Below, in pieces: positions 1 through 35,565 of a DNA stretch of 35,565 nt. Made by a program: the position numbers and the translations under genes. Position 1 is the first letter of the stretch; every line of letters begins with the position of its first letter. The notes beneath the pieces were generated by a model. It was not told the origin of the DNA, searched no databases, and was given only the letters and a program-made list of their open reading frames with translations. The DNA comes from Helicobacter pylori PMSS1 (GTDB lineage: Bacteria > Campylobacterota > Campylobacteria > Campylobacterales > Arcobacteraceae): assembly GCA_945883785.1 (NCBI GenBank), contig CAMCYD010000007.1, positions 1 to 35,565 of the forward strand, in the 5' to 3' direction.

Positions 1-321
1 CATATATTTTTCTTTTAGTTTTAAAATTAAAACTCTCAAATTTTTAATAAATATTTCTATTTATCATAGACAAGTTTTTTCTTATTTAGTTTGTAAAGAT
101 TATTTACAAAACCATTAACATTAATTATGTGTATAGAACATTTTCTTAAACTCTTCCTAGACTCACTCGGTCCGTCTGTTTAAGGACGGGAATTATAATG
201 GGTTGATGCTTAAATGTCTCTTAATGTGTGGTAGATTTGGAAAGTTTTTGGAATATTTTATTTTATTTGAGAAATCCCATATTTTAGGGATTTCTACTTT
301 TATGATTTTAATAAGCAAGAG
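1..321. other. Non-coding left edge with two hairpins
   Basis: I see no convincing gene here. A GC-rich short hairpin (CCGTC at 172-176 with GACGG at 185-189) stands out in very AT-rich DNA. It is followed by a TATAAT box at 194-199 (plus strand) and then by a perfect 9-bp hairpin at 270-295. The layout could fit a small plus-strand RNA of about 95 nt, but nothing in it matches an RNA family I recognise. An 18-codon ATG frame at 127-183 has no other support. Confidence 0.4.
270..295. terminator. Hairpin downstream of mtnN, terminator-like
   Basis: AGAAATCCC (270-278) and GGGATTTCT (287-295) form a perfect 9-bp stem with an 8-nt loop, 26 bp past the mtnN stop. The flank on the plus-strand side is T-rich (acttttatgatttt), while the minus-strand exit is A-rich. 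It therefore looks better as a plus-strand terminator, although it is placed where the long minus-strand operon should end. Confidence 0.5.
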
Positions 322-1026
322 TTAATAGTCTAAATTATTGAAGTTTTTTATGATTTTAATTAAAAATTCTGCAGAATTTTTTGCACTTGTTTCTAAAAAT
401 GCATCAAAATTAAATCCAGCATCCATATCAGCTGTATCACTAATGGCTCTTAAAATTAAACATGGCACTTTCAAAGCATCACAAACAACTGCCACACTTG
501 CGCCCTCCATTTCTAAAGCATCAGCATTAAAAGTTTTTTCAATAAAAGCTTTTCTCGTTTCATCACAAACAAATTGGTCACCAGTAGCAATAATTCCTTC
601 TATAATAGATATATTATTTTCTTTTGCAACTTCTAATGCAATCTCTTTTAGTTTTGTATCTGTATTCACATAAACATTTCCACCTGGAACATAACCGTGT
701 GGATGACCAAATGCGGTAATATCTAAATCATGTTGCGAAAGTTGATTTGCTACAATTAAATCACCAATTTTTAATTTTGGATTTATACCACCTGCTACTC
801 CACTAAATAACAATGTATCGCAACCAAATTTTTGAATCATTGTTGAAGCTGTTAAAGTTGAAAAAACTTTTCCAATTTTACTGTATGCAATTACTACATC
901 AAGTTCACCAAATTTTGCTTCATAATATTTATTATTCGCATATTCAACAACATTAATATCTGTAAAATATTCCAATAAAGGGGCAATTTCTTCTTCCATT
1001 GCACCCATAATTGCTAATCTAGTCAT
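322..1026 (-). CDS. mtnN: 5'-methylthioadenosine/S-adenosylhomocysteine nucleosidase
   Basis: This cytoplasmic hydrolase cleaves adenine from MTA, SAH and 5'-deoxyadenosine. In Campylobacter and Helicobacter the same enzyme also hydrolyses 6-amino-6-deoxyfutalosine in the alternative menaquinone pathway, so a dual role is likely here. At 234 residues it has normal family length. The N-terminal GAMEEE motif holds the catalytic Glu (about E13), a glycine-rich nucleoside-binding stretch (FSGVAGG) lies at 74-80, EMEG at 172-175 binds ribose, and the catalytic Asp is D197 in SDTAD. Its ATG overlaps the end of fabD by 8 bp, which implies translational coupling. It is the last gene of the long minus-strand block. 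Confidence 0.95.
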   Translation of the reverse strand: MTRLAIMGAMEEEIAPLLEYFTDINVVEYANNKYYEAKFGELDVVIAYSKIGKVFSTLTASTMIQKFGCDTLLFSGVAGGINPKLKIGDLIVANQLSQHDLDITAFGHPHGYVPGGNVYVNTDTKLKEIALEVAKENNISIIEGIIATGDQFVCDETRKAFIEKTFNADALEMEGASVAVVCDALKVPCLILRAISDTADMDAGFNFDAFLETSAKNSAEFLIKIIKNFNNLDY

Positions 1027-1948
1027 TTAAAACCTCTAAAACTTCTTCTAAAGTTTTCATATCACTAACATTATAAGTTGGAACACTTACACCTTTTTTA
1101 TTCAAACCTTTTAATACATTTCCATTCCCAAACTCTATAAACATATCAACTTCATTCATATGTGCCAAAATTGATTGTTTGTATAAAACTGGCATTATTA
1201 ACTGATTTGATAATAATTTAACGGCTTCCTCTTTTGTATTATATGGTTTTGTTGTTACATTTGATATTACTGGAACTTCAAAACTATCATTTATTTTTTC
1301 TAAATAAGGTGCTAAATTTTTGATTGCCGGTTCTAAAATAGGACAATGACTTGCAACACTCATAGGAAGAACAATTGCTCTTTTTGCCCCCGCTTCTTTA
1401 AATACATCAACTAATGATTCTAAATCTGCTTTACTTCCAGCTAAAACAACTTGTCCATCACTATTGTAATTGGCTGCCCACACTTGTTTACCGTTTGCTC
1501 GTTCTTGGACACAAATTGCTTCAACAGTATCATCTTCCATAGCAAGTAGTGCCATCATCCCTGCACCAACACCATCACATGCTTCACTCATAAATTGACC
1601 TCTTTTATGAGTTAATTCTACAGCATCAAGATAATCCATCCCACTAGCAGCTACTAATGCAGAAAATTCACCTAATGAATGTCCCAAAACAAATTCTGGT
1701 TTGACATCACATTTTGAATTGAAAACTTCTACCGCTATTGCACTTACTAGTAAAATTGCTGGTTGTGTAAATTGTGTTTGATTTAAATCTTCATTTTCCT
1801 CAAATAATAATTTTTCAAAATCAACACCTATTTTTTCACTTGCGTTTCTAATCATATCTTTTGCTATTTGTGTATTTTCAAAAAAATCTTTTCCCATTCC
1901 TATAGATTGACTCCCTTGACCAGGAAAAATAAAAGCAACTTTTTTCAT
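1019..1948 (-). CDS. fabD: Malonyl-CoA:ACP transacylase FabD
   Basis: FabD transfers malonyl groups from CoA to acyl carrier protein, the entry step of type II fatty-acid synthesis. I place the start at 1948 (309 aa, MKKVAFIFPGQGSQ). A GAGAGG ribosome site lies 8 nt upstream, whereas the longer frame from 1984 would begin inside a terminator-like hairpin. Visible motifs are GQGSQ at 10-14, the GHSLG nucleophile elbow at 89-93 (Ser91), Arg116 in HKRGQFM, and His201 in ASHCP. It sits between slyD and mtnN and overlaps mtnN by 8 bp. The hairpin just upstream may reduce transcription reaching it. Confidence 0.96.
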   Translation of the reverse strand: MKKVAFIFPGQGSQSIGMGKDFFENTQIAKDMIRNASEKIGVDFEKLLFEENEDLNQTQFTQPAILLVSAIAVEVFNSKCDVKPEFVLGHSLGEFSALVAASGMDYLDAVELTHKRGQFMSEACDGVGAGMMALLAMEDDTVEAICVQERANGKQVWAANYNSDGQVVLAGSKADLESLVDVFKEAGAKRAIVLPMSVASHCPILEPAIKNLAPYLEKINDSFEVPVISNVTTKPYNTKEEAVKLLSNQLIMPVLYKQSILAHMNEVDMFIEFGNGNVLKGLNKKGVSVPTYNVSDMKTLEEVLEVLND

Positions 1949-1972
1949 AATTTTAACCTCTCTTTTTAAATT

Positions 1973-2001
1973 AAAAACTCCCATTTCAAAAGAAACAGGA
2001 G
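1973..2001 (-). terminator. Intra-operon terminator or attenuator before fabD
   Basis: Read on the minus strand, CTCCTGTTTC (2001-1992), a TTTT loop and GAAATGGGAG (1987-1978) form a 10-bp stem with two G-U pairs. A run of five T follows (1977-1973). This is a textbook intrinsic terminator shape in the slyD-fabD gap, followed within 25 nt by the fabD ribosome site. It probably separates, partly or fully, fabD-mtnN from the tol-pal-slyD transcript. Confidence 0.65.
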
Positions 2002-2028
2002 CGACATTTTTGAACTTTTAACTATTTA

Positions 2029-2652
2029 CTAGCTGTTGTTGCATCCATGACCATCGTGTCCGCCACAACATTCATACTCTTCTCCATATTTTTCACCACC
2101 ATCGCACTCTTTTTCTCCATGGTTATATCCATGTCCATGGTCATGAGAACCACAAGATCCTCCGCCACCACATCCACCACTATGAGATAATCCTCCAACT
2201 ACACCTGTTGCCAATTCTTCTTCAGTAGCTTGTCTAACGTCAACAACAGTAATTGTAAACATTAAGTTTTTTCCAGCCATTGGATGATTGTAATCAATTG
2301 TAACTTCATCATCATTAAAAGATTTTACTAACACTTGAACAGTTTGACCATCATCTCCACTTCCATAAAGAGGCATTCCCAATACCAAGTCAATACCTGC
2401 AAATTGTTCTTTTGGTAAAATTTGCAGTGCTTCATCATTATAATTACCATATGCATCTTCAGCTTTTACGAATATATCAGCTTTTACATTTTTAGCTAAA
2501 CCCATAATTTGTGCTTCCAATCCTGGAATAATATGTCCCATTCCTACTATAAATTCTAGTAGTTCGTGCCCTTCATTGCTATCTACAACCTCTTTTGTAT
2601 CAGAATCTATTAACATATATTCCATTGCTACAACATCATTCAACTTAATCAT
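2029..2652 (-). CDS. slyD: SlyD-type FKBP peptidyl-prolyl isomerase with metal-binding tail
   Basis: This cytoplasmic prolyl isomerase and chaperone would also bind nickel and other metals and feed them to hydrogenase or urease maturation, as known for SlyD. Residues 1 to about 70 and 125-145 make the FKBP fold, interrupted by the chaperone insert-in-flap loop. From about residue 155 the protein becomes a Gly/Cys/His-rich tail with about 7 His and 6 Cys (clusters such as HDHGHG and ECCGGHDGHGC), typical of SlyD. Its ATG overlaps the cpoB TGA (ATGA at 2652-2649), so it is translationally coupled to the tol-pal genes although its function is unrelated. Confidence 0.93.
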   Translation of the reverse strand: MIKLNDVVAMEYMLIDSDTKEVVDSNEGHELLEFIVGMGHIIPGLEAQIMGLAKNVKADIFVKAEDAYGNYNDEALQILPKEQFAGIDLVLGMPLYGSGDDGQTVQVLVKSFNDDEVTIDYNHPMAGKNLMFTITVVDVRQATEEELATGVVGGLSHSGGCGGGGSCGSHDHGHGYNHGEKECDGGEKYGEEYECCGGHDGHGCNNS

Positions 2653-3818
2653 TCTTTATCCTTTTTTTTAATTTTTGTTTCTTTGTCTTTTGAACTTTTA
2701 TTGGTTTTTTTAGAAGTTTTTTTCACATCTTTTTTAGAATCTTTAGAAGTTTTTTCTTTAGATGTTGTTTTTTTAGATGATTTTTCTGTTTCTTTTTTAT
2801 TATCTTGAATATCTTCTTTGCTCTTCATTTTTTTTGCTGCATCTTTTGCCTCTTGTGAATCTGGATACACTTCTATAATAGTTTTATAGAAATTTATAGC
2901 ATTTTCTTTTTGCTTTAAATTTTCAAATGAAATCGCACTATGAAATAGCAATTTTGGAATATATTCAGCTTTATCATTTGCGATCATACTTTGTTTATAC
3001 GATTGAATCGCCTCTTTATACTCTTTTTTAATAAATTTTGTTTCAGCAAAATAAAAATTACTCTCAGCTGGTTTGTATTTGCTTTCAACCAATTGCTCAA
3101 AAATAAGCATTGCTTTTGACATTTGATTTGATTTGAATAACTTTAAGCCTTCATCAAACAAATCTTTATTATCTTTTTTATCAACCTTCTGTTTTTCTAT
3201 TGGTTCTCCTATAATATTTTCTTGTTTTTTTTGAGGAGGCGGAACAGAAACAATTTGTTCTGCAGAATTTTTATTTATAAATGCTACAAGCTCATCAAAT
3301 TCTACTTTCTTTACATATTCTCCATTTATCTTATTCATAATGGTCAGAAGCTTCAAAATAGAATCTTCAAGCAACTTATTATTTTTCTTTTGTGAAGTGA
3401 TAAAATCATCTAATTTAGTAGATAATTCTTCAATCCTTTTAGAGTTTTCACTTATTTTAACAGACAGCACTCCAACTTGCTCTTCAAACTTATTCTCACT
3501 AGATTTTATTTTTAATTTAGTAGTATTGATATTTTGACTATCTGATTCATAAATAGATTTTATCCCTTCAATTCTTTGAGATATTTCATCTTGTTTCGAC
3601 TCAAATGAACCAACTTTTAAATTTAAAGCATCAATTTTTAACGATAATTCATTTACTTTTTCATTATTTTGAAGAACTGCTTTTTCAGTTTTATTCAATC
3701 CATAAGGTGTTGAAGAATCTAAATTTCCTGCACCAAAAACAGAAATCTCTTTCCCATAAGAAAGCGAAGCGAACAATGAAACAATTAATATTAATTTATT
3801 AGTATTCTGTGCATTCAT
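2649..3818 (-). CDS. cpoB: CpoB/YbgF-like periplasmic TPR protein of the Tol-Pal cluster
   Basis: This is a periplasmic protein that, by family, coordinates Tol-Pal constriction with peptidoglycan synthesis. The N-terminus (about 1-22) is a short Sec signal. Residues 35-165 are heptad-rich and probably a trimeric coiled coil. Residues 220-325 hold the TPR-like repeats (DEGLKLFKSNQMSKAMLIFE and the units after it) that define YbgF. Unusually, the last 55-60 residues are low-complexity Lys/Ser/Thr, strongly basic and absent from E. coli CpoB. The gene lies directly after pal with an ATGA overlap and overlaps slyD the same way. The position in the operon makes the assignment firm even though sequence similarity in this family is weak. 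Confidence 0.88.
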   Translation of the reverse strand: MNAQNTNKLILIVSLFASLSYGKEISVFGAGNLDSSTPYGLNKTEKAVLQNNEKVNELSLKIDALNLKVGSFESKQDEISQRIEGIKSIYESDSQNINTTKLKIKSSENKFEEQVGVLSVKISENSKRIEELSTKLDDFITSQKKNNKLLEDSILKLLTIMNKINGEYVKKVEFDELVAFINKNSAEQIVSVPPPQKKQENIIGEPIEKQKVDKKDNKDLFDEGLKLFKSNQMSKAMLIFEQLVESKYKPAESNFYFAETKFIKKEYKEAIQSYKQSMIANDKAEYIPKLLFHSAISFENLKQKENAINFYKTIIEVYPDSQEAKDAAKKMKSKEDIQDNKKETEKSSKKTTSKEKTSKDSKKDVKKTSKKTNKSSKDKETKIKKKDKE

Positions 3819-4435
3819 GGTATTAAATAATGGTCTACTCTTCTGTTTTTAGTCCAACATTGAGCTGTTTGTTCTTTGCATATCGGATTACTTTCACCGT
3901 AACTCACTACAACTATTCTATCTTCAGCAATACCTCTATTAACTAAATCATTTTTTACAGCCATAGATCTTTTTAATCCTAAAGCATAATTATATTCATC
4001 ACTTCCCCACTCATCACAATTTCCCTCCAACTTAACTTTAAAAGAACTCTCTTTTGCTGAAGCATTATTAATCTTTTTGAAGTTTTCCGTAGAAAATGCT
4101 AAATTTTCTTCAGTTAATGTAAACATATCAAAATCAAAATGGATAGATTTTAATGTTATGTCCTCTCCATTAATTTTACTTATTGTTGTATTATATAATT
4201 CATCGACAAGCTTAAATTTTGGTTCTTCACCATTTGTTGTAGATGAAATAATATCTTCCGAAGAGACAATTTTTATAGTTTTTGGCTCAGCCATTTTATC
4301 ATCAACTTTATTCTCTTTTTGGGCTATTTTTTTAATATCATTATCAAATGAAACAACTTCTTTTTTTGTTGAACATCCAGAAAAAATCAACAATAAAGAA
4401 AGCACAAATAACACATTTACTATTTTAAAGTGCAT
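3815..4435 (-). CDS. pal: Peptidoglycan-associated lipoprotein Pal
   Basis: Pal is an outer-membrane lipoprotein that binds peptidoglycan through an OmpA-like domain and is mobilised by TolB/TolA during envelope constriction. Residues 1-21 are a lipoprotein signal ending in the lipobox FSGC, with Cys21 as the lipidated residue. After a linker of about 60 residues, the OmpA domain occupies roughly 90-206. It contains the characteristic EGNCDEWGSDEYNYALGLKR stretch, with the Asp and Arg that contact diaminopimelate, and the end GESNP...NRRVD. A good AAAGGAG ribosome site precedes the ATG. A TACAAT box in the 55-bp gap to tolB may give pal an extra promoter. Confidence 0.95.
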   Translation of the reverse strand: MHFKIVNVLFVLSLLLIFSGCSTKKEVVSFDNDIKKIAQKENKVDDKMAEPKTIKIVSSEDIISSTTNGEEPKFKLVDELYNTTISKINGEDITLKSIHFDFDMFTLTEENLAFSTENFKKINNASAKESSFKVKLEGNCDEWGSDEYNYALGLKRSMAVKNDLVNRGIAEDRIVVVSYGESNPICKEQTAQCWTKNRRVDHYLIP

Positions 4436-4455
4436 ATTAACTCCTTTTATTTACA

Positions 4456-4461
4456 ATTGTA
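4456..4461 (-). promoter_or_regulatory. Possible -10 box before pal
   Basis: On the minus strand TACAAT lies 20 nt upstream of the pal ATG, in the largest gap within the tol genes (4436-4490). There is no convincing -35, which is usual for sigma-70 promoters of Campylobacterota. It would give an internal promoter for pal-cpoB-slyD. Confidence 0.3.
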
Positions 4462-4490
4462 CTATATAAAACTTAATTTATATTCTAATT

Positions 4491-5747
4491 TTACCAATCA
4501 ATAGATTGGATTTTTCCACTTTTTAAAATAAATAAAAAATGCTTATCGTAATTTAATCTCATAATTCCCAATGAACTATTACCATTTATATTATTTACAT
4601 ATAACACAGATTCACCATCTACAGAAAACTTTGGAAACTGATTTGCACCTTGTGTTGTAAGCTTTTTCATAGCATCATTATCTGTTGATATTAGATATAA
4701 ATTAAAGCTATTTCTCCCCTCTTCTCTGCTTGAATAGATAATATAATTATTAAAAGTTGTTGCTTGACTATTATTTTTACCATGATACACCAATCGTTCA
4801 ACGCTATCACTTCCAATTTTTTGCGTAAAAATATTTGCTTTTCCTATCCTATCTGAAACAAAAACTATTTTTTCATCATTTACTAAAAAATTTCCACCCA
4901 CATCAATACCAGAATATTTGGTTATTCTTGTTGCTATTTTAGATTTTAAATTATAGAGATAAATGTCTGGTTGTCCACTTGGAGCCATTGTAAGTAGAAG
5001 TTTATTTCCATCGCTACTAACATCGGAACACACAATCATGCCATCAGAATGGAGTACCTTTTCAGATTTTTTATTATACAAATCTTGTTTAATGAGAGTT
5101 GGATAGAGGTTATCATATGTTGTATAATAGAAACTTGTTTGTTCTCTATTTGCCCATTTTGGAAAAACATTTAATCCACCACTTACAACAACTTTTTGAT
5201 ATGTTAATGTGTAATCTGAAACTAAAATTTCACTTTTCTTTGAACTAATATATCTTGAGAATATGATAAATCTACTCATCCAGTCAATCGATGGAGCTTT
5301 TATTTCGTTATTTACCACAATTGCAATTTTATGCGCTAAAAATGGATATCTTATTGAATTTGAAACCTGATAAGTATTTTTAGATTTAATCTCCTTAGTA
5401 TTAACATCTTCCAATACAATATCAATTACAACTCCACTATTTGAAGTATTTTTGATTTCCAAAAGTAGAACCAAATCTACTTTTGCAATTGCCGGATTTG
5501 CAAAATTAAACTGATTATCAACACTCTGTACCAATATATCAAGTGGTTCGACATTGAAATGTCCGCTAACTAAAAAATCTTTTTCTAAAACTTCTTTTAT
5601 TTTAGTTGCTAAATCCATATCTATATTATTCTTTGTTATTGCCACTGAAATTGTTGGCACAATCCCATTCTTTCTAACAATGTCTAATTCTGCATCAACA
5701 GCAAACAAACTTTGTATCAAAATAAACAATAGTAACAACTTTTTCAT
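4491..5747 (-). CDS. tolB: Tol-Pal system beta-propeller protein TolB
   Basis: TolB is the periplasmic partner that shuttles between Pal and the TolA C-terminus. Residues 1-16 (MKKLLLLFILIQSLFA) are a clean Sec signal. Residues 20-150 correspond to the alpha/beta domain. From about 180 to 415 there are WD40-like beta-propeller blades with TolB-type repeats, for example SDVSSDGNKLLLTMAPSGQPD and VNDEKIVFVSDRIGKANIF. Length (418 aa) matches TolB (430 in E. coli). An AAGGGAG ribosome site precedes the ATG. The gene stands between tolA and pal, the canonical order. Confidence 0.94.
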   Translation of the reverse strand: MKKLLLLFILIQSLFAVDAELDIVRKNGIVPTISVAITKNNIDMDLATKIKEVLEKDFLVSGHFNVEPLDILVQSVDNQFNFANPAIAKVDLVLLLEIKNTSNSGVVIDIVLEDVNTKEIKSKNTYQVSNSIRYPFLAHKIAIVVNNEIKAPSIDWMSRFIIFSRYISSKKSEILVSDYTLTYQKVVVSGGLNVFPKWANREQTSFYYTTYDNLYPTLIKQDLYNKKSEKVLHSDGMIVCSDVSSDGNKLLLTMAPSGQPDIYLYNLKSKIATRITKYSGIDVGGNFLVNDEKIVFVSDRIGKANIFTQKIGSDSVERLVYHGKNNSQATTFNNYIIYSSREEGRNSFNLYLISTDNDAMKKLTTQGANQFPKFSVDGESVLYVNNINGNSSLGIMRLNYDKHFLFILKSGKIQSIDW

Positions 5748-5769
5748 TTAAAATCTCCCTTAAAATTAA

Positions 5770-6528
5770 TCAATCTAAATATGGTTTAAAATTAATCCTA
5801 ATTGTTTTGATTAATTTATCTGGAGAAACTGGATATTTTTCTAAACTTTGATTTCTTAAAAAAAGTTTTATAGCCCCATCAACCCTATTATCACCAGAAA
5901 ATTTCAACATCACAAAGCTAAAATTTCCACTAGAATCAATTGTAATATTAGCAGTTACTAAATAATTTACATCTGTTAGCAATGGAAAATTATACCATTT
6001 TCTTAAAATATAAGTGTTTATCATGGAATAATATTCGTCAAAATTTCCTTTGTTTGTTGCTACTATTGAACTTTTCGCACTATTCGAACCATTTTTAACA
6101 TCAATCAATTTTAATAACTCAATTTTTTGTGTAGTATTTTCTGCCTCAATTTTAGACTTAAATCTATTCATTGTCTGATTCTGAGGTTTTTCTGTAGTCT
6201 CATCTAGCACAGGTTTCTTTGTACCAATATCAGAAATATTAGAAAAAAGTGATTTTAAATTAGTTACGCTTTTCATATCCGGAGAAGAACTCACATCTTG
6301 AATTACATTCTCTTGAGATTCTAATAATTCTTGCTTTAACACTTGTTCATTCTGGTTATTATCTTTATCAACAAAGTCTAATTCTATCAAAGTTTCTTTT
6401 GGCATAGATGAAAACTTTTTAGTCTCAATTGGATACTCTTTTAGATATAAAACAATTAAAAAAAGAAGCAATGTATAGGCACAAATAGCTATAACAACTG
6501 AAATAGTTAGATTAAACTTTTTATCCAT
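5770..6528 (-). CDS. tolA: TolA/TonB-like energy-transducing protein
   Basis: This is an inner-membrane-anchored protein that would carry force from the ExbB/ExbD (TolQ/TolR) motor to TolB-Pal. A single membrane segment lies at about 8-28 with a short cytoplasmic N-terminus. Residues 30-160 are a polar, low-complexity linker with many Gln, Glu, Lys and Ser. Residues 165-252 form a compact C-terminal domain (YYSMINTYILRKWYNFPLL...), as in TolA/TonB domain 3. At 252 residues it is much shorter than E. coli TolA (421), because the helical spacer is reduced. It overlaps exbD by 8 bp. TolA rather than TonB is chosen because of its neighbours. Confidence 0.8.
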   Translation of the reverse strand: MDKKFNLTISVVIAICAYTLLLFLIVLYLKEYPIETKKFSSMPKETLIELDFVDKDNNQNEQVLKQELLESQENVIQDVSSSPDMKSVTNLKSLFSNISDIGTKKPVLDETTEKPQNQTMNRFKSKIEAENTTQKIELLKLIDVKNGSNSAKSSIVATNKGNFDEYYSMINTYILRKWYNFPLLTDVNYLVTANITIDSSGNFSFVMLKFSGDNRVDGAIKLFLRNQSLEKYPVSPDKLIKTIRINFKPYLD

Positions 6529-6910
6529 CTGTGATTAATGATACTCTAGAAAATCCAGATTCTTTAACTGTTTTTAAAATTGCGACCACATCACTATACG
6601 ATAAAGACTGATCGGCTCTTATATGAATTGGTATATTTTTATTAAAAAATTTTGAATAGCTAGTAAAATCTTCTGTGAAAGTACTAAATTGAAATTTTTC
6701 TTGATTTATTTTAATTACTCTATCTTTTTGGACTAAAATATTTATATTTTTGACATCACTTATCTGCTTTGTTGTGCTACCTTTTGGTAAAGATATTTGC
6801 TCTTCATATTCCATTACAGGAGCTGTTATCATTAAAATTGCGAGTAATACCAACATGACATCCACTAGTGGTGTAATATTCAAATCTGGTTTTTGGCTAT
6901 AATCATACAA
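6521..6910 (-). CDS. tolR: ExbD/TolR-family motor protein
   Basis: This is a proton-channel stator protein of the Tol motor. It has one N-terminal membrane helix (about 13-34) beginning with the signature NITPLVDVMLVLLAILMIT, in which the Asp (D17) is the conserved proton-carrying residue. The remaining roughly 95 residues form the periplasmic ExbD/TolR domain, ending in ADQSLSYSDVVAILKTVKESG, a family-typical motif. It starts 2 bp after exbB/tolQ and overlaps tolA. ExbD and TolR cannot be separated by motif; neighbours favour TolR. Confidence 0.9.
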   Translation of the reverse strand: MYDYSQKPDLNITPLVDVMLVLLAILMITAPVMEYEEQISLPKGSTTKQISDVKNINILVQKDRVIKINQEKFQFSTFTEDFTSYSKFFNKNIPIHIRADQSLSYSDVVAILKTVKESGFSRVSLITDG

Positions 6911-6912
6911 TA

Positions 6913-7479
6913 TTAATTCCTAGATAATATTATATTTATTTGTGATTTTATATAAGTGTTTAATATGTATATTTTTCTAACAAGTATTTGGTGGAATGTA
7001 TATGCCAATATTGCCACCAAGATTCCAGCAGCAGTAGCTATTAATGCTTCGCTTATTGCCGGCGCAATAACTGAAAAACTAACCTTTGCAACATTTTTAA
7101 AACTTGCAAAAGATTCTAAAATACCTACAACCGTTCCAAATAATCCTATAAATGGAGCGGTTGAAGCTATTATAGACTGCCATGATAACCAAGAGCTAGC
7201 CTCTCTAATCATTGATATTTCATACACTTCGAGCGATTCTTTATTTTTTTCATTATTATTTACTATATAACTTCCTATTGATGTTAGAGGATTAACTCTA
7301 AACTCTCTTCTTGTTAGAGAATTTAAAGAATCAACTTCATTTCGAGTAGCAGAAGAAATTTCTAATAACTTGTAAACAAAAATTAAAATTGTTAGGATTA
7401 AATAAAAAGACAATAAAAACAATACAGAAACAGTAATTATAGAACTATTCTGTAAGTAATTAATAATTATATCTAACAT
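6913..7479 (-). CDS. tolQ: ExbB/TolQ-family motor protein
   Basis: This is the pentameric inner-membrane component of the proton-driven Tol motor. At 188 residues it has normal length for the short TolQ/ExbB proteins. Three hydrophobic segments are visible: about 14-36, about 107-130 (APFIGLFGTVVGILESF, with the conserved small-residue motif) and about 140-165 (PAISEALIATAAGILVAILAY), the last two lining the channel. The gene begins 6 bp after atpC ends, so the motor genes are physically fused to the ATP synthase operon. Confidence 0.9.
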   Translation of the reverse strand: MLDIIINYLQNSSIITVSVLFLLSFYLILTILIFVYKLLEISSATRNEVDSLNSLTRREFRVNPLTSIGSYIVNNNEKNKESLEVYEISMIREASSWLSWQSIIASTAPFIGLFGTVVGILESFASFKNVAKVSFSVIAPAISEALIATAAGILVAILAYTFHQILVRKIYILNTYIKSQINIILSRN

Positions 7480-7485
7480 TCAAAC

Positions 7486-7869
7486 CTATTTATATGATGC
7501 TATTTTAGCTTCAACTGATGCCAAAGAAACAGCGGAATCCTGTACAGAATTAACTAAATCTTTTGCTTCTTGTATTTTATGTGATAATTCCGAATCATCA
7601 TCTGCATTTAAAGACACTGCAGTATCGACTAGAACATCAACACTATGTTCACTTACCTTTACATAACCCCAATTTATAGCTACAGCATCTACAGTATTAT
7701 CCACATTTGTTATTTCGATAACACCTACTGTTAGTGTAGAAACTAAAAGTGAGTGGTTTGGCAAAACACCAAACTCACCATCTTTTCCAGGAAGCACTAC
7801 TGACTTAACTTCATGAGAAAATATTTCACCCGTTGGTGTTACAATTGATAATTTTATTGTATTATCCAT
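7486..7869 (-). CDS. atpC: ATP synthase F1 subunit epsilon
   Basis: This is the regulatory and central-stalk subunit of F1. The N-terminal beta sandwich shows the signature VVLPGKDGEFGVLPNHSLLV at about 24-43. The remaining residues to 127 form the C-terminal helical hairpin. Length is slightly below that of E. coli epsilon (139 aa), as usual for this phylum. It starts 17 bp after atpD with a good ribosome site and is the last atp gene before tolQ. Confidence 0.95.
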   Translation of the reverse strand: MDNTIKLSIVTPTGEIFSHEVKSVVLPGKDGEFGVLPNHSLLVSTLTVGVIEITNVDNTVDAVAINWGYVKVSEHSVDVLVDTAVSLNADDDSELSHKIQEAKDLVNSVQDSAVSLASVEAKIASYK

Positions 7870-7886
7870 TTTTTACCTTTTTAGCT

Positions 7887-9287
<1,401 letters not shown>

Positions 9288-9295
9288 CTAAATTC

Positions 9296-10186
9296 TTATT
9301 TAAGTGCTTCAACGCCAGAAATTATTTCAATTAATTCTGTTGTAATAGCCGATTGTCTTGCTTTATTAAATTGCACAGTTAAATCATTAACCCTTTGTTT
9401 TGCATTATTGGTTGCATTATCCATAGCTTGCATTCTTGCACTATGTTCAGCAGATAAGGAATCAATAAGCGCATAAAATACATTAAATTCTATGTATTTT
9501 TTTACTAATTCGTCTAAGACATCTTGTTCGTCATCTTCTGGTTCAATCTCCATCATAGAGTTACTAACTTTTACTTTAACATCTTGCATGTTGATTGGTA
9601 GTAATGTTTTTACTTTTAACTCTTGTGTTAACATATTCTTAAATCCATTATACACCAAAATGACACTATCTGTCTGCTCATCATTAAAAGCTTCATATGT
9701 ATTACTTGCAAAATGCGCAGCCTTGTCATAAGTTGGAGCTGAAGAAAGTCCAATTTCTTTTTGTGTTAATTCTACATTTTGAAAATTAAAGTAATCTATG
9801 CCTTTTCTTCCAACTGCTCTTAGATTAACTTTAATATCTTTATCCGAATAGTCTTTAATAAGGTTTCTAACTTCTCTTATGGTGGTCATATTAAAACCAC
9901 CGCAAAGACCTTTGTCGGCTGTAACAAAAACTATATCAACGACTTTAATTTCACCATTTTTATTAAAAGCTCTTCCCAAATCGAGATGGTCATCTTTGAC
10001 ATTATGTAAGTTCGATGCGATCTCGGTTAAAATTTCATTAATTTTATTAGCATAACTTTTTGCTTGTTGTGCTAACTGCTGGGTTCTTCTTAGCTTAGCC
10101 GACGAAACAAGCTTCATAGCTTTCGTTGTCTTCTGTGTATTCTTTACGCTTTTAATTTGCCTAGAAATATCTTTTAAGTTAGCCAT
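9296..10186 (-). CDS. atpG: ATP synthase F1 subunit gamma
   Basis: This is the rotor shaft of F1. The N-terminal helix starts MANLKDISRQIKSVKNTQKTTKAMKLV (given as its full pattern only in part) and the C-terminal helix holds SARMQAMDNATNNA, the family signature. The central Rossmann-like region contains VTADKGLCGGFN. At 296 residues it has normal length. It lies between atpA (9-bp gap) and atpD. Confidence 0.97.
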   Translation of the reverse strand: MANLKDISRQIKSVKNTQKTTKAMKLVSSAKLRRTQQLAQQAKSYANKINEILTEIASNLHNVKDDHLDLGRAFNKNGEIKVVDIVFVTADKGLCGGFNMTTIREVRNLIKDYSDKDIKVNLRAVGRKGIDYFNFQNVELTQKEIGLSSAPTYDKAAHFASNTYEAFNDEQTDSVILVYNGFKNMLTQELKVKTLLPINMQDVKVKVSNSMMEIEPEDDEQDVLDELVKKYIEFNVFYALIDSLSAEHSARMQAMDNATNNAKQRVNDLTVQFNKARQSAITTELIEIISGVEALK

Positions 10187-10195
10187 TGCTATTCC

Positions 10196-11713
10196 TTATT
10201 TTGCATTAAAAATAATTTTAAATTCTTTTATTGCAGTAGTTAGTTGCTCTTTAATTTCATTATCTATTGTTTTTTTTACTTCTAAGCCACTTAAGATATT
10301 AGAATATTTTTGTTCAATAAACTGATGGAATTCAGCTTCAAATTTAACAACATCTTTAGGTTCTATGTCATCCAGAAATCCATTAACACCAGCAAAAATA
10401 ATTGTAACTTGTTTTTCAATAACAAGTGGTTTATTTACGCCTTGTTTTAAAATTTCAACCATTCTTTGACCTCTTTCAAGTTGTGCTCGAGTTGAAGCAT
10501 CAAGGTCAGAAGCAAATTGTGCAAATGCAGCAAGTTCTCTATATTGAGCAAGATCCAATTTTAATGTACCGGCAACTTGTTTTGTAGCTTTTATTTGTGC
10601 GGCTCCACCAACTCTTGATACAGATAATCCAACATTAATTGCAGGTCTAATTCCTGAATTAAATAAATCCGTTTCAAGAAATATTTGACCATCAGTAATG
10701 GAGATAACATTTGTAGGAATATATGCTGCTACATCTCCAGCTTGTGTTTCGATGATTGGTAGCGCCGTCATAGAACCAGCACCATTCTCATCATTCATTT
10801 TTGCAGCTCTTTCAAGTAATCTTGAATGTAGATAAAATACATCTCCTGGATATGCTTCTCTTCCTGGAGGTCTTCTTAGCAATAATGACATCTCTCTATA
10901 TGCAACTGCATGTTTTGATAAATCATCATATATTATTAAACAATGTTGTCCATTGTCTCTGAAATATTCGCCCATTGTTACACCTGTATAGGGAGCCAAA
11001 AACTGTAATGCCGAAGCTTCTGCAGCACCTGCATTTACAATAGTTGTATATTCCATGGCACCTGCTTCTTCTAAAACACCAACAACATTAGCAACACTTG
11101 ATGCTTTTTGACCAATAGCAACATAAATACATTTAACATTTTGTCCTCTTTGGTTAATAATAGCATCTAATGCAACGGTAGTTTTTCCAGTCTGTCTGTC
11201 GCCGATTATAAGTTCCCTTTGACCTCTTCCGATTGGAACAAGTGCATCAATAGCTTTAATTCCAGTTACAAGTGGCTCATGAACAGATTTTCTAGCCATA
11301 ATTCCAGGAGCTTTTTCTTCTACAAATCTTCTTTCATTTGAATCAATTGATCCCTTTCCATCAATAGGCTCACCAAGAGCATTCACAACTCTTCCTAAAG
11401 CATTTGGACCAACCGGAACTTCTAATAAAACTCCTAATCTCTTGCAAGATGAACCTTCTCTAAGTCCAGTACTTGGACCCAATATAACAACACCAACAGA
11501 TGTTTCTTCCAAATTTGATGCCATACCTCTTACGCCGTTTTCAAATTCTATTATTTCACCAGCCATTACATTTTTGATTCCATAAACTTTTGCGATACCA
11601 TCAGCAAAAGATATTATCTTTCCTGTTTCATTTATATCAACATTTAATTCAAAATTATCAATTCTTTCTTTGATAATAGAACTAATCTCATCTGCTTGAA
11701 TTTTAGTACTCAT
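10196..11713 (-). CDS. atpA: ATP synthase F1 subunit alpha
   Basis: This is the non-catalytic nucleotide-binding F1 subunit. The P-loop GDRQTGKT is at 171-178 and the family signature [20 protein letters not shown] is intact. The N-terminal helix (about 1-25) that binds the delta subunit is present. At 505 residues it has standard length. The ribosome site is GGAGAAATG-like, and the gene lies between atpH and atpG with short gaps. Confidence 0.98.
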
Positions 11714-11732
11714 TCACATTTCTCCTTTTTTT

Positions 11733-12263
11733 CTAAACTGCTTTTAAAATATGTTCAATTATTTGAGATTTGAATTTATTTTTTTCAAAACCAATCTCAA
11801 CACCTAAACCATCAATATCAACCTTAATACCATCATAATCACAAACTTTATTTACTAAGCTCAAATTGACACTAAATTTATTTGAAAATTTATTTTGGAT
11901 TTCAATGATAAATTCAGATGATAACTCAGCATTTGAATAAACAATACCACTATATTGGTTAATAAGAACAGAATACTGTTTTCCTAATTCTTCGGCAATA
12001 TAAGGCAATATTGATAATCTTCTATTTTGCCCAAGAAGTATAAATAAATTATTCACGATATAATCATTGCTATCTATAAAAGATAATAATAAATCTACTT
12101 TTTTATATGTTGAAATATCAATTGAGTTAATAATATTTAAAAATTTTTCATTACTATAAGCACTTGCTATAAACTTTATTTGATTATTTATAATAGAAAT
12201 ATGATTAATGTCTCTATTTTTAATCAATGCTTTTACATATCTTTTTGCTATCAAATTACTCAT
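11733..12263 (-). CDS. atpH: ATP synthase F1 subunit delta
   Basis: This is the peripheral-stalk cap linking the b/b' dimer to alpha. At 176 residues it matches delta/OSCP. It has the N-terminal helical bundle (MSNLIAKRYVKALI) and a C-terminal domain ending GLGVEIGFEKNKFKSQIIEH, close to the family signature in which the chain inserts next to the b subunits. Its ATG directly abuts the atpF stop at 12264. Confidence 0.93.
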   Translation of the reverse strand: MSNLIAKRYVKALIKNRDINHISIINNQIKFIASAYSNEKFLNIINSIDISTYKKVDLLLSFIDSNDYIVNNLFILLGQNRRLSILPYIAEELGKQYSVLINQYSGIVYSNAELSSEFIIEIQNKFSNKFSVNLSLVNKVCDYDGIKVDIDGLGVEIGFEKNKFKSQIIEHILKAV

Positions 12264-12782
12264 CTATGCAACCTTTTTTAAGATAATATGCTGTAGATTA
12301 TCTTTGGTGATTGCTATATTCTCATCGCTAAATAATTCTTCAAGAATTTCAGCTGTAATTTCTCTTTTTACTTTTCTAGCTTCCAATTCAATCTTATCAT
12401 TATAACTTTTCAATAAATTCGCTATCTCATTTTCATAAGATTTTGCTATTTTATTTTTGATAGAATCAACATCTGATATAGAATCTTTTACCAATTCATT
12501 TGCTATATTTTTAGAATTCTCAAATTCAACTTTCGCAAGTTCAATTCTTCTTTTTGACTCTTCTAATTTTTTTTGAACTTCGTCTAATTGTGCCTGTATA
12601 GATTTACTTCTTTCATCAAAAAAAGTTTTTAATTTATCAGCCAATAAATAATAAATAATTGCAACAAAAATTAAAAAATTTACTGTTCTTGGAACAATAT
12701 CCGTTTGCGTATCTTCACCAGCCAACAATACTACTGGTAAAAAAATAGCAAAAATAAATAACCATTTCTTTTTCATATTCAC
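12264..12782 (-). CDS. atpF: ATP synthase F0 subunit b
   Basis: This is a peripheral-stalk subunit with one membrane helix (about 31-50, TVNFLIFVAIIYYLLADKLK) and a long charged coiled coil to residue 172. Before that helix there is a second hydrophobic stretch (about 6-22, WLFIFAIFLPVVLLAG) resembling a cleavable signal. This N-terminal extension is a known oddity of Campylobacterota b subunits and is absent from E. coli AtpF. The gene lies between atpF' (3-bp gap) and atpH. Confidence 0.93.
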   Translation of the reverse strand: MNMKKKWLFIFAIFLPVVLLAGEDTQTDIVPRTVNFLIFVAIIYYLLADKLKTFFDERSKSIQAQLDEVQKKLEESKRRIELAKVEFENSKNIANELVKDSISDVDSIKNKIAKSYENEIANLLKSYNDKIELEARKVKREITAEILEELFSDENIAITKDNLQHIILKKVA

Positions 12783-12785
12783 CGC

Positions 12786-13208
12786 CTATATTGAGCTAAT
12801 TTTAGCTGATAAAAGTTCTTTAAATTGAGGCAAACTATCAATTAAAGAATTTTTTACAGATTCTTTTTGATTGTATAAATCTTCTACAAAAGAATTATAT
12901 TTAGAATCCAATTCATTTCTAAAATCTGTCATTTTAGATTCACCTAGAGCTTTTGCTTCAGAATAAGCATTTTCACGAATAGAAGAAGCTTCTTTTTTAG
13001 CTTTTGCTATAATATTTTGAGCTTCCTTCACTAGACCATCAATATCTTCAGAATTATTTCTAGCAGATTCAAAATCTTTTTTAATTGATTCTTCTCTGTC
13101 TTCAATATGCTTAAATAATGGGCTATAAAGGCTTCCATTTAGTTGTAATAAAACAACTAAAAATATTATTGCAGAGCTAAGTAACAATATTGGACTTATG
13201 TCTAACAT
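12786..13208 (-). CDS. atpF': ATP synthase F0 subunit b'
   Basis: This is the second, divergent b-type stalk subunit. It has one N-terminal membrane helix (about 6-24, PILLLSSAIIFLVVLLQLNG) followed by the LYSPLFKHIEDRE motif shared by b' proteins, then a coiled coil rich in Lys, Glu and Ala to residue 140. Having both b and b' genes implies a heterodimeric stator. It is the first gene of the atp cluster; GGAG lies upstream of the ATG, and the 105-bp leader contains a candidate promoter and a 9-bp dyad. Confidence 0.9.
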   Translation of the reverse strand: MLDISPILLLSSAIIFLVVLLQLNGSLYSPLFKHIEDREESIKKDFESARNNSEDIDGLVKEAQNIIAKAKKEASSIRENAYSEAKALGESKMTDFRNELDSKYNSFVEDLYNQKESVKNSLIDSLPQFKELLSAKISSI

Positions 13209-13243
13209 TTATTTCTCCATAACATTTTTTTACAGTTTAGAAA

Positions 13244-13266
13244 TTCAATTTGGCATACAAATTGAA
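13244..13266. promoter_or_regulatory. 9-bp perfect dyad in the atp leader
   Basis: TTCAATTTG (13244-13252) and CAAATTGAA (13258-13266) are perfect inverted repeats around a 5-nt spacer. They lie between the candidate -10 and the atpF' ATG, so the dyad is in the predicted leader. It could be a protein-binding operator or an mRNA hairpin; it has no T-run and is not a terminator. Confidence 0.4.
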
Positions 13267-13278
13267 CAAACCTGTGTG

Positions 13279-13284
13279 ATTGTA
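13279..13284 (-). promoter_or_regulatory. Candidate -10 of the atp operon
   Basis: On the minus strand GATACAAT places a TACAAT box about 71 bp before the atpF' ATG, in the 105-bp gap after parB, the largest gap in the block downstream of obgE. There is no clear -35, but the upstream DNA is AT-rich. The same GATACAAT word occurs before rplU and dnaG in this window. Confidence 0.45.
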
Positions 13285-13313
13285 TCAAATATTACTTATA
13301 ATTTTGATTAATT

Positions 13314-14171
13314 TTAGATATTTTTTTCAAAATATTTTAATATTTTATCTATATTGTCTTGTGACTTTATTGTAATTTTAATATTATTTTTATGAATTTT
13401 CATATCAATATTTTCATTCTTTAATTTAGAAATAACCGTATCTAATTGTTTAAAATTAAATTTATTTTCTTCAACAACAGTCTGTTTGACTTGTTCATCA
13501 TTATCTTTTTCTTTAAAATTCTTTACTAAAATCTCCGTTTCTCGAACACTTAATCTTTGACCAATAATTGAGTCGGCAATTTGTTTTTGCTCCTCTTCCT
13601 TCAATCCAACTAAGAGTTTCGCATGACCCTGTGTAATTTTATTTGCAGAGATTAATTGTTGGGTATAAACACTTAATGTTAATAATCTTAATGTATTTGT
13701 GATTGAACTTCTACTTTTAAATACCATATTTGACAACTCTTCATGTGTCATATTATACTCATTTATAAGTCCAGCATAAGAATATGCGACTTCTAAAATA
13801 TTTAAATCGTCTCTTTGAATATTTTCTATTAAAGCATATTCTCTTAATTTTTTCTCATCAATATCTAATATTATCGCTTTAATCGTATCTAAATTAGCTA
13901 ATTTTGAAGCTCTAAATCTTCGTTCACCTGCAATTAATATATATTTATTAAGTCTTTTTATTACTACAACTGGTTGTAGCAAACCATGAGAAACTATTGA
14001 ACGAGAAAGTTCTTCTAATTTTTCTTCATCAAATATTTTTCTAGGCTGATAAGGATTTGGCTCAATTCTATTTATCTCGATATCTTTAATCGTATTGTTA
14101 TTGTCAATATTATTTTCATATGCCGCTTCAACTTCACCTAATATTTCGCTAAGTCCTCTTCCTAGTGCCAT
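13314..14171 (-). CDS. parB: Chromosome-partitioning protein ParB
   Basis: This is a CTP-dependent DNA clamp that loads at parS sites and positions the origin together with ParA. The N-terminus has MALGRGLSEIL, as in chromosomal ParB. Box I (EPNPYQPRKIF) lies at 37-47 and the CTP-binding box II (AGERRFRA) at 81-88. A helix-turn-helix follows at about 115-165 (SYAGLINEYNMTHEELSNMV... RSSITNTLRLL), and the last 50 residues are the dimerisation domain. At 285 residues it has normal size. It starts 3 bp after parA. I see no full parS palindrome in this window. Confidence 0.95.
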   Translation of the reverse strand: MALGRGLSEILGEVEAAYENNIDNNNTIKDIEINRIEPNPYQPRKIFDEEKLEELSRSIVSHGLLQPVVVIKRLNKYILIAGERRFRASKLANLDTIKAIILDIDEKKLREYALIENIQRDDLNILEVAYSYAGLINEYNMTHEELSNMVFKSRSSITNTLRLLTLSVYTQQLISANKITQGHAKLLVGLKEEEQKQIADSIIGQRLSVRETEILVKNFKEKDNDEQVKQTVVEENKFNFKQLDTVISKLKNENIDMKIHKNNIKITIKSQDNIDKILKYFEKNI

Positions 14172-14174
14172 AAT

Positions 14175-14951
14175 TTATCCTAAAATTGATTTTGCTAAAT
14201 TTTCGTATGCTTGTGTTCCTATAGCAGTTGGATCATACAACATAATTGGTTTTCCAAAGCTCGGGCTCTCTGCTAATTTAACATTTCTAGGTATTACAAC
14301 ATAAGAATCTTTGCCTAATTTAAATAACTTACTCTCAAAATGTTTTGCTAAATCAGCAAAAACTTGCTTTGCTAAATTATTTTGAGCACTATACATCGTT
14401 GGAAGAAATCCTTTGATTTCTAATTGTCGATTTATTGTTTGCTTAACGAGCTTTATAGTATTCAATAACTGAGCCAATCCTTCAAGTGCAAAAAACTCGC
14501 ATTGAATCGGTATTATTACTGAATTAGCAGCACTAAGAGTATTGATTGTAATTGGTCCAAGAGCTGGAGGAGAATCAATAAGAATATAATCAAAATTATC
14601 TTTAATCAAATCTATACTTCTTTTCAGTACCAATTCCCTATCTTTATTATTTTTATAAAATTCTTTTTCAATACCAACTAAACCAATATTTGAAGGAGCT
14701 AATTTTAATGTTTCTATCTCAGTATTAAGAATTATTTCATCAAGTGTCTTCGTACCAAGCATTACATGATAAATATTGTATTCATACGTATCTCGTCTAA
14801 ATCCTAAAGAGGTAGTAGCATTAGCTTGCGGATCGGCATCAATTAATAATACTCTCTTGCCACCTAATGCCAAAGCAGCACTTAAATTTACAGCAGTCGT
14901 TGTTTTACCCACGCCACCTTTTTGATTTGCTATTGCTATAATTTCTGTCAT
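14175..14951 (-). CDS. parA: Chromosome-partitioning ATPase ParA/Soj
   Basis: This is a deviant-Walker ATPase that forms DNA-bound gradients driving ParB-parS segregation. The deviant Walker A KGGVGKTT is at 11-18, and the A' motif IDADPQANAT and Walker B ILIDSPPAL follow. At 258 residues, without an N-terminal DNA-binding domain, it is the chromosomal Soj type rather than a plasmid ParA. It overlaps the birA stop by 4 bp (ATGA at 14951-14948). Confidence 0.95.
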   Translation of the reverse strand: MTEIIAIANQKGGVGKTTTAVNLSAALALGGKRVLLIDADPQANATTSLGFRRDTYEYNIYHVMLGTKTLDEIILNTEIETLKLAPSNIGLVGIEKEFYKNNKDRELVLKRSIDLIKDNFDYILIDSPPALGPITINTLSAANSVIIPIQCEFFALEGLAQLLNTIKLVKQTINRQLEIKGFLPTMYSAQNNLAKQVFADLAKHFESKLFKLGKDSYVVIPRNVKLAESPSFGKPIMLYDPTAIGTQAYENLAKSILG

Positions 14952-15583
14952 CTTAAACTATACACCTTTTTATTGTCAATCATAATTGAGCCATCTTCTA
15001 ACAAAATAGCATGTGCTAATGAGATTTTTTCTTTATTGATTGTTGTTTTATATTCTTTACTTTTTTTGAATTCTATCTCAAACTTACTAAAAATATGCTT
15101 CCAAATTGGTTTGGATAAAATCAAATTAAAATACTCAGTTAATACATTTTTTGTATCAATAGGAACATCCAATATTCCATATTCTTGCAACACTTCAACT
15201 ATATTTATTCCTATACCACAAAATAATAAATCATTATTTAATGTAGTAATTGTGCCACCTATTTTTTTATTATTAATATAAAAGTCATTCGGCCATTTCA
15301 GCCATACTTTAGAACTATGTTGTTTCAAAATCTCTTTTAATAAAAAGCTAAAATAAATAGATGCTGACTCAATTTTTAAATCCTTTGGAAGAAAACTTTT
15401 TGATAGAACAAAAGAAAAAAAAATATTTCCTTTCATTCCAAACCAAGGATTATCTCTACTTCCTACACCATTTGTTTGGTTTTGTGTCACTACTGCTATC
15501 GGTGCTTTAAAACTATTTTTTTTTATATATTCTTTTAAATACTTATGTGTTGAATCGATTTCATTTAAATAAATAATATCCAT
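14948..15583 (-). CDS. birA: Biotin-[acetyl-CoA-carboxylase] ligase, catalytic domain only
   Basis: This enzyme activates biotin to biotinyl-AMP and attaches it to the biotin carboxyl carrier protein. At 211 residues it has only the ligase core: there is no N-terminal helix-turn-helix, so it should not act as the biotin-operon repressor. Motifs are the GVGSRDNPWFG adenylate-binding loop (39-49, corresponding to GRGRxGRxW, so the basic residues are thinned), KWPND at 96-100 and KKIGG at 106-110. It overlaps parA by 4 bp and follows fmt by 9 bp. Confidence 0.9.
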   Translation of the reverse strand: MDIIYLNEIDSTHKYLKEYIKKNSFKAPIAVVTQNQTNGVGSRDNPWFGMKGNIFFSFVLSKSFLPKDLKIESASIYFSFLLKEILKQHSSKVWLKWPNDFYINNKKIGGTITTLNNDLLFCGIGINIVEVLQEYGILDVPIDTKNVLTEYFNLILSKPIWKHIFSKFEIEFKKSKEYKTTINKEKISLAHAILLEDGSIMIDNKKVYSLR

Positions 15584-15592
15584 ATTAGTTGA

Positions 15593-16510
15593 TTAAATTA
15601 AAATATCTCCAACAACAAGTCGACACCCTCTAATATAATCAAGAACACATAGTGCTTTTTTTGAAGGTGCTTGAACTTCAAACACCAAAATAGTTCCTTT
15701 TTTACAACCTACAACTATAGAATCACTTTTAATTTCCAAAATCTCACCTTCACTATTTTCAGAATACTTTTCATTTAAAGAAGCTTTTTTAATTTTTAAT
15801 CCTGATTCCAAAAATACTCCTGGCCAAACTTTATATGCTTTGTACTTAGAATAAAAAGTTTCACTATTACGAAAATAAATTAAACCATCATTTTTAGATA
15901 TTTTTCCACAAAAGCTTACTTGTGAACTGTTTTGTTTTTTTAGTTTTATAGAAGAAAATCTTTCTAAAGTTTCTATTATTAAATCTGAAGCAATACTAGA
16001 AAGCAAATCAAATAGCACTTCCACATCAGTATTTTCTTCTAATTCTAAATATTTGAAACCTAGAATATCACCACTATCAAGTCCCTCTTCCATCATCATA
16101 GCTGTTACGCCCGTAAAAGTATCCCTATTGAGTATTGATTGCTGAATCGGGCTAGCGCCTCTATATTTAGGTAAAAGTGAAGCATGTAGGTTGATGCAAG
16201 GTGCAATATTTAGAATATCTCTAGGTAATATTTGACCGTATGCTGCAACTACAATAAAGTCTGGGTTTAAATCTTTTATAATATTTATAATCCTTTCGTC
16301 CCTTAAACTTTCTGGCTGAAAGATAGGTAAAGAAAGATTTTGATTTATGCAATATTGTTTTATGTGGGGAGGTGTTACGAGTTGTTCCCTCCCAACTTTT
16401 TTATCTGGTTGCGTAAAAAGTGCTTGTACTTCATAATTATTTTTAATTAAATTTTCCAAGATAATAGTTGCATATTCAGGTGTACCCATATAAACTATTT
16501 TTTTAAGCAT
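15593..16510 (-). CDS. fmt: Methionyl-tRNA formyltransferase
   Basis: This enzyme formylates the initiator Met-tRNA using 10-formyl-THF. I place the start at 16510 (MLKKIVYMGTPEYA, 305 aa) because the family begins at this point; the 21 extra residues upstream lie inside proB and match nothing. Catalytic residues N107, H109 (in NLHASLLPKYRG) and D145 (in EEGLDSGDIL) are present, followed by the C-terminal tRNA-binding beta barrel. It overlaps the proB stop by 8 bp. The immediate Shine-Dalgarno is modest (GGAAA 8-10 nt upstream), which suits coupled translation. Confidence 0.94.
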   Translation of the reverse strand: MLKKIVYMGTPEYATIILENLIKNNYEVQALFTQPDKKVGREQLVTPPHIKQYCINQNLSLPIFQPESLRDERIINIIKDLNPDFIVVAAYGQILPRDILNIAPCINLHASLLPKYRGASPIQQSILNRDTFTGVTAMMMEEGLDSGDILGFKYLELEENTDVEVLFDLLSSIASDLIIETLERFSSIKLKKQNSSQVSFCGKISKNDGLIYFRNSETFYSKYKAYKVWPGVFLESGLKIKKASLNEKYSENSEGEILEIKSDSIVVGCKKGTILVFEVQAPSKKALCVLDYIRGCRLVVGDILI

Positions 16511-17273
16511 CCTTATTTCCAAATAATGTTCCCTTGTTGTGGCTATTACTAAGTAAAAAACTTCTAGCATCATTCAAATCAAATCCACTTGTCAAAAACA
16601 TTTGTTTATTGTTTTTAATTAAAAAATCAGCAGCTTTTAATTTGGTCACTATTCCACCTGTTGCAAATTCACTATTAGCTGTATGTCTTGCATTTAGGGC
16701 TTCACTTGGAATATCTAACACATTTTTTTGCATTTTTGCATTCAGATTAAGATGTGGATTATCATCGTAATATCCATCTATATCAGTTAATATTACCAAT
16801 AATTCTGATCCAAAATGTACTGTTACATGTGCTGATAACTGGTCATTATCTCCAAAAACTAATTCTTCAATAGCTGTGACATCATTTTCATTTATTATTG
16901 GGACTACATTATTTGAAAGTAATTCATTTATTGTATCTTTTGCATGTTTTAATCGTACAGAATCTTTAAATAAACTCGCTTCAAGAAGAACTTGCGAACA
17001 TATTATATTATGCACTTCAAAATGTTTTCTGTATGTTTCCATCAAAAGAGGTTGACCTATTGAAGCTAATGCTTGTTTTTTTGCAATTACTTTTTTATCC
17101 AATTTTAAAAGTGTATATCCAGAAGCAACTGCTCCTGAACTTACCAATATTACATTGTAATCTTTTTTAAGTAAAGCGATAAAATCAACTAAATTTTTTA
17201 GTCTATCGAGTGCTAAATTTTCATTATTTGTCAAAACAGCACTACCAACTTTAAGTACAATTATCTTTTTCAT
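16503..17273 (-). CDS. proB: Glutamate 5-kinase without PUA domain
   Basis: ProB phosphorylates glutamate in the first step of proline synthesis. It has an amino-acid-kinase fold: KVGSAVLTN at 7-15, SSGAVASG at 45-52 and ENDVTAIEELVFGDNDQLSAHV with the catalytic Asp residues. Toward the end comes the FATGGIVTKLKAA signature. At 256 residues it lacks the C-terminal PUA domain found in E. coli ProB (367 aa), as in other Campylobacterota. It lies 16 bp after obgE and overlaps fmt by 8 bp. Confidence 0.94.
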   Translation of the reverse strand: MKKIIVLKVGSAVLTNNENLALDRLKNLVDFIALLKKDYNVILVSSGAVASGYTLLKLDKKVIAKKQALASIGQPLLMETYRKHFEVHNIICSQVLLEASLFKDSVRLKHAKDTINELLSNNVVPIINENDVTAIEELVFGDNDQLSAHVTVHFGSELLVILTDIDGYYDDNPHLNLNAKMQKNVLDIPSEALNARHTANSEFATGGIVTKLKAADFLIKNNKQMFLTSGFDLNDARSFLLSNSHNKGTLFGNKDA

Positions 17274-17289
17274 AAAATCTTTTTTGCCT

Positions 17290-18381
17290 TTATTTATTCA
17301 TCTTTAATAAATCATATAACACATATTTTAAGCTTTCTATATTTTTATGAGTAGCCGAAGAAATTGGTAAAATAAAATATGGTAAATCTTTATTGAAATT
17401 TCCATATGTTAAATCTTGAATAAAAAATAAACTCTCTTTATCAAATCCATAATTATTAATATTAGATACTTCAAATGAAATCCCATCCATAAATTCTTTT
17501 ATTTTATCGTTTAATTCATCAGGATCAATAGCATCAATTTTTGTTAAAGCTATTGCATATTTTCTACTTCCAAGTTCAGATGAAAATTTATTAATCTCCT
17601 CTTTTAAGACATTGTATTGACTCACCATATCTCTATAATTTGCCATATCAACCATATAAAGCAGTGTATCGGTTCTTTCAATGTGTCTTAAAAATTCCAA
17701 CCCAAGACCTCTTCCATCGCTTGCTCCATCGATAATTCCAGGTATATCAGCCATTACAAATGAATTATAATCACCAACCTCAACAACACCTAGTTTTGGT
17801 GTAAGTGTAGTAAATTCGTAGTTTGCTATTTGTGGAGTAGCATTTGAACAAACAGAAATAAGTGTAGATTTTCCAACATTTGGATATCCGACAAGTCCAA
17901 CATCTGCTATAAGCTTCAGTTCTAATCGAATAGATTTTGTAACTCCAGCAAGCCCTGGTTGACAATATGTAGGTGCTTGATTTCTAGAATTTCTAAAGTG
18001 ATAATTTCCCATTCCACCTTTACCACCTTCTAAAAGAGTAGTTTTTTCACCTTCATGTAGCAAATCAAGCATTAATTCACCTGTTTCATCATCAAATACT
18101 TGCGTACCAGGTGGAACTTTTAATATAAGATGTTCTCCAGTTTTGCCTGTCATTCTACTTCCCATCCCAGGTTGTCCATTCATGGCTTTCACGGCATGTC
18201 TTCCTTTGTACCAAGAAAGTGTATCCGTATTATTATCTACTTCAAAAAATACATCTCCACCTCTTCCACCGTCTCCACCATCTGGACCACCATTTACAAC
18301 ACCTTTTTCAGACCTAAAAGAGGAACATCCTCTGCCACCTTTTCCAGATGAAATCGATATTTTTACTTTATCTATAAACAT
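17290..18381 (-). CDS. obgE: GTPase Obg/CgtA
   Basis: This is an essential GTPase for 50S ribosome maturation. The N-terminal glycine-rich Obg domain covers 1-158 (KGGRGCSSF... [12 protein letters not shown]). The G domain follows with G1 GYPNVGKS at 165-172, G3 [14 protein letters not shown] and G4 TKIDAID. At 363 residues it has normal length, with a short C-terminal tail. AAAAGGT precedes the ATG. It is separated from rpmA by a strong terminator but keeps the universal rplU-rpmA-obgE order. Confidence 0.97.
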
Positions 18382-18403
18382 TTTTTACCTTTTATTTTCA
18401 GCA

Positions 18404-18441
18404 TAAAAAAAGGGTACCACAGCAAAGCCATAGCACCCTTT
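18404..18441 (-). terminator. Intrinsic terminator after rplU-rpmA
   Basis: On the minus strand AAAGGGT (18441-18435) and ACCCTTT (18415-18409) pair across an inner region able to pair further (GC-TATGG... ), followed directly by seven T (18410-18404). It lies 24 bp after the rpmA stop and ends 23 bp before the obgE ATG, so obgE must rely on read-through or on a promoter overlapping this region. Confidence 0.8.
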
Positions 18442-18464
18442 GATAAGCATCTTAAAGCTTACAC

Positions 18465-18722
18465 CTATGCAGCAGCATAAACTGAAACTTTTTTTCTCTT
18501 TTTGTCTTTAATTTCAAATTTAACAACACCGTCAATGAGTGCATAAATTGTATGATCTTTTCCTATACCAACATTAGAACCAACATGAACTTTTGTTCCT
18601 CTTTGTCTAATAATAATATTTCCAGCTCTTACAACTTGTCCGCCAAATTTCTTAACACCTAATCGTCTTCCTGCTGAGTCTCTATTATTCTGAGTACTTC
18701 CCTGACCTTTCTTGTGAGCCAT
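18465..18722 (-). CDS. rpmA: 50S ribosomal protein L27
   Basis: L27 is a component of the large subunit near the peptidyl-transferase centre. The 85-residue sequence starts [20 protein letters not shown] and retains the L27 signature [15 protein letters not shown]. Like most Gram-negative L27 proteins it starts directly, without the cleaved N-terminal extension seen in Firmicutes. It lies 10 bp after rplU with a clear GGAG ribosome site and is followed by an intrinsic terminator. Confidence 0.98.
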
Positions 18723-18732
18723 CTATTTCTCC

Positions 18733-19041
18733 TTAAGCAGCTATATTAGTAATTCTTACTTGAGTGAAGCTTCTTCTGAAACCTCTTTTAAGCTTACTAT
18801 CTTTTCTTCTTCTTTTTTTGAAGCTAATAACTTTTTTATCTCTACCTTCAACAATAACTTCAGCTGTAACGATTGCATTTGTAACATCTGCACCTACTTT
18901 AAGCACATTGCCATCGTTAATAGCTATAACATCTGTAAACTCTACAGTCTCTTTTGGATCTAGGCTTAGTTTATCAACATTTAAAATATCACCTTGTGAC
19001 ACTTTGTATTGTTTTCCGCCTGTTTTGATAATTGCATACAT
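18733..19041 (-). CDS. rplU: 50S ribosomal protein L21
   Basis: L21 is an early-assembling large-subunit protein. At 102 residues it begins [18 protein letters not shown] and has the C-terminal [20 protein letters not shown] region that matches the L21 signature. It is the first gene of the rplU-rpmA transcript, with AAAGG upstream of the ATG and a GATACAAT box about 30 bp before it. Confidence 0.98.
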
Positions 19042-19069
19042 TATATACCTTTTGAAATTTATGAAGCGA

Positions 19070-19075
19070 ATTGTA
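19070..19075 (-). promoter_or_regulatory. Candidate -10 of rplU
   Basis: TACAAT in the context ATAGATACAATTC lies 29 bp before the rplU ATG on the minus strand and would start transcription about 20 nt before the ATG. The -35 is not recognisable. The position, and its identity with the words found before atpF' and dnaG, support it. Confidence 0.5.
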
Positions 19076-19213
19076 TCTATATTAAGTTTAAAGTTTCTTT
19101 AATAAGTATATACAAATCTTTCAACAAACTAAGTTGCACAAAATCCAAGATTAAACTTGCTACATTACAATGCTTATATTAAAACAAAAATTAGAATGCT
19201 ACAAGGAGTCTCA

Positions 19214-20203
19214 ATGATTAAAAGTTTAAAGGTAATTGTTATTATGTTTTTAATAACATCATTTTCTTATGGTGCTGGTAAAATTACAGGTGGTAGCGAA
19301 CATGAGATTCCAAATTGGTTTAAGCAAAGTTTTTTAGATATTTCCGAAGATGTAAACGAGGCTACACAAAATAATAAGCATCTTATGTTATTTATAGATT
19401 TAGATGGTTGTCCATATTGTACTAAAATGCTCAAAGAAAGTTTTATAACAAAAAACTCTACTAGCAATTTTATGCAAAAACACTTTGATGTTATAAATCT
19501 AAATGTTAAAGGAAGTAAAGAGGTTATTTGGAAAGGAAAAACTTTAAGTGAAAAGGAGTTAGCAATTGATTTGCACATCCAATATAGTCCAACGATTCTA
19601 TTTTTAGACAAAGACAAAAATATAGTTCTCAGACTTAATGGTTACAGATCGGCAGAAAATTTTAAAATAATTTTAGGCTACATTGATGGAAAACATTATA
19701 AAAATCAAAAATTGTCTGAATATTTAGATGTAGTAAAAAGCAAATCACTTATTGAAAATCAAAAATCAAAAAAGATGCAAGATTTATCCAAAATAAATTC
19801 TCCTTTAGCAATTATTTTTGAAGAAAAGCAATGTAAAGAATGTAAATATTTCAATACAGTAACATTACAAAATAAAGATGTAAAAAAAGAATTTAATAAA
19901 TTTACAATCGTGAAATTTGACGCAAATTCAAATGAGGAATTTATTGGAGTTGATGGCATTAAAACTACACCCAGAGCATTTGTGAAGTCTATTAATCTTG
20001 ATTATAGACCTAGTATTCTTTTATACAATGAAAAGAAATTAGTATCAACGGCAGATGCTTTACTTTATAGCTTCCATTTAAAAGAATTGTTAAGATATGT
20101 AAGCGAAAAAGAATATAAATATTTTGATACTTATTTAGAATATTTATCAGTGAGACAAAAAGAATTAATTCAATCAGGGATAGATATAGATTTATCTGAA
20201 TAA
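19214..20203 (+). CDS. Secreted protein with two thioredoxin-like domains
   Basis: This is probably a periplasmic thiol-disulfide protein. I choose the ATG at 19214 (329 aa) because AAGGAG sits 5 nt upstream and the protein then starts with a Sec signal (about 1-20, ending SFSYG). The first thioredoxin-like domain has the active-site motif CPYC at 66-69 with the cis-Pro loop YSPTILF at 124-130, resembling SoxW/DsbE-like and thioredoxin_7 proteins. A second domain starts at about 197 with a second CxxC, CKEC (207-210), and its own RPSILLYN loop. The last 50 residues are helical. It is divergent from rplU and followed by a bidirectional terminator. Its partner is unknown. Confidence 0.8.
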   Translation: MIKSLKVIVIMFLITSFSYGAGKITGGSEHEIPNWFKQSFLDISEDVNEATQNNKHLMLFIDLDGCPYCTKMLKESFITKNSTSNFMQKHFDVINLNVKGSKEVIWKGKTLSEKELAIDLHIQYSPTILFLDKDKNIVLRLNGYRSAENFKIILGYIDGKHYKNQKLSEYLDVVKSKSLIENQKSKKMQDLSKINSPLAIIFEEKQCKECKYFNTVTLQNKDVKKEFNKFTIVKFDANSNEEFIGVDGIKTTPRAFVKSINLDYRPSILLYNEKKLVSTADALLYSFHLKELLRYVSEKEYKYFDTYLEYLSVRQKELIQSGIDIDLSE

Positions 20204-20229
20204 AAAAGGCGGTCACAAACCACCTTTTT
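20203..20229. terminator. Bidirectional intrinsic terminator
   Basis: AAAAAGG-C-GGT (20203-20213) pairs with ACC-A-CCTTTTT (20219-20229) around a 5-nt loop, with one mismatch. A and T runs flank it on both sides, so it can end both the plus-strand thioredoxin-like gene, whose stop it adjoins, and the convergent ridA gene, 24 bp away. Confidence 0.85.
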
Positions 20230-20253
20230 AACGGACAAGCTTACAAATAAAGA

Positions 20254-20637
20254 CTAACGATAATCCCTTACCCCTGCAATTACATCCATCTCAAGCATAG
20301 CATTTTTTGGTAAAGATTTTACAGCTATAGTACTTCTAACTGGTTTATGGTCGCCAAAAGCTTCAGCCATAATAACATTTACGATACCAAAATCATTCAT
20401 ATCAGTAAGAAATATGCTTACTTTTATAACCTCATTTAATGAGCTATTATTATCTTCCAAAATAGCACTTATATTCGCGAATATCTGTCTTGTTTGTTTT
20501 TTGATATCATTTTCTATCATCTCTCCTGATAGAGTAAGTGCTATTTGCCCAGATGTATAAATCAATCCGCCAACTTTAACGGCTTGTGAGTAAGGTCCTA
20601 TTGCAGCTGGTGCTTTATTTGTATTTAAAAATTCCAT
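20254..20637 (-). CDS. ridA: RidA family reactive enamine/imine deaminase
   Basis: RidA hydrolyses reactive enamines and imines such as 2-aminoacrylate formed by PLP enzymes. The start at 20637 (127 aa, MEFLNTNKAPAAIGPYSQ) is preceded by AGAGGGG and matches the family N-terminus; the longer frame to 20721 would run into dnaG. Motifs are IGPYSQAVKVGGLIYTSGQI and, near the end, RSTIAVKSLPKNAMLEMDVIA, with the substrate-binding Arg and the catalytic-site Glu. It lies 55 bp downstream of dnaG and may be co-transcribed with it. Confidence 0.94.
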   Translation of the reverse strand: MEFLNTNKAPAAIGPYSQAVKVGGLIYTSGQIALTLSGEMIENDIKKQTRQIFANISAILEDNNSSLNEVIKVSIFLTDMNDFGIVNVIMAEAFGDHKPVRSTIAVKSLPKNAMLEMDVIAGVRDYR

Positions 20638-20692
20638 TTTTCCCCTCTTTTGTATTTTCTTGTATTTTACTAAAAAGACAATTAAAGGATAA

Positions 20693-22333
20693 TTATATTT
20701 TTCTGATACTTCCGATGTCACCTTTTTTTATAGCGTCAATATTGTCTTTTAAAATTCTAATTTTTCTTGTTTTTTCTTTAAATTCTATCTCTTTATCGTT
20801 TGAAATATTTTGTAATATCTTGTTATAATATGGAACCAAAAGCAACATAAGCTGACTTTTAAGTTCTTCTACATTATATACTTTTACCTCTTCTTGAAGC
20901 AAAATTCCCCTAAGTGTAGGGTCATTTATGTCATCCAAAAAAAGATTAAATTCATTTCTATGTGTTTGAAACATCTCTTCACTTATGACATTTAAAACCA
21001 TGCCGAGCAAGCTTTCCGTTTCGAGTAAAGTTTTAATTATACTTAGCTCTGCGATATCTACTTGTGCTAAATGTAGCCTTTGTGAGTGAAATCGCTTATT
21101 TTCTTTGGTGAGATTGACTAAATTTGAATTAATATTTAATTTACTAGAAACATATGATTGATAAGATTGTTGCATTATCGGGGTTAAACTCTTAAAATAA
21201 TCATTTATCTCATTCAGTGCTTTTTGCTTCTCGTTTGGATTTAATAAATCATGATTTTTTGATATAAAATCAATACAGTACTCCACGAAAGGTTTTGGAT
21301 GCAAAAACATCTCATTAAGCTGTTCTATTTTTCTATTTTTTACCATATCAGCTGGATCCAAACTTTCCCCAAATATTACAACTCCACCATCATAACTATT
21401 GTGACTCAGTAGAGTACTTGCTTTAAAAGCAGCGTTTTGTCCCGCACTATCTCCATCATAAGCCAAGATAATCTTTGATTCGCTTCGTTTTAGAAGAGGT
21501 AAATGTTCAGTAGTTAGTGCCGTTCCAAGAGTCGCAACTGCTGTTTTAAAGCCAGCTTGATGAAGCATAATAACATCCAAATATCCTTCAGTTACAATTA
21601 TTTTATGCTCTTTAAAAATATGTTCTTTTGCGATGTTATATCCATAAAGTAACTTACTTTTATTGAAATATTTTGTTTGTGGAGAGTTGATATATTTTGC
21701 ATTATGTCCGCTAATTGTCCTTCCTCCAAAACCAACAAGTTGATTATTGGCACTATAAATAGGAAAAGTTATTCTATCAATAAACCGAGAATAAATACCA
21801 TTCTGCCCATAATCAATAAGCCCAAAATCTTTCGCATCTGCTAGATTTAAAAAGTTATTTTTAAGATAATTGATTGTTTCATTTGAAGTAGGTGCAAAAC
21901 CCACTTCAAATTTTTCTATTGAAAAAGAGGAGATACCTCTGTCTTTCAAGTAGGCATTTACGGTCTCATTTGTTGAGAGTAATTTTTGATAATATTCATT
22001 TAATTTTTCTATTACACTATAATCTTGTCTTTGATAATTATCATCATATTCAAGGGGAAAGTTGGAAAGCATCGCTACTTTCTCAAGAGCTTCAGGATAA
22101 CTTAACTTTTCAAATTCCATCACAAACTTGATAGCATCACCCCCTACTCCACACCCAAAACAATGGTAAATTTGTTTTGCAGGGCTTATCACAAAAGATG
22201 GTGTTTTTTCTCCATGAAATGGACAGCAAGCTTTAAAATTTGCTCCACTTTTTTTGACTTGGATGTAGCCACCTAAAATATCAACAATATCGATAGTATT
22301 TCTGAGGTTTTCAATTGAATTTTTTGTAATCAT
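20693..22333 (-). CDS. dnaG: DNA primase
   Basis: DnaG makes RNA primers at the replication fork. The N-terminal CHC2 zinc finger has C37, H40, C58 and C61 (CCPFH ... YHCFGCG). The catalytic core follows (VGFAPTSNETINYLKNNF, FGGR) and then the TOPRIM domain with VTEGYLDVIMLHQAGF and AYDGDSAGQNAA. The C-terminal 120 residues would be the helicase-binding domain. At 546 residues it is typical of this phylum. The start MITKNSIENLRN matches the family, yet no Shine-Dalgarno is visible upstream (AATCTAACCT), so initiation may be leaderless or nearly so. Confidence 0.96.
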   Translation of the reverse strand: MITKNSIENLRNTIDIVDILGGYIQVKKSGANFKACCPFHGEKTPSFVISPAKQIYHCFGCGVGGDAIKFVMEFEKLSYPEALEKVAMLSNFPLEYDDNYQRQDYSVIEKLNEYYQKLLSTNETVNAYLKDRGISSFSIEKFEVGFAPTSNETINYLKNNFLNLADAKDFGLIDYGQNGIYSRFIDRITFPIYSANNQLVGFGGRTISGHNAKYINSPQTKYFNKSKLLYGYNIAKEHIFKEHKIIVTEGYLDVIMLHQAGFKTAVATLGTALTTEHLPLLKRSESKIILAYDGDSAGQNAAFKASTLLSHNSYDGGVVIFGESLDPADMVKNRKIEQLNEMFLHPKPFVEYCIDFISKNHDLLNPNEKQKALNEINDYFKSLTPIMQQSYQSYVSSKLNINSNLVNLTKENKRFHSQRLHLAQVDIAELSIIKTLLETESLLGMVLNVISEEMFQTHRNEFNLFLDDINDPTLRGILLQEEVKVYNVEELKSQLMLLLVPYYNKILQNISNDKEIEFKEKTRKIRILKDNIDAIKKGDIGSIRKI

Positions 22334-22340
22334 AGGTTAG

Positions 22341-22356
22341 ATTGTATCATAGTATA
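22341..22356 (-). promoter_or_regulatory. Candidate dnaG -10 boxes very close to the ATG
   Basis: On the minus strand there are two possible -10 boxes: TATACT (22356-22351) and TACAAT (22346-22341, in GATACAAT). They would put the start of transcription about 11 nt or about 1 nt before the dnaG ATG (22333), giving a very short or absent leader. Confidence 0.4.
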
Positions 22357-22380
22357 ACTAATAAGAATAAGTTAGTTATA
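22353..22380. promoter_or_regulatory. 9-bp dyad between divergent dnaG and TPR-gene promoters
   Basis: TATAACTAA (22353-22361) and TTAGTTATA (22372-22380) are perfect inverted repeats with a 10-nt spacer. The left arm overlaps the candidate dnaG -10 and the right arm overlaps the TATAAT of the plus-strand gene, so a regulator bound here could act on both promoters. Confidence 0.4.
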
Positions 22381-22382
22381 AT
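22377..22382 (+). promoter_or_regulatory. Candidate -10 of the TPR-rnhA-rnc operon
   Basis: A consensus TATAAT lies 28 bp before the TTG start of the TPR gene, giving a leader of about 20 nt that contains AAGGACA. No clear -35 is seen. Confidence 0.5.
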
Positions 22383-22409
22383 CTCTTTTTTAAATTTTAA
22401 GGACACATT

Positions 22410-23459
22410 TTGAATGGTTTAGTATTAGAATATCGTGACCCTCTTTTTGGGATTTTCACTATATTTTTGATTGTATTTATCGCTTCTTTTCTCACTTATG
22501 CTTACAATATTTATATTGAACGAAAATCAAGAAAAGAGTATCGAAACTTTATCAAAAAATTTGAATTAGGGGATCTTAAAGAGGATGACTACATCTCTCT
22601 TTACACAACTTACAATCTCCCATTCGACTCTATCATCCTTTTGGCTTCTTCATTTTTACACAAAGGAGAATACAACAAAGCAGTTTCAGTCTATAAAGCC
22701 CTTTTATTACATGTCAAAGAGCCTGTCAAAAAAGAGGAACTTCTTGAACTTCTTGGAAAAACTTATTTTAAAGGTGGATTTTTACAAAGAAGCAAAGAGG
22801 TGTATCTCAAAATCCTCAAATTTTCACCACGAAACAAACAAGCCCTTTTTCATCTTCTTTTTATTAATGAAAAATTAAAAGATTATCCAAAAGCGGAAGA
22901 TATTTTAGAATCACTTGATGAACTTGATGAGGATGTTAAAATAGATAAAACTTATATCAGAACACTCTATATTATAGACAATCCAACGATTTCAACAGAG
23001 GAAAAGACAACAAGATTGGTCAATATTTTCACACTCAATCCCCTTGTTGAAAGATTGTTGCTACAATTTTTACTCAGATACAATAAAGAGTTTTTTTGGG
23101 GAAATACCCAACTTTTCAATCTTACAAAAATAATCGATTTACTATGGTATCTTGATGTAAGTGACATTACTTTGGATGTCGTTATGGAAAATACATTTTT
23201 AAAAAGTTTATATAGTGCAAAAGGATACATAAAAGATAACTCTCCAAGTGAACTCTTTGAGCTCTCTGTGCTGATCTCCACAAAAAATTCAACATTAGAT
23301 GTCAATTTAGACCTCAATTTTTATTTTATTTGTTCAAAATGCAAAAAAACTATTCCGATGTATGATAGCAGATGTCCGCATTGTCATAGCATCTTGACCC
23401 TCAAAGTCAAACCACAACTTAGCAAAGGTTATTATGAAAAAAATTCGTCTCTACAGTGA
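22410..23459 (+). CDS. Membrane-anchored TPR protein with C-terminal zinc ribbon (LapB-like)
   Basis: The gene begins with TTG, set by AAGGACA 6 nt upstream; no ATG fits. Residues about 13-33 form one membrane helix, 45-180 carry TPR-type helical pairs (ALFHLLFINEKLKDYPKAED and its neighbours), and the C-terminus has a four-cysteine zinc ribbon, CSKCKK...CPHCHS, at about 317-335. A single N-terminal helix, TPRs and a terminal rubredoxin-like ribbon is the architecture of LapB/YciM, which in E. coli couples lipopolysaccharide amount to LpxC degradation by FtsH. I infer a related envelope role but cannot prove orthology. It overlaps rnhA by 26 bp. The same gene position (dnaG-X-rnhA-rnc-aroC) is known in Campylobacter. 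Confidence 0.75.
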   Translation: MNGLVLEYRDPLFGIFTIFLIVFIASFLTYAYNIYIERKSRKEYRNFIKKFELGDLKEDDYISLYTTYNLPFDSIILLASSFLHKGEYNKAVSVYKALLLHVKEPVKKEELLELLGKTYFKGGFLQRSKEVYLKILKFSPRNKQALFHLLFINEKLKDYPKAEDILESLDELDEDVKIDKTYIRTLYIIDNPTISTEEKTTRLVNIFTLNPLVERLLLQFLLRYNKEFFWGNTQLFNLTKIIDLLWYLDVSDITLDVVMENTFLKSLYSAKGYIKDNSPSELFELSVLISTKNSTLDVNLDLNFYFICSKCKKTIPMYDSRCPHCHSILTLKVKPQLSKGYYEKNSSLQ

Positions 23460-23868
23460 TGGAAGTAGTTTAGGAAATCCTGGACCAGGTGGTTGGGGAA
23501 CTATCTTGAAATACAAAGATACAAAGAAAGAACTCAGCGGAGGAAATCCCCATACCACAAACAATATCATGGAACTCACAGGTGTAGTTGAGGGGTTAAA
23601 ATCACTCAAAGAGCCTTGTGATGTTGAAGTAATAAGCGATAGTAAATATGTTGTCCAAGGAATAAATGAATGGCTCACAAACTGGGAAAAAAATAACTGG
23701 CGAACTGCTTCAAAAGCTCCTGTTAAAAATCTTGAATTGTGGCAAGAATATTTAACGGTTTCGAAAAAACACACAATATTTGCTATTTGGGTAAAAGGAC
23801 ACGCTGGACATATTGAAAATGAAAGATGTGATATTTTGGCAAAAAACGAAGCTGAAAAGCTAAGATAA
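23434..23868 (+). CDS. rnhA: Ribonuclease HI
   Basis: This enzyme removes RNA from RNA-DNA hybrids. The catalytic residues are in place: D9 in YSDGSSLGNPGPGG, E47 in NIMELTGVV, D69 in ISDSKYVV, and a later Asp in ENERCDILAK, with the HAGH loop before it. At 144 residues it matches E. coli RNase HI (155). The ATG lies 26 bp inside the end of the preceding TPR gene, with AAAGG upstream, so the two are translationally linked. Confidence 0.96.
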   Translation: MKKIRLYSDGSSLGNPGPGGWGTILKYKDTKKELSGGNPHTTNNIMELTGVVEGLKSLKEPCDVEVISDSKYVVQGINEWLTNWEKNNWRTASKAPVKNLELWQEYLTVSKKHTIFAIWVKGHAGHIENERCDILAKNEAEKLR

Positions 23869-23915
23869 ATCAAACTCAAATCAAAATTTAATTACACTAA
23901 GGAAAAAGGAAAAAA

Positions 23916-24599
23916 ATGAAGAAATACACAGAACTAGAGAAGTGTTTGGGTTATCAGTTTGTAAATAAAAATCTGATAATCGAGGCTCTCACTCATAAAA
24001 GCTTCAAAAAAGCATACAACAATGAAAGATTAGAATATTTAGGAGATGCGGTTCTCAATTTAATTGTAGGTGAGTTTTTATACAATAAATTTCCAGAATC
24101 AAACGAGGGAGATTTATCTAAAATCAGAGCTAGTTTAGTCAATGAAAAAGGCTTCACAAAATTAGCTATTGCTATAAATTTAGGTGATTATATTTATCTT
24201 TCTGAAGCGGAAGATAGAAATAGTGGGAGAACAAAAGCTTCAATACTTTCAGATGCTTTTGAAGCAATTATGGGTGCTATTTATTTGGAGGCTGGGATTT
24301 TAGTACTCAAACCTATTGTCTTAAATCTTTTGCTTGAAAACTATGAGAATATCAATCTTGATGAGCTTTTTAGTGATTACAAAACAGCACTTCAAGAGAT
24401 TACTCAGGCTAAATTTGGAGAAATTCCTGTGTACAAATTAGAGAGTGCCTCAGGACCAGACCATTTGAAACTCTTTGAACTTTCTCTTTGGATAGGTGAC
24501 AAACACTATACAACAGCAACGGGAAAAAGTAAAAAATTAGCACAGCAAGCAGCTGCAAAAATTGTACTGCAACAACTACAAAATGAAAACCACAAATAG
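23916..24599 (+). CDS. rnc: Ribonuclease III
   Basis: This double-strand RNA endonuclease acts in rRNA processing. The catalytic signature NERLEYLGDAVLNL (36-49) with its Glu and Asp, and the second acidic pair in SDAFEAIMGAIYLEAG, are intact. A double-stranded RNA-binding domain follows at about 155-225 (DYKTALQEITQAKFG... GKSKKLAQQAAAKIVLQQL). Length is 227 residues. A strong AAGGAAAAAGGA tract precedes the ATG. It is followed by aroC after 8 bp. Confidence 0.97.
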   Translation: MKKYTELEKCLGYQFVNKNLIIEALTHKSFKKAYNNERLEYLGDAVLNLIVGEFLYNKFPESNEGDLSKIRASLVNEKGFTKLAIAINLGDYIYLSEAEDRNSGRTKASILSDAFEAIMGAIYLEAGILVLKPIVLNLLLENYENINLDELFSDYKTALQEITQAKFGEIPVYKLESASGPDHLKLFELSLWIGDKHYTTATGKSKKLAQQAAAKIVLQQLQNENHK

Positions 24600-24607
24600 G
24601 AAAAAAG

Positions 24608-25696
24608 ATGAATAGTTTTGGGAGAAAGTTTCGATTTACAACTTTTGGGGAAAGTCATGGAGTTGCGCTTGGTTGTATCGTTGATGGTGTTCCTGCTGGG
24701 ATAAAGATAGATTTAGAATATATCCAATCTCAAATGGATATGAGAAAACCAGGGCAAAACAAAACACAAACGCAAAGAGCTGAAGCGGACAAAATAGAGA
24801 TTTTAAGTGGTGTTTTTGAAGGTGTTAGCACTGGAACTTCTATCGCTATGGTACTTTATAATGGCAACCAAAAAAGTGGTGATTATGAAAATGTCAAAAA
24901 TATTTTCCGTCCAGCTCATGCTGATTTTACCTACTTTCATAAATATGGGATACGAGACTATCGAGGTGGTGGAAGAAGTAGTGCTAGAGAAACAAGTGCT
25001 AGAGTGGCTGCTGGAGCGATTGCTGATTTGATTTTAAATGAAGTTGGTATCAAAGTTGAGTTTGGTGTCTGTGAGATAGCTGGTATTAGTGGAGAAAGTT
25101 TTGATTTTACACATTCTTTGACAAGTGAAATATTTGCTTTAGATAAAAATAAAGAAAAAGCCCAATATGATGCAATCATTGAAGCAAAAAATGCTCACGA
25201 TAGTGTTGGTGGAGTTGCACTTATCAAAGCTTCCAATGTTCCAGTTGGACTTGGTGAGCCAATATACTACAAACTTGATAGCCTCATCGCTGATGCTATG
25301 ATGAGTATCAATGCAGTCAAAGGTGTTGAAATAGGCGACGGAATCACAAGTACAAAAATAAGAGGAAGCCAAAATAATGACCAAATCACAAAAGATGGCT
25401 TTGCTTCCAATCATAGCGGTGGAATCCTTGGAGGAATAAGTAATGGGGATGAAATATTCACTAAAGTGTATTTCAAACCAACACCCTCTATTTTTATCGA
25501 ACAAAATACAATTGATATAGATGGAAATGAAGTGAAATACAAATTAAGCGGACGGCACGACCCTTGTGTGGCTACAAGAGGAAGTGTTGTTGCGAAAGCG
25601 ATGATGAGTATCGTTTTAGCAGATATGTTATTATTAAATATGGGTTCAAAAGTGGAACATCTCAAAAAGATATATCCAAATAATACTATAAAATAA
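24608..25696 (+). CDS. aroC: Chorismate synthase
   Basis: This FMN-dependent lyase makes chorismate from EPSP, the last step of the shikimate pathway. The family motifs are FGESHGVALGCIVDGVPAG near the N-terminus, RPAHADFTYFHKYGIRDYRGGGRSSARET (in part), and the C-terminal SGRHDPCVATRG. At 362 residues it has normal length. It is the fourth gene of the plus-strand operon that starts with the LapB-like gene. Confidence 0.97.
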   Translation: MNSFGRKFRFTTFGESHGVALGCIVDGVPAGIKIDLEYIQSQMDMRKPGQNKTQTQRAEADKIEILSGVFEGVSTGTSIAMVLYNGNQKSGDYENVKNIFRPAHADFTYFHKYGIRDYRGGGRSSARETSARVAAGAIADLILNEVGIKVEFGVCEIAGISGESFDFTHSLTSEIFALDKNKEKAQYDAIIEAKNAHDSVGGVALIKASNVPVGLGEPIYYKLDSLIADAMMSINAVKGVEIGDGITSTKIRGSQNNDQITKDGFASNHSGGILGGISNGDEIFTKVYFKPTPSIFIEQNTIDIDGNEVKYKLSGRHDPCVATRGSVVAKAMMSIVLADMLLLNMGSKVEHLKKIYPNNTIK

Positions 25697-25715
25697 TGAT
25701 TACATTGGATTCAAT

Positions 25716-26180
25716 ATGATTTTTGGAAGAATTATTTTGGAGAAATTATCAAATAGACTTGTAGAGTATTTAGAAAATAATTTGCGATTACATATACAAA
25801 ACATAGGTCAAGTTGATAATGTTCAAGAAATAAATTTGTCACATCAAACCGCTTGTATATCGATTTCCAATCCTACAAATGCAACTATTGCTCTAAGTAC
25901 TTCACATAAACTTTCAGAAATCCTACTTAAAAATTTCATCACTGGAAATATCTCAAGTGAAGATATGAATGAATTTTCACAAATATGTTTAGCAGAGACT
26001 CTCAATATAGCACTTGGTAATATTATAAAAGATTTACCTCAAGAATATGGAAATATTGATATTGCATCCCCATATTTCTTAGAAAATCAACAAATAATTT
26101 ATCCAACACATACAACTGAAATGTATATATTAAAAATTAATATAGAAAATGAAATAATGCTAGTATGTTATTTTACTTGA
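25716..26180 (+). CDS. CheX-like chemotaxis phosphatase
   Basis: This is a 154-residue cytoplasmic protein with the CheX fold signature. The phosphatase motif ExxN is seen as E94-x-x-N97 in AETLNIALGNI, the same spacing used by CheX and CheC to dephosphorylate CheY-P. A CheY-like gene follows 30 bp later, which supports this. The ATG at 25716 has only a weak GGA upstream; a TTG at 25737 (giving MEKLSNRLVEYL) is an alternative. It follows aroC by 19 bp and may be carried by that operon. Whether it acts on flagellar CheY or only on its neighbour is not visible. Confidence 0.72.
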   Translation: MIFGRIILEKLSNRLVEYLENNLRLHIQNIGQVDNVQEINLSHQTACISISNPTNATIALSTSHKLSEILLKNFITGNISSEDMNEFSQICLAETLNIALGNIIKDLPQEYGNIDIASPYFLENQQIIYPTHTTEMYILKINIENEIMLVCYFT

Positions 26181-26210
26181 TATTATTATAACAATAAGAG
26201 GAAAAAACCA

Positions 26211-26579
26211 ATGGCAAAAATATTAGTAGTTGATGATGCAAAGATTATGAGAATGAGTATAAAAAATATGCTAAGTGACTTAGGACACAAAGTTATTGGG
26301 GAAGCAGATAGTGGATATAGTGCCATAAATGAGTATAAAAAACTCAATCCAGATATAGTGACTATGGATATTACAATGCCACAAGAAAATGATATCGCTG
26401 ATGGAATTGAAGCAGTAAAACAAATCATTGCTTATGATAAAAATGCAAAAATTATAATGATAACTTCACATGGCGAACAAGACAAAGTAATCAAAGCAAT
26501 ACAAAGTGGTGCTTCAAACTACTTATTAAAACCACTTCAAATAGATAAATTGAGAGAAGTCTTAAATAAACTGCAATAA
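26211..26579 (+). CDS. Single-domain CheY-like response regulator
   Basis: This is a 122-residue receiver without an output domain. Phosphorylation and switch residues are D8, D9 and D53 (phospho-acceptor), T85 and K107. Between the acceptor strand and helix 3 the usual MPEMDG becomes MPQENDIADG, a four-residue enlargement of that loop seen in some Campylobacterota receivers. GAGG lies upstream of the ATG. It is paired with the CheX-like gene, so the two probably form a phosphorylation and dephosphorylation unit. The kinase that feeds it is not in this window unless it is the orphan kinase at 28326. Confidence 0.85.
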   Translation: MAKILVVDDAKIMRMSIKNMLSDLGHKVIGEADSGYSAINEYKKLNPDIVTMDITMPQENDIADGIEAVKQIIAYDKNAKIIMITSHGEQDKVIKAIQSGASNYLLKPLQIDKLREVLNKLQ

Positions 26580-26598
26580 ATTTATTATACAAAATATA

Positions 26599-26619
26599 GA
26601 TGGGAATTAGATCCCCATC
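26599..26619 (-). terminator. Weak hairpin overlapping the end of the dehydrogenase gene
   Basis: GATGGG (26599-26604) and CCCATC (26614-26619) pair around a 9-nt loop between the convergent CheY-like gene and the dehydrogenase. The loop contains the dehydrogenase stop codon. TATATTTT follows on the minus strand. It is short, so it is only a probable terminator. Confidence 0.4.
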
Positions 26620-27806
26620 TCAATAACTTTCCAAGGAAGCCCTTGTATCATAAGTTCATCCATATAACTTTGCGAAGCAAATTCCTCAACATTTCTAGCA
26701 CCTTTTAAATCCCACTTACCATTGTAAACAAGTTTCGTTCCAATCATAGCTGGAACTCCTGTTGTATAACTTACCGCTTGAGATGCCGTTTCTCTATAAC
26801 ACTCTTGATGGTCGCAAACATTGTAGATGTAGTATTTTTTTCGTACACCATCTTTGAGCCCTTCACAAACACAACCGATATTTGTAAGCCCTTTTGTTCT
26901 ACTTCCAAGACTTGCTGGGTCTGGTAAAAGTGTTTTTAAAAATTCGATTGGTGTTATCATCATCCCTTTATGAAGAACTGGTTCAATTCCAAGCATACCA
27001 ACATTTTGTAAACAATTCATATGAGAGATATAGCTATCTCCAAATGTCATAAAAAATCTGATTCTTTTGAGCCCTTTTACATTTTTTGCTAAAGATTCTA
27101 ACTCTTCGTGGTAAAGCAAATAAGATGGCTTCACACCAACTTCAGGATAATCCCAATCCACTCTGATTTCGAGCGGAGTTGTCACTATCCATTGTCCATT
27201 TTCCCAATATTTTCCATTTGCACTTACTTCTCTAAGATTGATTTCTGGATTGAAGTTTGTAGCAAATTTATATCCATGGTCTCCAGCATTACAGTCCATG
27301 ATGTCGATATATTCGATTGTATCAAGGTAGTTTTCTTCGATATATTTTACAAAAACTCCTGTAACACCTGGGTCAAATCCACTTCCAAGAAGTGCAGTTA
27401 ATCCTTTGCTTTCAAAATTATCATTTCTTTCCCATTGGAGTTTGTACTCAAACTTTGCTTCATCAGGGTGCTCATAATTTGCAGTATCTACATAGTGTGT
27501 ATTTGTTGCACTACAAGCATCCATAATTGTCAAATCTTGATATGGAAGAGCCACATTAAGTACAACTTTTGGACTTAATTCTTTGATAAGTTTGATTATC
27601 TCATCAGTATTATCAGCATCAAGTTGTCTTACATCGATATCAACACCAGTTTTTTCTTGTACGATATTTTTGATATGTTCACATTTACTTAGTGTTCTAC
27701 TTGCTAGTGTGATTTTTTCAAATGTATCTATATTCATAGCAGATTTTACAGTTGCAACTGTACTAACTCCACCTGCACCGATTATTAATATACCTTTTTT
27801 ATCCAT
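26607..27806 (-). CDS. Carboxynorspermidine/carboxyspermidine dehydrogenase-like (saccharopine dehydrogenase family)
   Basis: This is an NAD(P)-dependent enzyme of the saccharopine dehydrogenase family. The nucleotide-binding loop is at the N-terminus (IIGAGGVSTVATVKSAM, 6-22), with ASRTLSKC after strand 2 and VVLNVALPYQDLTIMDAC following. The long C-terminal part (LLGSGFDPGVTGVFVKYI, DHGYKFATNFNPEINLREV, GTKLVYNGKWDLKGARNVEE) matches the 400-residue enzymes that, in Vibrio and Campylobacter, condense aspartate semialdehyde with a diamine to make carboxy-spermidine, rather than lysine-catabolic enzymes. Length is 399. An AGGA precedes the ATG. The decarboxylase partner (NspC) is not in this window. 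Confidence 0.85.
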   Translation of the reverse strand: MDKKGILIIGAGGVSTVATVKSAMNIDTFEKITLASRTLSKCEHIKNIVQEKTGVDIDVRQLDADNTDEIIKLIKELSPKVVLNVALPYQDLTIMDACSATNTHYVDTANYEHPDEAKFEYKLQWERNDNFESKGLTALLGSGFDPGVTGVFVKYIEENYLDTIEYIDIMDCNAGDHGYKFATNFNPEINLREVSANGKYWENGQWIVTTPLEIRVDWDYPEVGVKPSYLLYHEELESLAKNVKGLKRIRFFMTFGDSYISHMNCLQNVGMLGIEPVLHKGMMITPIEFLKTLLPDPASLGSRTKGLTNIGCVCEGLKDGVRKKYYIYNVCDHQECYRETASQAVSYTTGVPAMIGTKLVYNGKWDLKGARNVEEFASQSYMDELMIQGLPWKVIEMGI

Positions 27807-27910
27807 GTTTGTATCCTAATTTTATGATTAAAGTGTGGCATTTTATCGCAAGTTTTATAAATATTACACTTATAATTTTTATCATTTCGTAATCAAAAAG
27901 TAATCATTTT

Positions 27911-27985
27911 AGAGCCACTTGCAAATTCAAAGATTTTGAGTATGAGAAGTTTCAATCATTTGTTTGAATTTTCAAGTGGCTTTTT
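27911..27985. repeat. Inverted-repeat unit A (75 bp)
   Basis: The left arm AGAGCCACTTGC... (27911-27931) pairs with the right arm ending ...CAAGTGGCTTT (27963-27983), with two mismatches. It sits 12 bp left of the larger unit B and shares both ends with it. Confidence 0.7.
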
Positions 27986-27997
27986 AAGATTAAATTT

Positions 27998-28159
27998 AGA
28001 GCCACTTGCAAATTCAAAAATTTTGAGTATGAATAGTAGCAATTATTAGATTTTCGCTTTAAAAATCACTTTTTGCTCCATGCAAATGGTTATTTTTAAA
28101 GGGGAAAGATGATGATTGAAACTGTTTATAATCATTTGTTTGAATTTGCAAGTGGCTCT
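27998..28159. repeat. Inverted-repeat unit B (162 bp)
   Basis: The arms at 27998-28018 and 28139-28159 are perfect 21-bp inverted repeats. The 120-bp interior contains AAAGGGGAAAG upstream of an ATGATG (28109) that opens a 19-codon frame ending in the right arm. Size and perfect ends resemble a MITE. Confidence 0.7.
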
Positions 28160-28325
28160 TTACATTAAATCAATCATTCTTGCACGAAAAGGAAAGTTTT
28201 AGAGCAATGTTATATAAAAATTCGATATTATATTGTAACTTTTTTGTAATACAAAATTAAATAATAAATGGAAGCTAAATTATATTCCTTGTTTATTTTA
28301 GTGTGAGAAAAAAATTAATAAATTT

Positions 28326-29591
28326 GTGGATAATCCAATGTATGATAAAAAAATAACAGTAATTTTTAAATATTTAACTCAATTAAAACAAACTATCTCT
28401 TTACAAGATAAGTTTTATATTTTAATGAATATGGCTAAAGAATTAGTAGAAGTTGATAGATGCACTATTTGGCGATTTGATTCGTCCACAAATGAGTTAG
28501 TTGCAAAATTTGCTCATGGAATTGAAACAGAACTTCGCGAACCAATAAAATCAGGAGTTGTAGGTTATTGTTTTGTCAATCAAGAAACTTTAGTTATAGA
28601 AAATACCAAAACGAGTAAACTTTTTGATGATCATATTGATACGATTACTGGATATGAAACAAAAAATCTTATTTCAATTCCTATTATTAATTCCAAACAA
28701 GAAACAATGGGTGTATTTCAAGTTTTAAATAAACAATCAAATAATCATAAATTTCATGAAGATGATATCAAATTGCTTGACTTGGTGACGCTTTATATGG
28801 GAGAAGTATTTGAAAGCACCCTTTTGTATGAAAATCTAGCTCTTCAAGTAAAAGAAGAGATACAAAAAAATAAACACAAAGATGTGATGCTCTATGAACA
28901 AGCGAAAAATGCTGCGCTTGGTGATATGATAGGAAATATTACTCATCAATGGAGACAACCACTTAGTGCAATATCTTTAGTTGCAAGCTCTATTCATCTA
29001 GAACAAGATATGGGAATTTTAGATTTAGATAAACTTTCTGAAAAAATGGATTTGATTGTAAATAAATCCCAATATCTTTCAAATACAATAAATACTTTTA
29101 GAGATTTTGTTAAAAATGAAAAAATTTACAAAGAAATAGATGTTTTTGAAGAGATAAATCAAGCAATTCAAATTGTCAAAACAGTTCTCGACGACTGTAA
29201 TATAAAGCTTTATAACGATTTAAATGAAAGCCTAAAGTTAACGATGAATATGGTAAGTGGGGAATTGCAACAAGTCATCATCAACATAATAAATAATGCA
29301 AAAGATGCGTTACTTGAAAAAAACCTTCAAAATCCATGGCTTAAAATACATTTAGAAAAACAAACGGATAAGCTTTTTATTTCTATTGAAGATAATGGCG
29401 GAGGTGTCCCTGAAGAGATAAAATCCAGGATATTTGAACCATATTTCACAACAAAACACCGTTCGCAAGGGACTGGATTGGGTTTGCACATTTGTTATAA
29501 AATCATAGTTGAAAGTATGAATGGAGAAATTCATCTTGAAAATACAAATAATGGTGCAAAATTTTCAATAGAATTGCCAATCAACTCTTAG
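28326..29591 (+). CDS. Soluble GAF-domain sensor histidine kinase
   Basis: This is a cytoplasmic two-component kinase without membrane segments. A GAF sensor domain covers about 25-165 (VDRCTIWRFD... GVVGYCFVNQETLVIENT). The dimerisation box NITHQWRQPLSAI carries the phospho-acceptor H207. The ATPase domain has N324 in the N box, DNGGG at 356-360, FEPYFTTK and GTGLGL at 382-387, all intact. The HQWRQPL form of the H box is typical of Campylobacterota kinases. The start is uncertain: the longest frame opens with GTG at 28326, and an ATG at 28338 is the alternative; neither has a strong ribosome site. No response regulator is adjacent. Confidence 0.88.
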   Translation: MDNPMYDKKITVIFKYLTQLKQTISLQDKFYILMNMAKELVEVDRCTIWRFDSSTNELVAKFAHGIETELREPIKSGVVGYCFVNQETLVIENTKTSKLFDDHIDTITGYETKNLISIPIINSKQETMGVFQVLNKQSNNHKFHEDDIKLLDLVTLYMGEVFESTLLYENLALQVKEEIQKNKHKDVMLYEQAKNAALGDMIGNITHQWRQPLSAISLVASSIHLEQDMGILDLDKLSEKMDLIVNKSQYLSNTINTFRDFVKNEKIYKEIDVFEEINQAIQIVKTVLDDCNIKLYNDLNESLKLTMNMVSGELQQVIINIINNAKDALLEKNLQNPWLKIHLEKQTDKLFISIEDNGGGVPEEIKSRIFEPYFTTKHRSQGTGLGLHICYKIIVESMNGEIHLENTNNGAKFSIELPINS

Positions 29592-29721
29592 AATCCCATC
29601 ATACAAGGCTTTTGAGTAATACCAAATAAAATAAACCATATTTTTCTTTTCACCATTTCTATAAATCTCTCCATTATCAGCCATTTTATAGATAACTCTT
29701 CTGAGGTATTTTATTTCAATC
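29565..29721 (-). pseudogene. Possible remnant coding frame between the kinase and RhuM genes
   Basis: On the minus strand, a frame shifted from the end of the RhuM-like gene is open for about 52 codons (29721-29565). It reads like real protein (IKYLRRVIYKMADNGEIYRN, then EKKNMVYFIWYYSKALYDG). An ATG at 29684 would give 39 residues. It overlaps the last 27 bp of the histidine kinase gene. It might be the winged-helix-like end of a lost gene or chance; I do not recognise it. Confidence 0.25.
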
Positions 29722-30583
29722 TCCCCAAGATATCAAAAGTTCCTATTTCAAACTTTGAAAATCCAAACCATTTTTTACCCAAATCTTTCAAACTTGCCCC
29801 AATATGAAAAACCTCTTTTTTATCGAGTATTAAAAATCTATCGTGGGAGTTTTTAAATTCAATAAGTTCTATATTATGATACTGAGAAGTATATTTTTGA
29901 TAGTCAAGTTTGAGTTGTTTTGAGATATTTCCCGTATAGATTTTTATCCTCAGATTTGGATATTTACTAAAAAGTGTAAAAACACTTTCGTCAAGATAGT
30001 TATCTATAAGTACTACTTCACTTTTTGCACTGCCCAGTAAATCATTGATAAAAATATAAGCATCATAAGTTTCTCCATCAAAAAATATCCCTTGTTTTAC
30101 TTTAAGTGTTGTATCCTCAAGTGAATTTGAAATATTCTCCACTTTTGATTTTAAGAGTGTTACTTCATTTTCCAAAGATACAAACCTCTCATTTGTTATT
30201 TTATAAGAGTTGATAACATATCCATTTTGGATATAGTTTTTGAGAACGGATGTTGCCCATTGACGAAATTTGGTGGCTGTTATCGAATTTACTCTATACC
30301 CGATAGAGACTATCATATCGAGATTATAATGGTCAACATCCCTTTCAACATTTCTATTTCCCTCTTTTTGAACTACTCTAATTTTTTGAGTAGTTGGATT
30401 TTTTTCAAGCTCTTTTTGTTTGTAAATATTTTGAATATGATATGTGATATTGTTAGATTCAACATCAAAAAGTTCACCTAATTGTTTTTGAGTAAGCCAA
30501 AGTGTTTCACTCTTTAGAGATACTTTTAGCTCTAATTCCCCATCATTATAGACAACTATATTTTGATTATTTTGCTCAGTCAT
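29711..30583 (-). CDS. RhuM-family protein with PLD-like C-terminal domain
   Basis: Residues 1 to about 130 match the RhuM (virulence-associated YdhM) family: VVYNDGELELKVSLKSETLW, the DNA-binding-like LTQKQLGELFDVESNNITYHIQNI and YNLDMIVSIGYRVNS. Residues 135-165 look helical. From about 165 to 290 there is a second domain with FINDLLGSAKSEVVLIDNYLD and HDRFLILDKKEVFHIGASLKDLG, a phospholipase D-like pattern in which the HxK Lys is replaced by Arg. RhuM proteins are frequent passengers of restriction-modification loci; their biochemical role is not established. GAGGA precedes the ATG. A REP-like pair separates it from the kinase gene, so it probably has its own promoter. Confidence 0.72.
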   Translation of the reverse strand: MTEQNNQNIVVYNDGELELKVSLKSETLWLTQKQLGELFDVESNNITYHIQNIYKQKELEKNPTTQKIRVVQKEGNRNVERDVDHYNLDMIVSIGYRVNSITATKFRQWATSVLKNYIQNGYVINSYKITNERFVSLENEVTLLKSKVENISNSLEDTTLKVKQGIFFDGETYDAYIFINDLLGSAKSEVVLIDNYLDESVFTLFSKYPNLRIKIYTGNISKQLKLDYQKYTSQYHNIELIEFKNSHDRFLILDKKEVFHIGASLKDLGKKWFGFSKFEIGTFDILGRLK

Positions 30584-30687
30584 AGCAATTTCCTCTTTTG
30601 TTTTTGTTATCCTATCATCTTTTGGAAATTTTCTTTAAAAACATTGCAGTTTGACAGATTTTGCATTGGTTGTATTTTCTGTTTCTA

Positions 30688-30766
30688 GTTCCAAAGCTCC
30701 AGCTTTGGAATTTATACCTAGACTTATTATGTTGCTATCTGCATTCCCAATCTGGAGATTGGGAAC
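30688..30766. repeat. Pair of inverted REP-like hairpins (BIME-like)
   Basis: Two perfect hairpins lie head to head. The first is 30688-30711 and the second 30743-30766. Reading the second on the opposite strand, both follow GTTCC-x4-CTCCAG-x4-GGAAT, with x4 pairs AAAG/CTTT in one and CAAT/ATTG in the other. The stem changes are compensatory, so structure is conserved while sequence varies. Such intergenic elements occur in many genomes and are often mobilised by REP-associated (RAYT, Y1) transposases. Confidence 0.75.
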
Positions 30767-30783
30767 GAGTGAAGGTATTTTTA

Positions 30784-31908
30784 TTAAAACGGTATTTCTA
30801 TATCATCATAAGAATTAGAAAAAGATTCAATAGTTAAAAATCTTGTTTCTAAATTATATAAAATAATATTTTGCTTTTCTAATGAACTTTGTTTAAATAG
30901 TTCTACAAAATTTTCAAAAACATATACTGGAAATTGTTTTCTTTTCCAATATTTATAATTTCCTGATAGAAAAATTTGAAAAATATTTAATGGATTAATA
31001 TACTCTTCAAGTAAAGTTCTCTTTTGTAATAATTCCAAATCTTTTATAATTAAATTAACATTCATAATTATCTTTGAACTTTCTTCTCTTGAAGATAAAG
31101 CATCAGAAAAATATCTAGCAAATTGTAAATAAGTTTGTTTCTCATCATACTCAAATAGTTCAATTATATTATTTTCCTCTTCTTTTATACCTCTTAGTAT
31201 ATTTTGAAAAGAATTTATTCTAGTTATTGGATTTATTTCAATCATTTGATGTAAAATATTATTATATTTGAAAGAACAATCCATATCATTAATTATATTT
31301 TTAAATAATCTACCAATAAAAAATATTTCTGTTTGAAAGTTGTATATATTAGTTTTAAAATCATCAGGTTTTTCGCCACCCCACCAATTTAAACTAATAC
31401 TTTTTTCATCATCGTGTATAAATGCTTGTTGTTTACCAAATCCAAAATCAATTATTTTAACATTATGATTATTATCAACCATAATATTTGAAGGTCTAAT
31501 ATCACGATGTAAAATTGAATTTTCTTCTAAATATACAAATCCATCTATTACTTGCTCAAAAATGTTATTTATATTTTCAGGATATTTTTCAAGATAAATG
31601 TCTATTTCTAGCCCTTCTATAAATTCCATTACAATATAACCTGTAAAATGATTAGGATATAAATAATAATTAAAAACTCTTACGATATTTTTATGGTATA
31701 GAAGATGAAGCAATTTTATTTCTAACAAAAAATTCTTAAAATATTGTTCTTTTGGCACACCACTAATGGGTATATATTTTTTGCATACAAATTCAACATT
31801 TAAATCTTCATCTTTTAGTAAAACAGTTTTCCCTAAAGCTCCTTGACCAATTTCTTTTAAAAATTTAAAATCTTTTTGCCGTATAAATTTTATATCATCT
31901 TTATTCAA
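30784..31908 (-). CDS. Soluble eukaryotic-like Ser/Thr protein kinase linked to restriction enzyme
   Basis: This 374-residue kinase has no membrane segment and no PASTA repeats. Residues 14-265 form the kinase domain: the glycine loop IGQGALGKT at 20-28, Lys43/44 in VCKKY, E63 in helix C, the hinge VMEFIEG, the catalytic loop HRDIRPSN (134-141, D136) and DFG at 154-156. The usual Lys two residues after the catalytic Asp is Arg138, and the APE segment is replaced by WWGGEKPDD. The C-terminal 110 residues are helical and not recognised. It starts with TTG, directly after the TAG of the restriction-methylase gene, with GGAAGG inside that gene as ribosome site, so the two are translationally coupled. 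Very low GC content. Confidence 0.85.
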   Translation of the reverse strand: MNKDDIKFIRQKDFKFLKEIGQGALGKTVLLKDEDLNVEFVCKKYIPISGVPKEQYFKNFLLEIKLLHLLYHKNIVRVFNYYLYPNHFTGYIVMEFIEGLEIDIYLEKYPENINNIFEQVIDGFVYLEENSILHRDIRPSNIMVDNNHNVKIIDFGFGKQQAFIHDDEKSISLNWWGGEKPDDFKTNIYNFQTEIFFIGRLFKNIINDMDCSFKYNNILHQMIEINPITRINSFQNILRGIKEEENNIIELFEYDEKQTYLQFARYFSDALSSREESSKIIMNVNLIIKDLELLQKRTLLEEYINPLNIFQIFLSGNYKYWKRKQFPVYVFENFVELFKQSSLEKQNIILYNLETRFLTIESFSNSYDDIEIPF

Positions 31909-34659
31909 CTAAACACCTTCCACAATTTTAATCTCATCATCACTTAAATCATACAGTTTATAAACCATCTCATCTATTATTTTTTCATTTGTTGCACAAA
32001 GATTTTCTAATTTTTCCAGTTCTTTTTTAAGAGCTATTTCTCTATCAAAATTATTTGTGTTTTTTGCTTCATCAAAGAGGATTTTATAATCTTTGATTTT
32101 TTGTTTACTTTCTAAAATCTCATTAACAAGATTTATAAATGGTTGTTGTTTTTCTTTGTCAATTTTAACAACAGGTATTCTGTTAATAATTTGATTAGAT
32201 AGGTGCATTGTTCTAACAGCTTTAGCAAAAATAAATCTATAAATATACCAATTTAAAAGTTTTGAGTTAAGTAGTCCTAAAATAAATTTATTTGAAAAAT
32301 TGGCATTAAGTGTAATTTGTTGAATGGTATCCAAAATTACATATTGTGCAAAATTATCATTTACTACTGTTCCAGTAAGTTTTATATGGTCAATCGGATT
32401 CATAATATGTGCAATAATTTCTTGAAACAAAACACTATTGTCTCGTAAATATGAATTATCTGTTAGTTTTACATCTGTACTAAGAAATCCCTTGAGTCCT
32501 TTGATCTCATATCGTTGTATATTCGCACCCGCCAACACTTTCAATTTTTCATTATTTTTTACTTCTTTTTGAAACATTCCACCACGATTACTTTCAACTG
32601 AAATATTCAATAAGCTTAATTTATCTTTTTTGATTTTTAATGCAATAATGATTTCGTTTTGCTTTACACCATTTATAAAAAATCCAAACTCATCGTAAAG
32701 ATTTTTTTGAATATTTGCAATATTTATAAACTCACCTTTTTGAAGTACTAAGTTGTCATAATCTTCAAAAATATTATCTTTTCTTAATGAGTAAATGACT
32801 TGTTCAAGTTTTACTTCCTCCCAAACTTTACCACAATCAACAATACAAAAAAGTTCATTTTTAAATTTATCTCTTATGCTTTCCCAAGTTGATGAAAAAA
32901 TAAAGGGCTTTGGAATAATAAAACTATGAAGTCCATTTTCTTTTAAAAGTTTATGAGAAAGTAACATAAACAAAATCGCACTCTCTTTTGACTCTATTTC
33001 ATAATATTTTTGTTCATCATTTTCAAGTTTTGCCCCATACGGCGGATTACCAATAACAACATCAAAACTATTTTCACTAAATGGCATATTTAAAAGGCTA
33101 TTTGCACACACTATTTTTTCACTCAAATTTGTAAGCGATTTCCCTCTTTGAGCAGTTCGTAGCCAAAGACTTAGCCTTGCTATCTCAACCGCATCTTCAT
33201 TGATATCTACTCCGTAAAGATTGTGTTCTAGGATATTTGTCTCTATATCGTACAAACTCAAAAGTTCATTTTCATAGGCTCGTCTTAGCATATCAAGGTC
33301 ATTGTGTTCTTTTATCAAAAATTCTAGTGCTTGGTTTAGAAATGCTCCACTTCCACAAGCTGGGTCTAGGATTTTGAGGTTTAGGAGGTATTCTCTATAA
33401 GCATAGATATTCTGTAATGTTTGTTTCTCCTCTTTGGTGAGTTTTTTGGGATTTGCTGGGTTTTGTACATTTTGTAGGTTAAGTTCTGTTTTTTTATCTT
33501 CACAGAGTTTCCCTAAAGTGTTTTGGACGATATATTTTGTGATGTATTCAGGCGTGTAAAATACCCCATCTTTTTTTCTTTTTGATTTTGTTTTATCAAA
33601 TGCAATATCGTCTATATTTGACTGTATCTCTTCTAGGTCGGTGAGAGATTGCTCGAAGATATGCCCTAAGATATTGACTGAAATATCACTTGCAAAATCA
33701 TAGTCACTTAACTTTTGAGCTTCCATATCAAGAGAAATATCATCTATTTTGAGGCTATCTAGTAGCTCATCTTTTGCGAAAAGTCCTCCGTTGTATTTTG
33801 GTATTTGTAGTTTGTCATTTCCGTTGTTTATAGCATCGAAATAAAATTTATAAATATCATAAAGTGTATAGTTTGTAAAAGCTTGATTGGCAAAATGTTC
33901 TCGTATCTCTTTTATGGTGTTGTGTTTGAGGAGTTCTCTATCTTCTGCAAAAAGTATAAAGATAATCCTATCGCAAAGTTTTTGTGTAAGCCTTAGAAGT
34001 GTTGATTTTTCTGTTTGGTCATTATTTTTTACAATATTTTCAAAAAGATGAGTTCTAAATGTACTAAAATCTTTGTAGAGTTGTTTGCTTATTTCAGCTT
34101 CAAAGGTTGTTGATTTCTCTTTGAGTTTAAGTGGAATATCCTCTTTTATACTTTCAAAACTAAGAAGCAAATGGAGTTTTTTAAACTCATCATAAGTTAA
34201 ACTAAAAAGGTTAAATTTCTCATAAGCAGTTTTCTTATCAATATAAAATCGTAACTCATCAAAATTTGAGATGATGATATATTTACTATTTGTGTGGGAG
34301 TTGTGATAGTTAAATGCTTGGGCTTCGATTTGGTCAAGATTTTTTGTTTTTTGGTCTTTGAGTTCGATAACTCCTACAACTTCAGAATTTAAGATGATGA
34401 CACCATCGGCTTTTTTCCCATCTGTTTCGTTTTTCTTCTCTCGTTCAAGATTGAAACTTTGAGGATTTGTCATATCAAGAGTATATCCAAGGGTATTTTC
34501 AAAGATATCTCTTAGAAACCCATCTTGATATTTTTCCTCTTTTTGAGTTTTGATATAGTCTATTTTGGATAAAAACTCTTGATATTTAGCCCATCTAGGA
34601 GCTATTTTACTTTCATCTTGTGGAAAGTTTTTTAAAACTGAGGGTTGAAAGATTGGCAA
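31909..34659 (-). CDS. Type IIG-like restriction-modification enzyme (nuclease plus N6-adenine methylase)
   Basis: This is one 916-residue chain. The N-terminal region (about 40-140) has a PD-(D/E)xK-like nuclease pattern: D85 in KADGVIIL and E99-L-K101 in VVGVIELKDQ, with Q113 in IEAQAF. The middle has helical regions and FYTPEYITKYIV (about 355-380). The methylase has motif I DPACGSGAF at 432-440 and motif IV NPPYG at 538-542, the amino-methyltransferase form that modifies adenine. Residues 650-850 would be the target-recognition part (AGANIQRYEIKG, LGLLNSKLLNWYI), and 860-910 a coiled coil. The order nuclease-helical-methylase-TRD fits type IIG (Eco57I-like) enzymes; PglX is the alternative but is usually larger and lacks the nuclease. 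It starts with TTG, set by AAGGA 6 nt upstream. No separate specificity subunit is present. Confidence 0.86.
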   Translation of the reverse strand: MPIFQPSVLKNFPQDESKIAPRWAKYQEFLSKIDYIKTQKEEKYQDGFLRDIFENTLGYTLDMTNPQSFNLEREKKNETDGKKADGVIILNSEVVGVIELKDQKTKNLDQIEAQAFNYHNSHTNSKYIIISNFDELRFYIDKKTAYEKFNLFSLTYDEFKKLHLLLSFESIKEDIPLKLKEKSTTFEAEISKQLYKDFSTFRTHLFENIVKNNDQTEKSTLLRLTQKLCDRIIFILFAEDRELLKHNTIKEIREHFANQAFTNYTLYDIYKFYFDAINNGNDKLQIPKYNGGLFAKDELLDSLKIDDISLDMEAQKLSDYDFASDISVNILGHIFEQSLTDLEEIQSNIDDIAFDKTKSKRKKDGVFYTPEYITKYIVQNTLGKLCEDKKTELNLQNVQNPANPKKLTKEEKQTLQNIYAYREYLLNLKILDPACGSGAFLNQALEFLIKEHNDLDMLRRAYENELLSLYDIETNILEHNLYGVDINEDAVEIARLSLWLRTAQRGKSLTNLSEKIVCANSLLNMPFSENSFDVVIGNPPYGAKLENDEQKYYEIESKESAILFMLLSHKLLKENGLHSFIIPKPFIFSSTWESIRDKFKNELFCIVDCGKVWEEVKLEQVIYSLRKDNIFEDYDNLVLQKGEFINIANIQKNLYDEFGFFINGVKQNEIIIALKIKKDKLSLLNISVESNRGGMFQKEVKNNEKLKVLAGANIQRYEIKGLKGFLSTDVKLTDNSYLRDNSVLFQEIIAHIMNPIDHIKLTGTVVNDNFAQYVILDTIQQITLNANFSNKFILGLLNSKLLNWYIYRFIFAKAVRTMHLSNQIINRIPVVKIDKEKQQPFINLVNEILESKQKIKDYKILFDEAKNTNNFDREIALKKELEKLENLCATNEKIIDEMVYKLYDLSDDEIKIVEGV

Positions 34660-34825
34660 GAAAAGTCCTTAATATTTGATGTCATAATAATAGCTAGTTC
34701 CAACTAAAATACTAAAGCTTCATCGTGAAACATCGACTTAAAATTTCTTGTGTTTGCACTCTTTTAGAACTTGTATAAATTTTATTTTTTTGCTACACTT
34801 CCAAACTTTTTGAGTACAAGACAAT
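34660..34825. other. Divergent promoter region between restriction enzyme gene and ssrA
   Basis: This 166-bp region drives both sides. On the minus strand a TATTAT box about 35 nt before the TTG start may serve the restriction enzyme gene. On the plus strand lies the candidate ssrA promoter. It also contains CGTGAAACA (34726-34734), one half of a parS-like palindrome without the other half. Confidence 0.35.
34771..34799 (+). promoter_or_regulatory. Candidate ssrA promoter
   Basis: TTGTAT (34771-34776) and TGC-TACACT (34791-34799, extended -10) are separated by 17 bp. Transcription would begin near 34806, about 20 nt before the mature tmRNA 5' end, which is consistent with RNase P trimming. 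An alternative -10 is TATAAA at 34774-34779. Confidence 0.4.
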
Positions 34826-35200
34826 GGGGTTGACTTGGTATCGATTAGAGCAGTAAGTATTAGTTGCATGTCGATTTGGATATATCGTAAATCTATCCAT
34901 CGTTTTTAAACGCAAACAATACAAATTATACTCCTGCTTACGCTCACGCAGCGTAAGTTTAACAAACTTTAGGAGGCTTTCCGCTACTGATGCTATATAA
35001 GTAGATTTTTGGAAGGCTCATCAAATATAGCTTACTTTTGAAAGAGTGATTATTTTTCAAAAGGACATTTTAAATCTTAGCCTTGCAGTTGCTTTTGCGG
35101 GTTGAGAAGCTGTAAGGTGAAATTATTCAATCCTTCTAAACATGTAGACGCTGATATAAACTGTTTTAAGACTGGGGTTCGATCCCCCACAACTCCACCA
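34826..35200 (+). ncRNA. ssrA: Transfer-messenger RNA (tmRNA)
   Basis: This 375-nt RNA rescues stalled ribosomes with SmpB. The tRNA-like ends pair: GGGGTTG (34826-34832) with CAACTCC (35190-35196, one G-U pair), followed by an encoded CCA whose end is 35200. The T arm is GGGGTTCGATCCCC at 35174-35187. The mRNA part starts at GCA 34912 and stops at TAA 34954-34956, encoding the tag ANNTNYTPAYAHAA, close to known Campylobacter and Helicobacter tags (ANN...PAYA.AA). It is a one-piece tmRNA. The 3' end is a well-known integration site for islands and prophages. Confidence 0.95.
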
Positions 35201-35435
35201 ATTAACTATCTCACTTAATCTCAAATACTACTAAAAACCCTTGATAATACGAACTTCTTACGATATAATCACTCTCATATAATATCATCAAATATTATGA
35301 AATCTTACAAATAATGTTACCTAAATCGTTACTTAATACCTTTTAGGTAACAAATTTGATTTAATGAAAAATTTGGGGGTCTAAAAACTTAAGCAAACTA
35401 CGATACTATAGGGCCTAAAGAAGGTTTATTTACAA
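35201..35435. other. AT-rich flank downstream of ssrA
   Basis: No gene is seen between the tmRNA 3' end and the transposase start. The only clear structure is the 10-bp inverted repeat at 35316-35351. The segment around 35370-35376 (GGGGGTC) is a possible insertion-sequence end, but the other end lies outside the window. Confidence 0.4.
35316..35351. repeat. 10-bp perfect inverted repeat between ssrA and the transposase
   Basis: GTTACCTAAA (35316-35325) and TTTAGGTAAC (35342-35351) are perfect inverted copies with a 16-nt spacer. Part of the left arm is repeated directly at once (GTTACTTAA, 35329-35337). There is no T-run like that of a terminator. The location beside the tmRNA 3' end suits a recombinase or attachment core, but that is inference. 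Confidence 0.45.
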
Positions 35436-35565
35436 ATGGCTATAAAAAAACACTAGAACTTGTCCAAATTGCAAAAAAAATAACACCAAAAAGATAGGTA
35501 TTCGTAGAGGAATTCAGAGGTATAAATGTAATGATTGTGGTAAGAAATTTAGTTCACTTAGACGA
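35436..35565 (+). mobile_element. Zinc-finger transposase, 5' part, frame broken at an A7 run, cut by window end
   Basis: From 35446 to the end, one frame encodes a two-CxxC zinc finger (CPNC at 35461-35472 and CNDC at 35527-35538) with basic residues around it (KKIGIRRGIQRYK, GKKFSSLRR). This matches the N-terminus of zinc-binding transposases of insertion sequences (IS256-variant, IS1595 or ISL3-like). The frame has no start codon of its own. The ATG at 35436, with AAGAAGG upstream, reads MAIKKH then TAG and is offset by one base at the run of seven A (35444-35450). Either slippage joins the frames or the copy is dead. The rest is outside the window. Confidence 0.7.

Follow-up and report, generated by a model that had tools for sequence, protein, structure and literature searches.

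The window (the whole 35,565-nucleotide stretch of DNA analyzed here) encodes, immediately 3' of a type IIG restriction-modification gene, a serine/threonine kinase that ends in a sequence resembling the C-terminal tip of SSB. We consider it probable that this kinase is an autonomous, horizontally mobile, SSB-mimicking protein, with a likely role against phage, that has been captured in an exchangeable payload slot provided by the type IIG gene. The defense function is drawn by analogy; the company the kinase keeps in this slot and the existence of other defense kinases make it probable.

The enzyme, the kinase and their junction

The slot is carried by the enzyme gene (31909..34659, minus strand; 916 amino acids, TTG start), assigned from its open reading frame and profile matches. 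Its payload is the kinase gene (30784..31908, minus strand; 374 amino acids, TTG start), the window's member of what we call the SSB-tailed kinase family, assigned from its open reading frame, Pkinase match and alignment. On re-reading the sequence we found the reading frames, their strand and their junction as the earlier note had described them: no gap separates the two genes, and the enzyme stop codon TAG (31909..31911, minus strand) abuts the kinase start codon TTG, which begins at the next base (31908). The kinase is probably translated from the ribosome site GGAAGG (31916..31921, minus strand, read from 31921 to 31916), a Shine-Dalgarno (SD) sequence with an anti-SD energy of -6.8 that is embedded in the enzyme's codons for V-E-G, and hence lies inside the enzyme gene, as the same note held. 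The translational coupling of the pair that it predicted is borne out, at the sequence level, by the abutting TAG and TTG and the GGAAGG upstream. Because this kinase adjoins or overlaps the enzyme gene in two further genomes as well (G362 and G423), the junction is real and beyond chance.

A RhuM-family gene (29711..30583, minus strand), identified by profile match, lies 3' of the kinase, and our neighbor survey often found a RhuM or ORF6N-like gene 3' of the payload in related loci. The unit is flanked by a tmRNA gene (34826..35200, plus strand) whose 5' end points towards the type IIG gene. Insertion at the tmRNA 3' end was considered and ruled out, since it is the 5' end that faces the island.

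As had been proposed, profile matches and motif conservation in 49 relatives identify the enzyme as a single-chain nuclease-methylase of the type IIG kind. It matches PADLOC REase_MTase_IIG at 2.3e-146 and the Pfam families Eco57I (2.1e-23) and TaqI_C (2.8e-9). The PD-ExK nuclease motif, D85...E99-L-K101 (34357..34407, minus strand), is kept in 48 of 49 aligned relatives, the remaining one having a gap at this position. Methylase motif I, DPACGSGAF (33340..33366, minus strand; DPACGSG at residue 432), and the catalytic motif NPPY (33037..33048, minus strand; NPP at residue 538) are present in all 49. A DNA-recognition (TRD) region at residues ~560-830 (32170..32982, minus strand), delimited by the TaqI_C match at 707-830 and by comparison of relatives, is freely swapped between relatives; variable recognition domains are already known in C. 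jejuni type IIG genes (PMC4889913). Judged by these motifs, nuclease, N6-adenine methylase and recognition domain reside in one chain.

The kinase domain (residues ~10-211; 31276..31881, minus strand) is supported by a Pkinase match at 3e-29, by alignment, by a structure model and by a structure search in which it resembles bacterial PknB/Stk1 structures. Residues K43/K44, E63, H134-R135-D136, N141 and D154/G156 are invariant in 30 kinase relatives. It is followed by a helical C-terminal domain (30811..31176, minus strand), predicted with confidence (pLDDT 89, pTM 0.81), for which a search of the PDB returned no match (best E 1.0). The C-terminal part likewise found no match in phage and plasmid records, and a search of plasmids with the kinase gave only partial matches confined to the kinase domain.

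Several known systems share features with this pair. MADS (MAD2 and MAD6) and type 2 BREX/Pgl (PglX and PglW) likewise combine an adenine methylase and a kinase in one system, but the methylase of the window has its own nuclease, and none of the other genes of these systems was seen. The earlier note had already set the pair apart from PglX/PglW and BREX, and the curated NCBIfam cut-offs agree, being missed by far (BREX_2_MTaseX, 42.5 bits against 400; PglW, 18 against 990), with no further BREX or Pgl candidates among the neighboring open reading frames. MADS falls away equally clearly (MAD2, 43 bits against 720; MAD6, 62 against 460), and the occurrence of solo kinases also led us to reject a methylase-kinase system of the BREX, Pgl or MADS type. 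Stk2 of staphylococci and PD-T4-6 are soluble serine/threonine kinases with intact active-site residues and, like the kinase described here, are patchy and mobile. However, the PADLOC matches to these families span the kinase domain alone (~10-160; the best is to PD-T4-6, 9.5e-27, residues 10-158), and their models include neither the C-terminal domain nor the SSB-like tip.

Genes behind the type IIG stop codon

The tight junction belongs to the type IIG gene, not to the kinase. Using simple open reading frame calling, we examined 53 type IIG relatives with a complete 3' end, and in 35 of these the following gene begins -17 to +10 nucleotides from the type IIG stop, a fraction to be read with the makeup of the set in mind: some members are close kin (L182 and L195 have cores 97% identical), and most Campylobacter-type orthologues, which have a fixed neighbor, lie outside it and would lower the coupled fraction. 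Among other co-directional gene pairs in the same DNA, 24 of 91 are coupled in this way (Fisher p 3e-6), and on the upstream side of the type IIG gene none of 15 are. The 35 coupled genes fall into 28 clusters that are mutually dissimilar at BLASTP 1e-4. Many of these match no known family and many others are of defense type; those that could be named include LmuA of Lamassu, NucC-like DUF6602, DUF3800 (PDC-M04A), PD-T4-7, ApeA-type HEPN, DUF2971 (PDC-S31), a KAP NTPase, GHKL ATPases and TPR proteins.

The codons at the end of the enzyme gene appear suited to such an arrangement. A conserved ending, IVEG, is mostly encoded as GTG GAG GGN, which forms a Shine-Dalgarno site, and the median anti-SD energy is -6.8 at payload starts versus -0.9 inside the same genes. 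GAG is used for the C-terminal Glu in 25 of 32 coupled genes, compared with a frequency of 32% across gene bodies (p 1e-7). Where the next gene is not coupled, the site is weaker (median -3.65) and GAG occurs in 6 of 15 relatives. With a Shine-Dalgarno site within the C-terminal codons, coupled translation is possible for a gene that begins just past the stop. Four plasmids from other phyla carry distant type IIG enzymes, and for these we found no coupled payload, the next genes starting at 88-555 nucleotides; as these are uncoupled and a conserved neighbor accompanies the Campylobacter-type orthologues, the slot is a property of one type IIG group.

Comparison of close relatives indicates, from sequence, that the recognition domain and the payload are exchanged independently. 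Between the window and G423, the kinases are 87-88% identical, whereas the recognition regions are unrelated (18%); a block of 88% nucleotide identity extends from ~258 nucleotides before the kinase start to 8 nucleotides past its stop. Conversely, L176 and G423 have recognition regions that are 93% identical but carry different payloads, a NucC-like DUF6602 protein in L176 and the kinase in G423, and the pair L182 and L195 has core and payload in common but not the recognition region. Such swaps imply that the kinase is not bound to one recognition specificity, nor the slot to the kinase.

There is precedent for effectors linked to restriction-modification in the rlo genes of C. jejuni restriction-modification loci and in EcoprrI-PrrC (PMC2610378). 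The rlo/mlo open reading frames of C. jejuni type I restriction-modification loci and EcoprrI-PrrC resemble the slot in that unrelated, strain-variable genes, some of them effectors, occupy a restriction-modification locus (PMC2610378). They differ in being inserted within type I loci, whereas the slot of the window begins past the stop of a single-chain type IIG gene and takes its ribosome site from the enzyme's last codons; PrrC, moreover, is an anticodon nuclease. Neither a type IIG payload slot nor a kinase with an SSB tip, or a family of such kinases, was described in the open-license literature we searched.

Distribution and SSB-like tip of the kinase

The kinase is present in six sampled Campylobacterota genomes, directly 3' of a type IIG gene in three and solo in the other three, and in 4 of 399 genomes of the order. 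The linked copies belong to three genera: that of the window, one in G423 (88% identical, junction TGATG) and one in G362 (65% identical, TAA followed by ATG), the last of which has an in-frame TAG and is also cut by the contig end. Among the solo copies (G025, G450 and G024), that of G024 is split by a transposase gene. Outside the phylum we found ~30 relatives, in Bacteroidota, Pseudomonadota, Bacillota, Spirochaetota, Acidobacteriota and Zixibacteria, among other phyla, and none has a relative of the window's type IIG gene in the flanking DNA covered, which reached 8 kb at most and less where a contig ended. The flanks of these loci are mixed, and some solo copies sit between housekeeping genes. 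By eye, the kinases of L081 and L085 appear to adjoin other restriction-modification genes.

The earlier note had proposed that enzyme and kinase form a pair, to be judged accidental if most kinases lay away from such enzymes or most enzymes lacked the kinase. The pairing does recur in three Campylobacterota genomes, but it is absent at ~33 other kinase relatives, and most type IIG relatives bear a different gene or none at their 3' end, so that both circumstances hold to a large extent. All three kinases linked to a type IIG gene group together in one clade (support 100/97), which points to a single capture followed by spread.

The SSB tail is an address label for bacterial DNA replication and repair. 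The kinase of the window ends in SYDDIEIPF, and the host's three SSBs end in DIDDDEIPF, DMDDIPF and DLDEPPF. This SSB-like C terminus was overlooked in the earlier note. The tip itself (residues 367-374, ...DDIEIPF; 30787..30810, minus strand), delineated by alignment, a scan of open reading frame ends and the model, is predicted to be disordered and exposed, with pLDDT below 50 following a domain at ~93-97. All 30 full-length aligned kinases terminate in acidic residues, a hydrophobic residue and Pro-Phe. Among 1,339 open reading frames in the kinase loci, 30 have such an ending and every one is the kinase; none of 47 other kinases has it, and among the other payloads scanned no SSB-like tail was found. 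The tips of a few family members are imperfect (DVLPFT in L082, EKLPFN in L091).

The tip also matches its host. The residue at position -3, before the terminal PF, is the same in kinase and host SSB in 21 of 22 genomes, against 9.7 expected (permutation p 5e-6, a value that ignores ancestry); the 22 are hosts whose SSB could be read to its end and whose best SSB match was not a tail-less paralogue. In one Fusobacteriaceae genome, the rare ending DDEFPF is common to kinase and SSB, and a Psychrobacter kinase, placed in an otherwise Bacteroidota clade, carries the isoleucine of its own host's SSB. DNA-maintenance proteins use the C-terminal tip of SSB as a docking motif (PMC5872125, PMC10164576, PMC11981726). 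With the canonical tip (DDDIPF; PMC5872125, PMC10164576) the kinase shares the acidic residues, the hydrophobic residue, the terminal Pro-Phe, the predicted disorder and the match to the host, but here the tip is borne by a kinase that lacks an SSB fold.

Mechanism and alternative readings

We think it probable that a single capture event in Campylobacterota brought the kinase into the slot immediately 3' of a type IIG gene, where the Shine-Dalgarno sequence embedded in the enzyme gene can support coupled translation of an incoming gene. The tip may then dock in the SSB-binding pockets of DnaG, RecO, RecG or DinG, or of phage proteins with a like pocket, and so place the kinase at sites of replication and repair. 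There it could phosphorylate SSB-interacting proteins, or fire when a phage perturbs them, with the presumed outcome that phage replication is blocked or the infection aborted. The first layer of protection would come from restriction, and a second, independent layer from the kinase. Their coupled expression may nonetheless reflect a functional connection between the two proteins. The chances seem to us evenly poised for the broader proposal, in which these proteins represent an undescribed serine/threonine kinase family that enters the network of SSB interactions by means of a copied host SSB tail and senses or counters phage there, and Campylobacterota type IIG genes are payload carriers whose last codons act as a built-in ribosome site for an incoming defense gene.

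A closer dependence between enzyme and payload can be envisioned. In the manner of PrrC and EcoprrI, the enzyme might silence its payload until a phage anti-restriction protein disabled the enzyme and thereby freed it, coupled translation keeping the two in balance. The strict stop-start coupling, the several effector-like payloads (nuclease, HEPN, kinase) and the precedent of PrrC and the C. jejuni rlo genes (PMC2610378) would fit such a guard, but a kinase that is solo in ~33 relatives and is common to enzymes with unrelated recognition regions would not, and a single enzyme family would need to recognize 28 unrelated payload clusters. We therefore regard this arrangement as unlikely. Least probable, in our estimate, is a dedicated two-gene system, the second reading of the earlier note, in which the kinase phosphorylates the type IIG enzyme to control cutting. 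Three linked copies with similar junctions, from three genera and in one clade, can be cited for it; the predominance of solo kinases (~30 in other phyla, three in Campylobacterota) and of kinase-free enzymes speaks against the mutual need it implies, and other payloads use the same slot.

Alternatively, the kinase could be a host regulator of stress or DNA repair that reaches repair complexes by its SSB tail, has no role in defense and came to lie behind a type IIG gene by chance. A host-matched tip and solo copies located between housekeeping genes would fit such a protein. Its patchy occurrence (4 of 399 genomes of the order), its spread across phyla, the copies broken by an insertion sequence or a stop codon, and its defense-type fellow payloads instead suggest an accessory mobile gene, and we find the host-regulator reading very improbable.

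If the kinase is indeed an SSB-mimicking payload of this slot, a mobile kinase with a host-matched SSB label would give immune proteins a novel means of monitoring or attacking the replication machinery. The slot itself suggests a way in which unrelated genes can travel with a restriction gene and need neither their own promoter nor their own ribosome site, and it would offer a rule for finding new effector genes: look behind the type IIG stop codon.

Interrupted and degraded kinase genes

Two Campylobacterota genomes carry broken copies of the Ser/Thr kinase. The solo kinase of one (G024) is interrupted by a transposase gene of 454 aa and followed by a PIN7-domain gene (L021:4430-7122); in this genome, the kinase seems to be dispensable. 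The other copy, linked to a type IIG gene in G362, is interrupted by a TAG codon in frame, with its C-terminal end located on a separate contig (L060:1-860 and L061:8147-8326). In G004, a genome bin of the same genus, we found 19 kinase-like matches. The majority have internal stop codons, and the matches are possibly eukaryotic contamination.

Beyond the tmRNA gene, the sequence running to the contig end (window 35200-35565) resembles transposase remnants by eye, and these may have caused the assembly break.

Payloads and the genes that follow them

Other genes occupy the payload position behind IIG genes. One is LmuA, the Lamassu nuclease (L159:3395-4438), with no co-directional gene found 3' of it within the next 860 bases. 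Another, at L178, is a GHKL-ATPase of 306 aa, whose acidic, Phe-rich C-terminal tail (SDYEDDAFDDFFDF) is reminiscent of the acidic tails that certain phage SSB proteins carry.

In G423, the IIG-linked kinase is followed by an AbiJ-type gene (AbiJ_NTD4 and DUF7014 domains; L207:4626-5585), probably an additional defense gene. RhuM-like genes and, as judged by eye, ORF6N-like genes recur 3' of the payload at approximately nine loci, one of them in the window (gene at 29711-30583), as if they marked the far end of the IIG-payload unit.
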